Positions 1-64,000 of a stretch of 64,000 bases of DNA are shown here, piece after piece. The stretch is from Bacilli bacterium. Lineage in GTDB: Bacteria; Bacillota_I; Bacilli_A; RF39; UBA660. The stretch lies in the NCBI GenBank assembly GCA_017553685.1, contig JAFZKH010000003.1, forward strand, positions 1-64,000, in the 5' to 3' direction. The notes beneath the pieces are model-generated. The model ran no database searches. It was not told the DNA's origin and saw nothing but the letters and a program-made list of their open reading frames with translations. Position numbers and translations under genes: made by a program. Position 1 is the stretch's first letter. Every line of letters starts with the position of its first letter.

Positions 1-26
1 ATAATCATTTCTGTTTGTAAATATCT

Positions 27-90
27 TTTTATCATTTTTATCATTTTTATTTACTTTTATGTTGACAAATTTATCATTTTATTTTATTAT
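27..90 (+). promoter_or_regulatory. Promoter and candidate operator repeats of the repressor gene
   Basis: A -35 box TTGACA lies at 62-67 and a -10 box TATTAT at 85-90 with a 17-bp spacer, directly ahead of the GGAGG ribosome site at 97-101. The sequence TTTATCATTTT recurs three times (about 28-38, 38-49 and 70-80), overlapping and preceding the promoter. Direct repeats of this kind over a repressor promoter are compatible with autoregulation. That role is an inference. Confidence 0.5.
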
Positions 91-109
91 GATATTGGAG
101 GTAGCAAAC

Positions 110-772
110 ATGAATAAAATTGAAATGAGAAAAGTATTAGCTAATAATCTTGTGGTATTATTAGACTATAAAAAAATATCAAGAAAGAATGTTGCTGATG
201 ATCTTAAACTATCTTATACAAAGGTATGTGATTGGACAAGAGCAAGAACTTATCCAAGTGAAATCGAGTTAGGAAAACTTGCTAATTATTTGAAAACTAC
301 TGTTGAGCAATTAACTGATGGAGATTCATTAATTAATGATAATGGTTTTGAACCTGAACAATCATCAAAAAAAGCCAAGATATCAGTAATAGATATTGGC
401 TCTGAAGATTGGATTATTCATCCTGTTGATTATGAATGGGTTTCTACTAAATATCTTACACCAGAAACAGGTTATTTAATGTTTGATGTTATAGATGATT
501 TAATGTCACCTAAGTATGATATCGGTGATACTGTATTAGTAGAATTTCTAAATAATAAATCTATTAAAGAAGACGGAGATTATTTAGTTAAATTAAAAGA
601 ATTTGATTCTTGGTTATTCATTCATATTTATGTAAAAAAAGATGGCTACTTAGTTGCACCACTTAATAACAACAATTCAAAATCAATCTTACCTAGATTT
701 TATACTAAGAAAGAATTCACAGAAAGTGCTACACAACCTCATAAAGCTATAAGAGTTTCTAAAAATATATAA
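110..772 (+). CDS. HTH/S24-fold repressor with degenerate peptidase site
   Basis: This 220-residue protein has the layout of a phage CI or LexA-type repressor. An N-terminal helix-turn-helix domain (about residues 8-72) is followed by a beta-rich S24-like C-terminal domain (about 105-215). The start at 110 is chosen because GGAGG lies 8 bases upstream; an in-frame ATG at 59 has no ribosome site. Where self-cleaving S24 members carry Gly-Asp-Ser-Met, this protein reads Asp-Asp-Leu-Met (129-132). The region that should hold the catalytic Lys reads Leu-Phe-Ile-His-Ile-Tyr. Self-cleavage therefore looks lost. It sits beside an integrase, so it probably represses the integrative element; the target is inferred. 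Confidence 0.75.
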   Translation: MNKIEMRKVLANNLVVLLDYKKISRKNVADDLKLSYTKVCDWTRARTYPSEIELGKLANYLKTTVEQLTDGDSLINDNGFEPEQSSKKAKISVIDIGSEDWIIHPVDYEWVSTKYLTPETGYLMFDVIDDLMSPKYDIGDTVLVEFLNNKSIKEDGDYLVKLKEFDSWLFIHIYVKKDGYLVAPLNNNNSKSILPRFYTKKEFTESATQPHKAIRVSKNI

Positions 773-881
773 AAAAAATCTCGTACTGGAATACGAGATC
801 AATCAGAAATACCGTTTTGTTCGAGTCTGAGAAACTTTAAACAAATAAACATTATATAAATACAATGTAATGGGATTTCCT
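772..881 (-). ncRNA. Candidate small antisense RNA over the integrase leader
   Basis: On the minus strand there is a -35-like TTGTAA (910-915), a 16-bp spacer and a -10 TATAAT (888-893). About 105 bases downstream comes an 8-bp hairpin (778-785 with 792-799) followed on that strand by eight T, a clear Rho-independent terminator. No ORF is present between them. The implied RNA of about 110 nt is antisense to the leader of the integrase gene. Its existence is inferred from promoter and terminator only. Confidence 0.45.
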
Positions 882-947
882 AAATTAATTATACCACTTT
901 TATATAATATTACAAGTTTTTAACGGTATTTCCTTTGTAGAAAGGAA
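806..947 (+). promoter_or_regulatory. Integrase leader with alternative pairings over the ribosome site
   Basis: An 11-bp perfect inverted repeat pairs GAAATACCGTT (806-816) with AACGGTATTTC (922-932). Overlapping its right arm is a second hairpin, TTCCTTT (930-936) with AAAGGAA (941-947), which buries the only ribosome binding site of the integrase (start 955). The two pairings are mutually exclusive, as in a translational switch. Whether the switch operates is an inference. Confidence 0.45.
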
Positions 948-954
948 TTTATAT

Positions 955-2079
955 ATGGGTGTGTATAAAGACAAAAGGCCTACTAAAGATGGTAAGATTT
1001 GGTTTTTTAAGACTCAATATGAAGATATTGATGGTACTCATAAAACTAAAAAATCAGGTAGATATGCAACTAAAAAAGAAGCAGAAGATGCTGAGTTTGA
1101 ATTTAAATTAAAACTAAGAGAATATGAAAATACTAATAATGTAACTTTTGAAGAAATGATTAGGATGTTTATTGATTTTAGAAAGGATAAAGTTAAAGAA
1201 AATACTTTATATGGTTATAACAATAAATTACCCTATTTAAAATCGTTATATAAGGTTAAATTAAAAGACTTTAATTATCCTGTTTTTGAAAGATGGCATG
1301 ATGAAATAAATAGCACTCATCTTGCTACAAGAACTAAGAATGATATTTATAAGCTATTAAAGACTATTTTAAATTATGCTACTGCTTGTCATGAGTTTAA
1401 TTTTGCTAAGGTATATCCTAAAATGTATAACTTTAATGATCCTAATGAATTTCCTAAAGAACAATTATTCTTTACTTATGAAGAATTTAAACAATTTCTT
1501 TCTGTTGAAACTGATATTAAGTGGATTGGTATTTTTGAAATATTATATTATTGTGGATTAAGACGTGGTGAACTTAGAGGATTACAATGGAAAGACATTA
1601 ATTTTAAGGATAGAACTTTAAGCATAACAAAGCAAATTAATGACCGCTGTGGTTCCATCAAAAACTGGCGATTCTCGGTTCCTAAAACCAAAAGTAGTAT
1701 AAGAACCTTAAAGATGCCACAAGTCCTTACAAATGACCTTAAAATGATGAAATGCGAGGCAGAAAAGATATCTGGATTCAATGATAATTTCTTTGTAGCT
1801 GGAGATATATTTCCTGTATGTAGTAATACTCTAACCCATCATAAAAATATTAACTGCAAACTTGCTAATGTTAAACAGATTCGATTGCATGATTTCAGGC
1901 ACTCATGTGCATCTCTTTTGGTTAATAAAGGAGCCAATGTGCAAGTTGTTGCAAAATACCTAGGACATACAAAAGTTGAAGAAACACTAAAAACTTATTC
2001 GCACCTTTTTACAAGCACTTTAGATGAAGTGGTTGCCGTAATAGATAATTTAGATAACAATAAAACCGACGAATTCTAA
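955..2079 (+). CDS. int: Tyrosine recombinase / integrase
   Basis: A 374-residue site-specific recombinase of the Tn916/phage integrase type that would excise and insert the surrounding element. The N-terminus (1-60) resembles the beta-rich arm-binding domain, 65-150 is the SAM-like core-binding domain, and the catalytic domain spans about 170-370. Visible catalytic features are the first Arg in Gly-Leu-Arg-Arg-Gly-Glu, a Lys in the Pro-Lys-Thr-Lys segment, His-Asp-Phe-Arg-His, Leu-Gly-His and the Tyr nucleophile in Thr-Tyr-Ser-His. Length is normal for the family. It converges on the RelA/SpoT-domain gene, with a shared terminator. No att site could be assigned. Confidence 0.93.
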   Translation: MGVYKDKRPTKDGKIWFFKTQYEDIDGTHKTKKSGRYATKKEAEDAEFEFKLKLREYENTNNVTFEEMIRMFIDFRKDKVKENTLYGYNNKLPYLKSLYKVKLKDFNYPVFERWHDEINSTHLATRTKNDIYKLLKTILNYATACHEFNFAKVYPKMYNFNDPNEFPKEQLFFTYEEFKQFLSVETDIKWIGIFEILYYCGLRRGELRGLQWKDINFKDRTLSITKQINDRCGSIKNWRFSVPKTKSSIRTLKMPQVLTNDLKMMKCEAEKISGFNDNFFVAGDIFPVCSNTLTHHKNINCKLANVKQIRLHDFRHSCASLLVNKGANVQVVAKYLGHTKVEETLKTYSHLFTSTLDEVVAVIDNLDNNKTDEF

Positions 2080-2093
2080 TCATCGGTTTTTTT
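2062..2093. terminator. Bidirectional terminator between int and the RelA/SpoT gene
   Basis: AAAACCGA (2062-2069) pairs with TCGGTTTT (2083-2090), with A-runs to the left and T-runs to the right. It serves both convergent genes, whose 3' ends overlap by four bases. Confidence 0.8.
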
Positions 2094-4892
2094 AGTTTCG
2101 AGTTTGTATGTAGTTTCATCTTTAATTATACTCTTATCTCTTTTATTCTTTTCGATTTGATATAGTGTTTTAAATCTCTTAACTTCTTTATCTACAAACT
2201 CTTTTACTTTCTTATTCTTTGGCCTAAGAGATTTAAAGAATAAACTTTTGTCATTAAATGCGTTTGCAATACCATATTCACCAGATACAACACCGGTATT
2301 GAAAAGTAGACAATCTATTTCATTTAATATTTTATCACTTCCATCAACCTTAGATATAATAAATTCAAAAATTTTCCAGCATGATGTTGAAGCATCAAAT
2401 AATCTACATAAATCTATTACTTTAGTATAAGTTTCATAATTATCATTTTCGCTCAAATATTTTAATATATCACTACCCAATTCATCATTATATTCGCCTA
2501 TCAAGTAATGTATATAATTTGATATTTTATAGTAATCATATTCTTTTAAGATATCCATGCACAATGATAAGTTATTATATCTTTCTTCACTATAATTACT
2601 GCAATCAGTTAAATTAATGTGACTATACGAATTGTATAGATTAGCATTTGGATTGTCAGCAATCTTATTTCTAAGAAGTTTTCTTAAATCATCTGGATAT
2701 ATTTCAAATAAATCGTTTAAAAAATATTCATCTAATCTGTTAAATTCACTATATCTAAAATTAACAAGTAATATTTGTAGGTCATCATAACTATACTTCT
2801 CAATGATCTTTTTTTCTGCATGAGGATTATATAACAATTCTCCCATAATTCCTTTATTGTGATCATTATATTCTTTGACTTTATTTAAGAAATATTTTTT
2901 ATATTTTTCATTATTTACTAAATCGTTATTATTAACAATTAGTTTTAATATACTTAATATCAGTTTTTCGTTTTTATCTTTCTCTGCATATTTTATTATT
3001 CTATCTAATACTTTTAAATCTATATTCCCAGCTCTAAGCATAGCTTGAATAATTTTGTCTGCTTTTATCACATCATCAATTTCATACTTATAATTTTTAT
3101 CTTGTTTAACAATTCCAAGAAATACATATTCATTCCATTTAGTTTTAATTATTTCTTTTCCGTATTTTTTTAATGATCCGACATCAATTAAAAATCTTCC
3201 TGCATTATATATATTTGAATTACAAGTTTCTTCATTGTCCATTGTATTCAATATAGCAATTATTTCCTCAATGTTATCCTCTTTAAAATCTTTAGTATAT
3301 TTATCCAAATATAATTTTCTAAATTCTTCTTTTTCATTGTACTTAGCACCCGGTATTTCATCGATAGAAAAATTAAATATCATTGCATATAGTTTTTGCA
3401 CTTTATCTGCTTTTAATCTTTTATAAAATTTACTATCTTTTAGTTGCGTATTTTTCCAAACACATACAGATTTATATAATTCATTTTTACTAAAAATATC
3501 TATTTTATCATAATTATTATTAAAAAAATCGTATATTGGATTACAGTCAAATATATCAGTATTTCTTTCTAAATCATAGTTAATATTAATCAATGCACGC
3601 AAAGCTTCATTTGAATGATTATTTAAGAATATATTTAATAATTCATCTATTGATCTATATATCTTTGTTTTATAATTATCATTAGGATTTGTCTTATTAC
3701 TTACAAAATTAATTTTATTCTTCTCAACTTCTTCACAATAATTATAGTTTATATCACAAAAGTATTCAGCAAGTTTTATCTTAATATATTCGTCTGCTTC
3801 TTTATCAATTATTAAAGAATATGCCATCTCATGGACATTATAATATCCATATCCTCTGCTAGAATCAGCTTTGTCCGAAACCATTAAATTTTCTAAAAAT
3901 TTATCAAATTTGTCTACAATATTATTATTAACAGATATTCCATATAAAATTGAAATTATATTTTTAAAGTCATCAAGCCATAAATATTTATAATATTGTA
4001 AGAATTCTAATAATTTACCATATTTATATTCATATGTATCATAATTCAAAAAGTTAGCAGTTTCTACAGGTAATTCACTAAACTTTTTCACTATGGAATA
4101 TATTATTCCTGAATCATAAATATTTTTATACTTTTCTTCATTTTCATTAACCAACGGAATGATTTCAACCATTTTATTAATAATATTTTCCAATTCATTT
4201 AAAGAATTTACTTCTTGAAGCTTCTTATTAAAATCTTTATCTAATAATAATTCTATGTTTTTGGCACCTGTTTTGATGCTATCTACACGTCTGTTAATAA
4301 ATTCTAAACTGGCTACAACATTTAATATATCTTTTCTTGATTTTTCAAATATCTTCTTTATTCTTTCATACTCTTTGCTATCCTTTGATTGTAATTCATC
4401 TACATCCTTATAAATTATATTATGCCCAAATTCATTCATTGCATGAGACAATACTGTTGTCAATTGAATTTCACATAACATTCCCTTAAACTTATTTACA
4501 TCTTTTTTTAGTGAAATTGTGATATTAGTTCCATCATATTTCATAATATCTTCAGATGGTCTATATGATTCAATATTAAATTCATCGTAAATAATATCAT
4601 TAAATCTTTTTAAATCTTCTTCATTATAAAAAATAACTCTTACACCACTAAGATCATTTAAATTCTTAATATTACCACAAACCCCATTAATTATTTTTTC
4701 CGTCAATTTATTTTTCAGTGAATCATAAGATTTAACACGACTATTTAATGATTGGTATTTAATTCCATTTTCAATAAGAATATTTTTTACTTTATTCTCA
4801 ATATAAGATGTAAACTCAACATATGATAATTGAGATGATAAATATTCTTTTAACATTTGATCTTTAACCTTTTTTAATTTCTCAAACTCCAT
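2076..4892 (-). CDS. Giant RelA/SpoT nucleotidyltransferase-domain protein
   Basis: This is a 938-residue protein with an N-terminal RelA/SpoT nucleotidyltransferase domain (about residues 30-200) and a long helical C-terminal part (about 210-930) I do not recognise. In the domain one sees Asp-Leu-Ser-Gly-Val-Arg-Val-Ile and Cys-Glu-Ile-Gln-Leu-Thr-Thr, which match the conserved Asp and Glu strands of (p)ppGpp synthetases. The usual Gly-Tyr-Arg-Ser-Ile-His segment is replaced by Tyr-Asp-Gly-Thr-Asn-Ile-Thr. No HD hydrolase, TGS or ACT domain is present. Its place beside an integrase and its solo synthetase domain recall toxic small alarmone synthetases used in anti-phage defence. Function is inferred. 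Start follows GGAGG with 8-base spacing. Confidence 0.7.
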   Translation of the reverse strand: MEFEKLKKVKDQMLKEYLSSQLSYVEFTSYIENKVKNILIENGIKYQSLNSRVKSYDSLKNKLTEKIINGVCGNIKNLNDLSGVRVIFYNEEDLKRFNDIIYDEFNIESYRPSEDIMKYDGTNITISLKKDVNKFKGMLCEIQLTTVLSHAMNEFGHNIIYKDVDELQSKDSKEYERIKKIFEKSRKDILNVVASLEFINRRVDSIKTGAKNIELLLDKDFNKKLQEVNSLNELENIINKMVEIIPLVNENEEKYKNIYDSGIIYSIVKKFSELPVETANFLNYDTYEYKYGKLLEFLQYYKYLWLDDFKNIISILYGISVNNNIVDKFDKFLENLMVSDKADSSRGYGYYNVHEMAYSLIIDKEADEYIKIKLAEYFCDINYNYCEEVEKNKINFVSNKTNPNDNYKTKIYRSIDELLNIFLNNHSNEALRALININYDLERNTDIFDCNPIYDFFNNNYDKIDIFSKNELYKSVCVWKNTQLKDSKFYKRLKADKVQKLYAMIFNFSIDEIPGAKYNEKEEFRKLYLDKYTKDFKEDNIEEIIAILNTMDNEETCNSNIYNAGRFLIDVGSLKKYGKEIIKTKWNEYVFLGIVKQDKNYKYEIDDVIKADKIIQAMLRAGNIDLKVLDRIIKYAEKDKNEKLILSILKLIVNNNDLVNNEKYKKYFLNKVKEYNDHNKGIMGELLYNPHAEKKIIEKYSYDDLQILLVNFRYSEFNRLDEYFLNDLFEIYPDDLRKLLRNKIADNPNANLYNSYSHINLTDCSNYSEERYNNLSLCMDILKEYDYYKISNYIHYLIGEYNDELGSDILKYLSENDNYETYTKVIDLCRLFDASTSCWKIFEFIISKVDGSDKILNEIDCLLFNTGVVSGEYGIANAFNDKSLFFKSLRPKNKKVKEFVDKEVKRFKTLYQIEKNKRDKSIIKDETTYKLETKKTDD

Positions 4893-4914
4893 ATATTATC
4901 CTCCTTATAAAAGA

Positions 4915-4960
4915 AAAATTCTATACTTTAAATTGTATAGAACTTTATGATTACATTATA
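4915..4960 (-). promoter_or_regulatory. Promoter and 8-bp inverted repeat upstream of the RelA/SpoT gene
   Basis: The repeat TTCTATAC (4919-4926) pairs with GTATAGAA (4935-4942). Read on the minus strand it is followed by five T and then the GGAGG of the RelA/SpoT gene. A -10-like TATAAT sits just upstream at 4955-4960. The element may be an operator or an attenuator hairpin in the leader. Confidence 0.45.
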
Positions 4961-5404
4961 CTACTTTATCTCTTAAATGTCTGCAATAATCACGCAGTTT
5001 TAGCAAAACTTGTTCCCAAGTTGTTCCCAAGAATTCTTTTCAATCTTCTATATGCTTGCAAACCCTTATAAACATTGGCTTAAATCAATTCTATTTTTTC
5101 ATTGGATGTGGCAGGGGGAAGAGAGCAATATAAAAAGATGGATTTTCCATCTTTGTTTGTTTATATCATATTTGCAAAAATTGATTTTTGTATAACAAAA
5201 ATGATTTTTTTGTAGGTGAATTTCTTCTAAAAATAAATATTTGTTATATTTATTTATAAAAAATGAATTTTTGAATTAAAAATAATCAAAAATTGTTTTT
5301 TTGTATATATAAAATCAAATTTTAATCCTTATATATTATTTAATATTTTAGAAATCTTTTTAAAATAATTTCTAAAATATTAAATATAAACAAAAAAAGA
5401 TAGA
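4961..5404. other. AT-rich intergenic stretch with short repeats
   Basis: No convincing gene is seen. The stretch holds a tandem 11-bp repeat TTGTTCCCAAG (5010-5020 and 5021-5031), a 9-bp hairpin with loop TTT at 5134-5154 resembling a plus-strand terminator, several poly-A/poly-T runs of the form AAAATTGATTTTT, and copy 1 of the dispersed palindromic repeat at its right end. It may contain the right end of the integrative element, but no matching att repeat was found near position 1. Confidence 0.5.
5321..5390. repeat. Dispersed palindromic repeat, copy 1
   Basis: An 18-bp perfect inverted repeat, ATTTAATATTTTAGAAAT (5338-5355) with its complement at 5368-5385, encloses a 12-base loop. The flanks, including TTAATCCTTATATATT to the left, are also shared with copy 2. 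The same sequence recurs at 8661-8722 and 12,862-12,930. It lies just beyond the stop codon of the minus-strand hydrolase gene. Confidence 0.9.
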
Positions 5405-6013
5405 TTATTCTATCTTTTTATATAAATAATCAAATGGTAATTGTTTAAAATCATAAGTATCTTTTGAAAAATGATGATCTTGTCCATTAATAACAAAGTA
5501 TTTTACTTTGTTATTATTAATTAAGTCTAATAAACCAACATAATTAATAGATTGATCTTCACTACCATAGATTAATACTATTTGTTCTTTATTAAAGTTT
5601 TCTAAACCTTCTTTTGTTTTATGATAGTTATACATTAATGGAGCATTAATAAGTAATAATCTTTTTATTTTAGGATACTTAGTTCCAAACCAGACTCCGA
5701 TTAAGGCTCCTGCTGAATGTCCCATATAATATATTTCATAGTCTTTTATATTATTTTCTTTAGTATAGTTATCTATTACTTCCATAGCATCCTCTAAAGG
5801 ATTTATTCCATCAAATGGATTAGAAGAACATATAACAGTAGATCCATATTGTTTATTTATATTTAATGCTATTTGTAAGTATTTATTATTATAACCATAT
5901 AAAGAACCATTTTGACCTGCTTTTATAAAAAATATATTAGAATTACCTTTTATTATTCCATAATCTATTATTTCTTTATTAAATTTTCTATGTAATATAA
6001 TATCAAAATCCAT
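5405..6013 (-). CDS. Small alpha/beta hydrolase
   Basis: This 202-residue protein belongs to the alpha/beta-hydrolase fold. The nucleophile elbow Gly-His-Ser-Ala-Gly is at 98-102, with a candidate acid Asp153 (Gly-Ser-Glu-Asp-Gln-Ser) and a candidate His180/181 (Gln-Asp-His-His-Phe), giving a complete triad. No signal peptide or membrane segment is visible, so it should be cytoplasmic. The substrate is unknown; serine esterase or lipase-like activity is the family expectation. The start at 6013 is chosen because AGGTGAT precedes ATG by five bases; the GTG nine bases upstream is part of that ribosome site. It stands alone between a dispersed repeat and the structured-RNA region. Confidence 0.8.
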   Translation of the reverse strand: MDFDIILHRKFNKEIIDYGIIKGNSNIFFIKAGQNGSLYGYNNKYLQIALNINKQYGSTVICSSNPFDGINPLEDAMEVIDNYTKENNIKDYEIYYMGHSAGALIGVWFGTKYPKIKRLLLINAPLMYNYHKTKEGLENFNKEQIVLIYGSEDQSINYVGLLDLINNNKVKYFVINGQDHHFSKDTYDFKQLPFDYLYKKIE

Positions 6014-6038
6014 ATATATCACCTAAATATATTATAGC

Positions 6039-6118
6039 AAAAAAGAGCAGGAGTACAGGTAAATTCCTGCAGTCATGCTCAATAAACTATGGTACACGAA
6101 ATGACAGTGTAGCATGTT
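6039..6118 (-). ncRNA. 3' segment of the large structured RNA, with terminator
   Basis: This segment holds a 36-nt hairpin module (6045-6080) that recurs at 7793-7828. The outer stem is GAGC/GCTC here and GAAC/GTTC in the other copy, a compensatory change, while the internal part around CAGG-TAAAWT-CCTG is nearly invariant. On the minus strand the hairpin is followed by six T (6044-6039), so it can act as a Rho-independent terminator. A second hairpin, TACAC/GTGTA, lies at about 6091-6112. It follows the stop of the last small ORF. Confidence 0.6.
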
Positions 6119-6119
6119 A

Positions 6120-6374
6120 TTAAAGATAGTTGGGACTTCTTTCAGTTTGTGTTTGACGTAATTCTGCTATTTCAAGCAAGCAATCCATAATCATTTGAGT
6201 ATCAATATTTTCTTTATTTGCAATAATATAGTCTATCATCTTGTTTTGAAGATCTTCTCTTTTTTTCAAAACTAACATAATTCCAATGGTAGTAGTTTCA
6301 TCTACATTTAATACTGCTAATAATCTTACTAAATATATCTCTGTTTGAGTTAAAACATTATCTTTATTATCCAT
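6120..6374 (-). CDS. Small helical protein of the RNA-associated family (member a)
   Basis: An 84-residue unknown protein, predicted largely helical, with no signal peptide. Its middle part (about residues 28-74) aligns by eye with the three upstream small ORFs: a block of the form I-x-I-M-L-x-L-K, then a run of hydrophobic-charged heptads, and a final I-x-x-L-x-L-x-I-A-x-L. It carries an N-terminal extension and a polar C-terminal tail that the others lack. AGGAG lies seven bases before ATG. It is the last of four tandem genes embedded in the structured-RNA region. Function unknown. Confidence 0.65.
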   Translation of the reverse strand: MDNKDNVLTQTEIYLVRLLAVLNVDETTTIGIMLVLKKREDLQNKMIDYIIANKENIDTQMIMDCLLEIAELRQTQTERSPNYL

Positions 6375-6410
6375 ATATATCTCCTAATCAAATCATAAAA
6401 GAAGTATTAT

Positions 6411-6617
6411 CTACTCCTCTGCTATTGTTCTCCTTATTTTCAATAAGTTGTCTATTCTCATCAATTCTTTGTTGTCTTGATTCTTCTTCAAGTAATTTAA
6501 CAGTTTCTTTACTTGATATTCTGTTTTCAATGGATTCAAAATTGAAATTATTGTTTCTTTATTCATATTTGGTATCTTCAATAAGTAATCCATTATCTTA
6601 TTTCTCAATTCTTTCAC
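6411..6617 (-). CDS. Small helical protein of the RNA-associated family (member b)
   Basis: A 68-residue basic helical protein of unknown function. It begins at GTG with GGAAGAG eight bases upstream, and that ribosome site overlaps the end of the preceding small gene, suggesting translational coupling. The segment Ile-Ile-Ser-Ile-Leu-x-x-Leu-Lys-Thr matches the corresponding block in its neighbours, but it is the most diverged of the four. No catalytic motif is seen. Confidence 0.6.
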   Translation of the reverse strand: MKELRNKIMDYLLKIPNMNKETIISILNPLKTEYQVKKLLNYLKKNQDNKELMRIDNLLKIRRTIAEE

Positions 6618-6622
6618 TTACA

Positions 6623-6823
6623 TTACTCTTCCAAATGACATATTTTTAATGCTTTTGTTATTATTTTATCAGTATTTAAATCATTATCTTTATTTTCTAT
6701 CAGCCACTCAATCATTTCTATCTTTTGTTTATCAGTTCTCAATAACATTATTGTTCCCCTGATATCATCCTTTTCTTTCATAAAATTAAGTAATAGGCCT
6801 GCTAAAATTTTTTTCAAATTCAT
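6623..6823 (-). CDS. Small helical protein of the RNA-associated family (member c)
   Basis: A 66-residue protein of unknown function starting at ATG after GGAGG. It is about 60 percent identical by eye to the 67-residue protein at 7017-7220: both contain a Met-Glu-Trp-like Ile-Glu-Met-Ile-Glu-Trp block, a Leu-Arg-Thr motif and the same ending His-Leu-Glu-Glu. The sequence is charged and helical with no membrane segment. A hairpin with a T-run lies just upstream of its ribosome site and may attenuate it. Confidence 0.7.
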   Translation of the reverse strand: MNLKKILAGLLLNFMKEKDDIRGTIMLLRTDKQKIEMIEWLIENKDNDLNTDKIITKALKICHLEE

Positions 6824-6826
6824 CAA

Positions 6827-7016
6827 TATTACCTCCGAATTTTTTAAAAAGCAGGCCTAATAGTACATCGATAAATCTTCACTACATCCTGCTTTATAAA
6901 TCTTGGTACATCTATTTATAATAGAATTTTTACAGATTTTCATCCAACCAAATTCTAATAATAGTGGTCACTGGTGAGAATTGCCAGCAAGCACCTTTAT
7001 ATATTATCTAATATAT
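6827..7016 (-). ncRNA. Internal segment of the large structured RNA
   Basis: Between two of the small ORFs lie 190 bases packed with complementary arms. AAAGCAGG (6848-6855) pairs with CCTGCTTT (6888-6895). An 8-bp pair TAGAATTT/AAATTCTA (about 6922-6957) follows. A copy of the CAC-stem-loop-GCA module lies at 6969-6989. The first hairpin is followed on the minus strand by T5 and the GGAGG of the next ORF. I read it as part of the same RNA as 7228-8045, interrupted by coding sequence. Confidence 0.55.
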
Positions 7017-7220
7017 CTATTCCTCTAAATGTGCTATCTTCAATGCTTGAGTTATTATCATATCTGTTGTTAACTCAGTTTTTTTATAGTTTTTTTCTAT
7101 CCACTCTATCATTTCTATTTGTTGTTTCTCTGTTCTCAAAGTTGATAGAATCCCTATTATATTGTCCTTTTCTTTTATGAAGTGCATCAAAATACCCTTC
7201 AAGATTTCTTTTGTTTCCAT
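7017..7220 (-). CDS. Small helical protein of the RNA-associated family (member d)
   Basis: A 67-residue charged, helical protein of unknown function, first of the four small ORFs in transcription order. AGAGG lies six bases before ATG. It contains Leu-Arg-Thr-Glu-Lys-Gln-Gln followed by Ile-Glu-Met-Ile-Glu-Trp, nearly the same as in the gene at 6623-6823. It follows directly on the long noncoding structured segment, so it would be translated from the same transcript. Confidence 0.7.
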   Translation of the reverse strand: METKEILKGILMHFIKEKDNIIGILSTLRTEKQQIEMIEWIEKNYKKTELTTDMIITQALKIAHLEE

Positions 7221-7227
7221 TTTTTCC

Positions 7228-8045
7228 TCTTAAAATATATAAATACAGAGAACTATACCTAAGTGTTTATCCATAAACTACTGATTCTATCTTGCCGGAT
7301 ATACCAAACAAGACGCACGAATCAGATCATATGAATAAACTATAATAGGAATTACAAGTTCTCTGTAGTAAACTGCTGTAAAGAAATAATCTATTCCCAT
7401 TGATACAACAGTTTATGTTAGACAGGTAAAGTCAAAGTGACCAATATACTCACCATAAAACAGGTGCCTTCCTATTGGGTTCAACTCCTATCTCAAAAAT
7501 GTTCACTCAGACAAGTGCTGAGCAAACCAGGGACAGAATTACCATAACTCGCCCCATTAATATATATTTGATGGATCTAATTTCCAGCAAACATATAATG
7601 GTCTTGGACTCCAATTGTCTGTGCCATTGATATAGATATTATTCATCCATAAAGAACATAAATTAAAGTCCTAAACGAGGAATCTCCAAAGCTTAATGTA
7701 TAACCCTAAGCAACACGTCCTAAACGAATGGAGTACATCCTCTTGATACCGGAAATGATCTAAACCGACCATTTTAATCCAGCACCATAAATGAACAAGA
7801 ATACAGGTAAAATCCTGCAGTCAGGTTCTTTCAAATCGGTGATATATTATCTGTTTCAATAAATAGTCATCGATTTATACTGGTCACTTAGTCCTCCGGA
7901 ACTATTGACCTCTAAGTGGTATTCACTGGGTCTACTTCCCAGCAAGTATCTCTTAGACTAAGGGCTTAGGTTACCATAACCTATCCCATCTATATCAAGG
8001 AAGCAAGCAAATTAGATGGCTCAAAGGCCGAGCTTGTTTCACGAG
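7228..8045 (-). ncRNA. Large ornate structured noncoding RNA (candidate)
   Basis: About 815 bases have no plausible ORF, look richer in G+C than the flanks, and are dense with long-range complementary arms. These include an 11-bp pair (7244-7254 with 7357-7367), a 7-bp pair CTGATTC/GAATCAG nested inside it, a 12-bp pair with one G-U (about 7369-7380 with 7403-7414), and nested GAGGA/TCCTC, CTCCA/TGGAG and GCTTA/TAAGC helices at 7677-7742. Three copies of a CAC-stem-7-nt loop-stem-GCA hairpin occur (7504, 7569, 7924), plus two hairpins with the same AUGGU loop. G-U pairs favour the minus strand. Size and style recall GOLLD or ROOL RNAs, but I cannot assign a family. Confidence 0.6.
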
Positions 8046-8053
8046 ATATCAAT

Positions 8054-8089
8054 TTGAATTTATAGAATTAAATAATTCTATGATATAAT
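8054..8089 (+). promoter_or_regulatory. Extended -10 promoter with inverted repeat for the HTH gene
   Basis: TGaTATAAT at 8081-8089 is an extended -10 element. The inverted repeat ATAGAATT-AAAT-AATTCTAT (8062-8081) lies just upstream, between the divergent structured RNA and the HTH gene, and could be an operator. A weak TTGAAT lies at 8054-8059. Confidence 0.5.
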
Positions 8090-8136
8090 TATAGCAGTAA
8101 AGCAACCTATAAAGGTCGCAGTAAAGGAGACTTTTT

Positions 8137-8634
8137 ATGTTATTAAAAAAAAGAAAAGAAATACCAAAAGAATTACAATTAGAATTTAATAAAATACAAA
8201 AGGGGAATACTAGTGAACCCGTTATTAAATATTCTTTATCATTAGATGATGATATACTTGAAAATGCTAATAGTGATATATTATTAACAAAACTTGAACC
8301 ATCTTTTAAAGAAGTTCTATTTAATTTTATAGATAGTAAAGGATTAACAGATCCTGAAGTATATAAGAAGGCTAAAGTAGATAAAAGATTATTTTCTAAA
8401 ATAAGAAATGATGAATCTAAATATGTATCTAAAAATACTGTTATATGCTTAGGACTTGCTTTAGAACTTAATCAAGAAGACTTTGATAAGTTACTTAAGG
8501 CTAATCATGATGTATTAAGCGATAACTCTTATTTTGATATAGCTATTAAATGGTGTATTAAGAATAAGATATATGATATAGAACAAGTAAATGATATATT
8601 ATATGCTTGTAATTTAGATTTATTAACTAAATAA
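8137..8634 (+). CDS. HTH-like protein of unknown function
   Basis: A 165-residue soluble protein. The segment about 70-128 looks like a compact helical DNA-binding domain of XRE type: Glu-Val-Tyr-Lys-Lys-Ala-Lys-Val-Asp then Arg-Leu-Phe-Ser-Lys-Ile-Arg, followed by Leu-Gly-Leu-Ala-Leu-Glu-Leu. Proteins with this layout often sit beside stress or ADP-ribosylation genes, and here an ADP-ribosylglycohydrolase gene converges on it from the right. AAAGGAG precedes ATG by eight bases and a terminator follows directly. A regulatory role is inferred only. Confidence 0.6.
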   Translation: MLLKKRKEIPKELQLEFNKIQKGNTSEPVIKYSLSLDDDILENANSDILLTKLEPSFKEVLFNFIDSKGLTDPEVYKKAKVDKRLFSKIRNDESKYVSKNTVICLGLALELNQEDFDKLLKANHDVLSDNSYFDIAIKWCIKNKIYDIEQVNDILYACNLDLLTK

Positions 8635-8660
8635 AAATCTAGCAATATGCTAGATTTTTT
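8633..8660 (+). terminator. Terminator of the HTH gene
   Basis: AAATCTAGC (8635-8643) pairs with GCTAGATTT (8649-8657) and is followed by further T. Confidence 0.85.
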
Positions 8661-8722
8661 AATCCTTATATATTATTTAATATTTTAGAAATCTTTTTAA
8701 AATAATTTCTAAAATATTAAAT
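8661..8722. repeat. Dispersed palindromic repeat, copy 2
   Basis: The 18-bp arms are at 8675-8692 and 8705-8722, and the 12-base loop is identical to copy 1. It sits beyond the stop of the minus-strand ADP-ribosylglycohydrolase gene, the same relation copies 1 and 3 have to their neighbours. Confidence 0.9.
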
Positions 8723-8744
8723 CTAATAAAAAAGAATATATCAT

Positions 8745-9668
8745 CTACTTATTAATAGTTTCTTCAAATTTATTAGCTAATTCTATTAAATAATCTTTTC
8801 TTTGTAATTTATTAATCCATTTTTCAGGTATATCTTTGTATATTATACCTGCCATAGATCCTGTTATGGCTCCTATTGTATCTGTATCTCCTCCTAGATT
8901 AATAGCTCCTATAACAGCTTCTACATAATTACTTGCTTTTAATAATGTCCATAAAGAAGCTTCTAGAGTATCTACTACATATCCAGATGATTTAATATCA
9001 TCTATTTCTAAAGTATTTAAATCTTCTTTTAATATTCTTTTATATAAATCTATAGATTCTTTTGAAAAAGATGAATAATCCTCATTTTTAATAGTATTAT
9101 AGGCCTCTAATTTATCTAATCCTTTAAATAGATTAATAACATATAATACATATATATAACAGCCTAATATAGATATCTCATTTCTATGTGTTAAAGAAGA
9201 TATATTCTTAGTTAATTCTAATATATCTTTTTTATTTAGATCTTTTTTATAACAATAATATGCTACTGGTAATATTCTCATTAAAGAACCATTACCATTA
9301 GATAGAAAGCCATCTATACCTGATTCTAATGCAGGAGTACCTAATTCTATATAATTTCTTATAGCTGCTAAACAAGTTCTACCTACATCAAAAGTATAGT
9401 TATTAGCAGTAAACTTAGAATCATTTATCCAATCTCCAAAGTTTACCATTATATCATCATAGTCCCATATACCTTTATTAATAAATGAGTCCATAGTAGC
9501 TACTTCCATTGATGTATCATCAGACCATGTTCCAGCAGGACCAGCATAACTCTTTTTTAATGTAGTAATTGGAGTATCCATTAAATTAACTCTATCTACA
9601 AATTCTACAGGAACACCCATTGCATCTCCAATAGCATGTCCTATTACTGCAGATACATATTTATCCAT
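8745..9668 (-). CDS. ADP-ribosylglycohydrolase (DraG family)
   Basis: This 307-residue enzyme of the DraG/ARH family hydrolyses the bond between ADP-ribose and an acceptor, reversing ADP-ribosylation. Family marks are Gly-His-Ala-Ile-Gly-Asp-Ala-Met-Gly near the N-terminus, Ser-Asp-Asp-Thr-Ser-Met (metal-binding Asp pair), Asn-Gly-Ser-Leu-Met-Arg, and Gly-Gly-Asp-Thr-Asp-Thr with Gly-Ala near the C-terminus. All metal ligands look intact. The start is the ATG after AGGTGAT. It lies 30 bases downstream of a 530-residue unknown protein on the same strand, so the two may form an operon. No ADP-ribosyltransferase was recognised nearby. Confidence 0.92.
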   Translation of the reverse strand: MDKYVSAVIGHAIGDAMGVPVEFVDRVNLMDTPITTLKKSYAGPAGTWSDDTSMEVATMDSFINKGIWDYDDIMVNFGDWINDSKFTANNYTFDVGRTCLAAIRNYIELGTPALESGIDGFLSNGNGSLMRILPVAYYCYKKDLNKKDILELTKNISSLTHRNEISILGCYIYVLYVINLFKGLDKLEAYNTIKNEDYSSFSKESIDLYKRILKEDLNTLEIDDIKSSGYVVDTLEASLWTLLKASNYVEAVIGAINLGGDTDTIGAITGSMAGIIYKDIPEKWINKLQRKDYLIELANKFEETINK

Positions 9669-9706
9669 ATATATCACCTATAAATATAATATCATATACT
9701 CCCTTA

Positions 9707-11299
9707 TTATAGTTTTTTTATTTCTATAAATCTAGAAAATACAACAGCATGATATAATCCGTTTTCTATATAAACATTTATGGTCTCAGCATTCTTAAGT
9801 ATAACTTGTTGTTTTTCAAAAGTAATATTCTGATCAAAAATGGTTATATTATCTACTTCATCTATTCTATCTTTTTTAGAACCAATTGAATAGTCTTTTA
9901 TTAATTCATTTGGGACAAGTATATCGACATTAACATCTCTCTTAATTACTGTTGGTTTACCTTTTACAAGAGCATAAGCTATTTCATATGTAGGTAATTT
10001 TAAGTCAAATTCTTCAGGATCAAACTTGAATGTTTTATTTGTTATTCTTTGTATTTCTGATATTTTATTCATAATATTTAGACTATTATTTATTTTAATA
10101 TACTCATTTTCATCAATGTTTAACCTTCCATCTAGTTTTTTATCCATAAATACGCCCTTATTTGGAGTATTAATCAAAGTTATATGAGTACTATTATCCT
10201 GCATTAGCAAATTTAATTTATATAGTTCTTTTAATATATCAACATTAGATTCTTCTTTCTTCTTAATCCCCAAAGACATTTTAAACTCTACTCGTCCATT
10301 TTCAGAATCCTTACAATTAAATAATAATCTTATAAATAACCAATTATCATCATCTATATTATTGTATTCTAATATGTCTCCATTAATGCTTTTTTCTTTT
10401 AATAAAAGATTATCAAAACAAAGTAAAAAGTGTTTGTTATCTATGCTTAAATTCATAAGTAATTCTTGCTTTTTGTTTTTAGAAGGACCAATAAAATATC
10501 TATGTTTCATATAATTAAAAAACTTATCATTATAATCATCTATATAGCTTTCAACACTATCTGGATATACTTCTATCCATTTATTTAACATGTTAGCCTT
10601 ATAAATACTCCTCACAAATTTATCAGCATCTTTTTTATTCTTAAACCTATATTTAAAACTTTGCTTATGATTAATATAAGCATTTATATTTTTTGCATAC
10701 AGATTGGGACAAATTATACTATTAAGTCTATCAATTTTATATTCAAAATCATCTTTTAAATAAGGTGGTAATAGATCATTTAATCTATCATCTCCTTTGG
10801 ATAGTTCATCATTATTACAATTTAATACATTCATAAACTCTTCATATGTAGAATTTATAGGTAAAGAATCAAATGAAATTCTTCTCATCTTAGCTTGGGA
10901 AGAAAGTCTTTCTTTTTTATTTAAAGCAATTAATTCTAATAATGTATAAAAATATTCAACAACATCATAACTGTCTTCAAAATCATTATCTATTACAGCT
11001 CCTTTTTCAATTAGGGCATTTTTAAAAGAAATCAATTTATCATCTTCATCAAAAATCAAATCAAAGCATCTAGCAAGATTCTCTTTATCCATGTTAGATA
11101 ATACTTTTCTTGCATTCTTAGCAAATGATAGTTTACCATTCATATATCTATTGACAGTACTCGCATCAACGCTTTGAATAAATGAATCTTTATTTAATAT
11201 AACAGAATTGCTAATAATATCTTTAAAGAATATTTCTTTATTTTCATATCTTTTATCAGTAAAAGTATATAGTACACTCATAAAATCACTAAACTCCAT
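9707..11299 (-). CDS. Unknown 530-residue protein, candidate partner of DraG
   Basis: I do not recognise a family for this protein. The N-terminal 75 residues include Asp-Ala-Ser-Thr-Val-Asn-Arg-Tyr-Met-Asn-Gly-Lys, which reads like a helix-turn-helix or a winged segment. The remainder is charged with alternating helices and strands and has no signal peptide or membrane span. The start at 11,299 is used because GGAGGTG is seven bases upstream. It is divergent from the DUF4417-toxin operon and directly precedes the ADP-ribosylglycohydrolase gene. A role in phage defence or ADP-ribosyl signalling is a guess from context. Confidence 0.6.
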   Translation of the reverse strand: MEFSDFMSVLYTFTDKRYENKEIFFKDIISNSVILNKDSFIQSVDASTVNRYMNGKLSFAKNARKVLSNMDKENLARCFDLIFDEDDKLISFKNALIEKGAVIDNDFEDSYDVVEYFYTLLELIALNKKERLSSQAKMRRISFDSLPINSTYEEFMNVLNCNNDELSKGDDRLNDLLPPYLKDDFEYKIDRLNSIICPNLYAKNINAYINHKQSFKYRFKNKKDADKFVRSIYKANMLNKWIEVYPDSVESYIDDYNDKFFNYMKHRYFIGPSKNKKQELLMNLSIDNKHFLLCFDNLLLKEKSINGDILEYNNIDDDNWLFIRLLFNCKDSENGRVEFKMSLGIKKKEESNVDILKELYKLNLLMQDNSTHITLINTPNKGVFMDKKLDGRLNIDENEYIKINNSLNIMNKISEIQRITNKTFKFDPEEFDLKLPTYEIAYALVKGKPTVIKRDVNVDILVPNELIKDYSIGSKKDRIDEVDNITIFDQNITFEKQQVILKNAETINVYIENGLYHAVVFSRFIEIKKL

Positions 11300-11409
11300 A
11301 TGCATCACCTCCCAAATGGAAATTTTTGGAACATTTCTTATTGTTTCTTCTTGTATTATGTAGTTGTAGTTAGAAAGAAAAGGTCCCGTCTTCTAGTTAC
11401 AATTTCCTA

Positions 11410-11428
11410 TTATAACGCAATGTTATAA
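11410..11428. promoter_or_regulatory. Inverted repeat in the divergent promoter region
   Basis: TTATAAC (11,410-11,416) and GTTATAA (11,422-11,428) form a 7-bp inverted repeat with a 5-base spacer. It sits 30 bases before the DUF4417 gene in the spacer it shares with the divergent 530-residue gene, and is a plausible operator. Confidence 0.4.
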
Positions 11429-11460
11429 AAAGTCAAATTAGCTAAAAAGGAGGTTTGAAA

Positions 11461-12141
11461 ATGACTAAGGAAACAAGAAAAGGATGTAAGGATGTATTTA
11501 ATGCGTTTATGGTTAAAGATTGTGAATTTGAAGGGAAATATGATATTCCTATTTGTATAACTCAAAACAATGAGGTACCTACTAAACTAATAGCATATGA
11601 CTTAACTATGTCATCCACAGATTATGATGCATATGTACATTTTTATATTGATGATCAAAAATTTGATGGTCCTCAAGGAATATGGAATAAACCAGAAAAA
11701 GCACTAGAGAGACTAAAAAAATTTAAAGGTGTTATAATACCAGATTTTTCTACCTATATAGATTTTCCAGTAGCACTAAAAATTTATAATACATATAGAA
11801 TGAGAGCATTCGGTTGTTATTTATTAAAGAATGGTATAAATGTAATACATAATGTACGATGGTCAGAACCAGATTCATATGAATACTGTTTTTCTGGTAT
11901 ACCAAAACATAGCATAATATCAATTGGAACTATAGGTTGTATTAAAGAAAAAATCAATTGGGATTTCTATCAACAAGGATTAGATGAAATGATTAAAAGG
12001 CTCGAACCAAGAATTCTACTTGTATATGGAAATACTCCAGATAAATTTTTTAAAAAATATAAAGAAAGTGGTTTAACTATATACCAATATGATAGTCAAA
12101 CAAGTAAGGCTTTCAAAAAGGAGAAAAACAATGAAACCTAA
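11461..12141 (+). CDS. DUF4417 domain protein
   Basis: A 226-residue protein matching the DUF4417 pattern common on mobile elements. It has a Gly-Ile-Pro-Lys-x-Ser-Ile-x-x-Ile-Gly-Thr-x-Gly-Cys-Ile block near residue 155-170, then a Gly-Leu-Asp-Glu-Met helix and a Leu-Val-Tyr-Gly strand. Biochemical activity is unknown. AAGGAGG sits seven bases before ATG, better than the TTG two codons upstream. Its last 11 bases overlap the next gene, so it is the first cistron of a three-gene operon with the toxin-domain and immunity-like genes. Confidence 0.75.
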   Translation: MTKETRKGCKDVFNAFMVKDCEFEGKYDIPICITQNNEVPTKLIAYDLTMSSTDYDAYVHFYIDDQKFDGPQGIWNKPEKALERLKKFKGVIIPDFSTYIDFPVALKIYNTYRMRAFGCYLLKNGINVIHNVRWSEPDSYEYCFSGIPKHSIISIGTIGCIKEKINWDFYQQGLDEMIKRLEPRILLVYGNTPDKFFKKYKESGLTIYQYDSQTSKAFKKEKNNET

Positions 12142-12517
12142 TTCAGGATTACATAGTAAAACATCAGGCATAAAAAAATTAGTTTCAAATAATAAAAAAC
12201 TAATTATTAATAACATAAATAAAAACAAAATAAATAAAATACCTGAAAAGAACTCTCAAATTGACCATATTTTTAGAAAAGGTGATGGTCATATTACTTT
12301 TTCTGAAAAGAATGCTCAAAAACTGTCAAATCTAATAAATAATGAAAAAAATATAATATTAGAGAAAGACAAATATGGAAAAACGTGGTATGCTAAAATT
12401 AACAAAGATGGAACACAAACATGGGGATCAGTATATAATAATACATTAAGTGATGGTGGTATTAATTCCACACCAAGAAAAATGAATAAAGAAACAGGAT
12501 TAAACAAATTTAAATAA
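12131..12517 (+). CDS. Free-standing polymorphic-toxin C-terminal domain
   Basis: The 128-residue product has a Lys/Asn-rich N-terminal 45 residues and then a domain that resembles the C-terminal toxin domains of Rhs, CdiA and LXG proteins. Visible are His-Ile-Phe-Arg followed by Gly-Asp-Gly-His, Asp-Lys-Tyr-Gly-Lys-Thr-Trp-Tyr-Ala-Lys, Asp-Gly-Thr-Gln-Thr-Trp and Gly-Gly-Ile-Asn with a Pro, ending Glu-Thr-Gly-Leu. The two His are possible nuclease residues. Unlike its secreted relatives it lacks any export or LXG domain. AAGGAG eight bases before ATG decides the start. An immunity-like gene follows after 14 bases. Confidence 0.6.
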   Translation: MKPNSGLHSKTSGIKKLVSNNKKLIINNINKNKINKIPEKNSQIDHIFRKGDGHITFSEKNAQKLSNLINNEKNIILEKDKYGKTWYAKINKDGTQTWGSVYNNTLSDGGINSTPRKMNKETGLNKFK

Positions 12518-12531
12518 AGGAGGATAAATAT

Positions 12532-12843
12532 ATGAATTCATGGGATATTTTTAAAATATTATACTATGCTTTAGATTCAGAATGGGAAAAGAGCAAAAAT
12601 GTAGTGCTTGGTGATTTTCTTAGTGAAATGAATCCATTTATATTTGAGGGAGAGGGTTCAGCAGATCCAGTAATATATAATGAGTTTAAAAGCAAATTTA
12701 ATGAAGAATTTAATGCTACTTGTAAAATTGATGAAGGTTATTCTTTTTGCAAGAAGTATATAGAAGAATTAAATAAAACTGAAATAATAGATGCATTTAA
12801 TAATAAAAAAGTAGAAGACTGGATTAAAGCATATAAGGATTAA
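12532..12843 (+). CDS. Putative immunity protein of the toxin domain
   Basis: A 103-residue acidic helical protein with AAAGGAGG upstream. Its layout, a short helical start, then Asp-Phe-Leu-Ser-Glu-Met-Asn-Pro-Phe and Gly-Ser-Ala-Asp-Pro-x-x-Tyr-x-x-Phe, fits small immunity proteins that follow nuclease toxin domains. The direct downstream position and the acidic charge facing a basic toxin-like product support that reading. No enzyme motif is seen. Confidence 0.55.
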   Translation: MNSWDIFKILYYALDSEWEKSKNVVLGDFLSEMNPFIFEGEGSADPVIYNEFKSKFNEEFNATCKIDEGYSFCKKYIEELNKTEIIDAFNNKKVEDWIKAYKD

Positions 12844-12861
12844 TATTATATTAATATTAAA

Positions 12862-12930
12862 CTTTAATCATTATATATCATTTAATATTTTAGAAATCTT
12901 TTTAAAATAATTTCTAAAATATTAAATATA
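12862..12930. repeat. Dispersed palindromic repeat, copy 3
   Basis: Arms at 12,880-12,897 and 12,910-12,927 match copies 1 and 2 perfectly, as does the 12-base loop. Flanking bases differ slightly (TTAATCATTATATATC to the left). It lies between the toxin-immunity operon and the 3' end of the convergent Bro-N gene. Confidence 0.9.
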
Positions 12931-12947
12931 AACAAAAATAAGATAGA

Positions 12948-13775
12948 TTACTCTATCTTTTTATTTTCTTTAGAAGTTATAACTGTTTTATTTAATTTAC
13001 TTTCTAAATCATCTTTAGCTACTTTAGCAGTATTACCTCCCATTTTAGCTATTACTTTATTTTCTTCTAAACCAAAGGGTTTTAATTCTTTTGCTAGTTC
13101 TTTAGTAGCTTCTTCTCCTAGGTCAGAAAGGATTACTTCTATACGAGACATATTATCTCTTAGAGACTCTTTTTTAAGGCCTTTATAGGCCTTTAATTCT
13201 TTAGAAGTCATTCCTGTCCATTCTTTATAGATTTCATTTGTTAATATAGCATATTCTTTATTAGAATGAACTCCTCCTTCATTCCAGAGGTCTGTTAATT
13301 CTTTTCTAACTTGAATACCATCTACTCTTTTACTAATCCAGTCTTCATCATAACCTTTAGTTCTATAATAATCTATATTTCTTTGGATACCTAATGATGG
13401 ATCTATTATTTCATCTATTCTTTCTTTTCCTAAACTAGCAAGCCATAATTTAAATGGTTCTGCTTTAGGACTAGGTACGGATTCAATAAGTCTAAAGATA
13501 CCTTCCATATTAAGTGTATCAGTAGAATAATACTTTCCATCCTTCTTTGACTTAAGTTTCAGTACCCGACAATTTGTCGGGATCTCACTTTTTTCCTCCT
13601 TTATCATTCTTCTTTTTAATGTTGTCCAATAATCGCCTGGATCTTTAGATTCAACTAAAGCATCTATTACATCTACTACACTAAAATAGTAATCTTCTTT
13701 TTCTTCATCCCAAATAGTTCTAATGGGCTTATTATTAAATATTTTATTAACTAGGTACATTTTATCTAAGTTCAT
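12948..13775 (-). CDS. Bro-N / DinD-like protein
   Basis: A 275-residue protein with an N-terminal Bro-N domain (about residues 10-115): Trp-Asp-Glu-Glu then Tyr-Phe-Ser-Val-Val-Asp-Val-Ile and Pro-Ser-Pro-Lys-Ala-Glu-Pro-Phe-Lys-x-Trp-Leu. The C-terminal part resembles DNA-damage-inducible protein D, with Arg-Lys-Glu-Leu-Thr-Asp-x-Trp and the Asn-Glu-Ile-Tyr-x-x-Trp-Thr-Gly segment. Such proteins are DNA-binding antirepressors or SOS-linked factors on mobile elements. AAGGAA precedes ATG. The upstream region is the palindrome cluster, so its promoter must lie within or beyond those hairpins. Confidence 0.82.
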   Translation of the reverse strand: MNLDKMYLVNKIFNNKPIRTIWDEEKEDYYFSVVDVIDALVESKDPGDYWTTLKRRMIKEEKSEIPTNCRVLKLKSKKDGKYYSTDTLNMEGIFRLIESVPSPKAEPFKLWLASLGKERIDEIIDPSLGIQRNIDYYRTKGYDEDWISKRVDGIQVRKELTDLWNEGGVHSNKEYAILTNEIYKEWTGMTSKELKAYKGLKKESLRDNMSRIEVILSDLGEEATKELAKELKPFGLEENKVIAKMGGNTAKVAKDDLESKLNKTVITSKENKKIE

Positions 13776-13799
13776 ATTTATTCCTTTCTTAACACTATA

Positions 13800-13990
13800 A
13801 AAGAGCGCCTATATAATATATACGCTCTTTATTAGATATGTACCTTTATTCAGTTGTCTAGTAATACTAGACAACTCAAAGACATCTTCTTTTTTAATTA
13901 TTTAATATATTAAATAATTCAGTTGGCTACATTTTGTAGCCAACTTAAATATTATTCTCTGTATAGTTTAAATCGGCGGAATTCCGCCGA
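13800..13990. repeat. Cluster of five perfect hairpins
   Basis: Five inverted repeats follow one another: AAAGAGCG/CGCTCTTT (13,800-13,830), AGTTGTCTAG/CTAGACAACT (13,852-13,876), a 24-bp perfect palindrome (13,896-13,919), AGTTGGCTAC/GTAGCCAACT (13,921-13,945) and an 18-bp GC-rich palindrome TCGGCGGAATTCCGCCGA (13,973-13,990). The second and fourth share AGTTG-N-CTA-N with compensatory changes at both variable positions. No gene is seen in this interval. Confidence 0.85.
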
Positions 13991-14029
13991 ATTAGAAATA
14001 TAATTCACCTTTTATTAGATATGTACCTT
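13828..14029. repeat. 19-bp perfect direct repeats flanking a hairpin cluster
   Basis: TTTATTAGATATGTACCTT occurs at 13,828-13,846 and again at 14,011-14,029. The two copies bracket four of the five hairpins. They may be a target-site duplication, an att pair or a local duplication. No ORF lies between them. Confidence 0.8.
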
Positions 14030-14061
14030 CTTATATAAGTTTTATTTAATATTTTGGACAT

Positions 14062-14088
14062 AAAAAAACCATGTATAAACATGGTTTT
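14062..14088 (-). terminator. Terminator of spoVG
   Basis: AAAACCATG (14,065-14,073) pairs with CATGGTTTT (14,080-14,088); on the minus strand it ends in a T-run. It lies four bases past the spoVG stop. Confidence 0.85.
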
Positions 14089-14092
14089 ATAA

Positions 14093-14365
14093 TTATTCTT
14101 CAGTTCCTTCTTCTGCTTTGTCGTATTCTTCTAAAATAGCTTTTTCAATCATTTCTCTTCCTTCTTGAGAAATTGGATGAACTATATCTCTGTATCCACC
14201 AGTAGCAGTCTTTCTACTTGGCATAGCAACAAATAATCCGTTGTCTCCTGAAATAATTCTGATATCATGAATAGCAATTAAATCATCAAGTAATACAGAT
14301 GCTATTCCTTTCATTCTTGACCCTTCTTTTTCAATCTTCTTAACATTAACTGATGTAACCTTCAT
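14093..14365 (-). CDS. spoVG: SpoVG family regulator
   Basis: A 90-residue SpoVG protein, a small nucleic-acid-binding global regulator conserved in Firmicutes. It starts Met-Lys-Val-Thr and carries the family blocks Gly-Ile-Ala-Ser-Val-Leu-Leu-Asp-Asp, Ile-Ala-Ile-His-Asp-Ile-Arg-Ile-Ile and Gly-Leu-Phe-Val-Ala-Met-Pro-Ser-Arg-Lys, with His-Pro-Ile after it. Length is typical. GGAGG precedes ATG. It is the first core gene after the accessory block and is transcribed alone. Confidence 0.96.
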   Translation of the reverse strand: MKVTSVNVKKIEKEGSRMKGIASVLLDDLIAIHDIRIISGDNGLFVAMPSRKTATGGYRDIVHPISQEGREMIEKAILEEYDKAEEGTEE

Positions 14366-14409
14366 TTTACCCTCCTCTAGTTTATGCTACTTTAATTATA
14401 ATATATATT

Positions 14410-15003
14410 TTATTCTTTTTCAATATATTTAGCTTCCTTTACATTATCCTCTTTCTTTGATTTCTTATTGAAAATATAGATAATAATGCATGCTGCTAAA
14501 TCTAGTAATGAGTATACTACTAAGAATATACCTATTATTATAGTTAGAGCTACTGCTCCTGAGAATGGATTAAGTACTAATAATAATCCACAAGCTAATA
14601 TAAATAAAGAGATTATTATACTAGCAATAGATTTAATTACTTTATTAATTAATATTGAATAATATAGTTTAATAACACCATTTATAATCATCCAGATACC
14701 AATTAGTAATGGTACTATAGATCCTACTATAGTTGGATTAATAATTATAACTATACCTACTACTATACATACTATTCCAAATAAGAAACTTATATCTAAG
14801 TATTTTTGATTCTCTTTATTAATAAAGAAGTTAATTGTAGGTATTAAACCTGTTACTAATAGTATTATTCCAGCTCCATATGATAAGAATGATAATGTAG
14901 TTTCTGGATATACTATTAAAAAGATACCTATAGCTATTAATAGTAATGATACAATTATAGATGTTCTAAACATACTTTTTAGTTTACTTTCTACATATTC
15001 CAT
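14410..15003 (-). CDS. DUF308 / HdeD-like membrane protein
   Basis: A 197-residue membrane protein with about six hydrophobic helices arranged in pairs, in the manner of the HdeD/DUF308 family (repeats rich in Ile, Gly and a Gly-Ile-x-x-Ile motif). The C-terminus is a charged cytoplasmic tail. GAGGTG before ATG sets the start. The family is linked to acid or general stress in some bacteria, but its molecular role is not established. It is separated from the CDF transporter by 40 bases on the same strand. Confidence 0.8.
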   Translation of the reverse strand: MEYVESKLKSMFRTSIIVSLLLIAIGIFLIVYPETTLSFLSYGAGIILLVTGLIPTINFFINKENQKYLDISFLFGIVCIVVGIVIIINPTIVGSIVPLLIGIWMIINGVIKLYYSILINKVIKSIASIIISLFILACGLLLVLNPFSGAVALTIIIGIFLVVYSLLDLAACIIIYIFNKKSKKEDNVKEAKYIEKE

Positions 15004-15043
15004 ATTAGTCACCTCTAATATAATTATAACATAAAAAAAGATA

Positions 15044-15940
15044 TTATTTTCTAATATCTTTTTTACTTATAGGATTAACATGAACCATTACATGTTTAAC
15101 ATTATCATATTTCTTTTCTAAATCATCATGTAGAGATTCTGCTATATCATGAGCTTCTTTTAAAGTAAGTTTAGAATCTAAACATATTTCTAGGTCTATA
15201 TATATTTTACTTCCAAATAATCTAGTTCTAAGTAAATCTACATCTTTAACATCTTTATAATTAATTACATAATCATATATTTCTTTTTCAAATTCTTCAC
15301 TACATGAATGATCTACTACTTTATTAGTAGCATCTATAAATATATCTATAGCAGCTTTAACTATAAATATAAATATTACTATACTTGCTATTGAGTCTGC
15401 TATTGGAAAACCTATTCTAGAAAAGAATATACCTATTAATGCACCGATTGATGATAAAGAATCTGATCTATGATGCCAAGCATCTGCCATTAAAGCACTT
15501 GAATCTATTTTTTTAGCATAATATCTAGTATACCAATACATTAATTCTTTAACTATTATAGAAACTAAGGCTGCAATTAATGCTAGAACTCCTGGAATGG
15601 TTATACTATTGTATGAACCAGTTATTATATTTTTAAGTGCACTATAAAATATACCCAAACCAGTTAAGAAAAGTATTATTGAAAGTATCATAGCAGCCAC
15701 ACACTCTAGTCTTTCATGACCATAAGGATGTTCTTTATCTGGTTCTTTAGATGCTAGTTTAATTCCTATAATAACAACGAATGTACTAAATACATCTGAT
15801 GCAGAATGAACAGCATCACTTACCATTGCACTTGAATGTGCAAAGATACCTGCTATTAATTTAAAAATTGCTAAAGAAATATTAGCTACAATTGATACAA
15901 TTGATACTTTATTAGCAGTCTTTATATAATCATTATTCAT
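15044..15940 (-). CDS. Cation diffusion facilitator transporter
   Basis: A 298-residue CDF-family secondary transporter exporting divalent metals (zinc, iron or manganese) by proton exchange. Six membrane helices cover residues 10-210. Metal-site motifs are Ser-Asp-Ala-Val-His-Ser-x-x-Asp in helix 2 and Asp-Ala-Trp-His-His-Arg-Ser-Asp in helix 5. The C-terminal cytoplasmic domain (about 210-298) contains the expected His residues. The Asp/His pattern in helices 2 and 5 suggests a broad or iron/zinc specificity, which I cannot resolve. AGGAGG precedes the start. Confidence 0.92.
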   Translation of the reverse strand: MNNDYIKTANKVSIVSIVANISLAIFKLIAGIFAHSSAMVSDAVHSASDVFSTFVVIIGIKLASKEPDKEHPYGHERLECVAAMILSIILFLTGLGIFYSALKNIITGSYNSITIPGVLALIAALVSIIVKELMYWYTRYYAKKIDSSALMADAWHHRSDSLSSIGALIGIFFSRIGFPIADSIASIVIFIFIVKAAIDIFIDATNKVVDHSCSEEFEKEIYDYVINYKDVKDVDLLRTRLFGSKIYIDLEICLDSKLTLKEAHDIAESLHDDLEKKYDNVKHVMVHVNPISKKDIRK

Positions 15941-16011
15941 AAGTATTCCTCCTAAAAGAGTAGTATATACATTATAGTCTTATGAATATTTTTAGTCAAT
16001 AAAAAAGATGA

Positions 16012-16260
16012 TTAATCATCTTCTCCATAATAGTCATCATCATCTATTCCATCACCATTATCTTGATATTCGAAATCCCATGGGTTTTGTTTGCCTTCTT
16101 TTACTTGTTTTCTTTCTTCTTCATCAAGATCATATGCATCCATTTCTTCCTCTAATTCTCTATCTCTTTTATCATTATCAAGTAAAGTTTCTAAAAGTGA
16201 TTTTTCTTTTTTCTTTTCTTCTTTTTTATCATTACCAATTAATACATCTATTAATCCCAT
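16012..16260 (-). CDS. Small acidic hypothetical protein
   Basis: An 82-residue very acidic soluble protein with a Lys/Glu-rich start, a helical middle and an Asp-rich tail. No family is recognised. AAAGGAG lies six bases before ATG. It overlaps no neighbour and lies 14 bases from the next gene, so they are probably cotranscribed. Confidence 0.7.
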   Translation of the reverse strand: MGLIDVLIGNDKKEEKKKEKSLLETLLDNDKRDRELEEEMDAYDLDEEERKQVKEGKQNPWDFEYQDNGDGIDDDDYYGEDD

Positions 16261-16274
16261 ATTAATCTCCTTTA

Positions 16275-16634
16275 TTATTTAAATATTTCTTGATCATATA
16301 TTTTAACAAATAATGATTCTGCATATATTTTTAATTCATCATCTACTGGTTTATTAGTAACAATTATTCCATCATATACTTTTTCATTTTTCATGTCCTC
16401 AATTGTTTCTTCTATTTCTTTCTTAGTAATTTGTTTATTTAAATATGTTTGAACAGTATATGTTACTCCATCTTTTTTTACTAGAATATCATTATCATTT
16501 GTTGGATCATTATCTGATAATCTTTCATCATCAAATCTAATATATTCAAATCCATATTTTTCTAGATAAGATTCTGAAACATTTCTAAATTCTCTTTCAT
16601 CAAGAGAATTATCCACAATAAATAATATACCCAT
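16275..16634 (-). CDS. Degenerate Mrr-like (PD-(D/E)XK fold) protein
   Basis: A 119-residue protein whose middle (about 48-95) reads like an Mrr-type nuclease core: Asn-Asp-Ile-Leu-Val then Thr-Val-Gln-Thr-Tyr-Leu, followed by Ile-Thr-Lys-Lys-Glu-Ile-Glu-Glu and an Ile-Ile-Val-Thr-Asn strand. Active members carry Gln-x-Lys at this point; here the Lys is replaced, so catalysis is doubtful. AGGTGAT precedes ATG. The fold assignment is by pattern only. Confidence 0.5.
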   Translation of the reverse strand: MGILFIVDNSLDEREFRNVSESYLEKYGFEYIRFDDERLSDNDPTNDNDILVKKDGVTYTVQTYLNKQITKKEIEETIEDMKNEKVYDGIIVTNKPVDDELKIYAESLFVKIYDQEIFK

Positions 16635-16672
16635 ATTATCACCTAAATAAATTATAGCATAAAAAAGAATGG

Positions 16673-17380
16673 TTAATTATAAATAAAAACCATTCTATCT
16701 CTTCCTTGTAAATCTTTTTTACATTCTATACTTGCTTCTGGTAAATATAATTCTTTTAGAGATTTAATTCTATCATATTGAGTCATACCTATTTCAAAAG
16801 CAATTATATATTTATCTTTTATTATAGATTTAATATCTTTTAATATTCTTTCATAGAACTCTAATCCATCATTATCAGCATATAAAGCTATATTTGGTTC
16901 ATTTTTATATACTATATCCATTATTTCTTCATCTTTTGAAATATATGGTGGATTACTTATTATTACATCATATTTATTATTTATTCCTGTGTATAAATCA
17001 GTATTAATAAATGTTATATTTGTATTATTTAATTTAGAGTTATTTTTAGCTACTTCTAAGGCATCTTTTGATATATCAGTAGCAGTTACATTAGAATCTA
17101 TCTCTTTTGCTAAAGAAATAGCTATACAGCCTGATCCAGTACATAAATCTAATATATCTATTTTAGTATTAAATGTAGATTTTATTCTTTTTATAGTTTC
17201 TGATACTAATTCCTCTGTTTCAAATCTAGGAATTAATACTGATGGATTAACATTTATTATATTACCCATAAAATCTACATTACCTACTATATATTGAACA
17301 GGTTCACCATTTTCTAATCTTTTAATGGCATCCTCAATATTACCATTATAGTATTTTTTTAAATATTCTATATCAGTCAT
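16673..17380 (-). CDS. prmC: Peptide-chain release factor glutamine methyltransferase
   Basis: This 235-residue methyltransferase modifies the Gln of the GGQ motif in release factors. It shows Pro-Val-Gln-Tyr-Ile-x-Gly near the N-terminus, the SAM loop Asp-Leu-Cys-Thr-Gly-Ser-Gly-Cys-Ile-Ala and the catalytic Asn-Pro-Pro-Tyr. The N-terminal helical domain is short compared with the usual 275-285 residues. It follows prfA, its substrate, in the same operon. No ribosome site is close to the ATG; a prfA-end hairpin may bring one nearer. Confidence 0.94.
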   Translation of the reverse strand: MTDIEYLKKYYNGNIEDAIKRLENGEPVQYIVGNVDFMGNIINVNPSVLIPRFETEELVSETIKRIKSTFNTKIDILDLCTGSGCIAISLAKEIDSNVTATDISKDALEVAKNNSKLNNTNITFINTDLYTGINNKYDVIISNPPYISKDEEIMDIVYKNEPNIALYADNDGLEFYERILKDIKSIIKDKYIIAFEIGMTQYDRIKSLKELYLPEASIECKKDLQGRDRMVFIYN

Positions 17381-17392
17381 AATTTAAATAAA

Positions 17393-17415
17393 AGTAACAT
17401 ATATTATATGTTACT
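17393..17415 (-). promoter_or_regulatory. Hairpin between prfA and prmC
   Basis: AGTAACATATA and TATATGTTACT form a 23-base palindrome overlapping the prfA stop codon. On the minus strand the purine-rich GGAGAAGGAAG of the prfA end lies directly before it and the prmC ATG follows 12 bases after it. Folding would shorten the distance between the two. Confidence 0.4.
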
Positions 17416-18471
17416 TCCTTCTCCCTCTATTTTTCTTCTTTGATCTTCATTTATTAAAGCTTCTATTAATTTATCTATATCACCTTGCATAATTCTATCT
17501 AATGCCATTAAAGTTAAATTTATTCTGTGATCAGTAACTCTATTTTGAGGATAATTATAAGTTCTAATCTTTTCAGATCTATCTCCAGTACCTATTTTAT
17601 TTCTTCTTTCAGAACCAACAGCTTCTTCTTGCTTTCTTAGTTCTTCATCATAGATTCTAGATTTTAATATTTCTAAAGCTTTTTCTTTATTCTTTAATTG
17701 ACTTCTTTCATTTTGACAAGTAACTACTATTCCTGTAGGTATATGAGTAATTCTAACAGCAGAGTCAGTAGTATTTACTCCTTGTCCTCCTGCTCCTGAG
17801 GATCTATAAACATCAATTCTTAGGTCTTCTTCTTTAACTTCTACATCTACATCTGTTACTTCAGGCATAACTAATACTGTAGCAGTTGATGTATGAACTC
17901 TTCCTTGTGATTCTGTTACTGGAACCCTTTGAACTCTATGAGCTCCTGATTCATATTTAAGTTTAGAATATACATTTTCACCCTTAACCATGAATTCTAT
18001 TTGAGAATATCCACCAGCAGTTCCTTCTTCAGCATTAATTATTTCAATTCTCCAACCTTTACTATCTGCATATCTACTATACATTTCAAAAAGGTCTCCC
18101 GCAAATAGATTAGCTTCATCTCCACCAGCAGCTCCTCTTATTTCAACAATGATATTTTTATCATCATTAGGATCCTTAGGTATTAATTCTACTTCTATTT
18201 GTTTTTCTAAATCTTCTTTTTCAGTTTCTAAAGAGTTAATATCTTCTTTTGCAAGTTCAGCCATTTCTGCGTCATTTACTAATTCTTTAGCTTCTTCTAA
18301 ATTCTTTAGAACTTCTTTATATCTTTTATATAAATTAACTACAGTTTCAAGACTAGATGCTTCTTTTGATAAACTTGTCATAAGTTTAACGTCATTAATT
18401 ACTTCCATCTTTGTAAGTTCTGTACTTAATTCATTATATCTATTTAAAATTGTCTCTAGTCTTTCTATCAT
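17404..18471 (-). CDS. prfA: Peptide chain release factor 1
   Basis: RF1 of 355 residues, which ends translation at UAA and UAG. The GGQ motif lies in Gly-Ala-Gly-Gly-Gln-Gly-Val-Asn, and the codon-reading segment is Pro-Val-Thr, the tripeptide region of the RF1 type. Length is normal. The start is the ATG after GGTGATAACT; the GTG three codons earlier is within that ribosome site. It lies directly after rpoE and before prmC. Confidence 0.97.
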   Translation of the reverse strand: MIERLETILNRYNELSTELTKMEVINDVKLMTSLSKEASSLETVVNLYKRYKEVLKNLEEAKELVNDAEMAELAKEDINSLETEKEDLEKQIEVELIPKDPNDDKNIIVEIRGAAGGDEANLFAGDLFEMYSRYADSKGWRIEIINAEEGTAGGYSQIEFMVKGENVYSKLKYESGAHRVQRVPVTESQGRVHTSTATVLVMPEVTDVDVEVKEEDLRIDVYRSSGAGGQGVNTTDSAVRITHIPTGIVVTCQNERSQLKNKEKALEILKSRIYDEELRKQEEAVGSERRNKIGTGDRSEKIRTYNYPQNRVTDHRINLTLMALDRIMQGDIDKLIEALINEDQRRKIEGEGSNI

Positions 18472-18480
18472 AGTTATCAC

Positions 18481-18918
18481 CTATTCATCTAAATCTTCTT
18501 CATCTATAATAGTTAAATCATTGAAATCATCTTCATCATTATCAGAATCATCAGTAGCTTCATCAGAATAATCATCTTCTAAATCATCACTAACTACATC
18601 ATCTTCATCTTCTTCTGATTTTTCTACATCTTCTGTTTCATCTTCTTCATCATCAACTACTATATTTGCTTTATGGTTTTCTTTTAAATCCCAATAAGTA
18701 CTATTTATTAAGATAAATCTTCCATCAGTTGTTAATGCAGTAAAGAAATCACCAATTTTTTCTTCAAATTCTGCATCACTAAGTTTTAATAATTTACATA
18801 CTTCCTTAAATAAATTAGGAGTATTAAATTTCTTTCCTTTTTCTTTAATTATTTCATAAGCTATATCAGTATAACTCATTTGTTCTAATTCTTCGATTGT
18901 TTTTTCTTTTAAACTCAT
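18481..18918 (-). CDS. rpoE: RNA polymerase delta subunit
   Basis: A 145-residue delta subunit, a Firmicute-specific RNA polymerase accessory factor that speeds transcript release and recycling. The N-terminal HARE-HTH domain (about 1-75) includes Thr-Asp-Ile-Ala-Tyr-Glu and Trp-Asp-Leu. The C-terminal 65 residues are almost entirely Asp, Glu and Ser, the usual disordered acidic tail. GGAGG precedes ATG. The DUF1934-argS-rpoE order is the same as in Bacillus. Confidence 0.96.
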   Translation of the reverse strand: MSLKEKTIEELEQMSYTDIAYEIIKEKGKKFNTPNLFKEVCKLLKLSDAEFEEKIGDFFTALTTDGRFILINSTYWDLKENHKANIVVDDEEDETEDVEKSEEDEDDVVSDDLEDDYSDEATDDSDNDEDDFNDLTIIDEEDLDE

Positions 18919-18927
18919 ATTGTCCTC

Positions 18928-20619
18928 CTACATCTTATTTGGCATTTCTATACCAAGTATATTCATACCAGATTTAATTATATCTCCAACCATACTAATT
19001 AAGTATAATCTTGTTTTTCTTATTTCTTCATTATCATCTAGTACTTTATTACTTGTATAGAATGCACTATATTCATTAGCAAGTTTAATTAAATATCTAG
19101 ATAATATATATGGTTCTTTCTTTTTAGCAGCTTCATTAACAACACTATTAAAACTATATAATGTTTTAATTAATGAATAAGATAAACCATCTGTTAATTT
19201 ATCATAACTAATATCATTTAGCAATACTTTATCATCTGTTTTCTTTAATATACTTTGAATTCTTACATACATATATTGAATATATGGACTTGTTTCCCCT
19301 TGGAAATTAAGCATAGTATCTAAATCAAATACTTCATCTTTAATTCTTGAATTATATAAATCACTAAAGATTACAGCTCCTATACCTACTTTCTTAGCAG
19401 TTTCATCTATATCTTCTAAATCAGGATTCTTTTCTAAGATAATTTCTTTAGCTTTAGTAATAGCTTCATTAATAACATCATCTAGTTTAATGAAATTACC
19501 CTTTCTAGTAGACATTTTACCCTCTTTTAAGGAATATAATCCATAAGATACATGTTCTAGTCCATCTACATACTTTTTATCTAAATCAAGGTATTTAGCT
19601 ACTGCAAATACTTGTTTAAAATGTAATTCTTGTTCATAACCAGTAACATAGATACTCTTATCATAATCATATGTTCTTGCTCTATATAAGATAGCAGCTA
19701 AATCTCTTGATGCATATATACTACTACCATCACTCTTTTTAACTATACATGGAGCTTTAATACCTTCATTAGTTAAATCTACAATAGTAGCTCCTTCTGA
19801 TACTTCAAGTACATTTTTCTTAGCTAACATATCTATTACTTCATCTATTGAATCTATATAAGCAGCTTCTCCTCTAATAGAATCAAATTTAATACCAAGC
19901 ATATCATATGTTTTATAGAACTCATTTAAACTAAGTTCTTTAAACTTTTCCCATAATGCTGTGCATTCTGGATCTTTATGTTCTAATTTATTAAAGTTTT
20001 CTCTACATCTTTCAAGAACTTCTTCATCATTAGCACATAATTCATTAATTCTTACATAGATTTCTACTAATTTATCAATAGCATCTGTACTTAAATCATA
20101 TTCAGAACCCCAAAGTTTATAACCTTCGATTAATTTACCAAATTGAGTACCATAATCTCCTAAATGGTTAATACCTATTGTGTTATATCCTAGAAATTTA
20201 TAAATATTATATAAAGCATGTCCTATTAAAGTAGTTCTCATATGTCCTATATGGAATGGCTTACATACATTAGGAGACGAATATTCAATTAATACTGTCT
20301 CTGAATGTTTTTCTCTTCCATAGTTTTCTTTATCACTATCATATTCACTAAGAACTAACTTAGCTAAGTATTCTCTATTAATAAAGAAATTAAGATAACC
20401 ATTAACACTCTCTATTTTATCTATCCTTTCATCTTTAATCTTTTCTACTAATTCATTAGCAATATCTACTGGTGATTTATGCATTTCTTTAGATAAACTA
20501 AAACATGGAAAAGCATAGTCTCCTTTAGAAGGATCCTCTATTTCCTTAATATAATCATAAACATCAATATTAATCTCTTTTTCAATTAAAGAAGAAATAA
20601 TTTGTTTTATATCTGTCAT
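18928..20619 (-). CDS. argS: Arginyl-tRNA synthetase
   Basis: A 563-residue class I synthetase charging tRNA-Arg. It has the N-terminal additional domain (1-110), the HIGH signature in His-Ile-Gly-His-Met-Arg, a KMSK-like loop reading Lys-Met-Ser-Thr-Arg-Lys-Gly-Asn, and the C-terminal helical anticodon-binding domain with a closing Pro-Asn-Lys-Met. Length is normal. AAGGAG is seven bases upstream of ATG. It is flanked by the DUF1934 gene and rpoE. Confidence 0.97.
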   Translation of the reverse strand: MTDIKQIISSLIEKEINIDVYDYIKEIEDPSKGDYAFPCFSLSKEMHKSPVDIANELVEKIKDERIDKIESVNGYLNFFINREYLAKLVLSEYDSDKENYGREKHSETVLIEYSSPNVCKPFHIGHMRTTLIGHALYNIYKFLGYNTIGINHLGDYGTQFGKLIEGYKLWGSEYDLSTDAIDKLVEIYVRINELCANDEEVLERCRENFNKLEHKDPECTALWEKFKELSLNEFYKTYDMLGIKFDSIRGEAAYIDSIDEVIDMLAKKNVLEVSEGATIVDLTNEGIKAPCIVKKSDGSSIYASRDLAAILYRARTYDYDKSIYVTGYEQELHFKQVFAVAKYLDLDKKYVDGLEHVSYGLYSLKEGKMSTRKGNFIKLDDVINEAITKAKEIILEKNPDLEDIDETAKKVGIGAVIFSDLYNSRIKDEVFDLDTMLNFQGETSPYIQYMYVRIQSILKKTDDKVLLNDISYDKLTDGLSYSLIKTLYSFNSVVNEAAKKKEPYILSRYLIKLANEYSAFYTSNKVLDDNEEIRKTRLYLISMVGDIIKSGMNILGIEMPNKM

Positions 20620-20622
20620 ATT

Positions 20623-20979
20623 CTACTCCTTTATAATTATTTTAATTTCAAAATTACCAGTATATTCGCTTTCAATATAAAGTTCGTAATCAATTATAAC
20701 TGATTTTTCAGTTATTTCAAGACTATTTGTAATTATATTTAAATTAAAAATGGTATTCATTTCTTTTATTTCATATAATCCATTAGATTTATTATCTTTA
20801 TCAAATAATATACTTATTTTAGATTCTTTATTTTCTTTATTCATTTTAATAGTTTTATCTATTATAAACTCATAATTATCTTCTGAAGTATTAAATAATA
20901 ATTTATTACCTTTTTTAGTATAATTAATACCTTTAAATTCAGTTAAACCATCATTATTCTTAATAAATAAATCTAACAT
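20623..20979 (-). CDS. DUF1934 (YwiB-like) beta-barrel protein
   Basis: A 118-residue protein matching DUF1934/YwiB by its place directly upstream of argS and its all-beta, lipocalin-like pattern of alternating hydrophobic strands. The last 25 residues form a Val-Ile-Ile-Asp-Tyr-x-Leu strand and a closing Ile-Lys-Ile. No catalytic residues are evident and its role is unknown. GGTGA lies before ATG and it is separated from argS by three bases. Confidence 0.75.
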   Translation of the reverse strand: MLDLFIKNNDGLTEFKGINYTKKGNKLLFNTSEDNYEFIIDKTIKMNKENKESKISILFDKDNKSNGLYEIKEMNTIFNLNIITNSLEITEKSVIIDYELYIESEYTGNFEIKIIIKE

Positions 20980-21045
20980 GTATTATTTCACCACTTTTTC
21001 AAGTAAAAGTATATCATATATACACCTAAAAACAAGTGTTTTTAC

Positions 21046-21074
21046 AATAAAAAATGAAGATTTACATCTTCATT
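21046..21074 (-). terminator. Terminator of noc
   Basis: AATGAAGAT (21,053-21,061) pairs with ATCTTCATT (21,066-21,074); on the minus strand a T-run follows. The stem overlaps the noc stop codon. Confidence 0.85.
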
Positions 21075-22086
21075 ATTCATTATCAATTATCTTTATTACA
21101 AATTGAGATATATTACCAAACTTAAATTTGTCATAAGAAGCTTTAACGCCTTGATTAGATAAACTATTAACTAGTTCTACTATTTTTTGTTCTGCTAGTT
21201 CTGAATCTGGTTTATCTTCTATCATATTAAAAGTATTATCTTCGATTAATTCAGGCTCATCATATGTAATAGAACTTGATGAGAATCCTCTTGATTTAAT
21301 AGGTTCTTTATATTCAGGAGCCTCTAATACTTCTTTATGATCATCCTCAGTAGATAATTCATCAATTTTCTTTTGAATTCTAGCCATAATAGCATCTATA
21401 TCAAATTCATCATCTTTAGTTTCTTTTACTGGTTCATTATATGGATTACTATATGGTTTTTCTTCTACTTTAGGAGTAGATAACATATTATTAATCATAT
21501 CATCAGTATCTTTAACATTTATTCTATCTGCTATTATTTTATCTAATAATTCTTCTTGTTTTAATTTATCTTCTATTCTAAGTAAACTTCTAGCATGTCT
21601 TTCAGATATTTTATTATTTAATAAAGCATCTTGTACTTTTGGGCTTAGATTTAATAATCTTAATTTATTAGAAATAGTAGCTTGAGTTTTACCCATTCTA
21701 GTAGCTAATTGTTCTTGAGTTAAATATCCTCTTTCAAGAAGTTTCTTATAAGATTTAGCTTCTTCTATTGGAGATAAATCTTTTCTTTGAATATTTTCTA
21801 CTATTGCAACTTCTGCAGATTCATTATCATTTAAATCTATAGTAACAGCAGGTACTTTATGTAATCCTGCTATATAAGCTGCTTTATATCTTCTTTCACC
21901 TGCAATAATTTCATATTTATTACCTATTTTTCTAAGTACAAGTGGTTGAATTATTCCATGTTCTTTTATAGATTTAGCTAGTTCATTTAAAGCACCTTCA
22001 TCAAATGCTAATCTTGGTTGGAACCTGTTAGGAATAATATCATCTAAAGATACTTCAATAACTTCTTTATCTAATGTATTTACCAT
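21073..22086 (-). CDS. noc: Noc-like ParB-family nucleoid occlusion protein
   Basis: A 337-residue ParB/Noc CTPase. The N-terminal domain carries the CTP-binding block Gly-Glu-Arg-Arg-Tyr-Lys-Ala and Glu-Asn-Ile-Gln-Arg. In the DNA-binding domain the residues known to separate Noc from ParB read Gln (Gly-Lys-Thr-Gln), Lys (Ser-Asn-Lys-Leu) and Arg (Glu-Arg-His-Ala-Arg), the Noc state. It lacks the N-terminal amphipathic membrane helix of Bacillus Noc. It has an acidic linker of about 90 residues (about 210-300) before the C-terminal dimer domain. GGTG before ATG sets the start. It lies two genes from rsmG, near the usual Noc locus. Confidence 0.85.
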   Translation of the reverse strand: MVNTLDKEVIEVSLDDIIPNRFQPRLAFDEGALNELAKSIKEHGIIQPLVLRKIGNKYEIIAGERRYKAAYIAGLHKVPAVTIDLNDNESAEVAIVENIQRKDLSPIEEAKSYKKLLERGYLTQEQLATRMGKTQATISNKLRLLNLSPKVQDALLNNKISERHARSLLRIEDKLKQEELLDKIIADRINVKDTDDMINNMLSTPKVEEKPYSNPYNEPVKETKDDEFDIDAIMARIQKKIDELSTEDDHKEVLEAPEYKEPIKSRGFSSSSITYDEPELIEDNTFNMIEDKPDSELAEQKIVELVNSLSNQGVKASYDKFKFGNISQFVIKIIDNE

Positions 22087-22123
22087 GACAAACACCTCTT
22101 TATTCTAAATATAATGATACTAT

Positions 22124-22152
22124 AAAAGACCATTTATTTCAATGGTCTTTTT
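22124..22152 (-). terminator. Terminator after the methyltransferase gene
   Basis: AAAAGACCATT (22,124-22,134) pairs with AATGGTCTTTT (22,141-22,151). It lies downstream of the minus-strand methyltransferase gene. Confidence 0.8.
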
Positions 22153-22167
22153 AATTTTTCTATATAA

Positions 22168-22920
22168 TTACCTAATGTTACCAATTCTAAGAATCGTATT
22201 ATTCGGCATTGTTATATATCCATTTTCTGAATATTTATCAAATATTCTTTCTAATTCATTTAAATATATAGTATAATTCTCACTATTTTGTTTTGGAGCA
22301 TATGATGCTGAAAAATTTAAACCAATAAACTGTTCTTTATTTAATACATAATCATTTTTAAATATAATTTTTTCATAATTGAGAAAGAAATTATTAAATA
22401 TTTCTTCATTACGATTTAAGCCACCACTAGATCCTTTATATTCTGGACAATATTTAGAACTTAAACTATGTATTTCTTTAATTATTTTTTTATCATAATC
22501 ACCATTATTATAAATAATAGCTACTACTGAATTATCTTTTAATATTCTAGCGCATTCATTCTTAAATAAAATTGCATCAAACCAATGAAAAGCTTGACCA
22601 ACAGTAACTAGATCTACTAAATTATTGGTTAGATCAATCGCTTCGGCAGAACAATTTACACCTTTGAAATTAGAATAACTACCTAGGTTTTCTAAACATT
22701 TATGAAACATATCATAATTAGGTTCTATCCCATATACAGTTATTCCTTTTTCTACGAAAGGTAAACATAGTTTCCCTGTACCTGCCCCTACATCCGCAAT
22801 TATTGAATTACTATTTAAATTATATTTGCTAATAATATATTCAATTGCTTCTTTAGAATAATTAGGTCTATACTTTGAATAATCATTTTCCATGTGACTA
22901 AATCTATCAATATTATTCAA
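22168..22920 (-). CDS. Class I SAM-dependent methyltransferase
   Basis: A 250-residue class I methyltransferase of the UbiE/Tam type. The SAM loop is Asp-Val-Gly-Ala-Gly-Thr-Gly-Lys (about 43-50), followed by an acidic Glu at the end of strand 2 and Gly-Gln-Ala-Phe-His-Trp-Phe, a motif of small-molecule methyltransferases. Substrate unknown. The start is TTG with GGTGATG seven bases upstream. It is inserted between rsmG and noc, which are adjacent in Bacillus, and has its own terminator, so it may be an addition to the locus. Confidence 0.82.
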   Translation of the reverse strand: MNNIDRFSHMENDYSKYRPNYSKEAIEYIISKYNLNSNSIIADVGAGTGKLCLPFVEKGITVYGIEPNYDMFHKCLENLGSYSNFKGVNCSAEAIDLTNNLVDLVTVGQAFHWFDAILFKNECARILKDNSVVAIIYNNGDYDKKIIKEIHSLSSKYCPEYKGSSGGLNRNEEIFNNFFLNYEKIIFKNDYVLNKEQFIGLNFSASYAPKQNSENYTIYLNELERIFDKYSENGYITMPNNTILRIGNIR

Positions 22921-22950
22921 AAAACATCACCTGTGGAATTATTATAACAT

Positions 22951-22977
22951 AAAAAGACCATTATAGTGGTCTTTTTT
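22951..22977 (-). terminator. Terminator of the mnmG-rsmG operon
   Basis: AAAAAGACCA (22,951-22,960) pairs with TGGTCTTTTT (22,967-22,976); on the minus strand it ends in T5. It overlaps the rsmG stop. Confidence 0.8.
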
Positions 22978-23665
22978 TAATTTGATCAAAGTTTCTAGGA
23001 TATATTCTTTTATTCTTTCCTAGTTTCTTAATCTTAACTAAATTTCTTATTGAATTTTCTATTGGTAATTCAAAACTAATTACATCTTCTAATCTAGATT
23101 CTAATAGTTCTATAGCTTTCATAGAGTCTTTAACTTCATCTTCAAGATTTGCTTTCATAGCAACAAAGTAACCATTTACTTTTACCATAGGCATACAGAT
23201 TTCTACTAATGTATTTAGTTTAGAAACTGCTCTAGATACTACTAAGTCATATTTTTCTCTATGTCTTTTAGCATAATCTTCTCCTCTAGTATGAATAACT
23301 TCTATATCAGTTAATTCTAATTCTTTAATTACTTTATTTAAGAAATTACATCTTTTCTCTAAAGCATCTACTAGAGTAATCTTTAGATTTGGAAAACAAA
23401 TCTTTAGAACTATTCCAGGAAATCCAGCTCCTGTACCAAAGTCTAATACACTTAATTCTTGATTAAGATCTATTGCTTTAATAAGAGTTAATGAATCATA
23501 GAAGTGTTTTAAATAGAAATCATCTTTTTCAGTTATTCTTGTTAGGTTAATTTTTTCATTCTCTTCAATAACTAAGTCATAATATCTATGTAATTTCTTA
23601 CCTTGATTCTTAGTTAAAGTAATACCTATTTCACTTAATAATTCTTTTAATTTATCTATTGTCAT
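22961..23665 (-). CDS. rsmG: 16S rRNA (guanine-N7) methyltransferase
   Basis: A 234-residue RsmG (GidB) that methylates G527 of 16S rRNA. It shows Asp-Phe-Gly-Thr-Gly-Ala-Gly-Phe-Pro-Gly, the SAM loop typical of the family, and Ser-Arg-Ala-Val with Lys-Ala-Asn-Leu after it. It overlaps the end of mnmG by 14 bases and carries its ribosome site GAGG inside that gene, so the two are coupled. Length is normal. Confidence 0.97.
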   Translation of the reverse strand: MTIDKLKELLSEIGITLTKNQGKKLHRYYDLVIEENEKINLTRITEKDDFYLKHFYDSLTLIKAIDLNQELSVLDFGTGAGFPGIVLKICFPNLKITLVDALEKRCNFLNKVIKELELTDIEVIHTRGEDYAKRHREKYDLVVSRAVSKLNTLVEICMPMVKVNGYFVAMKANLEDEVKDSMKAIELLESRLEDVISFELPIENSIRNLVKIKKLGKNKRIYPRNFDQIKKRPL

Positions 23666-25475
23666 TGAAATACCTCTTCATATATACAGTAAGTATAGAT
23701 ATATCTGATGGATTAACACCACTTATTCTTAAGGCTTGTCCTAAAGATAATGGTCTTACTTCTTTTAGTTTAATTCTTGCTTCTGAAGCTAAGTTAGGAA
23801 TATCATCATAATTGATATTTTCAGGTATCTTTTTATTTTCTAGCTTTCTCATTTTATCTGCTTCTTTTCTAGCTTTTTTAATATATCCATCATATTTAAT
23901 AATTATTTCAGCTTGTTCTAGTTCTAAATAATCATATTTATTCTTTAATTTATCTTCTATATCAAATATAGAGTTCTCTACTCTCTTAACATAGTCATAT
24001 AAAGTAATCTTTTTATCAGTTTTAATAGTTATTTCTTTTAATTCATCTAATATTTTATTAATATTATCTTCTTTTTTAACTAATTTATTATATTGTCTCT
24101 TATTTATTAGACCTACTTCATAACCATGTCTTCTAAGTCTTAAATCAGCATTATCACTTCTAAGTAATAATCTATATTCTGCTCTTGAAGTAAGTAATCT
24201 ATATGGATCTCTAACTCCTTTAGTTACTAGATCATCTATTAATACACCAATATAAGCTTCATCTCTTGCTAATATTAATGGTTCTTTACCTTCAATCTTT
24301 AAAGTAGCATTAATACCTGCCATTAAACCTTGGCAAGCAGCTTCTTCATAACCACTAGTACCATTTATTTGACCTGCAGTATATAAATTCTCTATTAATT
24401 TAGTTTCAAGTGATGGATAAAGGTCTCTTGAATCTATTGCATCATACTCAATAGCATAAGCATATCTAAGTATTTTAGCATTTTCTAATCCTGGTAATGA
24501 ATGAACCATCTTTTCTTGTACATCATGAGGCATACTTGTTGAGAATCCTTGTACATATATATCATCAAAGTATTTAGATTCTGGTTCTAAGAATAATTGA
24601 TGTCTTTCTTTATCTTTAAATCTAACTACTTTATCTTCGATAGATGGACAATATCTAGGTCCAGTACCTAATTTTTCTTGAATAGCACCATACATACTAG
24701 ATTTATCTAGGTTATCCATTATTATTTTATGAGTTTCCTCTGTTGTATATGTTAAATAACATGGTTCTTGTTCATCTAATTTATAATATGGTTTATCATC
24801 AAATGAGAATGTATAGTATTTATCATCTCCAGGTTCCATCTTAGTCTTAGAGAAATCTATTGTATCTCTTTGAATTCTAGGCGGAGTACCTGTTTTAAGT
24901 CTTAATATTTTAAATCCTAGTTTTTCTAAGTTTTCACTTAGATATAATGAGGGTCTTGTTCCAGCAGGTCCTGATACTGTTCTAGTATCCCCTACTAAGA
25001 TATTAGCTTTCATATATGTTCCTGTAGTTAAAATAACTGCTTTAGCATATATTTCTTTACCATTAGATAGTTTTACTCCCTTAATAGTATTATCCTCTAT
25101 TAAAAGGTCCTCTACATGGTCCTCTATTATATCTATATTCTTATGTTTTTGTAATTCTTCTTGCATTAGTTTTGGATAAGCAACTTTATCTGCTTGAGCT
25201 CTTAGAGATCTAACAGCAGGTCCTTTACTAAAGTTAAGCATTTTCATTTGTAAAAGAGTTTTATCTGCTATTTTACCCATAACTCCACCTAAGGCATCTA
25301 TTTCTCTTACTACGATACCTTTAGCAGATCCTCCAATATGTGGATTACATGGCATCATAGCTATTTTTTCAATAGATCCTGTTACTAATAAAGTTTTATG
25401 TCCTTTGTTAGCAGCTGCAAATGTTGCTTCACATCCTGCATGACCACCACCAACAACTATTACTTCATAGTCCAT
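23652..25475 (-). CDS. mnmG: tRNA uridine-5-carboxymethylaminomethyl modification enzyme
   Basis: A 607-residue FAD protein (GidA) that, with MnmE, makes the cmnm5 group on U34 of certain tRNAs. The dinucleotide-binding motif Gly-Gly-Gly-His-Ala-Gly-Cys-Glu-Ala is at the N-terminus. Also present are Gly-Pro-Arg-Tyr-Cys-Pro-Ser-Ile-Glu, Gln-Leu-Phe-Leu-Glu-Pro-Glu and the C-terminal helical domain that binds MnmE. Length is slightly below the usual 625. AAAGGAGGTGG precedes ATG. It heads the operon with rsmG. Confidence 0.98.
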   Translation of the reverse strand: MDYEVIVVGGGHAGCEATFAAANKGHKTLLVTGSIEKIAMMPCNPHIGGSAKGIVVREIDALGGVMGKIADKTLLQMKMLNFSKGPAVRSLRAQADKVAYPKLMQEELQKHKNIDIIEDHVEDLLIEDNTIKGVKLSNGKEIYAKAVILTTGTYMKANILVGDTRTVSGPAGTRPSLYLSENLEKLGFKILRLKTGTPPRIQRDTIDFSKTKMEPGDDKYYTFSFDDKPYYKLDEQEPCYLTYTTEETHKIIMDNLDKSSMYGAIQEKLGTGPRYCPSIEDKVVRFKDKERHQLFLEPESKYFDDIYVQGFSTSMPHDVQEKMVHSLPGLENAKILRYAYAIEYDAIDSRDLYPSLETKLIENLYTAGQINGTSGYEEAACQGLMAGINATLKIEGKEPLILARDEAYIGVLIDDLVTKGVRDPYRLLTSRAEYRLLLRSDNADLRLRRHGYEVGLINKRQYNKLVKKEDNINKILDELKEITIKTDKKITLYDYVKRVENSIFDIEDKLKNKYDYLELEQAEIIIKYDGYIKKARKEADKMRKLENKKIPENINYDDIPNLASEARIKLKEVRPLSLGQALRISGVNPSDISILTVYMKRYFNDNR

Positions 25476-25535
25476 GAATCCACCTCCTTTTTAAAAGCAA
25501 AAGTATTATACTACAATATTTATATTATATCAAAT

Positions 25536-25558
25536 AAAAAGAGCATTAGCTCTTTTTT
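25536..25558 (-). terminator. Terminator after the lipoprotein gene
   Basis: AAAAAGAGC (25,536-25,544) pairs with GCTCTTTTT (25,549-25,557), closing the mnmE-gpsA-lipoprotein transcript. Confidence 0.8.
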
Positions 25559-26078
25559 ATTCCCATATAAATGAATTTGCTATATACTCTGCTTCCTCTA
25601 TAACTGATTCTTCATCATCAAATTCAAATATAGTTGCATATACCATTACATATTTATGATCACCCATAATATAATATTGAATTGCTTTTTGATCTTTACC
25701 TTCCAAATTAAATCTAAGTAATGGATAACCATTTGTTGTAGTAGAACCACTAGATGTTAAAGTAGCATTATATGCTTTAGCTTGATTAGCCATTTGATAG
25801 AAAATAGCACTTTTAAAGGAATCTACTTGATCTATTGAATAATAATTAGTTCCACCATTAACAGATATATTATTTGGTCTAGATGAATGTTCATCTTTTT
25901 TATCTACAAAGAATGGCTTATCTTTAGTAGAATGATCCTCTCTTATCATATAATTATCACTTATAGTAAAAGAACCATATCCATCTAATTTAAATTCTTT
26001 AACTTCACTCTTTTTAGTTGTTAAAAAACAACCTGTTACTAATAATAATATTCCTAAAGCTATTAATATCTTTTTCAT
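25557..26078 (-). CDS. Predicted lipoprotein
   Basis: A 173-residue secreted lipoprotein. The signal peptide ends in Leu-Val-Thr-Gly-Cys (lipobox, Cys17), so the protein would be anchored to the outer face of the membrane. The mature part is a single mixed alpha/beta domain with no recognised family. Its start overlaps the stop of gpsA by four bases (ATGA), so it is cotranslated with it. Function unknown. Confidence 0.8.
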   Translation of the reverse strand: MKKILIALGILLLVTGCFLTTKKSEVKEFKLDGYGSFTISDNYMIREDHSTKDKPFFVDKKDEHSSRPNNISVNGGTNYYSIDQVDSFKSAIFYQMANQAKAYNATLTSSGSTTTNGYPLLRFNLEGKDQKAIQYYIMGDHKYVMVYATIFEFDDEESVIEEAEYIANSFIWE

Positions 26079-27082
26079 CTGAATAACACTAATGACTTAA
26101 CTAGGTCATTTCCTTTGTTTGATTTTTTATTTTCGTCCATTGAATTAACAATAGCAGCCTGAATACCATGAATAACAGGACATAATTTTCCATATTTATC
26201 TGCTATCATTAATGCTGATTTAATTGCATTTAATCCCTCAATAGTAGCAGGAGCCATTTTTGCTTTTATTTCTTCAATGCTTTCACCTTTTGCTAATGCT
26301 AATCCACATCTTTTATTTCTAGAATCTAAACTATCTGTTGTAGTAAATAAATCTCCTAAACCAGATAATCCATAGAATGTACTTTCACTAGCTCCTAAAC
26401 AAGAACCAAGTTGTACTATTTCTCTCCATCCAAGTGTTTTAAAAGCTGCTATTTCATTAGATGAGATACCAGATCCTTCAAGAATACCTACTCCAATAGA
26501 TAAAACATTCTTTAATGCTCCACCTACTTGTATTCCTATAGGATCATCACTTGTATATAAATGAGTTTTTTCAGATTCAATTAAATTTTTAAATTTTTCT
26601 GAACCATAATAATCTAAGTATGTATTACCATTTTTAAGTATTTGTTCTGCATGAGCAGGACCTGATATAACATATACCAAACTATTTGTTCCAAGAGTAT
26701 CTTGAATAACCTTAGATAGTACTTGGTCACCTTCCATACCCTTAGTAGCTAATACAATTCTTTGATTATCATCATCAAAATAATCTTTCATATTTTCACA
26801 TGTACTCTTAACAAAATTTGATGCTGTAGCCATAACAATATAACTTGCATCTTCTACTGCATCTTTAAGTGAAGTAGTACACTCAATATCTTCATTAATA
26901 GGTACATTTAATATTGGACAAATATGTTCATTATTAATCTTATTACAATCATTTTCACTATGAGACCATATAGTTACATGTGCATTACCTTTTTCTTCCA
27001 TTAAATGTGCTAAAGCACATCCATATGCACCACTACCTATTACTGTAACTCTCTTTTTTACTTTTACTCTTAATTGTGTCAT
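26075..27082 (-). CDS. gpsA: Glycerol-3-phosphate dehydrogenase [NAD(P)+]
   Basis: A 335-residue GpsA that reduces dihydroxyacetone phosphate to glycerol-3-phosphate for phospholipid synthesis. The nucleotide loop is Gly-Ser-Gly-Ala-Tyr-Gly, and the substrate region shows Ser-Gly-Pro-Ala-His-Ala-Glu and the catalytic Lys in Gly-Ala-Leu-Lys-Asn-Val. Later blocks are Gly-Leu-Ser-Gly-Leu-Gly-Asp-Leu and Ser-Arg-Asn. It starts six bases after mnmE and shares its transcript. Confidence 0.95.
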   Translation of the reverse strand: MTQLRVKVKKRVTVIGSGAYGCALAHLMEEKGNAHVTIWSHSENDCNKINNEHICPILNVPINEDIECTTSLKDAVEDASYIVMATASNFVKSTCENMKDYFDDDNQRIVLATKGMEGDQVLSKVIQDTLGTNSLVYVISGPAHAEQILKNGNTYLDYYGSEKFKNLIESEKTHLYTSDDPIGIQVGGALKNVLSIGVGILEGSGISSNEIAAFKTLGWREIVQLGSCLGASESTFYGLSGLGDLFTTTDSLDSRNKRCGLALAKGESIEEIKAKMAPATIEGLNAIKSALMIADKYGKLCPVIHGIQAAIVNSMDENKKSNKGNDLVKSLVLFR

Positions 27083-27088
27083 AATTAC

Positions 27089-28432
27089 CTACTTTCCTAA
27101 GCAGAAGTTAGCAAATAACCTATCAATAAGTTTTTCATCATAACTTTCGCCTATAATTTCATTTAATGTTTCACATATTTCTTTAATATCTATTTCAAGT
27201 ATATCAATTGGTAAACCATCATTCAATGATTTTATTAAATTATTATTAATAGATATAGCTTTTTTAACTAATGATATTTGTCTACTATTAGATAAATATG
27301 TTAATTCTTTATTATTTAGTTCTTCTAAATTATATAAATCACTTATTTTATCTTTTAAGATACTAATATCTTTAGTAGCACATATTTTAACTATTTCACC
27401 ATCTAATTCAGATTCATCTAATTTAGTTTCTAGATCAACCTTATTAATAGCAATTATTCTTTTCTTATCTTTAGTTAACTCTAATAATTCTTTATCCTCT
27501 TTAGTTAGAGGTTCATTATTATTTAAAACTAATATTATTAAATCAGCTTCTTTAATTAATCCAAGAGATTTCTCTACTCCTATCTTTTCTACTACATCTT
27601 CAGTATTTCTAATACCTGCAGTATCAATTAAATTAAGTAAAACTCCGCCTACCCTAATTTGTCCTTCTACTATATCTCTAGTTGTTCCAGCAATATCAGT
27701 AACAATTGCTTTTTCTTCATTAATTAGTTTATTTAGTATAGAACTCTTTCCGACGTTCGGTCTACCTATTATTAGAGTATTTATACCCTCTTTTATAATT
27801 TTACCGTTCTCAGACTCTTTTAAAAGCTTGTTTAATTTCTCATCTATAAATGAAGTAATATCTTTTATGTTATCTATAGTCATTACTTCTATATCTTCAT
27901 ATTCTGGATAATCTATATTAACTTCTATATTAGAGTTAATATCATATAATCTATCTACTATTTCATGAATTAAGTTGGATATCTTTCCTTCAATACCATT
28001 CATAGCAAGTTTTCTAGCATTTTCTGTTTTAGCATCTATCATGTCCATTACAGATTCAGCTTCTAATAAATCTATTCTTCCATTTAAGAAAGCTCTCTTA
28101 GTAAATTCTCCAGGTTCTGCTAATCTGGCACCATTATTTAATAATAATTCTAATACTTTATTAGTAGCACTAATACCACCATGACAATTTATTTCTACAA
28201 TATCTTCTTTAGTAAATGTTTTAGGTGCCTTCATTAAAGATACCATTACTTCATCTATTACTTCTTTACCATCAACTATATGACCATAATTAATAGTATG
28301 ACTATCCATTTTAGATAGATCTCTATCATATATCTTATTTACTATATCTATTGCTTCATCTCCACTAACTCTAACAATAGATATTGCTCCTATACCTACT
28401 GCTGTAGATATAGCACAAATAGTATCATTCAT
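27089..28432 (-). CDS. mnmE: tRNA modification GTPase
   Basis: A 447-residue MnmE, partner of MnmG in U34 modification. The N-terminal folate-binding domain covers about 1-118. The G domain has Gly-Arg-Pro-Asn-Val-Gly-Lys-Ser-Ser, Asp-Thr-Ala-Gly and Asn-Lys-Val-Asp, and the protein ends in Cys-Leu-Gly-Lys, the conserved tail. Length is normal. AAGGAGG precedes ATG. The preceding 130 bases contain no gene and probably its promoter. Confidence 0.98.
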   Translation of the reverse strand: MNDTICAISTAVGIGAISIVRVSGDEAIDIVNKIYDRDLSKMDSHTINYGHIVDGKEVIDEVMVSLMKAPKTFTKEDIVEINCHGGISATNKVLELLLNNGARLAEPGEFTKRAFLNGRIDLLEAESVMDMIDAKTENARKLAMNGIEGKISNLIHEIVDRLYDINSNIEVNIDYPEYEDIEVMTIDNIKDITSFIDEKLNKLLKESENGKIIKEGINTLIIGRPNVGKSSILNKLINEEKAIVTDIAGTTRDIVEGQIRVGGVLLNLIDTAGIRNTEDVVEKIGVEKSLGLIKEADLIILVLNNNEPLTKEDKELLELTKDKKRIIAINKVDLETKLDESELDGEIVKICATKDISILKDKISDLYNLEELNNKELTYLSNSRQISLVKKAISINNNLIKSLNDGLPIDILEIDIKEICETLNEIIGESYDEKLIDRLFANFCLGK

Positions 28433-28568
28433 GGTATCCCTCCTTTTTTAGATTTAAGTATTATAACTCATAATCAAATTTTTGACTACAATATCCTATT
28501 ATAATAATAACATTTTTATAAATATAATAGTTAATTATCAAATACACTTAACATAAATAGTGTAAAAA

Positions 28569-28590
28569 AAAACAATCAAATGATTGTTTT
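28569..28590 (-). terminator. Terminator of the rpmH-rnpA-yidC-jag operon
   Basis: AAAACAATC pairs with GATTGTTTT across an AAAT loop, with a T-run on the minus strand, just past the jag stop. Confidence 0.8.
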
Positions 28591-29201
28591 TATTCTTCAG
28601 TAGGTTTAATTACTACAGCTCTATTAGGTTCTTCTCCTTCACTTTCAGTAGTAATTCCTTTGAAATCTTTAAGAACTTCATGGATTAATCTTCTTTCATA
28701 AGAGTTCATTGAATCCATTCTTATAGGTTCTTTAGTTTTTTGAACTTCTTTAGCTAATTTCTTAGCAAGAATTTCTATATGTTTTTGATTTTTTTCTTTA
28801 TAGTTTTCAACATCTAAAATAATATTTATATGCATACCAGTTTCTTTTGTTAAAACTGCTCTTAAAACATTTTGAATTGATGAAAGAGTTCTTCCTTCTT
28901 TACCAATTAATATAGAAGTATTTTCTGGATGAAGAATTATCTTTAAATAATTATCTTTTCTAAGAGTTTCAAAGTTAACTCCTATACCCATACCTTCAAC
29001 TAATGTTTTTAAATATTCTTTTGAGAATGCTAATACATCACTTTTTAATACTACAGTTAATGTATATTTCTTTTTCTTTAATAACCCCACAGTTTCTTCT
29101 TTTACTGAAGTTAACATTTCTTCTTCTTTAACATTTAATTCTTTTAATGCTTGAAGTGTTAATTCTTCTAAATTTTTACCCTCGTATGTATATATTTTCA
29201 T
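28590..29201 (-). CDS. jag: Jag / KhpB RNA-binding protein
   Basis: A 203-residue RNA-binding protein with the three standard parts: a Jag-N domain (about 1-52, Lys-Ile-Tyr-Thr-Tyr-Glu-Gly-Lys), a KH domain with the GxxG-like Gly-Lys-Glu-Gly loop, and a C-terminal R3H domain with Ser-Tyr-Glu-Arg-Arg-Leu-Ile-His. In Firmicutes it acts with KhpA in cell elongation and RNA control. It follows yidC with one base between. Confidence 0.96.
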   Translation of the reverse strand: MKIYTYEGKNLEELTLQALKELNVKEEEMLTSVKEETVGLLKKKKYTLTVVLKSDVLAFSKEYLKTLVEGMGIGVNFETLRKDNYLKIILHPENTSILIGKEGRTLSSIQNVLRAVLTKETGMHINIILDVENYKEKNQKHIEILAKKLAKEVQKTKEPIRMDSMNSYERRLIHEVLKDFKGITTESEGEEPNRAVVIKPTEE

Positions 29202-29202
29202 T

Positions 29203-30141
29203 TTATTCTGCCTTTCTTTTTTTAATTAATATAATAACTAAATTTTGAAGGATTGTAAATACTGTACTTGCAATCCAATATAATGATAATGCTACTGGTA
29301 AATTTAAAGCCATAAATGTAATCATACCAGTCATCATTATACTCATAACATTTTGATTCATTCCTGGTTGTTCTGGTTGAGAATTTCTATTCATAAAGAA
29401 TGATAGGAATGTTGATCCTGCTATTAAAATTATAATTATTATATATGCCCAATGTCCTCCAGAGATAGCTTTCATTGGTGTAGTACCAAGAACTAAACTA
29501 AATAATTTACCTTCAAATATTACTGGTACTCTATTAATTGCTTCATAAAATGCCATAACTAATGGTAATTGAATGAATGCAAATAAGCAACTTGATAATG
29601 GATTAATCTTATATTTCTTATATAGAACCATCATTTCTTGAGATTTCTTTTGTTGTGATTCTTGATCATCTTTTCCTTCATATTTCTTATTTAATCTATC
29701 AAGTTCTGGTTGCATTTTCTTCATATTTTCTGATTGTTCAATAGTCTTATATGAGAATGGAACAAGTAATAATCTAATTAATACACCAAGTAATACAATT
29801 GTAATACCATAGTTACCAATGAATTTATTAGCTCTTACTATAATCCATGCTAATGGTTTAACAAATAAGTTTTCCCATAATCCTTCATATTTACTATCTT
29901 TAATTTTAAAATTTTCACACTTAGGTAATTTAGAAATATCAATTTTTTTCTTATATTTGTTATATTCCTTAATTAAACCTTTTGATTCAGGTTGACATAA
30001 TATATTTTCATACATAGTCATTCTAACAGAGTTATTTTCATAAACAACTGCTTTTTTACCATCTTTTAATACTTTAGTACATCCAGTTAATAAGAATAAA
30101 GCTAGGAATAATACTAAAAACTTCTTAATGTTCTTTTTCAT
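29203..30141 (-). CDS. yidC: Membrane protein insertase
   Basis: A 312-residue YidC/SpoIIIJ/Oxa1-type insertase. The signal peptide ends in Leu-Leu-Thr-Gly-Cys, a lipobox. Five membrane helices follow between about 90 and 305, with the family's cytoplasmic hairpin of charged residues after the second helix (about 135-170). The Arg facing the membrane groove lies in Gly-Val-Leu-Ile-Arg-Leu-Leu. It ends in a basic tail. It sits between rnpA and jag as in other Firmicutes. Confidence 0.96.
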   Translation of the reverse strand: MKKNIKKFLVLFLALFLLTGCTKVLKDGKKAVVYENNSVRMTMYENILCQPESKGLIKEYNKYKKKIDISKLPKCENFKIKDSKYEGLWENLFVKPLAWIIVRANKFIGNYGITIVLLGVLIRLLLVPFSYKTIEQSENMKKMQPELDRLNKKYEGKDDQESQQKKSQEMMVLYKKYKINPLSSCLFAFIQLPLVMAFYEAINRVPVIFEGKLFSLVLGTTPMKAISGGHWAYIIIIILIAGSTFLSFFMNRNSQPEQPGMNQNVMSIMMTGMITFMALNLPVALSLYWIASTVFTILQNLVIILIKKRKAE

Positions 30142-30150
30142 TTTGATCTC

Positions 30151-30471
30151 CTATTTTAATATATTTAATAATTCATCTTTCTTTTGTTCATAATCAAGCG
30201 ATGTAATGTCTTTCCTTAATATTATAACATAGTCCATGTTTCTTTTAAATGATAAATTACTCTTATCTATTATATCTTTTATTTGCCTTTTATTCTTATT
30301 TCTAATAACTGCATTACCTAATTTTTTAGATACACATATACAAAATCTATAATATTTATTATCATTTTTTTCCTTATTATATATATAATAGTATCTATTA
30401 TAGACTTTATGACCAGTTTGAATTATATCATTAATCTCTGATTCTTTCTTAATTATATTTAATTTTTTCAT
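30151..30471 (-). CDS. rnpA: RNase P protein component
   Basis: A 106-residue protein subunit of RNase P, which trims the 5' leaders of tRNAs. The conserved Lys-Leu-Gly-Asn-Ala-Val-x-Arg-Asn-x-x-Lys-Arg block is present at about 61-74 as Ile-Arg-Asn-Lys-Asn-Lys-Arg. It is slightly shorter than usual at the C-terminus. AAGGGGATC precedes ATG, and a hairpin with a T-run separates it from rpmH. Confidence 0.93.
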   Translation of the reverse strand: MKKLNIIKKESEINDIIQTGHKVYNRYYYIYNKEKNDNKYYRFCICVSKKLGNAVIRNKNKRQIKDIIDKSNLSFKRNMDYVIILRKDITSLDYEQKKDELLNILK

Positions 30472-30489
30472 ATTCAGATCCCCTTATAC

Positions 30490-30510
30490 AAAAAAAACCA
30501 CATGTTGTGG
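30490..30510 (-). terminator. Attenuator-like hairpin between rpmH and rnpA
   Basis: CCACA (30,498-30,502) pairs with TGTGG (30,506-30,510) and is followed on the minus strand by eight T. It lies five bases past the rpmH stop and would adjust rnpA expression relative to rpmH. Confidence 0.75.
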
Positions 30511-30514
30511 ATTA

Positions 30515-30637
30515 TTATTTAGATAATACTTTTCTTCCTTTTTTTCTTCTACTATTTAAAACGTTACCTTTTACTCTTGAGAAGAATCCATGAGTTTTTT
30601 TCATTTTTCTATTATTTGGTTGAAATGTTCTTTTCAT
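30515..30637 (-). CDS. rpmH: 50S ribosomal protein L34
   Basis: A 40-residue L34: it begins [10 protein letters not shown] and ends Lys-Gly-Arg-Lys-Val-Leu-Ser-Lys. Both ends are family marks; it is a few residues shorter than the usual 44. GGGAGGTG precedes ATG by nine bases. It is the first gene of the leftward operon at the origin and marks the rpmH side of oriC. Confidence 0.97.
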
Positions 30638-30779
30638 ATATTACACCTCCCAGGTCCATAAAACATATAAAATTATACTTTTTTTTATGTGTAATGTCAA
30701 CAAATTTAGAATATTTTTATAAAATAACAACTTTTTAACAGTTTACTGTGTACAAATGAGTTAAAAATCCTTATAATAT

Positions 30780-30960
30780 ATAACTAATAAAATTATCCAC
30801 AAATATCCACAATTACCATAAAATAAGCAAATTGTGTATAAATTAACTGTTGATAAGTAAATTTGTGGAAAGTGTGGAAAACTATAATTTATGTAATAAT
30901 ATCAATATAATTAAAAATATTGTCCTGTGGACAATAATGTGGAAAGTGATTTTTTTGTTG
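30780..30960. other. oriC: oriC part 1: DnaA-box cluster upstream of dnaA
   Basis: The rpmH-dnaA spacer (30,638-31,026) is AT-rich and has no ORF. It contains a consensus DnaA box TTATCCACA (30,793-30,801), a near box ATATCCACA (30,803-30,811), and reverse-orientation near boxes TGTGGAAA at 30,864-30,871, 30,873-30,880 and 30,938-30,945. A 7-bp hairpin ATTGTCC/GGACAAT (about 30,919-30,935) lies among them. Gene order and boxes identify the bacterial origin. Confidence 0.9.
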
Positions 30961-30985
30961 ATTTTAAACAAAATTATGATATTAT
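30958..30985 (+). promoter_or_regulatory. Likely dnaA promoter
   Basis: TTGATT (30,958-30,963) and TATTAT (30,980-30,985) are 16 bases apart, 40 bases before the dnaA start. The flanking DnaA boxes would allow autoregulation. Confidence 0.55.
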
Positions 30986-31026
30986 TTAGTTAGAATGTTA
31001 CTACAAAAATAGGGTGGTGAGGAACA

Positions 31027-32397
31027 ATGGACAATAAGGAATTATTGTGGAAGAAATTTTTGTCTCTGATCAAGAAAAAAGTATCTTCTTTAGGATATGA
31101 TACCTGGTTTAAAGATACTGAATTAGTTGATTTAAATGAAGAAGCTATTGTTTTAGTTCCTTCAATTACTCACAAAAAACATTTAGAACAAAGCTATAAA
31201 GATATGATGGAAGAAGTTCTAAACAGTATAACTGGTACTAATTTCAATATGGTATTTGTTTTATCTGATGAAATAAAAGACTTAGATACTAAAAAAGAAG
31301 AAAAGATTGAAACGGCTCCTGAAGAAGATAATTCTTATAAAAATAGGAAAATTACTAATTTAAATCCTACATATACATTTAATAGTTTTATGGTAGGAGG
31401 TAGTAATGAATTTGCTAGAACTGCTGCATTAGCTGTAGCAGAAAATCCTGGTAAAATATATAATCCATTCTTTATTTATGGTAATAGTGGATTAGGTAAA
31501 ACACATTTAATGCATGCTATAGGTAATTATATTGTTGATAATTCAAATTTAAGAGTTTTATATGTAACAAGTGAAACATTTATTAATGATTTCCTTGGTA
31601 TAAGTAGAAAAAATATAGATGGAAATAACTTTGATTATATTGAAGCATTCAAAAATAAATATAGAAATATAGATGTATTATTAATAGATGATATACAATT
31701 TCTTGGAACTGCTCCTAAATCACAAGCAGAGTTTTTCCACACATTTAATACATTATTTGATGAAAAGAAACAAATTATAATATCTTCTGATAATTCACCA
31801 GATGATTTAAGAAATCTAGAAGATAGATTAAAAACTAGATTTAACTGGGGATTAAAAGTTAATATTTATCCACCAGATAATGAATTAAAGAAAAAAATAC
31901 TTAAAAATAAGTTAACAAATATGACATATGCTAAAGATATGGATGAAGAAGTAATTGATTTTATTACTAATGTATCTGAATCTGATGTAAGAAGTCTTGA
32001 AGGAATGCTTACTAGAGTTTGTGCATATGCAGAAATGTTTAATGTAGAAAAAATAACTGAAGAATTAGCTATAGAAGCTCTTCAAGGATCATTTAATGGT
32101 AATGTTGCTACTAAGAATAATATTCAAAAGATACAAAAGATAGTAGCAGACTATTATGGAATAACAATAGATGATTTAAAAGGAAAGAAAAGAGTAGCTA
32201 AAGTATCTCTTCCAAGACATATTGCTATTTATTTATGTAGAACTATGACAGATGAATCATTTCCTAGAATAGGAATGGAATTTGGAGGAAGAGATCATTC
32301 TACAGTAATGAATTCTTGTGATAAGATAAGTACTGATATAAAAAATAATGAAAAATTAAAAGAAGTAATAGAGGAGTTGAAGAAAAAAATTAAATAG
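31027..32397 (+). CDS. dnaA: Chromosomal replication initiator
   Basis: A 456-residue DnaA. Domain I is 1-85, a charged linker follows, domain III (about 115-330) is an AAA+ ATPase with Gly-Asn-Ser-Gly-Leu-Gly-Lys-Thr and Leu-Leu-Ile-Asp-Asp. Domain IV ends with the DnaA-box-binding signature Gly-Arg-Asp-His-Ser-Thr-Val. Length is normal. GGTGAGG lies before ATG. Boxes lie on both sides of the gene, consistent with a bipartite origin. Confidence 0.98.
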   Translation: MDNKELLWKKFLSLIKKKVSSLGYDTWFKDTELVDLNEEAIVLVPSITHKKHLEQSYKDMMEEVLNSITGTNFNMVFVLSDEIKDLDTKKEEKIETAPEEDNSYKNRKITNLNPTYTFNSFMVGGSNEFARTAALAVAENPGKIYNPFFIYGNSGLGKTHLMHAIGNYIVDNSNLRVLYVTSETFINDFLGISRKNIDGNNFDYIEAFKNKYRNIDVLLIDDIQFLGTAPKSQAEFFHTFNTLFDEKKQIIISSDNSPDDLRNLEDRLKTRFNWGLKVNIYPPDNELKKKILKNKLTNMTYAKDMDEEVIDFITNVSESDVRSLEGMLTRVCAYAEMFNVEKITEELAIEALQGSFNGNVATKNNIQKIQKIVADYYGITIDDLKGKKRVAKVSLPRHIAIYLCRTMTDESFPRIGMEFGGRDHSTVMNSCDKISTDIKNNEKLKEVIEELKKKIK

Positions 32398-32534
32398 AAG
32401 TGGATAAATAAAAGTTATTAACAATTTATAAACAATCACTATTCCTTATAAATAAATGAAATAGGGTAGTTATAAACATTATCCACTGCAATAATAATAA
32501 AATATATAATAAAAAATAATAGGAGGAAACCAAA
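32398..32534. other. oriC: oriC part 2: dnaA-dnaN spacer with unwinding region
   Basis: Two DnaA boxes of the same form face each other: AGTGGATAA (32,399-32,407) and TTATCCACT (32,479-32,487). After the second, GC is followed by repeated AAT triplets and a very AT-rich run to 32,520. That is the layout of a DnaA-trio and DNA-unwinding element in the Bacillus-type origin. Confidence 0.8.
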
Positions 32535-33656
32535 ATGAAATTTTCAATTAAAAAAGATATATTATTAGAAAGTCTTAATATAGTAAGTCATGCTATATCA
32601 AGTAAAAATATTATTCCTGTATTAGGAGGAATTAAATTTGATCTTAAAAAAGAAGGATTATATTTAGAAGCTAGTGACAATGAAATAGATATTAAAACAT
32701 TTATAGATAAAAAGATGATAGATAAAATAGATAAAGAAGGAACTATAGTAGTTCAAGGTAAATATTTATTAGATATTGTTAGAAAATTACCTGATACTGT
32801 TATTAATATAGAAGTTATTGATGGATTAAAAATACTTATCCACACAGAAAATTCTAAATTTAATTTAAATGGTATTGATTCAGATGAATTTCCTGATATT
32901 AAAATAGAAAAATCTTCAAGTCCTATATCTATAAGTAAAAAATTAATTAAACAAATAGTTAATCAAACTATATTTGCTACATCTACTCAAGAAACTAGAC
33001 CAATATTAACAGGTATTAACTTTAAAATAAATGGTGATTTAATGGAAGTAGTTGCTACAGATTCATATAGATTAGCTAAAAAAACTATTAAATTAGATAA
33101 AGCTGTGGATAATGTTATTAATATTGTTGTTCCATCAAAAAATATTGGTGAATTAATTAAAATAATTGAAGAAAGTGATGATAATTTAAATATTCACATA
33201 TTTACTAATAAAATTTTATTTGAAATGAATGATATATATTTTCAATCTAGATTATTAAATGGAAACTTTCCTGATATTAATAGATTAATACCTACTGAAT
33301 ATAAATTAGTAGTTAAAGCTACTACTAATGATCTATATGATGTAGTAGATAGAGCATCTTTATTAACATCTGAAAAAGAAAAGAATGTTATTAAATTTGA
33401 AATTAGTGAAAATGAATTAATTGTTACATCTAATACACCAGAAATTGGTAAAGTAGAAGAAAGATTAAGTATATTAAATGAATCTGGTAATGATTTAAGT
33501 ATTTCATTTTCTGCTAAATATATGCTTGAAGCTCTTAGAACTATTTCATCTAAAGAAGTTAAAATTTCATTAAATGGAGAAATAAATCCTATTATATTAA
33601 CTAATGAAGAAAATGATGATTTAATTCAACTTTTATTACCAATTAAAACATATTAA
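32535..33656 (+). CDS. dnaN: DNA polymerase III beta sliding clamp
   Basis: A 373-residue clamp in three repeated domains that tethers the replicative polymerase to DNA. Recognisable blocks are Phe-Ser-Ile-Lys-Lys-Asp at the start, Thr-Arg-Pro-Ile-Leu-Thr-Gly-Ile in domain 2 and the closing Leu-Leu-Leu-Pro-Ile-Lys. AGGAGG precedes ATG. It follows dnaA across the second origin element. Confidence 0.97.
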   Translation: MKFSIKKDILLESLNIVSHAISSKNIIPVLGGIKFDLKKEGLYLEASDNEIDIKTFIDKKMIDKIDKEGTIVVQGKYLLDIVRKLPDTVINIEVIDGLKILIHTENSKFNLNGIDSDEFPDIKIEKSSSPISISKKLIKQIVNQTIFATSTQETRPILTGINFKINGDLMEVVATDSYRLAKKTIKLDKAVDNVINIVVPSKNIGELIKIIEESDDNLNIHIFTNKILFEMNDIYFQSRLLNGNFPDINRLIPTEYKLVVKATTNDLYDVVDRASLLTSEKEKNVIKFEISENELIVTSNTPEIGKVEERLSILNESGNDLSISFSAKYMLEALRTISSKEVKISLNGEINPIILTNEENDDLIQLLLPIKTY

Positions 33657-33678
33657 GAGAACTATGGTTCTCTTTTTT
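33655..33678 (+). terminator. Terminator of dnaN
   Basis: GAGAAC (33,657-33,662) pairs with GTTCTC (33,667-33,672), loop TATG, followed by T6. Confidence 0.85.
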
Positions 33679-33743
33679 AGTGGATTTTTTTTTACAAATA
33701 GAGAATAAAACATATGATAGAAACCCAAGAAAGGGGTGAAATT

Positions 33744-34193
33744 ATGGATAATTATGAAATAAATAGAGATACATTAATAATTCTTCCATATGGTTTAAAT
33801 AAATCAAAAATAATAGAAAAGAACCAAGAAATAATAGTTAATAAAGAACCTATGGATATTATTAAATATAATTGTGAATTCTATGGTTCAACTTATGAAG
33901 GAAGACATTTTGGTACTAAATCTATCATGAATATTACACATAAGTCTCCAATTATAATTGAAGAAAGTAGAAAAATAATCTGTTTTCCAACAGCATCACC
34001 AAGACAAAATGAATGTGCATGGGTTATATTAAATCCTATTAAGAATTTCTATGGTGATTCTAATTCTACAAATATAATATTTGATAATAATTTAGTTTAT
34101 AATATTACAATTTCTATAGCATCTTTTGAAAATCAAATAAGTAGATCTTATAGACTAGAATCTATATTAAGAAAAAGACTAGAAAACTTTTAA
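33744..34193 (+). CDS. comK: ComK-domain competence regulator homologue
   Basis: A 149-residue protein with the ComK pattern throughout: Tyr-Glu-Ile-Asn-Arg-Asp-Thr at the start, Gly-Ser-Thr-Tyr-Glu-Gly-Arg, Ser-Pro-Ile-x-Ile-x-Glu, Phe-Pro-Thr-x-Ser-Pro and Cys-Ala-Trp. ComK activates DNA-uptake genes in Bacillus and also occurs as ComK-like proteins in related lineages. GGGGTG before ATG at 33,744 gives a better start than the ATG ten codons upstream. It stands between dnaN and recF with its own terminator, where the S4-domain gene yaaA normally lies. Whether it controls competence here is unknown. Confidence 0.82.
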   Translation: MDNYEINRDTLIILPYGLNKSKIIEKNQEIIVNKEPMDIIKYNCEFYGSTYEGRHFGTKSIMNITHKSPIIIEESRKIICFPTASPRQNECAWVILNPIKNFYGDSNSTNIIFDNNLVYNITISIASFENQISRSYRLESILRKRLENF

Positions 34194-34200
34194 AATTATA

Positions 34201-34232
34201 AAACTCAATTACTAAAAAAATTGAGTTTTTTT
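34201..34232 (+). terminator. Terminator of comK
   Basis: AAACTCAATT (34,201-34,210) pairs with AATTGAGTTT (34,219-34,228), followed by further T. Confidence 0.85.
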
Positions 34233-34317
34233 ACTAAATTTTAATTTATTTACCCATTTTTATGATATAATATACTTGTATGGGTAGGTAATTGGTTTTA
34301 CTATAAAGGTGTTAAAA

Positions 34318-34338
34318 ATGGGCTTTAAAATAGGTTAA
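34318..34338 (+). CDS. Possible leader peptide upstream of recF
   Basis: A seven-codon ORF reading Met-Gly-Phe-Lys-Ile-Gly-stop has AAAGGTG seven bases before its ATG, a better ribosome site than recF itself has. Its stop TAA lies three bases before the recF ATG, so re-initiation would couple the two. A TGATATAAT promoter lies at 34,263-34,271. Confidence 0.3.
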   Translation: MGFKIG

Positions 34339-34340
34339 AA

Positions 34341-35432
34341 ATGTTTTTAAGAAAAATTGAATTAAAAAATTTTAGAAATTATGAAGATTTAAAATTAGAA
34401 TTCAATAAGAATATTAATATCTTTATAGGAAATAATGCACAGGGTAAAACAAATATCCTAGAAAGTATATATTTCTTAGCAGTAACCAAGTCCCATAGAT
34501 GTAATAAAGATAATTATTTAATTAAAAATGATTGTATTTTTTCTAAGGTAATAGGGGAAGTTGAAAACAACGACAGAAAGAATATATATGAGATTATTAT
34601 TAATAATGAAGGTAAAAGAGTATCTATTAATAATAATATATTTAAAAGAATAAGTGATTATCTATCTAATATTAATGTTGTTATGTTTTGTCCAGATGAT
34701 TTAGAAATAATAAAAGGTACACCTAGTGATCGAAGAAAGTTTCTAAATATAGAAATAGGACAAATAAGTAATGAATATATCATTTATTTAGCTAAATTTA
34801 ATAAAGTATTAAAGACTAGAAATGAATATTTAAAGAATGAACATAATATTGATTTTAATTATTTAGATATCTTAACTGATGAATTAATAGACTTAAATAT
34901 TAAACTATATAAATATAGAAAAGAGTTTATTAATGATTTAAATAATTATATTGTGGATATTTATAAGAAAATATTTTTAAAAGAAGATATATATGTTAAA
35001 TATGAATCATTTATAGATAATGAAGAGGATATAGTAGAAGATTTAAGAGAAAAATACTTAAGAGTTAGAGATAGTGAATTAAATCAAAAAACAACATTAA
35101 TTGGAGTCCATAGAGATAATTTTTCTATATATATAGATGGAAAAGAGATTAATAATTATGGATCACAAGGACAACATAGGGTAGCTATTCTTTGTTTAAA
35201 ACTAGCTGAGATAGAAATATATAAACAGAAATATAATATTAAACCAATAATATTATTAGATGATATATTTAGTGAGTTAGATAAAAAGAAGAAAATAAAC
35301 ATAATTAAATATATAGATAAGGACTTACAAATATTTATTACATCAACAGACTTACATAGTATAAGTAAAAGAATAACTAAAAACGCTGATATATTTTATA
35401 TAGAAGAGGGAAAGGTAAAATTAGGTGAATAA
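34341..35432 (+). CDS. recF: DNA repair and recombination protein RecF
   Basis: A 363-residue SMC-like ATPase that helps load RecA at gaps. Walker A is Gly-Asn-Asn-Ala-Gln-Gly-Lys-Thr-Asn near residue 32, the signature is Ser-Gln-Gly-Gln-His-Arg, and Walker B is Leu-Leu-Asp-Asp-Ile-Phe-Ser-Glu-Leu. The start has only a weak AGG upstream and may rely on the preceding leader ORF. It overlaps the ribosome site of gyrB. Confidence 0.97.
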
Positions 35433-35433
35433 T

Positions 35434-37353
35434 ATGGCACAAGATAAGTATGATGCATCGGATATTCAAGTATTGGAAGGTTTAGAAGCTGTTAGAAAAA
35501 GACCTGGTATGTATATTGGTACAACTGATGTTAAAGGACTTCACCATTTAGTATGGGAAATAGTAGACAACTCAATAGATGAAGCCTTAGCAGGTTTCTG
35601 TAATCATATTGAGATTACTATTAATAAAGATAATTCAGTAACTGTACAAGATAATGGTAGAGGTATTCCAGTTGGAATACATGCTAAAACAGGTATATCA
35701 ACAGTAGAAACAGTTTATACTGTATTACATGCAGGTGGTAAATTTGGAGGAGGAGGATATAAAGTATCTGGAGGACTACATGGTGTTGGTGCTTCAGTAG
35801 TTAATGCTTTATCTTCTTGGGTAGATGTCCAAGTTAAAAGAGATGGTAAAATTTATGAATGTAAATTTGAAAATGGTGGTAAAACTACACAATCTCTAAA
35901 AGAAATAGGTACATGTGATGAAAAAGATACAGGTACTAAAGTAACATTTAAACCTGATGGAAGTATATTCGATTCAGAAATTTATGATTATGAAACATTA
36001 AAAGTAAGAAGTAGAGAACTTGCATTCTTAAATAAAGGATTAAGAATAACATTAACAGATAATAGAGTAGATCCTGTTAAACAAGATACATTTATGTATG
36101 AAGGTGGTATATCTGAATATGTTAGATTCTTAAATAAGAATAAAACTCCAATACATGAAAATGTAATTCATTTAGAAGGTGAAGAAGATAGTGTTATGTT
36201 TGAAGTTGCTATGCAATATAACTCAGGATATAACACAGATAGTATCTATTCATTTGTTAATAATATTAATACTCATGATGGCGGAACACACGAGGAAGGT
36301 GTAAGAAGAGCCCTTACCAGAGTTATAAATAGTTATGCAAGAAAGAATAATATATTAAAAGAAAAAGATGAATCACTTACAGGAGACGATGTTAAAGAAG
36401 GTTTAACAATGATTATCTCTTGTAAACATCCTAATCCTCAATTTGAAGGACAAACTAAAGGTAGACTAGGTAACTCTGAAGTTAGAAAGTTAGCCGATAG
36501 TGTATTCTCTGAAGGATTTGAAAGATTCTTAATGGAAAATCCAACAGAAGCTAGAATTATTGTTGAAAAAGCAATATCAGCTTGTAGAGCTAGAAATGCT
36601 GCTAAAAGAGCAAGAGAAGCTTCTAGAAAATCAGATTTATCAATTAGTAATTTCTTTGGTAAACTAACAGATTGTAAGAGTAAAGATCCTAGTGAATCAG
36701 AAATATTCATAGTCGAGGGAGATTCTGCCGGAGGTTCTGCTAAACTTGGTAGAGATTCAATGACTCAAGCAATTCTTCCTTTAAAAGGTAAAATATTAAA
36801 TGTTGAAAAAGCTAGATTAGATAAAGCGTTATCAAATGAAGAAATTAAGTCTATAATTACTGCATTTGGTACAGGTATTGGTAATGATTTTGATATATCT
36901 AAATTAAGATATGACAAGATAATAATAATGACCGATGCCGATGTTGATGGTGCTCATATTAGAGTATTATTATTAACACTATTCTTTAGATATTTTAGAC
37001 CAATAGTTGAAGCAGGACATGTATATGCTGCTCAACCACCTTTATTTAGAATAATGCATGGTAAAACAAGAAAATATGTATTAACTGATGAAGAAAAAGA
37101 TGAATATCTAAATAATATTAAAGATACAGAACGTTCTAGAGCCGAAGTTACTCGTATGAAAGGACTTGGTGAAATGGACGCTGAAGAACTATATGAAACA
37201 ACAATGGATATTAACACAAGAGTTCTTAAGAAGATTACTGTAGATGATTTAGTGGCTGCAGATGCTGTATTTTCTCAATTAATGGGTGAAGAAGTTGAAC
37301 CTAGAAGACAATTTATTGAAGAAAATGCTATTAATGCAGATCTAGATATATAG
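35434..37353 (+). CDS. gyrB: DNA gyrase subunit B
   Basis: A 639-residue ATPase subunit of gyrase. The GHKL ATP site shows Glu-Ile-Val-Asp-Asn-Ser-Ile-Asp and Asp-Asn-Gly-Arg-Gly. The Toprim domain has Glu-Gly-Asp-Ser-Ala-Gly-Gly and the metal-binding Asp-Ala-Asp-Val-Asp. The [10 protein letters not shown] block is present. The ATG at 35,434 after AGGTG is the start; the upstream GTG is inside that ribosome site. Confidence 0.98.
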
Positions 37354-37369
37354 TTAGGGGGTGTAATTA

Positions 37370-39910
37370 ATGGAAAATGAAGAATTATTAGAACAAAATG
37401 AAGAAATAACTACTGAATATAGTGGTGATTTTCATGAAAGAGATAGTTTTATTGAAAACAATATAGTTAATGAAATTCAAAAATCATTTATTGACTATTC
37501 TTTATCTGTTATTACAGCTCGTGCTATACCAGATTTAAAAGATGGTTTAAAACCAGTTCATAGACGTATTTTATGGTCTATGTATGAAAATGGTTATACA
37601 CCAGATAAACCTCATAGAAAATGTGCTACTACTGTAGGTAACGTTATGGGTAGATATCATCCACATGGTGATGCTGCAATATATGATGCTTTAGTTAGAT
37701 TAGCACAAGATTTCAATGAAAGATATACATTAGTTGATGGCCATGGTAACTTTGGTAACATTGAAGGTGATGGAGCTGCTGCTTCTCGTTATACAGAAGC
37801 AAGACTATCTAAAATATCTCTTGAATTATTAAAAGATATTAAAAAAGATACTGTTGATATGATTCCAAACTTTGATGGAATATATGAAGAACCAGTTGTA
37901 TTACCATCTAAATTTCCAAATATATTAGTTAATGGTACTATGGGTATTGCTGTAGGTATGGCAACAAATATTCCACCACATAACTTAGGAGAAGTAATAG
38001 ATGGATGTATTGCTTATATAGATAATCCTGATATTGATACTATGGGACTTATGAATTATATTAAAGGTCCTGATTTTCCAACAGGTGGTGTAATTCTAGG
38101 AAATAGTGGTATTAGAAAAGCATATGAAACAGGTAGAGGATCTATTACTATTAGAAGTAAGGCTACTATTGAAGATAAAGGAACTCATCAAAATATAGTT
38201 ATTACTGAAGTTCCTTATGGAGTTAGTACTTCTGATTTAAAAGATAGAGTAGCAGAACTTGTTCATAACAAGATAATTGAAGGTATTTCAGATTATCATA
38301 CAGATTTAAAGAATGGTTTAAAAATAACTATTACTTTAAAAAGAGATGCTAATGCTCAAGTAGTATTAAATAAATTATTTAAATTAACAAATTTCCAAGT
38401 AAACTTTAGTATTATATTATTAATGCTTGATAATAAGACTCCTAAAACACTTGGATTAAAGGATATTATTTCTAAATATATAGCACATCAAAAAGAAGTT
38501 ATTATTAGAAGAACTAAATATGATCTAAAGAAAACTGAAGAAGAAGCTCATATTTATGAAGGTTTAAAAATAGCTTTAGATAATATTGATGAAATAATTA
38601 AATTAATTAAAGCATCTAAAACAGATGAAGAAGCTAAAAATGGCTTAATGAGTAGATTTGGTTTAGATGATGTTCAATCACAAGCTATTCTAGAAATGAA
38701 GTTAAGAAGATTAACTGGTTTAGCTAGAGAAGATGTTGAAAATCATTTAGATGAATTACATAAGACAATTGAAGAATTAAAAGCAATATTAGCTAGTGAT
38801 GAAAGAATTATGGGTATAATTAAAGATGAAATGACTGATATCAAGAAGAAGTATTCTGATGATAGAAGAACTAAGATTGATATGACTGCTATTGATTATA
38901 TTGAAGATGAATCTTTAATTCCAGTAGATAATATAATAGTTAATATTACTAAGAATGGTTATATTAAGAGAGTTCCTACTGATACTTATAAAGTACAAAA
39001 TAAAGGTGGAGTAGGAGTTAAAGGTATGACTACTAATGAAGAAGATATAGTAGAAAATATGATATCTCTTCAAACTCATGACCATGTATTATTCTTTACT
39101 AATAAAGGTAAAGTATATAGAATTAAAGGTTATGAAATACCTGAATTCTCAAGACAATCTAAAGGTTTACCAGTAGTTAACTTATTACCAATAGAGAAAG
39201 AAGAAAAGGTAATGTCTATATTACCAATTAGAGATTCTGAGGATATTGGTGAAAAGAAGATTACATTTGTAACTAAACAAGGATTTGTTAAGAGAACTGA
39301 TATAGCTGAATTTGAAAGTATTAGAAAAACTGGTAAAATTGCTATAGGATTAAGAGAAACTGATGAAATCTTAACTGTAATGCTTACTAGTGGTAATGAT
39401 GATATACTTATCTGTGCAGATAATGGCAGAATGATTAGATTTAATGAATCTGAAATAAGAGTTCTAGGTAGATCTGCTAGTGGTGTTAAAGGTATTGAAA
39501 TACCTGATGATGCTAAATGTGTAAGTGCTGTTGTAGTTAAACCTGAAGATGAAATACTTATTGTAACTGAAAATGGTTATGGTAAGAGAACTAATGCTGA
39601 AGAATATAGACTAACTCATAGAGGTAGTAAAGGTGTTAAAGCTATGAATATTACTGAAAAGAATGGTCCAATAGTATCTGTAAGCAAAGTTGAAGAAGAT
39701 TCAGACTTAATAATTATTACAAATAATGGTATGATTATTAGAATTCCATTAGATCAAGTATCTAAAATGAGTAGAGTTACTCAAGGAATTAGAGTTATTA
39801 CACTAAAAGATGATCAAAAAGTATCTTCTACATCTATTTCTAAGATTGAAGAAGAAAAAGATGAAAATGTAGAAGAAACTACTCAAGAAGCATCTGAAAG
39901 TGTAGAATAA
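37370..39910 (+). CDS. gyrA: DNA gyrase subunit A
   Basis: An 846-residue cleavage subunit of gyrase. The active Tyr lies in Ser-Arg-Tyr-Thr-Glu-Ala-Arg. The GyrA box and C-terminal beta-pinwheel (about 515-820) are complete, with an acidic tail. In the quinolone region the sequence is His-Pro-His-Gly-Asp-Ala-Ala-Ile-Tyr-Asp, so the position matching E. coli Ser83 is Ala. AGGGGGTG precedes ATG. It follows gyrB after 16 bases. Confidence 0.98.
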   Translation: MENEELLEQNEEITTEYSGDFHERDSFIENNIVNEIQKSFIDYSLSVITARAIPDLKDGLKPVHRRILWSMYENGYTPDKPHRKCATTVGNVMGRYHPHGDAAIYDALVRLAQDFNERYTLVDGHGNFGNIEGDGAAASRYTEARLSKISLELLKDIKKDTVDMIPNFDGIYEEPVVLPSKFPNILVNGTMGIAVGMATNIPPHNLGEVIDGCIAYIDNPDIDTMGLMNYIKGPDFPTGGVILGNSGIRKAYETGRGSITIRSKATIEDKGTHQNIVITEVPYGVSTSDLKDRVAELVHNKIIEGISDYHTDLKNGLKITITLKRDANAQVVLNKLFKLTNFQVNFSIILLMLDNKTPKTLGLKDIISKYIAHQKEVIIRRTKYDLKKTEEEAHIYEGLKIALDNIDEIIKLIKASKTDEEAKNGLMSRFGLDDVQSQAILEMKLRRLTGLAREDVENHLDELHKTIEELKAILASDERIMGIIKDEMTDIKKKYSDDRRTKIDMTAIDYIEDESLIPVDNIIVNITKNGYIKRVPTDTYKVQNKGGVGVKGMTTNEEDIVENMISLQTHDHVLFFTNKGKVYRIKGYEIPEFSRQSKGLPVVNLLPIEKEEKVMSILPIRDSEDIGEKKITFVTKQGFVKRTDIAEFESIRKTGKIAIGLRETDEILTVMLTSGNDDILICADNGRMIRFNESEIRVLGRSASGVKGIEIPDDAKCVSAVVVKPEDEILIVTENGYGKRTNAEEYRLTHRGSKGVKAMNITEKNGPIVSVSKVEEDSDLIIITNNGMIIRIPLDQVSKMSRVTQGIRVITLKDDQKVSSTSISKIEEEKDENVEETTQEASESVE

Positions 39911-39927
39911 TCGAACAAAATAGCGAA

Positions 39928-39953
39928 CAAAATATTTCCCGGGAAATATTTTG
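39928..39953. promoter_or_regulatory. Noc-binding-site palindrome
   Basis: A 26-bp perfect palindrome is centred on ATTTCCCGGGAAAT (39,934-39,947), the consensus Noc-binding site of Bacillus. It lies 18 bases after the gyrA stop. A Noc-like gene is present at 21,073-22,086. Binding is inferred from the motif. Confidence 0.75.
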
Positions 39954-39984
39954 AATATAAAAATAGTATATTTTAGTCAATTTA

Positions 39985-40013
39985 TTGACTATAAATACTA
40001 AATATAGTATATT
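39985..40013 (+). promoter_or_regulatory. Promoter of the SRP RNA
   Basis: TTGACT (39,985-39,990) and TATATT (40,008-40,013), spacer 17, lie six bases before the SRP RNA 5' end. Confidence 0.7.
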
Positions 40014-40019
40014 AAACAT

Positions 40020-40090
40020 GCACAACGAGAAAATTGGAACCTGGTCAGGACAGAGATGTAGCAGCCATAACAGTTCCTTCTCGTGTGTGC
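40020..40090 (+). ncRNA. ffs: Signal recognition particle RNA (small type)
   Basis: This RNA of about 71 nt has the universal SRP core: GGAACCTGGTCAGG on the 5' side and GTAGCAGCCATAAC on the 3' side, closed by a GAGA tetraloop. The terminal stem pairs GCAC-A-ACGAGAA with TTCTCGT-G-TGTGC, and six T follow at 40,091-40,096 as terminator. It binds Ffh to target membrane proteins. The length is of the short bacterial type, lacking the Alu domain found in Bacillus. Confidence 0.95.
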
Positions 40091-40110
40091 TTTTTTATTG
40101 GAGAATTACT

Positions 40111-40515
40111 ATGAATCAATTAATATATGATGAATTAAATAAATTAGTAGATAAAGCAATTAAAAAAGACGAAGTTCCAGTAGCAGCCCTTATAGTAAAA
40201 GAGGGCAAAATAATAGCTAAAGCATACAATAAAACCAATACATCAAACAATGTATTAGATCATGCAGAAATTATATGTATTAATAAAGCATCAAAGAGAT
40301 TACATAACTGGAGACTTATTGATTGTGAATTGTATGTTACATTAGAACCATGTTCTATGTGCAAAGAAGTAATAAGGAAATCTAGAATTGGTAATATATA
40401 CTATATAATAAGTCAAAATGAACATGAAACAGAGAAAAATCCTGAATATATTAAATTAGATGATGATAAAAATATACAAAATAAACTAGTAGAGTTTTTT
40501 AAACAAAAAAGATAG
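40111..40515 (+). CDS. tadA: tRNA adenosine(34) deaminase
   Basis: A 134-residue zinc deaminase that converts A34 to inosine in tRNA-Arg. The zinc site reads His-Ala-Glu (catalytic Glu) and Pro-Cys-Ser-Met-Cys. The C-terminus is shorter than in E. coli. The start at 40,111 follows TTGGAG; the longer frame upstream would run through the SRP RNA. It is followed by a parS-like palindrome that doubles as terminator. Confidence 0.95.
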   Translation: MNQLIYDELNKLVDKAIKKDEVPVAALIVKEGKIIAKAYNKTNTSNNVLDHAEIICINKASKRLHNWRLIDCELYVTLEPCSMCKEVIRKSRIGNIYYIISQNEHETEKNPEYIKLDDDKNIQNKLVEFFKQKR

Positions 40516-40516
40516 G

Positions 40517-40545
40517 CAATGTTCCACGTGGAACATTGTTTTTTT
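40517..40545 (+). terminator. parS: parS-like site 1, also terminator of tadA
   Basis: The 16-bp palindrome TGTTCCACGTGGAACA (40,520-40,535) lies inside a 22-bp perfect inverted repeat (40,517-40,538) that is followed by seven T. The same DNA is thus a ParB-site candidate and a Rho-independent terminator, located between tadA and dnaX. Confidence 0.8.
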
Positions 40546-40609
40546 ATTTCTAAAATGATGCATAAATATGTTAAAATATGTTATAATTATTAAGGAAAAA
40601 GGTGATTAC

Positions 40610-42256
40610 ATGATATATCAAGCATTATATAGAAAATATAGACCTAAGACATTCAATGATGTATATGGGCAAGAGATTATTGTTCAAACATTAAAGAATA
40701 TGATTGTTAGTAATAAACTTACTCATGCTTATTTATTTGTTGGCCCTAGAGGAACTGGTAAAACAAGTATAGCCAAGATATTTGCTAAAACTATAAATTG
40801 TGAGAATCCTGAAAATGGTTGTTCTTGTGAGAAGTGTGAAATATGTAAGGCAAGTAATAGTAATGAAAATATAGATATTATTGAAATGGATGCTGCTTCT
40901 AATAATGGAGTTGAGGAAATTAGAGATATCAGATCTCATGTTACATTACTTCCTACAATGTCAAAATATAAGGTATATATTGTAGATGAGGTTCATATGT
41001 TAACTCCAAGTGCATTTAATGCATTACTAAAGACTTTAGAAGAACCTCCAAAGCATGTAATCTTTATTTTGGCTACTACAGAACCACAAAAAGTACCTTT
41101 AACAATCCTTTCTAGATGCCAAATGTTTGAATTTAAACCCGTTCCATCTAGTAAAATATCTGATAATCTAAAGAATATATGTAAAAAAGAAAAGATAAAG
41201 ATAGATGATGATGCACTAGAGAAGGTTGTAGAATACTCAAATGGTGGTATGAGAGATGCTATTGGTTTATTAGATCAAGCAAGTGCATATTCGAATGGTG
41301 AAATAAAATTAAATGATGTAGTTTTATTAAATGGAAGACTAAGTATAAAAGATGTTGATAATTTCTTTGATTTATTATTTGAAAGTAAAACTGAAGAATT
41401 GTTTAATTTTAGTGATAATCTAGAGGTAGATGGTAAAAACTATATAGCAGTATGTGAAGATTTTATTAAATATCTTAGAAATAATCTGATTGATTATCAA
41501 ATAAATGATTCAAATAGTGTTGTTAAACAATTTGGTAAAGATAATATTATTAAAATGATATTCACAATAACTGAATATATAAGCCAAATGAAGATATCTA
41601 ATGATAAAAAGATATATTTTGATCTATTAATTATTAAATTATTAGATATATTTGATAAAAAAGTAGGCTATGTTCCACGTGGAACATCAAATAAAGAAGA
41701 AAAAGTAGTTGAAAAAGAATCTAATGTTCCACGTGGAACATCAGAAGAGAAAAAAGTAGAGGTTGAAAGCAATGTTCCACGTGGAACATTGGAAGATAAT
41801 CCTACTTATAAGACTTTAGATGAGCTAATGAATGCTAGAATTAATAATATATTACCTGAAGCAGACAAAAATTCATTTAATGAATATAAGAAAATACTAT
41901 TATCTGATGGTGAACAATATAATTTAGATGAATTAAGATTCAAAAATATACTTTCTGATTGTGAAATTAAGGCATGCAGTCCAGATGGAATAGTAATTGT
42001 TATATCAGATGATAGTATAAAGTATGAAATGTATGATAATTTTGATCAAATAGAAAAGATTATTAAAGAAAAGCTCGGTAAGAAAGTTAGATTATGCATC
42101 TATGATGAACAAAACTGGGTTAATACTAGTGAAATATATAGAAAAAAGATAAGAAATAAAGAAAAAATAGATAAAATAGACGAAAAAGAAATATTAGATA
42201 AGTTTAAATCACAAGATAAAGGTGATTTTGATGACTTGTTAGAGATAGGAGAATAA
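40610..42256 (+). CDS. dnaX: DNA polymerase III tau/gamma subunit
   Basis: A 548-residue clamp-loader ATPase. Walker A is Gly-Pro-Arg-Gly-Thr-Gly-Lys-Thr and the zinc module shows Cys-Ser-Cys-Glu-Lys-Cys-Glu-Ile-Cys. A Ser-Arg-Cys arginine-finger motif follows. Between the clamp-loader part and the C-terminal tau part (about residues 350-400) the protein has three Val-Pro-Arg-Gly-Thr repeats, each encoded by a parS-like palindrome. The start at 40,610 follows AAGGTGAT. It overlaps into a ybaB-recR operon, the usual arrangement. Confidence 0.96.
   Translation: MIYQALYRKYRPKTFNDVYGQEIIVQTLKNMIVSNKLTHAYLFVGPRGTGKTSIAKIFAKTINCENPENGCSCEKCEICKASNSNENIDIIEMDAASNNGVEEIRDIRSHVTLLPTMSKYKVYIVDEVHMLTPSAFNALLKTLEEPPKHVIFILATTEPQKVPLTILSRCQMFEFKPVPSSKISDNLKNICKKEKIKIDDDALEKVVEYSNGGMRDAIGLLDQASAYSNGEIKLNDVVLLNGRLSIKDVDNFFDLLFESKTEELFNFSDNLEVDGKNYIAVCEDFIKYLRNNLIDYQINDSNSVVKQFGKDNIIKMIFTITEYISQMKISNDKKIYFDLLIIKLLDIFDKKVGYVPRGTSNKEEKVVEKESNVPRGTSEEKKVEVESNVPRGTLEDNPTYKTLDELMNARINNILPEADKNSFNEYKKILLSDGEQYNLDELRFKNILSDCEIKACSPDGIVIVISDDSIKYEMYDNFDQIEKIIKEKLGKKVRLCIYDEQNWVNTSEIYRKKIRNKEKIDKIDEKEILDKFKSQDKGDFDDLLEIGE
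41671..41686. promoter_or_regulatory. parS: parS-like site 2, inside dnaX
   Basis: TGTTCCACGTGGAACA, identical to the site at 40,520, encodes Val-Pro-Arg-Gly-Thr in the dnaX frame. Confidence 0.8.
41725..41740. promoter_or_regulatory. parS: parS-like site 3, inside dnaX
   Basis: A third identical 16-bp palindrome, 54 bases from site 2 and in the same reading frame. Confidence 0.8.
41773..41788. promoter_or_regulatory. parS: parS-like site 4, inside dnaX
   Basis: A fourth identical palindrome, 48 bases after site 3; all three dnaX copies are spaced in multiples of three. Confidence 0.8.
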
Positions 42257-42258
42257 TT

Positions 42259-42552
42259 ATGAATATACAAGCATTAATGAGACAAGCACAACAAATGCAA
42301 AAAGAAGTGCAAAAGGCTCAAGAAGAAGTAGGTAAAATGGAATTTACTTCTAAAAAAGAATTAGTAGAAGTTACAGTTAATGGTAATAGAGAAGTATTAA
42401 GTGTAAAAATTGATGAAAATATAGAAAAAGATGATATTGAAGTCCTACAAGATATGATTTTATTAGCTACTAATGATGCTATTAATCAAGCAAATGCTGA
42501 AATGGAAAAAAGATTAGGTAAGTATAGCTCTGCTATGCCAGGTTTATTCTAA
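42259..42552 (+). CDS. ybaB: YbaB/EbfC nucleoid-associated protein
   Basis: A 97-residue DNA-binding dimer of the YbaB family, rich in Gln and Met at the start (Met-Arg-Gln-Ala-Gln-Gln-Met-Gln), with a Val-x-Val-x-Gly-x-x-x-Val strand in the middle and a Met-Pro-Gly-Leu tail. It is in the usual dnaX-ybaB-recR operon, and its stop overlaps the recR start. Confidence 0.96.
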   Translation: MNIQALMRQAQQMQKEVQKAQEEVGKMEFTSKKELVEVTVNGNREVLSVKIDENIEKDDIEVLQDMILLATNDAINQANAEMEKRLGKYSSAMPGLF

Positions 42553-43154
42553 TGAAATTTCCTAAAAGTTTAGAAAATTTAATAGAAAACTTTAAATTAT
42601 TACCTGGTATAGGTGAAAAGAATGCAGAACGACTAAGTTTTGCAGTTTTGCAGTTTAATGAAGAACAAATAAATAATTTTTCCAATTCAATATTAAATGT
42701 TTCAAAAAAGATTAAAAAGTGTAAGAAATGCAATAATTTAACTGAAGATTCTGAATTATGTTCTATATGTGAAGATGATTCTAGAAATGGAAGTGTTATT
42801 TGCGTAGTAGAAAACACTAAGGATTTAATACTTTTTGAAAAGTCTAATGCATTTAAAGGTAAATATCATGTGTTAGAAGGATTAATATCTCCACTTGAAG
42901 GAGTAAATCCTGATGATATTAAGATAAATGAATTAATAAAAAGAATAAAAGATGAAAAAATAAAAGAAGTAATATTAGCTTTAAATTTAAGTATGGAAGG
43001 TGAAACTACTTCTTTATATATAATTAAGATGCTTGAAGGTATGGATGTATCTATTTCAAAGATTGCAGCAGGAATTCCTGTGGGAGCTGATATGGAATAT
43101 TTAGATTCATTAACTATCCAAAAAGCTTTAGAGGGCAGAATAAAAATAGATTAG
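42552..43154 (+). CDS. recR: Recombination mediator RecR
   Basis: A 200-residue RecFOR-pathway protein. It has a helix-hairpin-helix at Leu-Pro-Gly-Ile-Gly-Glu-Lys, a C4 zinc finger (Cys-Lys-Lys-Cys and Cys-Ser-Ile-Cys), and a Toprim domain starting Val-Val-Glu-Asn. With RecF and RecO it loads RecA onto gapped DNA. It is translationally coupled to ybaB. Length is normal. Confidence 0.97.
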   Translation: MKFPKSLENLIENFKLLPGIGEKNAERLSFAVLQFNEEQINNFSNSILNVSKKIKKCKKCNNLTEDSELCSICEDDSRNGSVICVVENTKDLILFEKSNAFKGKYHVLEGLISPLEGVNPDDIKINELIKRIKDEKIKEVILALNLSMEGETTSLYIIKMLEGMDVSISKIAAGIPVGADMEYLDSLTIQKALEGRIKID

Positions 43155-43166
43155 GTGGTGAATAAT

Positions 43167-44072
43167 ATGCTTGAAGAATACTTAAATGATCAAAATGTTG
43201 TTACTAAATTATTATTAGATAGTATTGAAAGTGAAAAAACTGTTCAAGCATATTTATTTGTATGCAATGATATGAACTATCTAGAAAAATTTGCTAAAGC
43301 TTTTTCTAAAAAGATTGCTACAAAAGAACCAAATAAAAAAGTTTATGAACAAATTGATAACAATACGTTCTTAGACCTTACTATAATTAGTCCAGATGGG
43401 GCTATGATTAAGAAGGATCAATTAAGTGAACTCCAAAAAGAGTTCCAAAAGAAACCTATTGTTTCTAACAAAAAAATCTATATTATTAAGGAATGCGAAA
43501 AGATGAATGCTGCATCTGCTAATTCTATGTTAAAATTCCTGGAAGAACCATCAGATGACGTGGTTGCTATTCTCCTTACAACAAATATAAATCTAGTATT
43601 ACCTACAATAATATCAAGGTGTCAGGTTTTAAATCTTAATAATATTAAAAATCAAAAGGATATATATGAAACAATAAAAGAAAGATATGATTCTATATAT
43701 ACTGAAGATAATTATGATGCATATTTTAGTAATTTAATATCGTTTGTTCAGGGTATAGATTCCATGAAAAATAAGTTCTTTATAAAATATAAAGAATATA
43801 CAGACATATTCTCTACAAGAGATGATATGAAAATAGTTATTGATTTTATGCTTTACTTCTATTATGATATATTAAACCTTAAATTTAAGAGAGAGCTTGT
43901 ATATTTTAATAATTATATAGGTGAACTTGAAAAGGTTGAAAAGAATAATTCTAGAGAAAGTATTAACTATAAGCTAGAAATTATTGAAAAAGCTAAACTT
44001 AAATTATCTACTAATGCTAATATTAAGATGATATTAGATAAGATGATTATAGAATTTGGAAAGGATGATTAG
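43167..44072 (+). CDS. holB: DNA polymerase III delta' subunit
   Basis: A 301-residue delta' clamp-loader subunit. It shows the AAA+ fold without a working Walker A, and Ser-Ala-Asn-Ser-Met-Leu-Lys-Phe-Leu-Glu-Glu-Pro with Ser-Arg-Cys, as in the family. AGGTGG before ATG at 43,167 decides the start. It follows recR directly, and its last bases overlap the ribosome site of ricT. Confidence 0.94.
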   Translation: MLEEYLNDQNVVTKLLLDSIESEKTVQAYLFVCNDMNYLEKFAKAFSKKIATKEPNKKVYEQIDNNTFLDLTIISPDGAMIKKDQLSELQKEFQKKPIVSNKKIYIIKECEKMNAASANSMLKFLEEPSDDVVAILLTTNINLVLPTIISRCQVLNLNNIKNQKDIYETIKERYDSIYTEDNYDAYFSNLISFVQGIDSMKNKFFIKYKEYTDIFSTRDDMKIVIDFMLYFYYDILNLKFKRELVYFNNYIGELEKVEKNNSRESINYKLEIIEKAKLKLSTNANIKMILDKMIIEFGKDD

Positions 44073-44073
44073 T

Positions 44074-44868
44074 ATGAATATAGATGTTTTTGGAGTTGCA
44101 TTTAAAAAGTATGGTAGAAAATACTATTTTTCTCCTGGTCATTTAGATATTAAATGTGGTATGAATGTCATTGTTGAAACTGAAAGAGGATTTCAATATG
44201 CTGAAGTAGTAACTGATAAAACAACTATTAATAAGAAGACTTTATTGTCTCCAGTTAAGAGTATAGTTAGAGTAGCGACTAAAGAAGATGACATTATATA
44301 TCAAAATAATCTAAAGGATGCTGAAAAAGCTGCTAAAAAATGTAATGAATTAATTGAAAAGTATAATCTTGATATGAGATTAATAGATACTTCATATAAT
44401 TTTGAAAGAACACATTTATATTTTACTTACTTATCTAGTGATAGAGTAGACTTTAGAGAATTAGCTAAAGAACTTGCTAAAGTATTTAAAGTAAGAATTG
44501 AACTTAGACAAGTAGGTCCAAGAGATAAAGCAAAAGAAATAGGTGGTATAGGCCCTTGTGGTAGACCACTATGTTGTTCTGAATTCTTATATTCATTCAA
44601 TAACATAACAATCAATATGGCTAAAAATCAAAATATATCTTTAAATCCAACAAAAATAAATGGTTTATGTAATAGACTACTATGTTGTTTAGATTATGAA
44701 GATGAAACATATTCTATATTAAAGAAAGAACTTCCTAAAGTAGGAACTATTAAAAGATTTGATGATAAAGAAGGAAAGGTTATATCTGTTGATCCAATCA
44801 GTATGACTTATAGAGTACAATTTGATGATGGTGAAATTACAGATATGAGAAGAAATGAAGGTAATTAA
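44074..44868 (+). CDS. ricT: PSP1-domain RicT/YaaT protein
   Basis: A 264-residue PSP1 protein. In Bacillus RicT works with RicA and RicF to steer RNase Y and affects biofilm, competence and sporulation. The Cys-rich segments Cys-Gly-Arg-Pro-Leu-Cys-Cys and Cys-Asn-Arg-Leu-Leu-Cys-Cys bind an iron-sulfur cluster in the known protein and are intact. The gene follows holB as in Bacillus. The ATG is preceded by AAGGATG. Confidence 0.95.
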   Translation: MNIDVFGVAFKKYGRKYYFSPGHLDIKCGMNVIVETERGFQYAEVVTDKTTINKKTLLSPVKSIVRVATKEDDIIYQNNLKDAEKAAKKCNELIEKYNLDMRLIDTSYNFERTHLYFTYLSSDRVDFRELAKELAKVFKVRIELRQVGPRDKAKEIGGIGPCGRPLCCSEFLYSFNNITINMAKNQNISLNPTKINGLCNRLLCCLDYEDETYSILKKELPKVGTIKRFDDKEGKVISVDPISMTYRVQFDDGEITDMRRNEGN

Positions 44869-45577
44869 TGATCTTTTAAATATTAATAATATGAAGATAG
44901 TTCAAGATACAGATTATTTTAACTTTTCTTTAGATTCTGTTTTATTATCTAATTATGTAGAACCTAAAAAAGATGATAAAATCATAGATTTTTGTTCAGG
45001 TAATTGTCCTGTTCCTATGATATTAACTACTAAAACAAAAGAAAAGATATATGCTGTAGAAATACAAAAAGAAGTATATAAATTAGGTTTAGAATCTATT
45101 AAACTAAATAAATTAGATAAACAAATAGAACTACTTAATATGGATGTTAAAGATGTAATTAGTAAATTTAATACTGATTCATTTGATATTATTACTTGTA
45201 ATCCACCATATTTCAAAACAAATGAAATGACTAAACAAAATGATAATGAAATAAAGAGAATTGCAAGACATGAAATATGTATTACATTAGATGATATATT
45301 TAAGGTTAGTAAGAAATTACTTAAAAATAATGGTAAAATTGTTATGATTCATAGGCCTGAAAGATTAGAAGAAATCTTTAAATCTATGAAAGACAATAAT
45401 ATTACTCCAAAAATAATACAATTTATTTATCCTAAAGAGGGACAAAATTCAAATATGATTATTATTGAAGGTAGAAAGAATGCTAGAAAAGGTATTAAAG
45501 TATTACCTCCAATAATTGTCCACAGTAAAGATAATGAATATAGAGATGATATAAAAAAGATGTTTGGGGGCGACTAA
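44855..45577 (+). CDS. tRNA1(Val)-type adenine-N6 methyltransferase
   Basis: A 240-residue YabB/TrmN6-type methyltransferase. It shows Phe-Cys-Ser-Gly-Asn-Cys-Pro-Val-Pro as SAM loop and Cys-Asn-Pro-Pro-Tyr-Phe as the N6-adenine catalytic motif. It overlaps ricT by 14 bases and is followed by rsmI, matching the Bacillus order yaaT-yabA-yabB-yazA-rsmI with yabA and yazA missing. The substrate is inferred. Confidence 0.9.
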   Translation: MKVINDLLNINNMKIVQDTDYFNFSLDSVLLSNYVEPKKDDKIIDFCSGNCPVPMILTTKTKEKIYAVEIQKEVYKLGLESIKLNKLDKQIELLNMDVKDVISKFNTDSFDIITCNPPYFKTNEMTKQNDNEIKRIARHEICITLDDIFKVSKKLLKNNGKIVMIHRPERLEEIFKSMKDNNITPKIIQFIYPKEGQNSNMIIIEGRKNARKGIKVLPPIIVHSKDNEYRDDIKKMFGGD

Positions 45578-45578
45578 T

Positions 45579-46421
45579 ATGAGTCAAAAAAGTTATGATG
45601 GTAAACCAACATTATATTTAGTACCAACTCCAATTGGTAATTTAGATGATATTACTATTAGAGCAATTAATGTATTAAAAGAATCTGAAGTAATATTCTC
45701 TGAGGATACACGTGAAACTAAAAAACTACTTAATTATTATGAAATAGATAAGAAGTTAATAGCATCACATAAATATAATGAAAATGAATCATCAAAGAAA
45801 GTACTTGATTATTTAGATAAAGGATTTAATGTATCTATTGTTTCTGATAGAGGAACTCCAGGTATATGTGATCCTGGATTTGAACCTGCTTATCAAGCTA
45901 TTAATAAGGGTTATAATGTAGTTTGTCTTCCTGGAGCTACTGCATTTACTCCTGCTTTAGTTATGAGTGGTCTTAATCCAAATAAATTTTTATTTTATGG
46001 ATTTCTAGATAGTAAAAAGAGTACAAAAAAGAAAGAATTAGAGACTTTAAAGAATGAAAATTATACAATTATAGTATATGAATCACCATATAGAGTTGTA
46101 GAAACTCTTAAGTTAATAAATGAAATAATGCCAGGTAGAAAAGTATCTGTTGCAAGAGAAATATCAAAGAAGCATGAAGAGGTTTATAGAGGACTTCCTA
46201 ATGAAATAATTGATGAACTTGGTGAGCCAAAAGGTGAATTTGTAGTCTTAATTGAAGAAAATAAAGATAAAGAAACATATGAAGAAATAGATATAGTTTC
46301 TCATGTGGATAAATTAATTAATGAAGGTGAACCTGAAAAGGATGCTATTAAAAAAGTAGCTAAACTTCATGGATTAATTAAGAATGATGTATATATAAAA
46401 TATAAGGAGGCAAAGAAATGA
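45579..46421 (+). CDS. rsmI: 16S rRNA 2'-O-ribose C1402 methyltransferase
   Basis: A 280-residue RsmI. It has Val-Pro-Thr-Pro-Ile-Gly-Asn-Leu-Asp-Asp at the start, Glu-Asp-Thr-Arg-Glu-Thr-Lys, Ser-Asp-Arg-Gly-Thr-Pro-Gly-Ile and the C-terminal tetrapyrrole-methylase-like core. GGGGGCG before ATG at 45,579 supports the start. Its stop overlaps pth by four bases. Confidence 0.96.
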   Translation: MSQKSYDGKPTLYLVPTPIGNLDDITIRAINVLKESEVIFSEDTRETKKLLNYYEIDKKLIASHKYNENESSKKVLDYLDKGFNVSIVSDRGTPGICDPGFEPAYQAINKGYNVVCLPGATAFTPALVMSGLNPNKFLFYGFLDSKKSTKKKELETLKNENYTIIVYESPYRVVETLKLINEIMPGRKVSVAREISKKHEEVYRGLPNEIIDELGEPKGEFVVLIEENKDKETYEEIDIVSHVDKLINEGEPEKDAIKKVAKLHGLIKNDVYIKYKEAKK

Positions 46422-46978
46422 AATTAATCGTTGGACTAGGTAATCCTGGAAAAGAATATGAAAAAACTAGACATAATGTTGGCTTTGATGTAATTGACTT
46501 CTTTGCTGACAAACAAGGTACATCTATTGATAAAGATAAGTTTCAAGGATTATTTACAAAAGTTAAAATAGATGGTGAAGAAGTAATGTTACTTAAACCA
46601 CAAAAGTTTATTAATCTAAGTGGTGATGTAATGAGAAAATATGCTGACTATTTTAAAATAGATGAAAAAGACATACTTGTTATTCATGATGATCTAGATT
46701 TAGAAACAGGTAAGATTAAACTTAAAGAAAAATCTTCATCTGGTGGTCATAATGGTATGAAGAATATAGAAGCCAATTTTAAAAATAATGAATATAAACA
46801 ATTAAAAATTGGTATATCAAATAATAAAGAATCTGATACTAAAGACTATGTACTTGGTAAATTTAGTAAATCAGATAGAAAATTAATTGAGGAAGCTATA
46901 GAAATATCATATGACATTATATTGGATTTTATTAAACTAGATTTTAATGAATTACAAAATAAATATAATAAGAGATGA
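46418..46978 (+). CDS. pth: Peptidyl-tRNA hydrolase
   Basis: A 186-residue Pth recycling stalled peptidyl-tRNA. Visible are Gly-Leu-Gly-Asn-Pro-Gly and the catalytic His in Thr-Arg-His-Asn-Val-Gly-Phe. Asp in His-Asp-Asp-Leu-Asp and Gly-Gly-His-Asn-Gly are conserved. AAGGAGG precedes ATG. TGA ends the gene, confirming a standard code. Confidence 0.97.
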   Translation: MKLIVGLGNPGKEYEKTRHNVGFDVIDFFADKQGTSIDKDKFQGLFTKVKIDGEEVMLLKPQKFINLSGDVMRKYADYFKIDEKDILVIHDDLDLETGKIKLKEKSSSGGHNGMKNIEANFKNNEYKQLKIGISNNKESDTKDYVLGKFSKSDRKLIEEAIEISYDIILDFIKLDFNELQNKYNKR

Positions 46979-46982
46979 TATT

Positions 46983-49900
46983 ATGATAGAGGATTTATTC
47001 AAAATTGATAAATTTGATAATATAGGTATCACGGGGTTAACTAAACAATTAACCTCTTTTTGCGTTGTGGAGATAAAAAAGAAATCTAATAGAGATATAG
47101 TATTATTAACTAGTTCTATATATGAAGGTAATATGCTTTATAACTCTATATCTAAGTTATATAAGAATACTTATTTCTTCCCAATGGATGATTTTATAAC
47201 AGAAGAATCAATCTCTATATCACCAGATTTATTATCAATTAGATTAAATACTCTAGAGGGATTATCTAATAATAAAGGTAATATATTAATTACTAACCTT
47301 AATGGTTTATTAAGATATATTCCATCTAAAAAAGTATGGAACGAAAGTATAATTTCTATTAAAAAAGGTGAATATAACAAGGACGAACTCGAGAAAGAGT
47401 TATTTAATATAGGTTATGAAAGAAGTGCATTTGTATCTAAGACAGGAGAGTATTCATCAAGAGGATTTGTATTAGATATATTTCCATATAATTATGAGAA
47501 TCCAATAAGAATAGAGTTCTGGGGAGATGAAATAGACTCTATTAGAGAGTTTGATATAGACACTCAAAGATCCATTAAAGATATAAATGAAGTAGAAATA
47601 TACCCAGTAAGTGAATTTGTGGGCAGTAAAAATATAGAAATAGATACTAAGCAAAAAAATCTTTCACAGGTTTGTGATGAAGTATGTTCTATATTTGATT
47701 ATTTAGATAATCCAATAACTATATATGATGACTTTGGTACTATTAGAAAAACTAATGAAAGATTATCAGAGGATATCTTAAATCTAAATAATGAAAAGAA
47801 ATTAAATGATAAATATATGTTTTCTTTAGATGAGATAAAAATAAAAGATGAAATATATTTATTAAAGATAGATAATTTAATTGAAAATAAGAAACTAGAT
47901 AATATCTATAATCTAAAGGGTAGAGAAATAGATAGATTTAATTCAAATATTAGTCATATAAATGAATATTTAAATCATGCTTTATTTAGTAAAAAGACTG
48001 TAATAATAGCATTAAAAGATGATAAAAAGATTAATAATTTAAAGAAATTCTTAGATGTTCCTATGCATGTAACTGATATTAATAATATAGATAAGAATCA
48101 AATAAATATTATAAAAGAAGATTATGCATATGGCTTTGAACTAGAAAACTTAATTCTTTTAACAGAGTTTGAATTATTTAGTGCTAGTGATAGACCATCT
48201 ACTTATAAGAATAAATTTAAAGTAGGAACTAAAATTAGTAATATTAGTAACTTAGCTATCGGTGACTATATAGTTCATATTAATCACGGTATTGGTGTTT
48301 ATAATGGACTTAAAACTATTACCAAAGGAGATATGCAAAAAGATTACTTAGAAATCTTATATCATGGAAAAGATAAATTATATATTCCTGTGGATAAAAT
48401 AGATTTAATTAGTAAATATGCCTCTAGTGATAGTTATGTACCTAAATTAAATAAACTAAGTGATACTGAATGGCAAAAAACTAAGATTAGAATTAAGAAT
48501 AAAGTTAAAGATATAGCAAAAAAATTACTTGTAATAAGTGCTAAAAGAATGCTTAAAGAAGGTTTTGCCTTTGAAAAAGATAATGAAGAACAATTAAGAT
48601 TTGAATCTGAATTTGAATATGAACCAACTAAAGATCAATTAATAGCAATAGATAAAATAAAAGAATGTATGGAAAAGAAATATCCAATGGATATGTTACT
48701 TTGTGGAGATGTTGGTTATGGTAAAACTGAAGTAGCATTTAGAGCAATATTTAAAGCAATTCTATCCGGTAAACAAGTAGCATATTTATGTCCTACAACT
48801 ATATTATCTTCTCAGCAATATAAATCTGCTGTGGAAAGATTTAAGAATTATGGAGTAGAAATAGCGTTACTAAATAGATTTACTTCATCTAAAGATGAAA
48901 AAATTATTAAAGAAAAAATAAAAGAAGGCAAAATTGATTTATTAATAGGTACTCATAAATTATTAAATAACTCTATTGAATATAAAGACTTAGGTCTATT
49001 AGTAGTAGATGAAGAACAAAGATTTGGAGTTCTTCATAAAGAAAAAATAAAAGAATATAAAGAAAATATAGATATATTAACTTTAAGTGCTACTCCTATA
49101 CCTAGAACTCTTCAAATGTCTTTAGTAGGTTTAAGAGATTTAGCTTTAATAGAAACTCCACCTCAATCTAGATATAGTGTTCAAACTTATGTAATAGAAG
49201 AATCAGATCAAATAATAAAGGAAGCTATATATAAAGAGATGTCTCGTGGGGGACAAGTATTTGTTTTATTCAATAATATAGAACATATTGAGCAAAAATA
49301 TCATGATATTAAAAGAATAGCTCCTGATGCTGAAATTAGAATAATTCATGGACAAATGTCTAAAGAAGAAATAGAAGATACTATGCTTGCATTTGTTAAT
49401 AATGAGTTTGATATATTACTTTGTACAACTATTATAGAAACTGGTATAGATATACCTAATGTTAATACATTAATAGTCTTTGAATCTGATAGATTTGGAC
49501 TATCTCAGCTATATCAAATACGCGGAAGAGTTGGAAGAAGTGATAAGATAGCATATGCATATTTAACATATAAGAAGAATAAGACTTTAACTGAGACTTC
49601 TATTAAGAGATTAAACGCATTAAAAGAGTTTACTAACCTAGGTAGTGGCTTCCAAATAGCTATGAAAGACCTATCTATTAGAGGTGCAGGAGATATCCTA
49701 GGTTCAGAACAAGCTGGATTTATAGATTCAGTAGGTTATGATTTATACACAAGAATACTTAATGAAGAAGTAGAAAAATTAAAGGGTAATAAAGTAGAAG
49801 ATCCAATCGAAGTAGAAGAAGAAACTTCTTTAGTAGATGTAGATAATCATATTGATAATAGTTACATAAAAGATGAATCTACTAAGATTGAAGTTCATAA

Positions 49901-50267
49901 ATTAATTAGTAAGATTGATTCAGAAGAAACACTAGAAAAAGTTTCTGAAGAAATCAAAGATAGATTTGGATCTATAGATAAAAAACTAACTATATATATG
50001 TACAGTAAACTATATGAATCTATGGCTAAGAAACATGACATAGATAGTTTAACTAAAACTAATTTATATGTAGAATTAGTTCTTAAGAATGTTGATAATA
50101 TAAATATAGATGAGTTATTTATGGAATCATATTATATTTCAGATAAATTTAAATTTGAAAACAAACTAAATGGATTACATATTAAATTATTTACTCATTC
50201 ATTAGACAAACATTATATATATTATTTAATAGATTTCTTAAAACTATATGAAAAATGCTTAAAATGA
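46983..50267 (+). CDS. mfd: Transcription-repair coupling factor
   Basis: A 1094-residue Mfd that removes stalled RNA polymerase and recruits repair. The UvrB-like N-terminal part covers 1-330. The RNA-polymerase-interaction domain follows (Gly-Asp-Tyr-Ile-Val-His-Ile-Asn-His-Gly). The SF2 motor has Gly-Asp-Val-Gly-Tyr-Gly-Lys-Thr-Glu, Asp-Glu-Glu-Gln-Arg-Phe-Gly-Val and Gln-Ile-Arg-Gly-Arg-Val-Gly-Arg. A C-terminal TRCF domain closes it. The ATG at 46,983 follows GAGATG; the frame upstream runs into pth. Confidence 0.97.
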   Translation: MIEDLFKIDKFDNIGITGLTKQLTSFCVVEIKKKSNRDIVLLTSSIYEGNMLYNSISKLYKNTYFFPMDDFITEESISISPDLLSIRLNTLEGLSNNKGNILITNLNGLLRYIPSKKVWNESIISIKKGEYNKDELEKELFNIGYERSAFVSKTGEYSSRGFVLDIFPYNYENPIRIEFWGDEIDSIREFDIDTQRSIKDINEVEIYPVSEFVGSKNIEIDTKQKNLSQVCDEVCSIFDYLDNPITIYDDFGTIRKTNERLSEDILNLNNEKKLNDKYMFSLDEIKIKDEIYLLKIDNLIENKKLDNIYNLKGREIDRFNSNISHINEYLNHALFSKKTVIIALKDDKKINNLKKFLDVPMHVTDINNIDKNQINIIKEDYAYGFELENLILLTEFELFSASDRPSTYKNKFKVGTKISNISNLAIGDYIVHINHGIGVYNGLKTITKGDMQKDYLEILYHGKDKLYIPVDKIDLISKYASSDSYVPKLNKLSDTEWQKTKIRIKNKVKDIAKKLLVISAKRMLKEGFAFEKDNEEQLRFESEFEYEPTKDQLIAIDKIKECMEKKYPMDMLLCGDVGYGKTEVAFRAIFKAILSGKQVAYLCPTTILSSQQYKSAVERFKNYGVEIALLNRFTSSKDEKIIKEKIKEGKIDLLIGTHKLLNNSIEYKDLGLLVVDEEQRFGVLHKEKIKEYKENIDILTLSATPIPRTLQMSLVGLRDLALIETPPQSRYSVQTYVIEESDQIIKEAIYKEMSRGGQVFVLFNNIEHIEQKYHDIKRIAPDAEIRIIHGQMSKEEIEDTMLAFVNNEFDILLCTTIIETGIDIPNVNTLIVFESDRFGLSQLYQIRGRVGRSDKIAYAYLTYKKNKTLTETSIKRLNALKEFTNLGSGFQIAMKDLSIRGAGDILGSEQAGFIDSVGYDLYTRILNEEVEKLKGNKVEDPIEVEEETSLVDVDNHIDNSYIKDESTKIEVHKLISKIDSEETLEKVSEEIKDRFGSIDKKLTIYMYSKLYESMAKKHDIDSLTKTNLYVELVLKNVDNINIDELFMESYYISDKFKFENKLNGLHIKLFTHSLDKHYIYYLIDFLKLYEKCLK

Positions 50268-50300
50268 TATATAATACTTTATAGATTTGGAGTGATAACT

Positions 50301-50783
50301 ATGAGAAAATTTGAAATAGTAACAAAAGAAGAATATTTAAAGAATGTAGAAGAAATGGATCATTTAGAATATGATGATCTAATGTGCCCAGTAAGGGGCA
50401 CAAAACATAGTGCAGGATATGATTTTAGAAGTCCTATTTCATTTACTTTAAAACCAAATGAAATTATTAAAGTTCCAACTGGTATTAAAGCCTCAATGGA
50501 AAGTGATGAATATCTAGCATTATTAGTTAGAAGTTCTATGGGATTTAAATATAACATGAGACTATGTAATCAAGTTGGAATAGTAGATAGTGATTACTAT
50601 AATAATCCTGATAATGAAGGACATATATTTATAAAGATCCAAAATGAAGGTGAAAAAGACATAGTTATCAATAAAGGTGATAGATTTGCTCAAGGAATAT
50701 TTAGTAAATATTTACTTGTAGATGATGATTCATCTGATAGCGAAAGAGCCGGTGGATTTGGATCAACTGGAAAGGGTGATTAA
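50301..50783 (+). CDS. dut: dUTP pyrophosphatase
   Basis: A 160-residue trimeric-type dUTPase, which removes dUTP and makes dUMP. All five motifs are visible: Ser-Ala-Gly-Tyr-Asp-Phe, Arg-Ser-Ser-Met-Gly, Gly-Ile-Val-Asp-Ser-Asp-Tyr, Arg-Phe-Ala-Gln-Gly-Ile and Arg-Ala-Gly-Gly-Phe-Gly-Ser-Thr-Gly. An N-terminal extension of about 40 residues precedes motif 1. GGAGTGAT lies before ATG at 50,301. Confidence 0.96.
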   Translation: MRKFEIVTKEEYLKNVEEMDHLEYDDLMCPVRGTKHSAGYDFRSPISFTLKPNEIIKVPTGIKASMESDEYLALLVRSSMGFKYNMRLCNQVGIVDSDYYNNPDNEGHIFIKIQNEGEKDIVINKGDRFAQGIFSKYLLVDDDSSDSERAGGFGSTGKGD

Positions 50784-50784
50784 T

Positions 50785-52347
50785 TTGAATAAATTTTATA
50801 TAACATCACCAATATATTACCCTAGTGGTAGATATCATATTGGTACAACATATACAGAAGTATTAGTAGATAGTTTAAAAAGATATCACAAAATGCTTGG
50901 AGATGATACTTTTTTACTTACTGGTGCTGATGAACATGGACAAAAAATTGAAAATATAGCTAAAGAAAAAGGTGTTACTCCTAAAGAACACGTAGATGAA
51001 ATGGCTAAAATGGCTAAAGATTTATGGTCATTAATGAAGATTGATTATGATAAGTTTATTAGAACTACTGATGATTATCATGAAAAAGTAGTAGCAGACA
51101 TCTTTGAAAAGTTCTTAGCTCAAGGAGATATTTATTTAGGTGAATATGAAGGTTTATATTGTACTCCTTGTGAATCATTCTGGACTGAAAGTCAATTAGT
51201 TGATGGTAAATGTCCTGATTGTGGAAGAGAAGTTAAACCTGCTAAAGAGGAAGCTTATTTCTTTAATATGAAGAAATATCAAGATAGATTACTTAAGTAT
51301 TATGAAGAACATCCAGATTTTATTAAACCAGATTATAGAAAACAAGAAATGCTTAATAACTTTATTAAACCAGGACTTGAAGATCTATGTGTAAGTAGAA
51401 CTTCATTTACTTGGGGAGTTCAAGTTCCATCAAATCCAAAACATGTAGTATATGTATGGTTAGATGCTCTAACAAACTATATAACTGCTTTAGGATATGG
51501 ACAAGAAAATGATGAATTATTTAATAGATATTGGCCTTGTGATCTACATGTTATAGGTAAAGATATAGCAAGATTCCATTTAATCTATTGGCCTATATTC
51601 TTAATGGCATTAGATTTACCATTACCAAAACAAATCTATGTTCATAACTGGATTAACATGAAAGATGGTAAAATGAGTAAATCTAAAGGTAATGTTATTT
51701 ATCCAGAAGATTTAATTAATAGATATGGTTTAGATGCATTAAAGTTTTACTTATTAGTTAGTATGCCTTCTTCTACAGATGGTGTATTTACTCCAGAAGA
51801 CTTTGTAGAAAGATATAATTCTCATCTATGTAATGATTTAGGTAACTTAGTTAATAGAACTATCTCAATGATTAATAAGTACTTTGATGGAGTTATTCCT
51901 GATTATAAAGGACATATTAATGAAGTAGATGAAATATTTGAAAATAATGTTAATAGTTATATTAAAGAAGCTAAGAGATATTTAGATAACTGTGAATTCT
52001 CGCAATGTGTATCTACTATTTTCTCAATAGTATCTAGAACTAATAAATATATTGATGAAACTGCTCCATGGGCATTATATAAAGAAGAAAAGATGGAAGA
52101 ACTTGCTTCTTGTATGAATCATTTAGCTTATGGAATTAAAACAATAGCTATTCTAATTAGACCATTTATGGAAGAAACATCTGATAATATCTTCAGACAA
52201 ATGGGATTAGATAATAATGTTACTATTGAAGATTTAAAGAATTGTAAGAACTTTGATGGTATAAAAGTTATTGAAAAAGGTGAACCTATATTTGTTAGAT
52301 TAGAAGATCAAGTAGAAATAGATTATATAAAGGGATTAATGAGTTAA
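50785..52347 (+). CDS. metG: Methionyl-tRNA synthetase
   Basis: A 520-residue MetG charging tRNA-Met. It has His-Ile-Gly-Thr (HIGH-like), two Cys pairs of the zinc knuckle (Cys-Thr-Pro-Cys and Cys-Pro-Asp-Cys) and Lys-Met-Ser-Lys-Ser. It lacks the C-terminal tRNA-binding dimer domain of longer MetRS. The start is TTG at 50,785 with AAAGGGTGA seven bases upstream. Upstream in-frame codons are inside dut. It lies one base past dut. Confidence 0.96.
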   Translation: MNKFYITSPIYYPSGRYHIGTTYTEVLVDSLKRYHKMLGDDTFLLTGADEHGQKIENIAKEKGVTPKEHVDEMAKMAKDLWSLMKIDYDKFIRTTDDYHEKVVADIFEKFLAQGDIYLGEYEGLYCTPCESFWTESQLVDGKCPDCGREVKPAKEEAYFFNMKKYQDRLLKYYEEHPDFIKPDYRKQEMLNNFIKPGLEDLCVSRTSFTWGVQVPSNPKHVVYVWLDALTNYITALGYGQENDELFNRYWPCDLHVIGKDIARFHLIYWPIFLMALDLPLPKQIYVHNWINMKDGKMSKSKGNVIYPEDLINRYGLDALKFYLLVSMPSSTDGVFTPEDFVERYNSHLCNDLGNLVNRTISMINKYFDGVIPDYKGHINEVDEIFENNVNSYIKEAKRYLDNCEFSQCVSTIFSIVSRTNKYIDETAPWALYKEEKMEELASCMNHLAYGIKTIAILIRPFMEETSDNIFRQMGLDNNVTIEDLKNCKNFDGIKVIEKGEPIFVRLEDQVEIDYIKGLMS

Positions 52348-52384
52348 TCTCTTTTTTATGTTATAATTTATGTAGGTGATTTAT

Positions 52385-52891
52385 ATGAAATTTGAAAAGA
52401 TTACTTGGGATAATTTAGAATTAGCTTGTAAGATTCAAAACACTATATTCCCTGAGGAAGATGCTAGAGAAAACTTTATTGAACAGATAAATAAAGATCC
52501 ATATAGAAAAGAAATGGATTATTATATTGTTTATTTAGATAGTAATCCTATTGGTATAACAGGTATATATGTATATCATGAATATCCAGAAGATGCATGG
52601 CTTGGTTGTTTTGGTGTATTAAAAGAATATAGAGGTCATAATTATGGTAGTGATATTCTTGATAAAACAATGGAATTAGCAAAGAACAAGGGATATAAAT
52701 ACTTTAGAGTATATACGGATGAATATGCATTAACTGCACAAAAGTTATATGAATCAAAAGGTATGATAAAAGAATTATATGATAGAGAAGATGATAAGGA
52801 TGAGTACTTTATCGCAGATATTTATGTATATTCGACTAGTTTAACTAATGATAAAGTAGAATTATGGAATAATAAACTACTTGGTTTATAA
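52385..52891 (+). CDS. GNAT family N-acetyltransferase
   Basis: A 168-residue GNAT enzyme. The acetyl-CoA site reads Gly-Val-Leu-x-x-Tyr-Arg-Gly-His-Asn-Tyr-Gly (about 84-95), followed by a Tyr-Glu-Ser-Lys-Gly-Met strand. The acceptor substrate is unknown. AGGTGATTT before ATG sets the start. It lies between metG and tatD and looks independent of either. Confidence 0.85.
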   Translation: MKFEKITWDNLELACKIQNTIFPEEDARENFIEQINKDPYRKEMDYYIVYLDSNPIGITGIYVYHEYPEDAWLGCFGVLKEYRGHNYGSDILDKTMELAKNKGYKYFRVYTDEYALTAQKLYESKGMIKELYDREDDKDEYFIADIYVYSTSLTNDKVELWNNKLLGL

Positions 52892-52961
52892 GAACAAGGC
52901 GAAAAAGAAAATATGTATAAACAAGATTAAGAGATTATAATTTTATTAAGGAGATAATAAT

Positions 52962-53717
52962 ATGAAAATAATTGATACACATTGTCATTTATATCCTAGT
53001 GAAATGCAAAATGCTGAAGAAATCATTATGGAATGCAAGAATAATAATATAAGTGTTATTCTTAATGGTGTAGACATAGCTAGTAATAATGAAATTCTAG
53101 AATTATCTAAGAAATATGATAATGTTTATGCTGCTATTGGATTAAACTATGATCAAATAGATACATTTACTGATGATGATTTAGTATTATTAGAAGAACA
53201 AATAAAGAATAATAAAATAGTTGCTTTAGGAGAAATAGGTATAGATTACTATTGGACTAAAGAAAATAGTGAAAAACAAATATATTTCTTTAAGAAACAA
53301 TTAGAATTAGCAGAAAAATATGATTTACCTGTAATAGTACATGCTAGAGAAGCATCACAAGAAGTATTTGATATTATTAAGAACTCAAATGTTAGAAAAG
53401 GATCTATGCACTGTTATGCAGGAAGTATTGAACTTGCAAAAGAATATATAAAACTAGGATTCTATATAGGTATTGATGGACCTATTACATATGATAATAA
53501 TAGAAAAGGAGTAGAACTTGTTTCTAATATTCCTGTGGAAAACCTATTGATTGAAACAGATAGTCCATATTTATCTCCACTTAGAGGTCAAATAAACACA
53601 CCATTAAATTTAAAATATATAGCCGGTAAAATATCTGAAATAAAAAACATTAGTATTGAAGAAATATATGAAATAACATATAATAACGCTAATAATTTAT
53701 TTGTTTTGGAGGATTAG
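52962..53717 (+). CDS. tatD: TatD family metal-dependent DNase
   Basis: A 251-residue TIM-barrel hydrolase of the TatD family. It has Asp-Thr-His-Cys-His-Leu for metal binding, Gly-Glu-Ile-Gly-Ile-Asp-Tyr, a His-Ala-Arg-Glu site, His-Cys-Tyr-Ala-Gly and Glu-Thr-Asp-Ser-Pro-Tyr. AAGGAG precedes ATG. Its last bases overlap the ribosome site of ksgA, matching the tatD-rnmV-ksgA cluster of Bacillus but without rnmV. Confidence 0.95.
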   Translation: MKIIDTHCHLYPSEMQNAEEIIMECKNNNISVILNGVDIASNNEILELSKKYDNVYAAIGLNYDQIDTFTDDDLVLLEEQIKNNKIVALGEIGIDYYWTKENSEKQIYFFKKQLELAEKYDLPVIVHAREASQEVFDIIKNSNVRKGSMHCYAGSIELAKEYIKLGFYIGIDGPITYDNNRKGVELVSNIPVENLLIETDSPYLSPLRGQINTPLNLKYIAGKISEIKNISIEEIYEITYNNANNLFVLED

Positions 53718-53718
53718 T

Positions 53719-54516
53719 ATGAGTGATATATCTAATTTTGAATTCAAAAAGAAATTTGGACAAAACTTCTTAAAAGATAATAATGTACTTAACAATATAG
53801 TAGAGAAAAGTGAAATAGAAGAAGATACATTAGTTATAGAAATTGGTGTAGGAGCCGGTTATTTAACTAAATATCTAGCAGAGAAAGCTAAATATGTTAT
53901 TGGTTTTGAAATAGATGATAGTTTAAAAATGATAATAGCTAATAATCTACATGAATATAATAATGTAGAAATAGTATTTGAGGACTTTCTTAAAGCTAAT
54001 ATTACTGAAAGATTAAAAAAGTATGATTATAAACATTTATATGTTATAGCAAATCTTCCTTATTATATAACTACTCCAATTATTGAAAAGATTATTGATT
54101 TAAATATTGCTGAAAAACTAGTAGTAATGGTTCAAAAAGAAGTTGGAGACAGATTTAATGCTAAAATGGGTACTAAAGAATATAACTCATTAACTTTATA
54201 CTTAAACTATTACTTTAAAATATCAAAAGTAATGGATGTATCTAGAAACTCATTTATACCTAAACCTAATGTAGATTCGTCAGTTATAAAATTTGAAAGA
54301 TATAGTAGAAATGATTGTAAGAATGAGAATCTACTATTCAATATAATAAGAGATTCTTTTCAATTTAAGAGAAAGAATCTAAGAAACAATTTAAAGAATT
54401 ATGATCTAGTTAAAATAGAAAAAGTACTTAATAAATATGGTAAAGATTTAACTGTTAGAGCAGAGAATATTTCTCTAGAAGAGTTCATAGATATTAGTAA
54501 TAATTTAGAAGGTTAA
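53719..54516 (+). CDS. ksgA: 16S rRNA dimethyladenosine transferase
   Basis: A 265-residue RsmA/KsgA that dimethylates two adjacent adenosines near the 3' end of 16S rRNA. It shows Phe-Gly-Gln-Asn-Phe-Leu, Glu-Ile-Gly-Val-Gly-Ala-Gly-Tyr-Leu-Thr and the catalytic Asn-Leu-Pro-Tyr-Tyr. GGAGG before ATG at 53,719 sets the start, and a terminator follows. Confidence 0.97.
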   Translation: MSDISNFEFKKKFGQNFLKDNNVLNNIVEKSEIEEDTLVIEIGVGAGYLTKYLAEKAKYVIGFEIDDSLKMIIANNLHEYNNVEIVFEDFLKANITERLKKYDYKHLYVIANLPYYITTPIIEKIIDLNIAEKLVVMVQKEVGDRFNAKMGTKEYNSLTLYLNYYFKISKVMDVSRNSFIPKPNVDSSVIKFERYSRNDCKNENLLFNIIRDSFQFKRKNLRNNLKNYDLVKIEKVLNKYGKDLTVRAENISLEEFIDISNNLEG

Positions 54517-54532
54517 AAACCTTCTTTTTTTT
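54507..54532 (+). terminator. Terminator of tatD-ksgA
   Basis: AGAAGGTT (54,507-54,514) pairs with AACCTTCT (54,518-54,525), followed by T-rich sequence. Confidence 0.85.
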
Positions 54533-54556
54533 GCTTTTCAAAATGGGTCAAAAAAT

Positions 54557-54585
54557 TTGACATATATATGCTCTTGTGGTATTAT
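54557..54585 (+). promoter_or_regulatory. Strong promoter of the surface-protein pair
   Basis: Perfect TTGACA (54,557-54,562), 17-bp spacer ending TGTGG, and TATTAT (54,580-54,585). It lies 34 bases before the first surface-protein gene. Confidence 0.8.
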
Positions 54586-54618
54586 AGAGCACGTTTATTT
54601 CAAAGGGGGAATAATATA

Positions 54619-55737
54619 ATGGAAAAGCGTAATTTAAAATATTATGAAAACACATACGAAAATATTTTAATAGAGTACATTAATGCTTCGACTAAAGAAG
54701 AAAAGGAGAAATCATTAATCGATCTTAAGAACTTTATTAAAAATGGTGATGTTCCTGTTTTAATAGTAAAACCTGGTACTAAACCTGAAGGAAGTTACTA
54801 TAAATATAGAAACAAATTAAACTATCAAAAAGTAGCTAGTGCTGCTGCTGCTTCTCTTGATGAAGAAAATTTAGAAAACTTTAATGATTTATTAGCAAAT
54901 GCAGAACTTAATAGATCTAGAAAAGCAAGAACTAAGAGATATGTTAAAAGAACATTATGTGTTGTTGGTGGTGTAGTGTGTGCTGCTCTTATTCTTTCAA
55001 ACTTAAAATCATGTGGTAATAAGAAATCTGATGAAAGTTCTATGACTTCAGAAACATCTATAGAATCTACATTAGAAACTACTACAGGTACTACAAGTAA
55101 TACTACTGAAACTACTGTAAGTACTTCATCATCATTTGATAATGATAGTGCTATTCCATCTATGTCAAAAGATATGGAAGGTATTAAGATAAATGAACCA
55201 AGTACTACAACAGTTGCTACAAATGGTAACTCAAATAATGGTGGTTCAAGTAATAATGGTGGTTCACATAATAATAGTGGTTCAAGCAATAATGGTGGTT
55301 CAAATAATGGTGGTTCGAACAATGGTGGTTCAAGTTCTACTTCAGAAACTACAAAAGCTACTGAAAGTACAACTACAACAACTACTACTGAACCAACAGC
55401 AACAACTACTAGAAATTCAGAAGTTCCAGAAACTACTCCAGTAGAAACTAAAAACACTGAACCTTCTGATCCACAACATCAAAGGGATATTACAGTAGAT
55501 GAACATGATGGTAAGAATCCAGAATATATTGAAGAGGATCCAACTGAAACATATCCTACTTATATAAATATTCCTACAACTACAGCAAGTACTACAAAAG
55601 CTACAGAAAGTACAACTGCTGCTACAACAAAACCAACTACTGGAACAGTAAATGGTATGCCAGTAGAAGAAGATCCAGATGAAACATATGAAACATATTT
55701 CAATGCTGGAGTTAAGACAAAGTCTTTAAGAAAGTAA
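54619..55737 (+). CDS. Membrane-anchored Ser/Thr/Asn/Gly-rich surface protein
   Basis: A 372-residue protein with a cytoplasmic N-terminal part (about 1-115), one membrane helix (about 116-135) and an external low-complexity region. The latter begins with Ser/Thr-rich sequence, then repeats of Asn-Asn-Gly-Gly-Ser, then Thr-rich blocks. Two similar motifs Glu-Glu-Asp-Pro-x-Glu-Thr-Tyr (about 311 and 356) close it. AAAGGGGG precedes ATG at 54,619. No enzyme domain is seen. It resembles a spacer-type surface protein; function unknown. Confidence 0.8.
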   Translation: MEKRNLKYYENTYENILIEYINASTKEEKEKSLIDLKNFIKNGDVPVLIVKPGTKPEGSYYKYRNKLNYQKVASAAAASLDEENLENFNDLLANAELNRSRKARTKRYVKRTLCVVGGVVCAALILSNLKSCGNKKSDESSMTSETSIESTLETTTGTTSNTTETTVSTSSSFDNDSAIPSMSKDMEGIKINEPSTTTVATNGNSNNGGSSNNGGSHNNSGSSNNGGSNNGGSNNGGSSSTSETTKATESTTTTTTTEPTATTTRNSEVPETTPVETKNTEPSDPQHQRDITVDEHDGKNPEYIEEDPTETYPTYINIPTTTASTTKATESTTAATTKPTTGTVNGMPVEEDPDETYETYFNAGVKTKSLRK

Positions 55738-55747
55738 GGTGTTAATA

Positions 55748-56824
55748 ATGGGAAAAGATAATAAAATGAATAAAATAGTAATGACTAAAAAAGAATTATT
55801 AGCTTTAGTTTTAGCATTCACAATGGCTGCTACTCCATTAACTGGTTGTAAAAAGAATACTGAATCTACAATGACTTCAGAAACTACAACTGTTATGACA
55901 AGTGTAGAACCAACAACTACAACAAAAAATGATGATACTGTTAGTTATATTGAAGAAGCTACTAAATTATATGAAGCTAATAAAGATTTCTTTGTTAACC
56001 AATATGGTGAAAACAAAGAATATGCTATTAAAGAAATTAACGATGTATTATTAATTATAAAGAATAATAGTAAGACTATTACAAATGAAGATTTAAGTAA
56101 TGCATTATATGCAATGGATAATATGTTTATGCCAACAAATGTTATTCAAGCTGCTGGTAACTATGTTACTGAGGAAGAAATTGCTCATGTAGAAAATATT
56201 CCAAGTCTTGGACAATATGTTGAAGATAAACAAGCACAAACTATTATTAATGAAAACACTGCATTAATTAATAATTTTATTGATAAAATGAATAATGGTA
56301 CTGCTGAAGAAAGAGAAGCTGCTAAAAAATTACTTCTTCAAAGAGTAGTTTTAGTAGAAGAAAATCTTGATGAATACTATTATTTAGGTGAATTATCTAA
56401 TGGTGATGAATTAGCATTAAATATGAGTATGAAGGGGTTAATCAATTTAGCTGGCTCATTATTAGAAAACGGTGTATTATATTACACTGATAAGAATGGT
56501 GTAGACCAAACAAAACCTTTAATTCCAGATGCTTATGGAGCTATTATATTAAATGATTTCAGATTAGCTGAACAAGAAGGTACTCCATATGATACTAAAG
56601 AAATTAAAGATGGTGATGGTGTAGTAACTGTTCAAGGTAGATATGTTGATATCTTTGGTGAAAGAAAATTCGTTTCTTTAGCTGAAAAGAATCTTATTGA
56701 AGACATCTTAGCAATTACTAAATATGATGAAGCAATTCTATATTTAGAAAATGAATATTCAAGAATTTCTTCAGAATATTATTCATTAAATGGTAATTGT
56801 GATAATAAAACATTAACAAAATAA
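55748..56824 (+). CDS. Predicted lipoprotein, paired with the surface protein
   Basis: A 358-residue lipoprotein with lipobox Pro-Leu-Thr-Gly-Cys, then a Thr-rich linker that shares Met-Thr-Ser-Glu-Thr with the preceding protein. After that comes a folded, mostly helical domain of about 300 residues. No family recognised. AAGGTG before ATG sets the start. It lies 10 bases after the upstream gene, in one operon, and is closed by a terminator. Confidence 0.8.
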   Translation: MGKDNKMNKIVMTKKELLALVLAFTMAATPLTGCKKNTESTMTSETTTVMTSVEPTTTTKNDDTVSYIEEATKLYEANKDFFVNQYGENKEYAIKEINDVLLIIKNNSKTITNEDLSNALYAMDNMFMPTNVIQAAGNYVTEEEIAHVENIPSLGQYVEDKQAQTIINENTALINNFIDKMNNGTAEEREAAKKLLLQRVVLVEENLDEYYYLGELSNGDELALNMSMKGLINLAGSLLENGVLYYTDKNGVDQTKPLIPDAYGAIILNDFRLAEQEGTPYDTKEIKDGDGVVTVQGRYVDIFGERKFVSLAEKNLIEDILAITKYDEAILYLENEYSRISSEYYSLNGNCDNKTLTK

Positions 56825-56849
56825 AAGGTAATTTAATTACCTTTTTTTT
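56823..56849 (+). terminator. Terminator of the surface-protein operon
   Basis: GGTAAT pairs with ATTACC across TTA, followed by T8. Confidence 0.85.
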
Positions 56850-56888
56850 GTGACTTAAATATGATAGAATTATTGTAGGTGATGATAT

Positions 56889-58136
56889 ATGCATACAATT
56901 AATATTACTGGTGGTAAGACATTAAGTGGAGAAATAGTAGTAAGTGGTGCTAAGAATAGTATAGTTGCTTTAATGCCTGCTGCTGTTTTATGTGATGAAG
57001 ATGTTAATATTTATAATGTTCCACGTTTATCAGATGTAGATAGTCTTGTAGAAATACTTGAATATTTAAATGTTGGTGTAGAATCTAAAGAAGACTATAT
57101 GAAAATTAATCCTACTAGTATGACTAATAAAATGGTTCCAAATGAATTAAGTAAAAAACTTAGAGCATCTTATTATTTTATGGGTGCATTACTTGGTAAA
57201 TATGGTCATGTAGAAATATCATTTCCTGGAGGATGTGTTATTGGTGCTAGACCAATAGATCTTCATTTAAAAGGATTTAAAGCGTTAGGAGCTACTATAA
57301 GTGAAGAAGGCGATAATATTATTATTGAAGCTAACGAATTAAAAGGAACTAATATATATTTAGACTTTGCTTCAGTAGGAGCTACTATTAATTTAATGTT
57401 AGCAGCTGTTAAAGCTAAAGGTAAAACTATTATTGAAAATGCAGCTAAAGAACCTGAAATAGTTAATGTAGCTACTTTCTTAAATAATATGGGAGCTAGA
57501 ATTAGTGGAGCAGGTACTAATAAAATAAAAATTGAAGGTGTAGAATACTTACACTCTTGTTTTCATGAAGTTATTCCAGATAGAATTGAAGCTGGTACAT
57601 ATATAATAATTGGTGCTGCAGTAGGAAATAATTTAAAGGTATCAAATTTAATACCAGAGCATATTTATTCATTAACAGAAAAACTTAGAGAAATGGGTGT
57701 TCCTTTAGAGGTAGGACCAGATTATGTAATAGTATCTAAACCAGATAAATATAATCCTGTAGATGTTCAAACATTAGTGTTTCCAGGATTTGTTACAGAT
57801 CATCAACAATTAATTGCCTCTTTAATGGTACTAGCTAATGGAACTAGTTCAATTGAAGAAACAATATATGAAAATAGATTCCAAAACTTATATGAACTTG
57901 CTAAAATGGGTGCAAGAATAAAAGTAGAAGGTAAGAAAGCATATATACATGGGCCTACTAAATTAGTTGGTACTACTGTTATGGCTACTGACCTTAGAGC
58001 AGGTGCAGGATTAGTTATTGCAGGTTTATTAGCAAATGGTAAAACCGAGATACAAAATGCAGATTATATTTTAAGAGGATATGAAAATATTGTAGAAAAA
58101 CTGTCAAATATTGGTGCAACAATAGAACTTATATAA
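56889..58136 (+). CDS. murA: UDP-N-acetylglucosamine 1-carboxyvinyltransferase
   Basis: A 415-residue MurA, the first committed step of peptidoglycan synthesis. Ser-Gly-Ala-Lys-Asn-Ser lies at the start and the catalytic Cys is in Pro-Gly-Gly-Cys-Val-Ile-Gly-Ala-Arg-Pro (about residue 115), so the fosfomycin-sensitive Cys is kept. The usual Pro-Thr-Asp-Met-Gln block reads Val-Thr-Asp-His-Gln. AGGTGATG precedes ATG. This and secA indicate a walled cell rather than a mollicute. Confidence 0.95.
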   Translation: MHTINITGGKTLSGEIVVSGAKNSIVALMPAAVLCDEDVNIYNVPRLSDVDSLVEILEYLNVGVESKEDYMKINPTSMTNKMVPNELSKKLRASYYFMGALLGKYGHVEISFPGGCVIGARPIDLHLKGFKALGATISEEGDNIIIEANELKGTNIYLDFASVGATINLMLAAVKAKGKTIIENAAKEPEIVNVATFLNNMGARISGAGTNKIKIEGVEYLHSCFHEVIPDRIEAGTYIIIGAAVGNNLKVSNLIPEHIYSLTEKLREMGVPLEVGPDYVIVSKPDKYNPVDVQTLVFPGFVTDHQQLIASLMVLANGTSSIEETIYENRFQNLYELAKMGARIKVEGKKAYIHGPTKLVGTTVMATDLRAGAGLVIAGLLANGKTEIQNADYILRGYENIVEKLSNIGATIELI

Positions 58137-58232
58137 AAAATGGTTGCATATTCCCAATATATTTGTTAAAATATAATAGATTTTTAGGAATTCTATAACT
58201 AAAAAGTTATGGCGAAAGGAGAACATATTAAT

Positions 58233-58439
58233 ATGGCAAAAGAAAAGAAAGAAATCTATAAAGATTGTAAAGTTATTTGTGCATGTGGTGCTACATTTGA
58301 TACTAAATCAACTAAAGACGAAATCCACGTTGAAGTTTGTTCAGAATGTCATCCATTCTATACAGGTGCTCAAATTAGAACTAGTAAATCAAGTAACGTA
58401 GATAAATTTAATAGAAGAGTTGCTCAAGCTAAAAAGTAA
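58233..58439 (+). CDS. rpmE: 50S ribosomal protein L31 (zinc-binding form)
   Basis: A 68-residue L31 with Cys-Ala-Cys and Cys-Ser-Glu-Cys-His-Pro-Phe-Tyr-Thr-Gly, the zinc-holding C+ form rather than the zinc-free paralogue. The preferred start follows AAAGGAG at 58,233. A terminator follows. Confidence 0.95.
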   Translation: MAKEKKEIYKDCKVICACGATFDTKSTKDEIHVEVCSECHPFYTGAQIRTSKSSNVDKFNRRVAQAKK

Positions 58440-58453
58440 AATAGAAGACAAAT

Positions 58454-58478
58454 AATTAGACTTAGGTCTAATTTTTTT
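58454..58478 (+). terminator. Terminator of rpmE
   Basis: ATTAGAC pairs with GTCTAAT across TTAG, followed by T7. Confidence 0.85.
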
Positions 58479-58502
58479 GTTATAATGAAGATGGTGATAT
58501 AA

Positions 58503-58934
58503 ATGAAAATAGCTATTGTTAATGACCATTGGGGTTATGAACTAAAAAAATATATTATTAAGCATATGAAAGACGTTGAATTTGTTGATTTAGGATCAAA
58601 TTCTAAAGAGATAAGTGATTGGTCTGAATATGGAATAAAACTTGGACAATATATAGTTAAGAATAAATGCTATGGTGTTTCTATTTGTAGAACTGGTGTT
58701 GGTATGTCTATTGCTTGTAACAAAGTAAAAGGTGTTAGGTGTGCTAAAGTTAATTCTATTAAAGAAACAATATTATCTAGAAGTGATGATGACGTTAATG
58801 CAATTGCTATTCCAGGAGAAATAAAACCAGAAAGAGCTGTTAGAATTATTGAAGAATTCATAAATACAGAATTTAGTCAAAAAGATAGATATATAAGAAG
58901 AAAAAAACAAATTTCAGAGTATGAAAATAAATAA
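58503..58934 (+). CDS. RpiB/LacAB-type sugar-phosphate isomerase
   Basis: A 143-residue isomerase of the RpiB/LacA/LacB family that interconverts ribose-5-phosphate and ribulose-5-phosphate or related sugars. It shows Asn-Asp-His-Trp-Gly-Tyr-Glu-Leu-Lys, the catalytic Cys in Ile-Cys-Arg-Thr-Gly-Val-Gly-Met-Ser-Ile-Ala and Asn-Lys-Val. The Arg after the Cys is unusual; most members have Gly. GGTGAT precedes ATG. Which sugar it uses cannot be read from the sequence. Confidence 0.88.
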   Translation: MKIAIVNDHWGYELKKYIIKHMKDVEFVDLGSNSKEISDWSEYGIKLGQYIVKNKCYGVSICRTGVGMSIACNKVKGVRCAKVNSIKETILSRSDDDVNAIAIPGEIKPERAVRIIEEFINTEFSQKDRYIRRKKQISEYENK

Positions 58935-58969
58935 AAATTTGTAAATTAATTGTAAAATATTTGTTAAAC

Positions 58970-59000
58970 TTGACAAATATTTTTATTTTGCTGTTATAAT
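58970..59000 (+). promoter_or_regulatory. Promoter of hpf
   Basis: TTGACA (58,970-58,975) and TATAAT (58,995-59,000) flank a 19-bp spacer, 18 bases before the hpf start. Confidence 0.6.
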
Positions 59001-59017
59001 GATATTGAGGAGATGGT

Positions 59018-59542
59018 ATGATGAAGTATTTGATTCGTGGAGACAAATATGAAAACACTGATTCTATAAAGGAGTATATCGAAGCTAAATTATCTAGACT
59101 AGATAAATATATAAAAGACTCCGATGATATAGAAGCAATTGTTTTAACAAAAAAAGAAGGAAGAAGATATAAAATAGAGGTTACTATCCCAACAAAAGAT
59201 TTTACATTAAGAAATGAAGTAGTAGATGATGATTTATATGCAGCAATTGATCTAGTTATTGATAAACTAGAAAGACAAGTAAGAAAAAATAAAGAAAAAT
59301 TAAATAAAAAGAAGAAAGTCATCGAAGACTTTGAAATAGATATAGAAGATAATTTCATGGAAGAAGAAGTAATAGTTAAGAGAAAATCTATTGAGTTAAA
59401 ACCAATAGATGAAGAAGAAGCTATTCTTCAAATGGAATTACTAGGACATAATTTCTTTGTATATAAAGATATTGAAACTGATAAGATATGTGTTTTATAT
59501 AAAAGAAAGAATGGAAACTACGGAATAATTGAAACAAAATAA
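59018..59542 (+). CDS. hpf: Ribosome hibernation promoting factor (long form)
   Basis: A 174-residue long-form HPF that pairs ribosomes into inactive 100S dimers in stress or stationary phase. The N-terminal domain (1-95) binds the decoding centre. After a charged linker the C-terminal dimerisation domain (about 120-174) shows Met-Glu-Leu-Leu-Gly-His-Asn-Phe-Phe-Val-Tyr. GAGGAG precedes two adjacent ATG codons. A terminator follows at once. Confidence 0.95.
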   Translation: MMKYLIRGDKYENTDSIKEYIEAKLSRLDKYIKDSDDIEAIVLTKKEGRRYKIEVTIPTKDFTLRNEVVDDDLYAAIDLVIDKLERQVRKNKEKLNKKKKVIEDFEIDIEDNFMEEEVIVKRKSIELKPIDEEEAILQMELLGHNFFVYKDIETDKICVLYKRKNGNYGIIETK

Positions 59543-59568
59543 AGTCCAAATGGACTTTATTTTTTTTG
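59541..59568 (+). terminator. Terminator of hpf
   Basis: AAAGTCC (59,541-59,547) pairs with GGACTTT (59,552-59,558), then an A and T8. Confidence 0.85.
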
Positions 59569-59602
59569 TTAATTTTAGTATAATTTTATCGTAGAGGTTG
59601 CT

Positions 59603-60874
59603 ATGAAAAAAAGAATAATTAGTATTACAATTTTTGTTATGTCGTTTTTTATATTATATGGTGTTAAAGCAATTGAGACACAATATACTGCAGCAGACGT
59701 TAATTATAAGTATATTGAATATAAGAATGCTATGTCTGAGTATTCTGCTAATAATTGTGATGGAACACTTTATACAAAAGTAGAAGTTAATAAATGTAAT
59801 AGTTTAGGGTTAACTAAATCACAAGCATTAACTTATTTATTTAATGCTAGAGAATATGATAAAAGTTTAATAAGTGATGAAATTAATAAGGTATTAGAGT
59901 CTAATAAAGAACAATGTGGAAGTATTATTTCTAGTACATTACAAGATGCTATTAATAAAGTATATATTCTTTTCTATATAGCAGGACCTATTTTATTAAT
60001 TTTATTTGGTTCTGTAGATTTAACTTCAGCAGTAGTAGCTGGTGATGAAAAGAAAAGAAAGTCTGCTTATAGAAGATTTATAAGAAGAACTATAGCTTTA
60101 GTATTATTATTTGCAGCACCAGTATTAGTAAATATTCTTGTTAATACTTTTGGTATGAAGAAAGTATCAGGTAATAAATATGCTTGTAAGTTTTCAGAAA
60201 AGAAAATTACATTATCATATATTTCTAGAAAAAGAGGTAGTGGTAATTATGGACCTTCAACTGGTTCTAAACTAGAAAATATATCTGGTGATCATGATGC
60301 AGTTGCAGGTAGTTATGTTGTTATTGATACAAAGTACCCAGGCGGTCTACAAGGATTTAGTGATATGGTTAGAAGTAATGGTATTACTCAAGACGAAGAT
60401 ACATCTGCTTGGGGACAATGCTGTGCAGGGTTTGCACAAGCACATGCTTGTGGTCTTCAAAATGGTATGTCCTTAACTAAATCAGGTTTAGGTTTAAAAC
60501 ATGGTGATGATTCATGTAACGGTATATCTGGTGGATGTTCTGGTATTTGGGCATTTAATTCAGATCACTGCTTTGCTACAGAAGAGGAATATATGCAATA
60601 TGTAATAAGTAATATTCAACAAGGTGTTCCTGTTATGACTGTTGTAAAAGTTGGTGGTAGTAGTGCTGGAAGACACTTTGTAACTATAGTTGGTTATAAA
60701 TCTAATACTAAAGGAACAGATGCTAACGATTTATTATTTATTGATAGTTGGGACGGATATCTTGGAACAATTGGTGAAAGCAGAAGAAAAGGTTCAAATT
60801 CAACTGTAGTTAATCATCCATGTGAGAGTGTTTCAGGTGGAGGAGAATACTGGGCTTCTGCAAATCGAAACTAA
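59603..60874 (+). CDS. Pilin-like membrane domain fused to a C39/papain-like peptidase domain
   Basis: This 423-residue protein has a signal peptide (1-23), a VirB2/TrbC pilin-like pair of membrane helices separated by a basic loop (about 118-190, with Gly-Asp-Glu-Lys-Lys-Arg-Lys between them), and a C-terminal papain-like domain. The latter shows the nucleophile Cys in Trp-Gly-Gln-Cys-Cys, the His in Gly-Arg-His-Phe-Val-Thr-Ile-Val-Gly and the Asp in Phe-Ile-Asp-Ser-Trp-Asp-Gly. The peptidase would face outside. It is the first gene of a four-gene cluster before secA. Confidence 0.7.
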   Translation: MKKRIISITIFVMSFFILYGVKAIETQYTAADVNYKYIEYKNAMSEYSANNCDGTLYTKVEVNKCNSLGLTKSQALTYLFNAREYDKSLISDEINKVLESNKEQCGSIISSTLQDAINKVYILFYIAGPILLILFGSVDLTSAVVAGDEKKRKSAYRRFIRRTIALVLLFAAPVLVNILVNTFGMKKVSGNKYACKFSEKKITLSYISRKRGSGNYGPSTGSKLENISGDHDAVAGSYVVIDTKYPGGLQGFSDMVRSNGITQDEDTSAWGQCCAGFAQAHACGLQNGMSLTKSGLGLKHGDDSCNGISGGCSGIWAFNSDHCFATEEEYMQYVISNIQQGVPVMTVVKVGGSSAGRHFVTIVGYKSNTKGTDANDLLFIDSWDGYLGTIGESRRKGSNSTVVNHPCESVSGGGEYWASANRN

Positions 60875-60888
60875 TTGGAGGTATAAAA

Positions 60889-61623
60889 ATGAATAAAAAA
60901 GGTAAAATTGTTATTTTATTAGTAGTTATTTTAATAATAGTTATCGCTTTAAATTATTTTATTAGTTCAAATACAGTATATTTAGGTAATAATACTAAAG
61001 TACTTGTTATAGGTAATAAAATAATTAAACTAAAAAATAATAGAAAAATATTATTAAATAAAGTAAGTATATATAAAGATGGTAAAAAGTTTGATGGTTA
61101 TTTAAAATCAGAAAAATATGATATGGGATATAGTTATTATGCTGTATCAAAATATAATAAAAAGTTTAATTCTAATGATTTAGTAGCATCAGGAAAAATG
61201 GTAAAAATGAATGCTGTTTCTTCTTCTAATATAGAAACATCTTTTAATGTAAGTGAAATAAATAGTTTACTTGAATTAAAATTAGAAAACGATAATGTTA
61301 TTGATTATAAAAAAGTTACATTTGATATTGATAACGATTCTAATAATGAAGAAATAGTATTTATTAAATATATAGTAGATAATATTGGAACAACAAAAGC
61401 ATTTGTTGTTGATAATGAAGATATAACTGATATAGTAGAATTTGAATATGATTATACTGATATGGTAAATATTAAAAATGATGTACACTATTTATCTGAC
61501 GTAATAGATTTAAATAATGATAAAAAATATGAAATAATACTTGCTAGGATTGATGGTGATTCACAACCTACATATTACGACATATATAGTTATGAAAATG
61601 GAAATATAAAAGAAATAAAATAA
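60889..61623 (+). CDS. Membrane-anchored protein with Ca-binding-like repeats
   Basis: A 244-residue protein with an N-terminal membrane anchor (about 6-25) and an external part. Two segments, Phe-Asp-Ile-Asp-Asn-Asp-Ser-Asn-Asn-Glu and Asp-Leu-Asn-Asn-Asp-Lys-Lys-Tyr-Glu, read like FG-GAP/VCBS calcium loops. No enzyme is recognised. TTGGAGG precedes ATG. It is in one run with the flanking C39-like genes. Confidence 0.7.
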   Translation: MNKKGKIVILLVVILIIVIALNYFISSNTVYLGNNTKVLVIGNKIIKLKNNRKILLNKVSIYKDGKKFDGYLKSEKYDMGYSYYAVSKYNKKFNSNDLVASGKMVKMNAVSSSNIETSFNVSEINSLLELKLENDNVIDYKKVTFDIDNDSNNEEIVFIKYIVDNIGTTKAFVVDNEDITDIVEFEYDYTDMVNIKNDVHYLSDVIDLNNDKKYEIILARIDGDSQPTYYDIYSYENGNIKEIK

Positions 61624-61635
61624 GGAGTTGATATA

Positions 61636-62517
61636 ATGGATAAGTTTTTATTAATACTATTTTTTATAATTAAAATACTTGTTATTATAGTAGTTCCTGT
61701 ACTTTTCTTTAGATTAAAAAGAAAAGAAATTAAAAAGATTTATTATGTAATTGAAATAGTAGCTTTAATAGCTATTACAGTTTTATATTTAATAGGATTT
61801 CCATATGTAGTAGATTCTAAAATTACTAATATATTAAATATAAAAATGTTAGAAGAATCTTTAGATGGAGAATCTAATGATTTTACTCAAAATTTAAATA
61901 TATCTAAGAATATAAAATCATTAGATGCTAATACAGAATATAAAACCCATAGAAATGAAGATGTATATTATTATAATGGTTATGATTTACCTTTAGCAGG
62001 TAAACAAATAAATTGCAATAATGATTATGATTATTTCAAGAGTTATTCTGATATTATGACATCTACATCTATGTTATTATCTACATATTTTAATAAAAAA
62101 ATAGATCCTATTGAAATATATAATAAAGCATTATCTAATGGTTTAATTAAATGCGGTGAACCTATTAATAAAGATAGTTTCTTCTATATGATTACAAATG
62201 AATATAAAGTAAATTTTAAAGTGTTAGATAAAAGCGAATTAAGAAACTATGTATTAAATGGTAAACCTGTATTAATGGAAACTATAGGTAATGGTAGTTT
62301 GTCTTGTTATCAAACATATTATTTAATATATGATATAAGTAATGCTGATCAATATTTATTATTGGATCCTAATAATAAATCATATAGATATATATGTCCT
62401 GAAGGTACCAAAGGATTTGGTAATATATTAAAAGCTAACTATAATGAATTATCATTTGATTATTCAGAATTACTTAGTGATACAAGTAGATTTATTGTAA
62501 TAGGAGGTACTAGATAA
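61636..62517 (+). CDS. Membrane protein with degenerate C39-like domain
   Basis: A 293-residue protein with two N-terminal membrane helices and a C-terminal domain similar in order to C39 peptidases: Ile-Met-Thr-Ser-Thr-Ser-Met-Leu at the helix where a catalytic Cys would sit, Tyr-Gln-Thr-Tyr-Tyr-Leu at the His strand and Leu-Leu-Leu-Asp-Pro-Asn at the Asp. The Cys and His are replaced, so it is probably inactive. AAGGAG precedes ATG. It lies next to the intact C39-like gene and could be a partner. Confidence 0.6.
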   Translation: MDKFLLILFFIIKILVIIVVPVLFFRLKRKEIKKIYYVIEIVALIAITVLYLIGFPYVVDSKITNILNIKMLEESLDGESNDFTQNLNISKNIKSLDANTEYKTHRNEDVYYYNGYDLPLAGKQINCNNDYDYFKSYSDIMTSTSMLLSTYFNKKIDPIEIYNKALSNGLIKCGEPINKDSFFYMITNEYKVNFKVLDKSELRNYVLNGKPVLMETIGNGSLSCYQTYYLIYDISNADQYLLLDPNNKSYRYICPEGTKGFGNILKANYNELSFDYSELLSDTSRFIVIGGTR

Positions 62518-63161
62518 TGAAAAAGATTAAGATAGTATTCCTAGCATTATTATTACTATTAATTACTGGTTGTGCTGGAACATATAATTTGAATATAGAT
62601 GAAAACCTAGCTGTTAAAGAAGAATTAAGCATTAATTTTATAGGTGAAGCATCTAATTATAATAAGATAAATGATTTATTAAAAAGAGAAGAAGTAAATG
62701 AAGATGATTATACTTTAGTAGTAGAGGGAGATAATTTAAAATTAGATTATAGTCATGAATATGTTGATTTAGAAGAATATTTATTAAAGAGTTTATTATA
62801 TAGACAATTATTTGATAGTATATCTTATAATTCTGATAATAAAGAAGTATCTTTATCCACAGGAAATATATTTAATGCATCTACTAATAAATTATATAAT
62901 TCATATAATATAAAATCATTACAAATAAATGTAACTACTCCTTTAGAAGTAATTGAAGAAAATGCTGAGAAAATAAGTGAAAATACTTATTCTTGGACTA
63001 TTGATAATACTACTAGAGAAAAGTATATGTATTTAACATTTAATAAATCAGATAATTTACTTAATAAAGGAACAGTAATAGTACTTAGTGTATCTATTAT
63101 TGCAATAGCTATAATGGCTATTATAATTATAAAAAGACTATCAGAATCTAGAAAAATATAG
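62517..63161 (+). CDS. Predicted lipoprotein with C-terminal membrane helix
   Basis: A 214-residue lipoprotein: signal peptide with lipobox Leu-Ile-Thr-Gly-Cys, an external beta-rich domain beginning Thr-Tyr-Asn-Leu-Asn-Ile-Asp, and a C-terminal helix (about 186-206) with a short basic tail. Such double anchoring is known in LppM-like and DUF3153 proteins. It overlaps the preceding stop by one base and has GGAGG within that gene. Terminator downstream. Confidence 0.75.
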   Translation: MKKIKIVFLALLLLLITGCAGTYNLNIDENLAVKEELSINFIGEASNYNKINDLLKREEVNEDDYTLVVEGDNLKLDYSHEYVDLEEYLLKSLLYRQLFDSISYNSDNKEVSLSTGNIFNASTNKLYNSYNIKSLQINVTTPLEVIEENAEKISENTYSWTIDNTTREKYMYLTFNKSDNLLNKGTVIVLSVSIIAIAIMAIIIIKRLSESRKI

Positions 63162-63181
63162 GACTTAATAGTCTTTTTTTT
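63161..63181 (+). terminator. Terminator before secA
   Basis: GACT-TAAT-AGTC followed by T9. Confidence 0.8.
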
Positions 63182-63224
63182 TATGTAAAATAATGGTATA
63201 ATGGTATAAAGGTGGATAAAAAAG

Positions 63225-64000
63225 ATGAGTATATTTAAGAAGTTGTTAGACACAGAATATAAAGAATTAAAAAGGTTTATGAAAATTGCTGATCAGATAG
63301 AAGCAAAAAGTGAAGAGTATGCTTCTTTAACTGATAAGCAATTACAAAATAAAACTAAAGAATTTAAAGAATTATTAGAAAATGGTAAAACTCTAGAAGA
63401 TATTTTAGTAGATGCTTTTGCTACTGCAAGAGAAGCTTCTAAAAGAGTTATTGGAGAATATCCATATTATGTACAAATACTTGGTGCATTAGCTATACAT
63501 TTTGGTAATATAGCAGAGATGAAGACTGGTGAAGGTAAAACATTAACATCAGTTATGCCTGCTTATTTAAATGCATTAGAAGGTAAAGGTGTACATATTG
63601 TAACTGTTAACGAATACCTAGCAGATCGTGATGCTCACTGGATGGGACAAATATATGAGTTCCTAGGTTTAACAGTAGGTATAAACGCTAGAGAGTTATC
63701 TCCTGAAGAAAAACAAGCAGCTTATAATGCTGATATTACTTATTCTACTAATAATGAAATAGGTTTTGACTACTTAAGAGATAACATGGTTGTTAGAAAA
63801 GAAGATAGAGTACAAAGACCTCTTAACTTTGCTATAGTAGACGAAGTAGACTCTGTATTAATTGATGAAGCTAGAACTCCGCTTATTATATCTGGCGGTT
63901 CTATGCATACATCTAATCAATATATGGATGCTCAAAGATTTGTTCAAAATCTTAAAGAAAATGAAGATTTTACTATTGATGAAAAAACTAAGAGTATTAG
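63225..64000 (+). CDS. secA: Preprotein translocase ATPase, 5' part
   Basis: The first 258 codons of SecA are present; the gene runs off the window. Walker A reads Met-Lys-Thr-Gly-Glu-Gly-Lys-Thr-Leu, followed by Thr-Val-Asn-Glu-Tyr-Leu-Ala-x-Arg-Asp and the DEAD-type Val-Asp-Glu-Val-Asp-Ser. AAAGGTGG precedes ATG at 63,225. SecA drives export of the lipoproteins and surface proteins encoded just upstream. Confidence 0.97.

What the first reader, a model, noticed from the sequence alone, without database searches (positions are those of the whole stretch)
2076..4892. 938-residue RelA/SpoT-domain protein on an integrase module
A lone synthetase-fold domain with the conserved Asp and Glu but an altered Gly-Tyr-Arg-Ser segment is joined to about 730 residues of unknown helices. 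This is unlike Rel, RelA or short alarmone synthetases, and its position fits a defence cargo in which the long C-terminus senses infection.
Basis: partly seen in the sequence, partly recalled or inferred. Interest (0 to 1): 0.6.

Follow-up and report, generated by a model that had tools for sequence, protein, structure and literature searches.

The report
RelA-type toxin fused to HEAT sensor
This gut bacterium carries, next to a DNA integrase, a gene that joins a growth-stopping RelA-like enzyme to a large coiled sensor arm, and the same kind of arm turns up elsewhere attached to quite different killer enzymes, so it is probably one of a family of virus-triggered self-shutdown devices that current defence catalogues miss.

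Summary
In detail: a 938-aa ORF (window 2076-4892, but on the minus strand) with one RelA/SpoT synthetase domain and a ~730-aa helical C-terminus, convergent with a tyrosine integrase. I find no housekeeping role. The genome has its own 725-aa Rel-type gene, and the C-terminal module was found in 1 of 395 Bacilli genomes (this one). A 72%-identical copy in another Tenericutes MAG shares only the gene, not its flanks, and lies among R-M, GmrSD-like and Wadjet genes; dN/dS is 0.15. The C-terminus belongs to a family of HEAT/ARM-like solenoids (hhalign E 8e-8 to 2e-9; shuffled controls at least 0.2). That module occurs with at least four partners: this RelA domain (one clade, 100/99, across Bacilli, plasmids and IMG/VR contigs), PIN_12 nucleases, a 280-aa protein sharing the PIN proteins' C-terminal adaptor, and a STAND NTPase. 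The ATP-donor site matches that of the toxSAS FaRel2; acceptor-site motifs are altered. Best explanation: a single-gene abortive-infection protein whose HEAT arm restrains a toxSAS-like pyrophosphokinase until a phage cue binds. Trigger and acceptor substrate are untested. New variant of a known kind.

The parts
2076..4892 (-). 938-aa RelA/SpoT-HEAT fusion gene
   Evidence: ORF with RBS, 72% full-length homologue, dN/dS 0.15
4404..4892 (-). aa 1-163: SAS-like pyrophosphokinase (synthetase) domain; Pfam RelA_SpoT aa 51-163
   Evidence: Pfam 9.7e-13; AF2 model aligns to RelP/RelQ with Z about 14, rmsd 4.2-4.7, ~175 residues; ATP-site residues R52 K54 S58 K62 D80 R85 E141 Q143 intact
4203..4403 (-). 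aa 164-230: helical linker
   Evidence: AF2 secondary structure, helix 172-216; fast-evolving
2079..4202 (-). aa 231-938: HEAT/ARM-like helical solenoid, proposed sensor/regulator
   Evidence: hhalign to other scaffolds E 8e-8 and 1.6e-9, controls >=0.2; family model pLDDT 83 resembles HEAT/ARM proteins
2265..2297 (-). family signature TGVVSGEYGIA near the C-terminus (aa 866-876)
   Evidence: T, G, G, G invariant and most of the rest nearly so in 12 aligned scaffolds
955..2079 (+). tyrosine integrase with Arm DNA-binding domain, convergent with the RelA-HEAT gene
   Evidence: Pfam Phage_integrase 1.1e-22
59..772 (+). HTH/S24-like repressor (weak Pfam matches below cut-off)

Best explanation
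It is a single-gene, mobile abortive-infection protein. The N-terminal SAS-fold domain is a toxSAS-like pyrophosphokinase that uses ATP as donor. The ~700-residue HEAT/ARM solenoid holds it off in uninfected cells and releases it when a phage-derived (or phage-altered host) molecule binds the solenoid. [quoted passage not shown] Shown here by computation: gene, domain anatomy, intact ATP-donor site, single-origin fusion, sensor module shared with other partners, mobility, defence neighbourhoods of homologues. Inferred: autoinhibition, the trigger, and the acceptor (tRNA more likely than (pp)pApp or (p)ppGpp).
For: (1) Donor site: R52, K54, S58, K62, D80, G83, R85, E141, Q143 occupy the order and near-identical spacing of FaRel2 R64, K66, S70, K74, D90, G93, R95, E145, Q147 (PMC11782079). 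Seven of them (R52, K54, D80, G83, R85, E141, Q143) are invariant in all eight family members; S58 is E in two and K62 is R in one. (2) Acceptor side altered: GYRSxH is KYDGTN, and the R of EIQ-x-RT, present in the RelP/RelQ chains shown, is T or Q in all eight. PMC11782079 reports a reduced acceptor-site positive patch in tRNA-targeting toxSAS. (3) Not housekeeping: a separate Rel-type RelA_SpoT gene exists; the C-terminal module is in 1/395 Bacilli genomes. (4) Mobility: DNA homology with L007 covers 2089-4920 only, i.e. the gene; integrases lie beside the homologues in L013 and L017. (5) Defence neighbours: L007 has JetA 3.5e-127, JetB 3e-104, a GmrSD-domain protein and a C5 methylase; L006 Dsr2 1e-123; L017 AbiEii 5e-112; L018 Mrr. 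(6) Partner swapping: the scaffold follows PIN_12 genes in four loci (L008, L009, L014, L016) and a 280-aa protein with the same C-terminal adaptor (hhalign 3.7e-11), and is the C-terminus of a STAND-like protein (E 6e-26). (7) Purifying selection, omega 0.09 in the enzyme domain.
Against: No experiment. The window's own locus has no known defence gene beside it. The window scaffold is only ~11-15% identical to distant members. Acceptor specificity is read from motifs only. Most relatives came from plasmid and viral-contig collections, which sample mobile DNA, so 'mobile' context is partly built in. The model of the window protein is of moderate confidence (pLDDT 71, pTM 0.43).
Confidence: 0.62

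Rival explanations
1. Same architecture and defence role, but the enzyme makes toxic alarmones ((pp)pApp or (p)ppGpp) rather than modifying tRNA.
For: SAS fold closest to RelP/RelQ, which are (p)ppGpp synthetases; the acceptor-stacking Tyr/Phe (Y119) is retained; FaRel and Tas1 precedents (PMC11782079).
Against: Loss of the GYRS Arg in the window and several relatives and of the EIQIRT Arg in all eight weakens the acceptor-phosphate site.
Confidence: 0.22
2. A fused toxin-antitoxin serving to stabilise the integrative element, with phage defence absent or secondary.
For: Integrase-adjacent single gene on an element; toxin-like domain; TA genes near some homologues.
Against: A ~700-residue solenoid shared with a STAND-like protein and with PIN proteins is far larger than a typical neutralising domain; defence-island context of L007.
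Confidence: 0.1
3. A degenerate or regulatory RelA domain: it binds nucleotides to sense the metabolic state rather than acting as a toxin.
For: Altered GYRS segment.
Against: Complete ATP/Mg site, strongest purifying selection in that domain (omega 0.09), and replacement by PIN nucleases or STAND modules in other members points to an effector position.
Confidence: 0.06

Closest known systems
toxSAS toxins (FaRel2, PhRel2, CapRel)
   Same: SAS fold, ATP-donor residues, likely growth arrest; CapRel is a single polypeptide with its own sensor and protects from phage (PMC9712102)
   Different: CapRel is ~373 aa with a small pseudo-zinc-finger C-terminus; here the C-terminus is a ~730-aa HEAT-like solenoid shared with other partners
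DSR2
   Same: N-terminal toxic enzyme plus a long helical/HEAT C-terminal region that binds phage proteins (PMC11263360); a Dsr2 gene is a plasmid neighbour of homologue P0002
   Different: Effector is SIR2 NADase, not RelA; no sequence relation between the C-termini was shown
STAND/NLR-like immunity proteins (Avs, bNACHT)
   Same: Aulosira P0011 carries a homologous C-terminal module behind an AAA/STAND-like NTPase
   Different: The window protein has no NTPase
Olokun (OloA)
   Same: Two of 12 scaffolds weakly match the PADLOC OloA model, best E 3e-7
   Different: The window protein does not match and no OloB partner was seen
PDC-S33 candidate (PADLOC)
   Same: RelA-domain defence candidate of ~350 aa; its model matches RelA domains of five family members
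   Different: The window protein itself does not match; no HEAT module in the 349-position model

Membership tests
RelA/SpoT synthetase-fold (RSH) superfamily | RelA_SpoT domain above Pfam gathering score | tested here: met
   48.8 bits vs 27
RelA/SpoT synthetase-fold (RSH) superfamily | ATP-donor residues and catalytic Asp/Glu | tested here: met
   against FaRel2 sites in PMC11782079
Long RSH (Rel/RelA/SpoT) | Hydrolase domain before, TGS/ACT domains after the synthetase | tested here: not met
   Only RelA_SpoT found by Pfam
toxSAS | Toxic pyrophosphotransfer activity | not testable with these tools
   No assay possible
CapRel | Compact fused toxSAS with small pseudo-zinc-finger antitoxin/sensor | tested here: not met
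   C-terminus is a ~730-aa helical module homologous to other scaffolds; CapRel chains align within model residues 7-194
DSR2 | N-terminal SIR2 NADase domain | tested here: not met
   No SIR2 match
DSR2 | HEAT-type C-terminal region | tested here: inconclusive
   Generic HEAT/ARM likeness; DSR2 not among listed rows
STAND NTPase immunity proteins | STAND/NACHT NTPase domain | tested here: not met
   None in the window protein; AAA_16/nSTAND matches below cut-off in P0011
Olokun | OloA and OloB | tested here: not met
   Window protein and partners have no OloA/OloB hit
PDC-S33 | Match to PADLOC PDC-S33 model | tested here: not met
   No hit for the window protein at E<=0.1
Scaffold family defined here (C-terminal HEAT-like module, TGVV-x-GE-x-G end) | Profile homology along the C-terminus | tested here: met
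   hhalign 8e-8 and 1.6e-9 vs controls >=0.2

The most novel reading that the evidence does not exclude
A previously unnamed, cross-phylum class of immunity proteins built on one conserved HEAT-like sensor module, onto which at least four different partners are plugged (RelA-type pyrophosphokinase by fusion, PIN RNase or an unidentified enzyme through a shared small C-terminal adaptor in an upstream gene, and a STAND NTPase by fusion), so that one recognition module triggers different kinds of shutdown.
Probability: 0.55. Interest if true: 0.78.

Novelty: new variant of a known kind. Interest (0 to 1): 0.63.

Why it matters
If true, it adds a second, structurally different way of controlling a RelA-type toxin within one polypeptide: a large solenoid instead of CapRel's zinc finger. 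It also defines a sensor module that current defence libraries largely miss (window protein: no PADLOC or NCBIfam hit). Because the module occurs with RelA, PIN and STAND partners, swapping partners on a fixed sensor would show directly whether sensing and killing are separable, and phage escape mutants would reveal what the module recognises. The RelA-scaffold clade spans Bacilli, plasmids of Pseudomonadota and IMG/VR contigs, so it is not a local oddity.

Tried and rejected
Housekeeping alarmone synthetase: rejected (separate Rel gene, 1/395 Bacilli). Chance ORF: rejected. C-terminal likeness as mere helical composition: column-shuffled and reversed profiles give E >=0.2 against 8e-8. Independent fusions of RelA domains to the scaffold: the eight domains form one clade, though long branches call for caution and L019 is cut by its contig end (its tail still matches the scaffold, 3e-16). 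The short RelA proteins of Klebsiella, Bacteroides and Limnohabitans plasmids lack the scaffold, so they are outgroups, not members. Single-protein scans of viral contigs, phages and genomes with the window protein found little. The phylum search with A2 found only short SAS proteins. DSR2 was not among listed PDB rows; this excludes nothing. att sites of the element: no convincing direct repeat, and the left end is off the contig. The BFVD fold search gave no match with E <= 0.001.

Full report
Observation. The ORF is real and spans 2076-4892, on the minus strand. It has a good RBS that is conserved in a homologue. Pfam finds one RelA_SpoT domain at aa 51-163 (E 9.7e-13). No other Pfam, NCBIfam or PADLOC family reaches its cut-off. 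The 3' end overlaps that of a convergent tyrosine integrase at 955-2079. The window begins at the contig start.

Gene and selection. A full-length homologue, 72% identical, lies in a Tenericutes MAG (L007). DNA similarity between the two covers window 2089-4920 only, that is, the gene with its RBS; flanks are unrelated. dN/dS is 0.15 overall and 0.09 in the enzyme domain, so both copies look functional. The window genome has a second RelA_SpoT gene with a 725-aa frame, the expected housekeeping Rel. The protein was found in 1 of 291 genomes of its family, and the C-terminal module in 1 of 395 of its class, in each case only the window's own genome.

Enzyme domain. The AF2 model aligns residues ~11-208 to RelQ and RelP (Z about 14, rmsd 4.2-4.7, ~175 residues) and to CapRel (Z 11.3, rmsd 3.1, 144 residues). 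The residues that hold ATP and Mg in FaRel2 (PMC11782079) are present with matching order and near-identical spacing: R52, K54, S58, K62, D80, G83, R85, E141, Q143; FaRel2 R77 is E65 here. Across eight family members this is x-[YF]-x-[GAS], and the Arg of EIQ-x-RT is T or Q, whereas the RelP/RelQ chains shown keep GYRS and IRT. The donor side is therefore intact and the acceptor side changed. PMC11782079 links a smaller positive acceptor patch to tRNA-targeting toxSAS. On that basis tRNA is the likelier acceptor, but this is inference.

C-terminal module. The window pair's C-terminus aligns to those of Sphingobium and Rhizobium plasmid proteins and of PIN-linked proteins with hhalign E 8.4e-8 (419 columns) and 1.6e-9 (631 columns); eight column-shuffled and two reversed controls give 0.2 or worse. 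The family ends in a near-invariant TGVV-x-GE-x-G motif. A family model (L014 scaffold, pLDDT 83, pTM 0.64) is an all-helical solenoid whose best PDB likenesses are HEAT/ARM proteins such as CAND1 and importins, Z 11-14 with large rmsd, which indicates a common arrangement rather than kinship.

Partners. (a) RelA fusions: window, L007, L005, L006, L013, L015, L017 and the truncated L019; their RelA domains form one clade (100/99). The Rhizobium protein adds a C-terminal poly-gamma-glutamate hydrolase domain. (b) PIN_12 genes directly upstream of an ~800-aa scaffold gene in Pseudanabaena, Legionella adelaidensis, L014 and L016. (c) A 280-aa protein upstream of the L018 scaffold, of unknown enzymatic type, whose C-terminal ~95 residues match those of the PIN proteins (hhalign 3.7e-11; controls 0.05 or worse). 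This suggests a shared adaptor that docks effectors on the scaffold. (d) An Aulosira plasmid protein with an AAA/STAND-like NTPase and a weak EAD10 match in front of the module (E 6e-26).

Context. L007: C5 methylase, NOV_C-domain protein, Fic, GmrSD protein, JetA and JetB of Wadjet. L006: a Dsr2 gene about 2 kb away. L017: AbiEii about 2 kb downstream, beyond the integrase. L018: Mrr nuclease next door. L013 and L017: integrase immediately downstream and convergent, as in the window. The plasmid and viral collections are biased to mobile DNA, but L007 came from a genome collection.

Mechanism. Effector plus large helical sensor works like DSR2, whose HEAT and C-terminal regions bind phage proteins (PMC11263360), and like CapRel, in which a fused domain both inhibits the toxin and senses phage capsid (PMC9712102). 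I therefore propose autoinhibition by the HEAT module, release by a phage cue, ATP-dependent pyrophosphorylation (tRNA 3' end most likely) and abortive infection. Autoinhibition, trigger and acceptor are inferred. A search of the paper library for alarmone synthetases with HEAT repeats found one paper, on polymorphic toxins, which I did not read in full; the library lacks most subscription papers, so an earlier description elsewhere is not excluded.

Verdict. Functionally it works like CapRel or DSR2; it is a member of neither.

Noticed in passing
window 5310-5396, 8647-8733, 12852-12938: An 87-nt AT-rich palindromic repeat (86-94% identical) sits at the 3' end of three minus-strand cargo genes; two further copies lie on another contig (C9). 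Repeated terminator or cassette-linked hairpin.
   Followed up: partly
window 6120-7220, minus strand: A run of small (67-84 aa) proteins, at least two clearly alike (6623-6826 and 7017-7220), of unknown function.
   Followed up: no
window 8745-12141: ADP-ribosylglycohydrolase (PF03747, 3e-64) beside a 533-aa protein with no family and a DUF4417 gene in the same cargo region.
   Followed up: no
window 12948-13775: Bro-N antirepressor-like protein that strongly matches the PADLOC candidate PDC-S13 (1e-108).
   Followed up: no
L002 436-1572 (Klebsiella plasmid, 3508 bp): A 378-aa RelA-domain protein is the largest gene of a tiny ColRNAI plasmid.
   Followed up: no
L012 6571-7581 (Vibrio filamentous phage): An 8-kb filamentous (Tubulavirales) phage carries a RelA-domain gene, possibly for superinfection exclusion.
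   Followed up: no
L018 5036-5878: 280-aa scaffold partner with an unidentified N-terminal domain (motif GDHKCDGY...VFQCYGP, nuclease-like by eye) and the PIN-type adaptor at its C-terminus.
   Followed up: partly
L006 6653-10585: The Rhizobium homologue carries an extra C-terminal poly-gamma-glutamate hydrolase domain (PF05908, 9e-45) of unclear role.
   Followed up: no

Follow-up and report, generated by a model that had tools for sequence, protein, structure and literature searches.

The window analysed here (64,000 nucleotides) formed part of a 134-kb contig in a 950-kb assembly, a 0.95-Mb Firmicute-type MAG of a gut bacterium, and the RNA locus described below lay within a mobile-looking island. 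Genes for a phage-type repressor (59-772) and a tyrosine integrase (955-2079) stood in the variable stretch around the locus, together with those for a hydrolase, a DinD-like protein and an ADP-ribosylglycohydrolase (8745-9677); dnaA- and gyrB-like genes were located at about 31-40 kb. A 938-aa protein with a RelA/SpoT domain (2076-4892) adjoined the integrase, gave no PADLOC match and was retained as a candidate conflict gene. Copies of a 65-bp AT-rich palindromic repeat, found by repeat search on either side of the RNA cassette (5326-5392 and 8663-8726), may mark its boundaries. A third copy was present in the window (12868-12934) and one further copy on contig 9, the repeats flanking the cassettes of the island; in genome G007, of the same genus, copies adjoined its own RNA cassette.

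Rechecking of positions confirmed the layout of three non-coding pieces and four ORFs on the minus strand. In transcript order, the locus comprised a 5' RNA piece of 818 nt (7228-8045), ORF4 (7017-7220), an RNA piece of 190 nt (6827-7016), ORF3 (6623-6826), ORF2 (6411-6617), ORF1 (6120-6374) and a 3' module (6039-6119) made of hairpin A (about 6115-6089) and hairpin B, followed by T6 (6080-6039). An HTH-like gene (8137-8634, plus strand) diverged from the RNA, and a 20-bp palindrome between the two (ATAGAATTAAATAATTCTAT, 8059-8078) is a candidate operator.

The strong structure attributed to the minus-strand pieces exceeded chance. It was most pronounced in the 818-nt piece (-263 kcal/mol, MFE -263.1, z = -7.8), clear in the 85-nt tail (z = -3.8) and modest in the 190-nt piece (z = -2.5), and a 150-nt window scan gave a mean z of -2.3 in the RNA pieces vs -0.6 in neighbouring coding DNA. 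The plus strand of the 818-nt piece was also significantly structured (z = -9.2). G-U pairs, which the original prediction had taken as a sign of the minus strand, numbered 42 on the minus and 14 on the plus strand, and shuffled sequences gave 47 and 19; the counts thus reflect base composition and carry no strand evidence. It is the four ORFs, the T-run of the terminator and the relatives in other genomes that support the minus strand.

The hairpin with T6 at 6039-6080 had the features of an intrinsic terminator on the minus strand, in agreement with the proposed transcript end. Other terminator-like hairpins occurred inside the locus, at 7527-7501 and, shortly before ORF3, at about 6894-6846. 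A single continuous transcript is therefore not assured, and the region of about 8050 showed no strong promoter. The notion of one long RNA, part scaffold and part mRNA, stood only in part: the strong structure, the modules, the terminator and the ORFs set in between were all found, whereas one giant folded RNA was not supported. Only the 3' module and its hairpin B had detectable relatives. For most of the 818-nt piece no homologue was recovered from 98 related genomes, nor from phage or plasmid collections; no phage in the collection matched any part of the RNA, and two Borrelia plasmid matches were 38-nt chance hits.

Four small ORFs set between the RNA pieces

As had been proposed, the four ORFs encode paralogous small proteins. 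A Shine-Dalgarno-like (SD) sequence preceded each of them (AGAGGA for ORF4), and the comparison of ORF3 and ORF4, which were 61% identical, displayed purifying selection (pN 0.23, pS 0.82); both observations indicate real genes. ORF3 was listed with a TTG start, its real start being probably the ATG at 6823-6821, a few bases further inside and behind GGAGG. ORF2 (68 aa) began with GTG, and ORF1 was the longest (84 aa). AlphaFold2 predicted a confident four-helix bundle for the 67-aa product of ORF4 (pLDDT 93.9).

The family gave no significant match in Pfam, PHROGs, PADLOC, NCBIfam or PDB. One good fold match was obtained in the viral structure library BFVD, to an unnamed 64-aa phage protein (TM 0.84, E 0.039). 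Sequence relatives were rare: the same genome carried a single paralogue on contig 7, where the 3' region was only weakly structured (z -1.9), and one further relative was present in G221, located in a prophage near a tail-collar-like ORF. The fold match to a phage protein and the neighbourhood of the G221 relative suggest that the family is phage-derived. The strong fold beside the G221 relative was not a copy of the window RNA and arose from tandem short hydrophobic-peptide genes; these duplicated genes, with their strong hairpins (L089 1820-2530), resembled a type I toxin-antitoxin locus.

Repeated hairpin modules and their relatives

The hairpin modules were repeated within the window, as anticipated: hairpin B occurred twice, the tail module had a diverged copy, and hairpins of the form UUGCUGG...CCAGUGA recurred. 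The internal copy of hairpin B (7787-7828, minus strand) was 81% identical to the tail copy and ended in a degenerate T-run (ATTTAT); it scored 65.4 bits with covariance model R1, a model trained on that very copy. The diverged tail module (6846-6911, minus strand) had a GCAGG...CCUGC stem with U5 immediately before the ORF3 SD, an attenuator-like arrangement, and its similarity to the tail (50.5, against 26.3 +- 4.1 for shuffled sequences) was reached in 0 of 300 shuffles. Pattern search located UUGCUGG...CCAGUGA hairpins on the minus strand in the 818-nt piece (7915-7945) and in the 190-nt piece (6963-6990), the only two occurrences in the genome, the pattern being absent from all 59 relatives searched; a weak third copy (7572-7590, minus strand) was 84% identical to the first over 19 nt (E 0.9). 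Fold and repeat comparison also revealed a minus-strand GUUAUGGUAA motif at 7971-7980 and again at 7539-7548, the second copy lying in a long-range helix of the MFE fold. The broader likeness of the 818-nt and 190-nt pieces was weaker (6/300 shuffles). On the simplest reading of these repeats, the RNA would have grown by module duplication, the small ORFs duplicating too.

The whole 3' module was recovered by BLAST in G007 (84% identity over about 88 nt, E 2e-19; 86% over 78 nt in another comparison). None of its 21 pairs was broken, and one both-sided and two one-sided changes were counted (hairpin A, one of each; hairpin B, one one-sided), a comparison of two sequences being too small for statistics. 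Hairpin B alone was present in a third genome, G009, inside a 350-nt intergenic RNA, and an exact pattern scan added two loci, L039 and L043. Over the resulting six sites (two in the window, four elsewhere), representing five distinct sequences, 96.9% of cells were paired and two pairs had changed on both sides, so the helix of hairpin B was kept with compensatory change as in a structured-RNA family, with too few sequences for strong statistics. The core GACUGC.GGA.UUUACC.GUA.UC was invariant at all six sites. A covariance model of hairpin B found two weaker copies (L046 and L047). The other genomes of a family sample of 386 gave no copy, and a class-level set of 395 genomes gave none that was convincing; hairpin B had no further repeats elsewhere in the window genome. 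The module is rare. A T-run followed the hairpin in G007 and at L039, L043, L046 and L047, a good one being missing from the mid-copy of the window and from the G009 copy.

Several other matches were discarded. A hit of R1 in G726 (L053) was an ordinary terminator after a gene, BLAST matches in G010 (C10) and in the window genome G000 (C4), both to query positions 178-207, lay by chance within one long coding gene shared by the two genomes, and searches of a viral contig collection with the hairpin, UUGCUGG and hairpin-A patterns gave only chance coding matches.

Conservation of the apical and internal-loop sequence of hairpin B goes beyond what a terminator needs and suggests a candidate binding site. 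The small ORF family was absent at every other locus carrying hairpin B. The hairpin therefore does not need these proteins, and its ligand may be another protein.

Four of the other loci (L039, L043, L046 and L047) carried hairpin B as a stand-alone unit of about 45 nt, made of promoter-like sequence, hairpin and terminator. All four displayed a perfect TTGACA separated by a 17-nt spacer from a box reading TATAAA, TAGAAG or TATATT, placed 7-13 nt before the hairpin, with a T-run after the hairpin. Such promoter-like sequences thus occurred at 4/4 stand-alone sites, against a background of 1% in random stretches of the same loci, and the hairpin copies inside the long RNAs had none. One unit was intergenic. 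The other three were nested, in antisense orientation, in MuF_C-domain genes or relatives of these (L039 4208-4249, L046 1501-1541 and L047 1501-1541), two of them in element-like contexts; they occupied homologous positions, so the four units represent two independent settings. MuF_C polyvalent proteins belong to phages and conjugative elements (PMC5512222, PMC5576092), and the ORFs on either side of the window locus showed no MuF_C gene. Read on the coding strand, the nested hairpin stretch gives a linker peptide, which in L039 and L046 is TGxxPxxSS. No sense gene stood directly behind the hairpin at L043 or at the MuF_C loci.

The G007 module closed a longer unit, in the order promoter, leader, HTH gene, DIP1984-like gene, 430-nt RNA and terminator module, followed by a kinase gene. 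This unit and the window island shared one hot spot, beside spoVG, and an HTH gene was linked to the RNA in both long-RNA loci of the hot spot (the HTH homologue adjoining the RNA in G007, E 1.3e-27); the arrangement in G007 is analogous to that of the window. Elsewhere, relatives of the HTH gene stood next to genes for vWA and macro-domain proteins, and the neighbours in G023 included a DUF2828 gene, which we take to be Ro60-like. A leader RNA of the HTH gene was conserved in G007 (L052 11612-11460), G023 (L116 1390-1530) and G053 (L117 560-720), and in these leaders UAUAUGAA could pair with the SD/start region UUCAUAUG. An internal TGA stop interrupted the HTH homologue of G053 (L117 721-1085), adjacent to a DUF4116 gene, and the structured region of that genome included this broken gene and its leader, not the window RNA module.

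The gene order in G023 recalls Ro60 / Y RNA loci, the HTH relative adjoining both the DUF2828 gene and a short intergenic RNA candidate; this candidate (L116 1900-2137), between the two genes, is possibly Y-RNA-like. The window locus differs in that DUF2828 was found only in G023 among eight genomes, being absent from the window genome, G007 and G009, and Rfam gave no Y RNA match.

Possible roles of the RNA and its miniproteins

The original prediction had likened the locus to large ornate RNAs, and the Rfam scan it proposed as a check returned nothing relevant, at the gathering threshold or at E values up to 5. The covariance models of ROOL, GOLLD and OLE did not match the window even at E up to 5, and the RNA belongs to no named ornate-RNA family. 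To our knowledge, OLE does not have its proteins encoded as tandem miniproteins within the RNA, whereas the candidate partners at the window locus are tandem miniproteins encoded between RNA pieces. OLE, ROOL and GOLLD make large structured RNAs in mobile DNA a known kind (PMC12286853), OLE being a large Bacillota RNA that works with dedicated proteins, Oap (PMC9723947, PMC12054373). GOLLD, described in PMC12286853 as ornate, longer than 800 nt and phage- and prophage-associated, is likewise large, and the window RNA differs from it by its modular hairpin-terminator units between ORFs. ROOL resembles the window RNA in size, structure and occurrence in Firmicute/gut-type and mobile DNA; no ORF inside ROOL was found described in the consulted passages of PMC12286853, where ROOL and GOLLD are often placed near tRNA islands, and ARAGORN found no tRNA in the 64-kb window. 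Hairpin-terminator modules alternating with paralogous miniproteins, with a nested 45-nt version, were not found described in open-access text.

Tentatively, and as the first choice among several readings, the locus may be an operon of a mobile element or conflict island in which the predicted miniproteins bind the modules of their own RNA as a small RNA-protein system. Transcription would start near 8050, divergent from the HTH-like gene, run down the minus strand and end at the 6039 terminator. The untranslated parts would be built from hairpin A, the terminator-like hairpin B and the UUGCUGG hairpins, in repeated use, and the four paralogous four-helix miniproteins would have these modules as their targets, on which they would pack as a dedicated RNP or at which they would control read-through. 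Proximity and co-duplication suggest such a functional coupling of RNA and ORFs, and a link to phage conflict may be considered. In the mobile elements of relatives, hairpin B alone, as an RNA of about 45 nt, could work in trans, as a decoy for the same kind of protein or as its regulator. The operon reading draws support from the structured RNA, the tail module kept in G007, the invariant core and covarying pairs of hairpin B, the three module copies of the window with one directly before ORF3, the selection on the ORFs with their SDs, the confident four-helix fold with its phage match and the G221 relative, the stand-alone units and the linked HTH genes. Against it count the absence of the small ORF family from the other hairpin loci, the weakly structured 3' region of the contig 7 paralogue, the modest structure of the 190-nt piece, the lack of a strong promoter at about 8050 and the homology of the genes around three of the four stand-alone units.

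This operon is favoured over a pure array of cis-regulatory attenuators, a close competitor that we nonetheless hold somewhat unlikely, in which leaders and terminators would gate the small ORFs (under control of the HTH protein, of translation or of another factor) and the RNA would have no role off its own transcript. The series of terminator-like hairpins (7527-7501, about 6894-6846 with U5 before the ORF3 SD, and 6045-6080) fits an attenuator array, as do the spacing of hairpin B behind promoter-like sequence in four relatives, which is an attenuator layout, and the conserved leaders with SD-pairing potential of the relatives' HTH genes. Yet 818 nt far exceeds the size needed for a leader, hairpin B is conserved beyond the requirements of a terminator, and at L043 and the MuF_C loci the hairpin has no sense gene directly behind it.

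Less probable still, hairpin B could be the actual product, a trans-acting small RNA released from 3' ends or made alone as about 45 nt, the rest serving as carrier. The four stand-alone units, with their strong promoter-like sequences and T-runs, and the hairpin being the sole part conserved at all loci speak for such a source, but it leaves the 818-nt structure and the repeated modules unexplained, and neither the mid-copy of the window nor the G009 copy ends in a good T-run.

That the locus is decaying or composite mobile-element DNA, its palindromes the by-product of a DNA-level function (REP-like or ssDNA hairpins), appears improbable. Both strands score as structured, AT-rich palindromes lie at the cassette flanks and the two hairpin copies have the same orientation; against this stand the purifying selection on the ORFs, the strand-specific T-runs and promoter-like sequences of hairpin B in relatives, and the lack of repeats of hairpin B elsewhere in the genome. 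End hairpins of the IS200/IS605 type were rejected for the two same-orientation copies, which lie 1.75 kb apart with no transposase between them and have relatives with promoter-like sequence and T-run. Least probable of all is an RNA-only ornate scaffold like the homo-oligomeric ROOL or GOLLD, with the ORFs as accidental neighbours, for which size, dense helices and mobile context argue, but which is met by the absence of Rfam matches to ROOL, GOLLD and OLE, of a conserved core and of a tRNA in the window.

Few large structured RNAs of bacteria are known, most of them lacking an assigned function or protein partner. A miniprotein-binding operon of the kind favoured here would provide a candidate partner family encoded between the RNA's own modules. 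It is a doubtful but conceivable prospect that the locus represents a new RNA-protein system, in which a modular RNA and its own tandem miniproteins alternate on one transcript and the key hairpin has spread through mobile elements as an RNA gene of about 45 nt, nested even in genes of phage-type polyvalent proteins. The minimal 36-nt hairpin, with its covariation, and the stand-alone version of about 45 nt make binding testable with tiny molecules. Were it true, this reading would moreover contribute a hairpin RNA gene lying antisense inside the genes of mobile elements.
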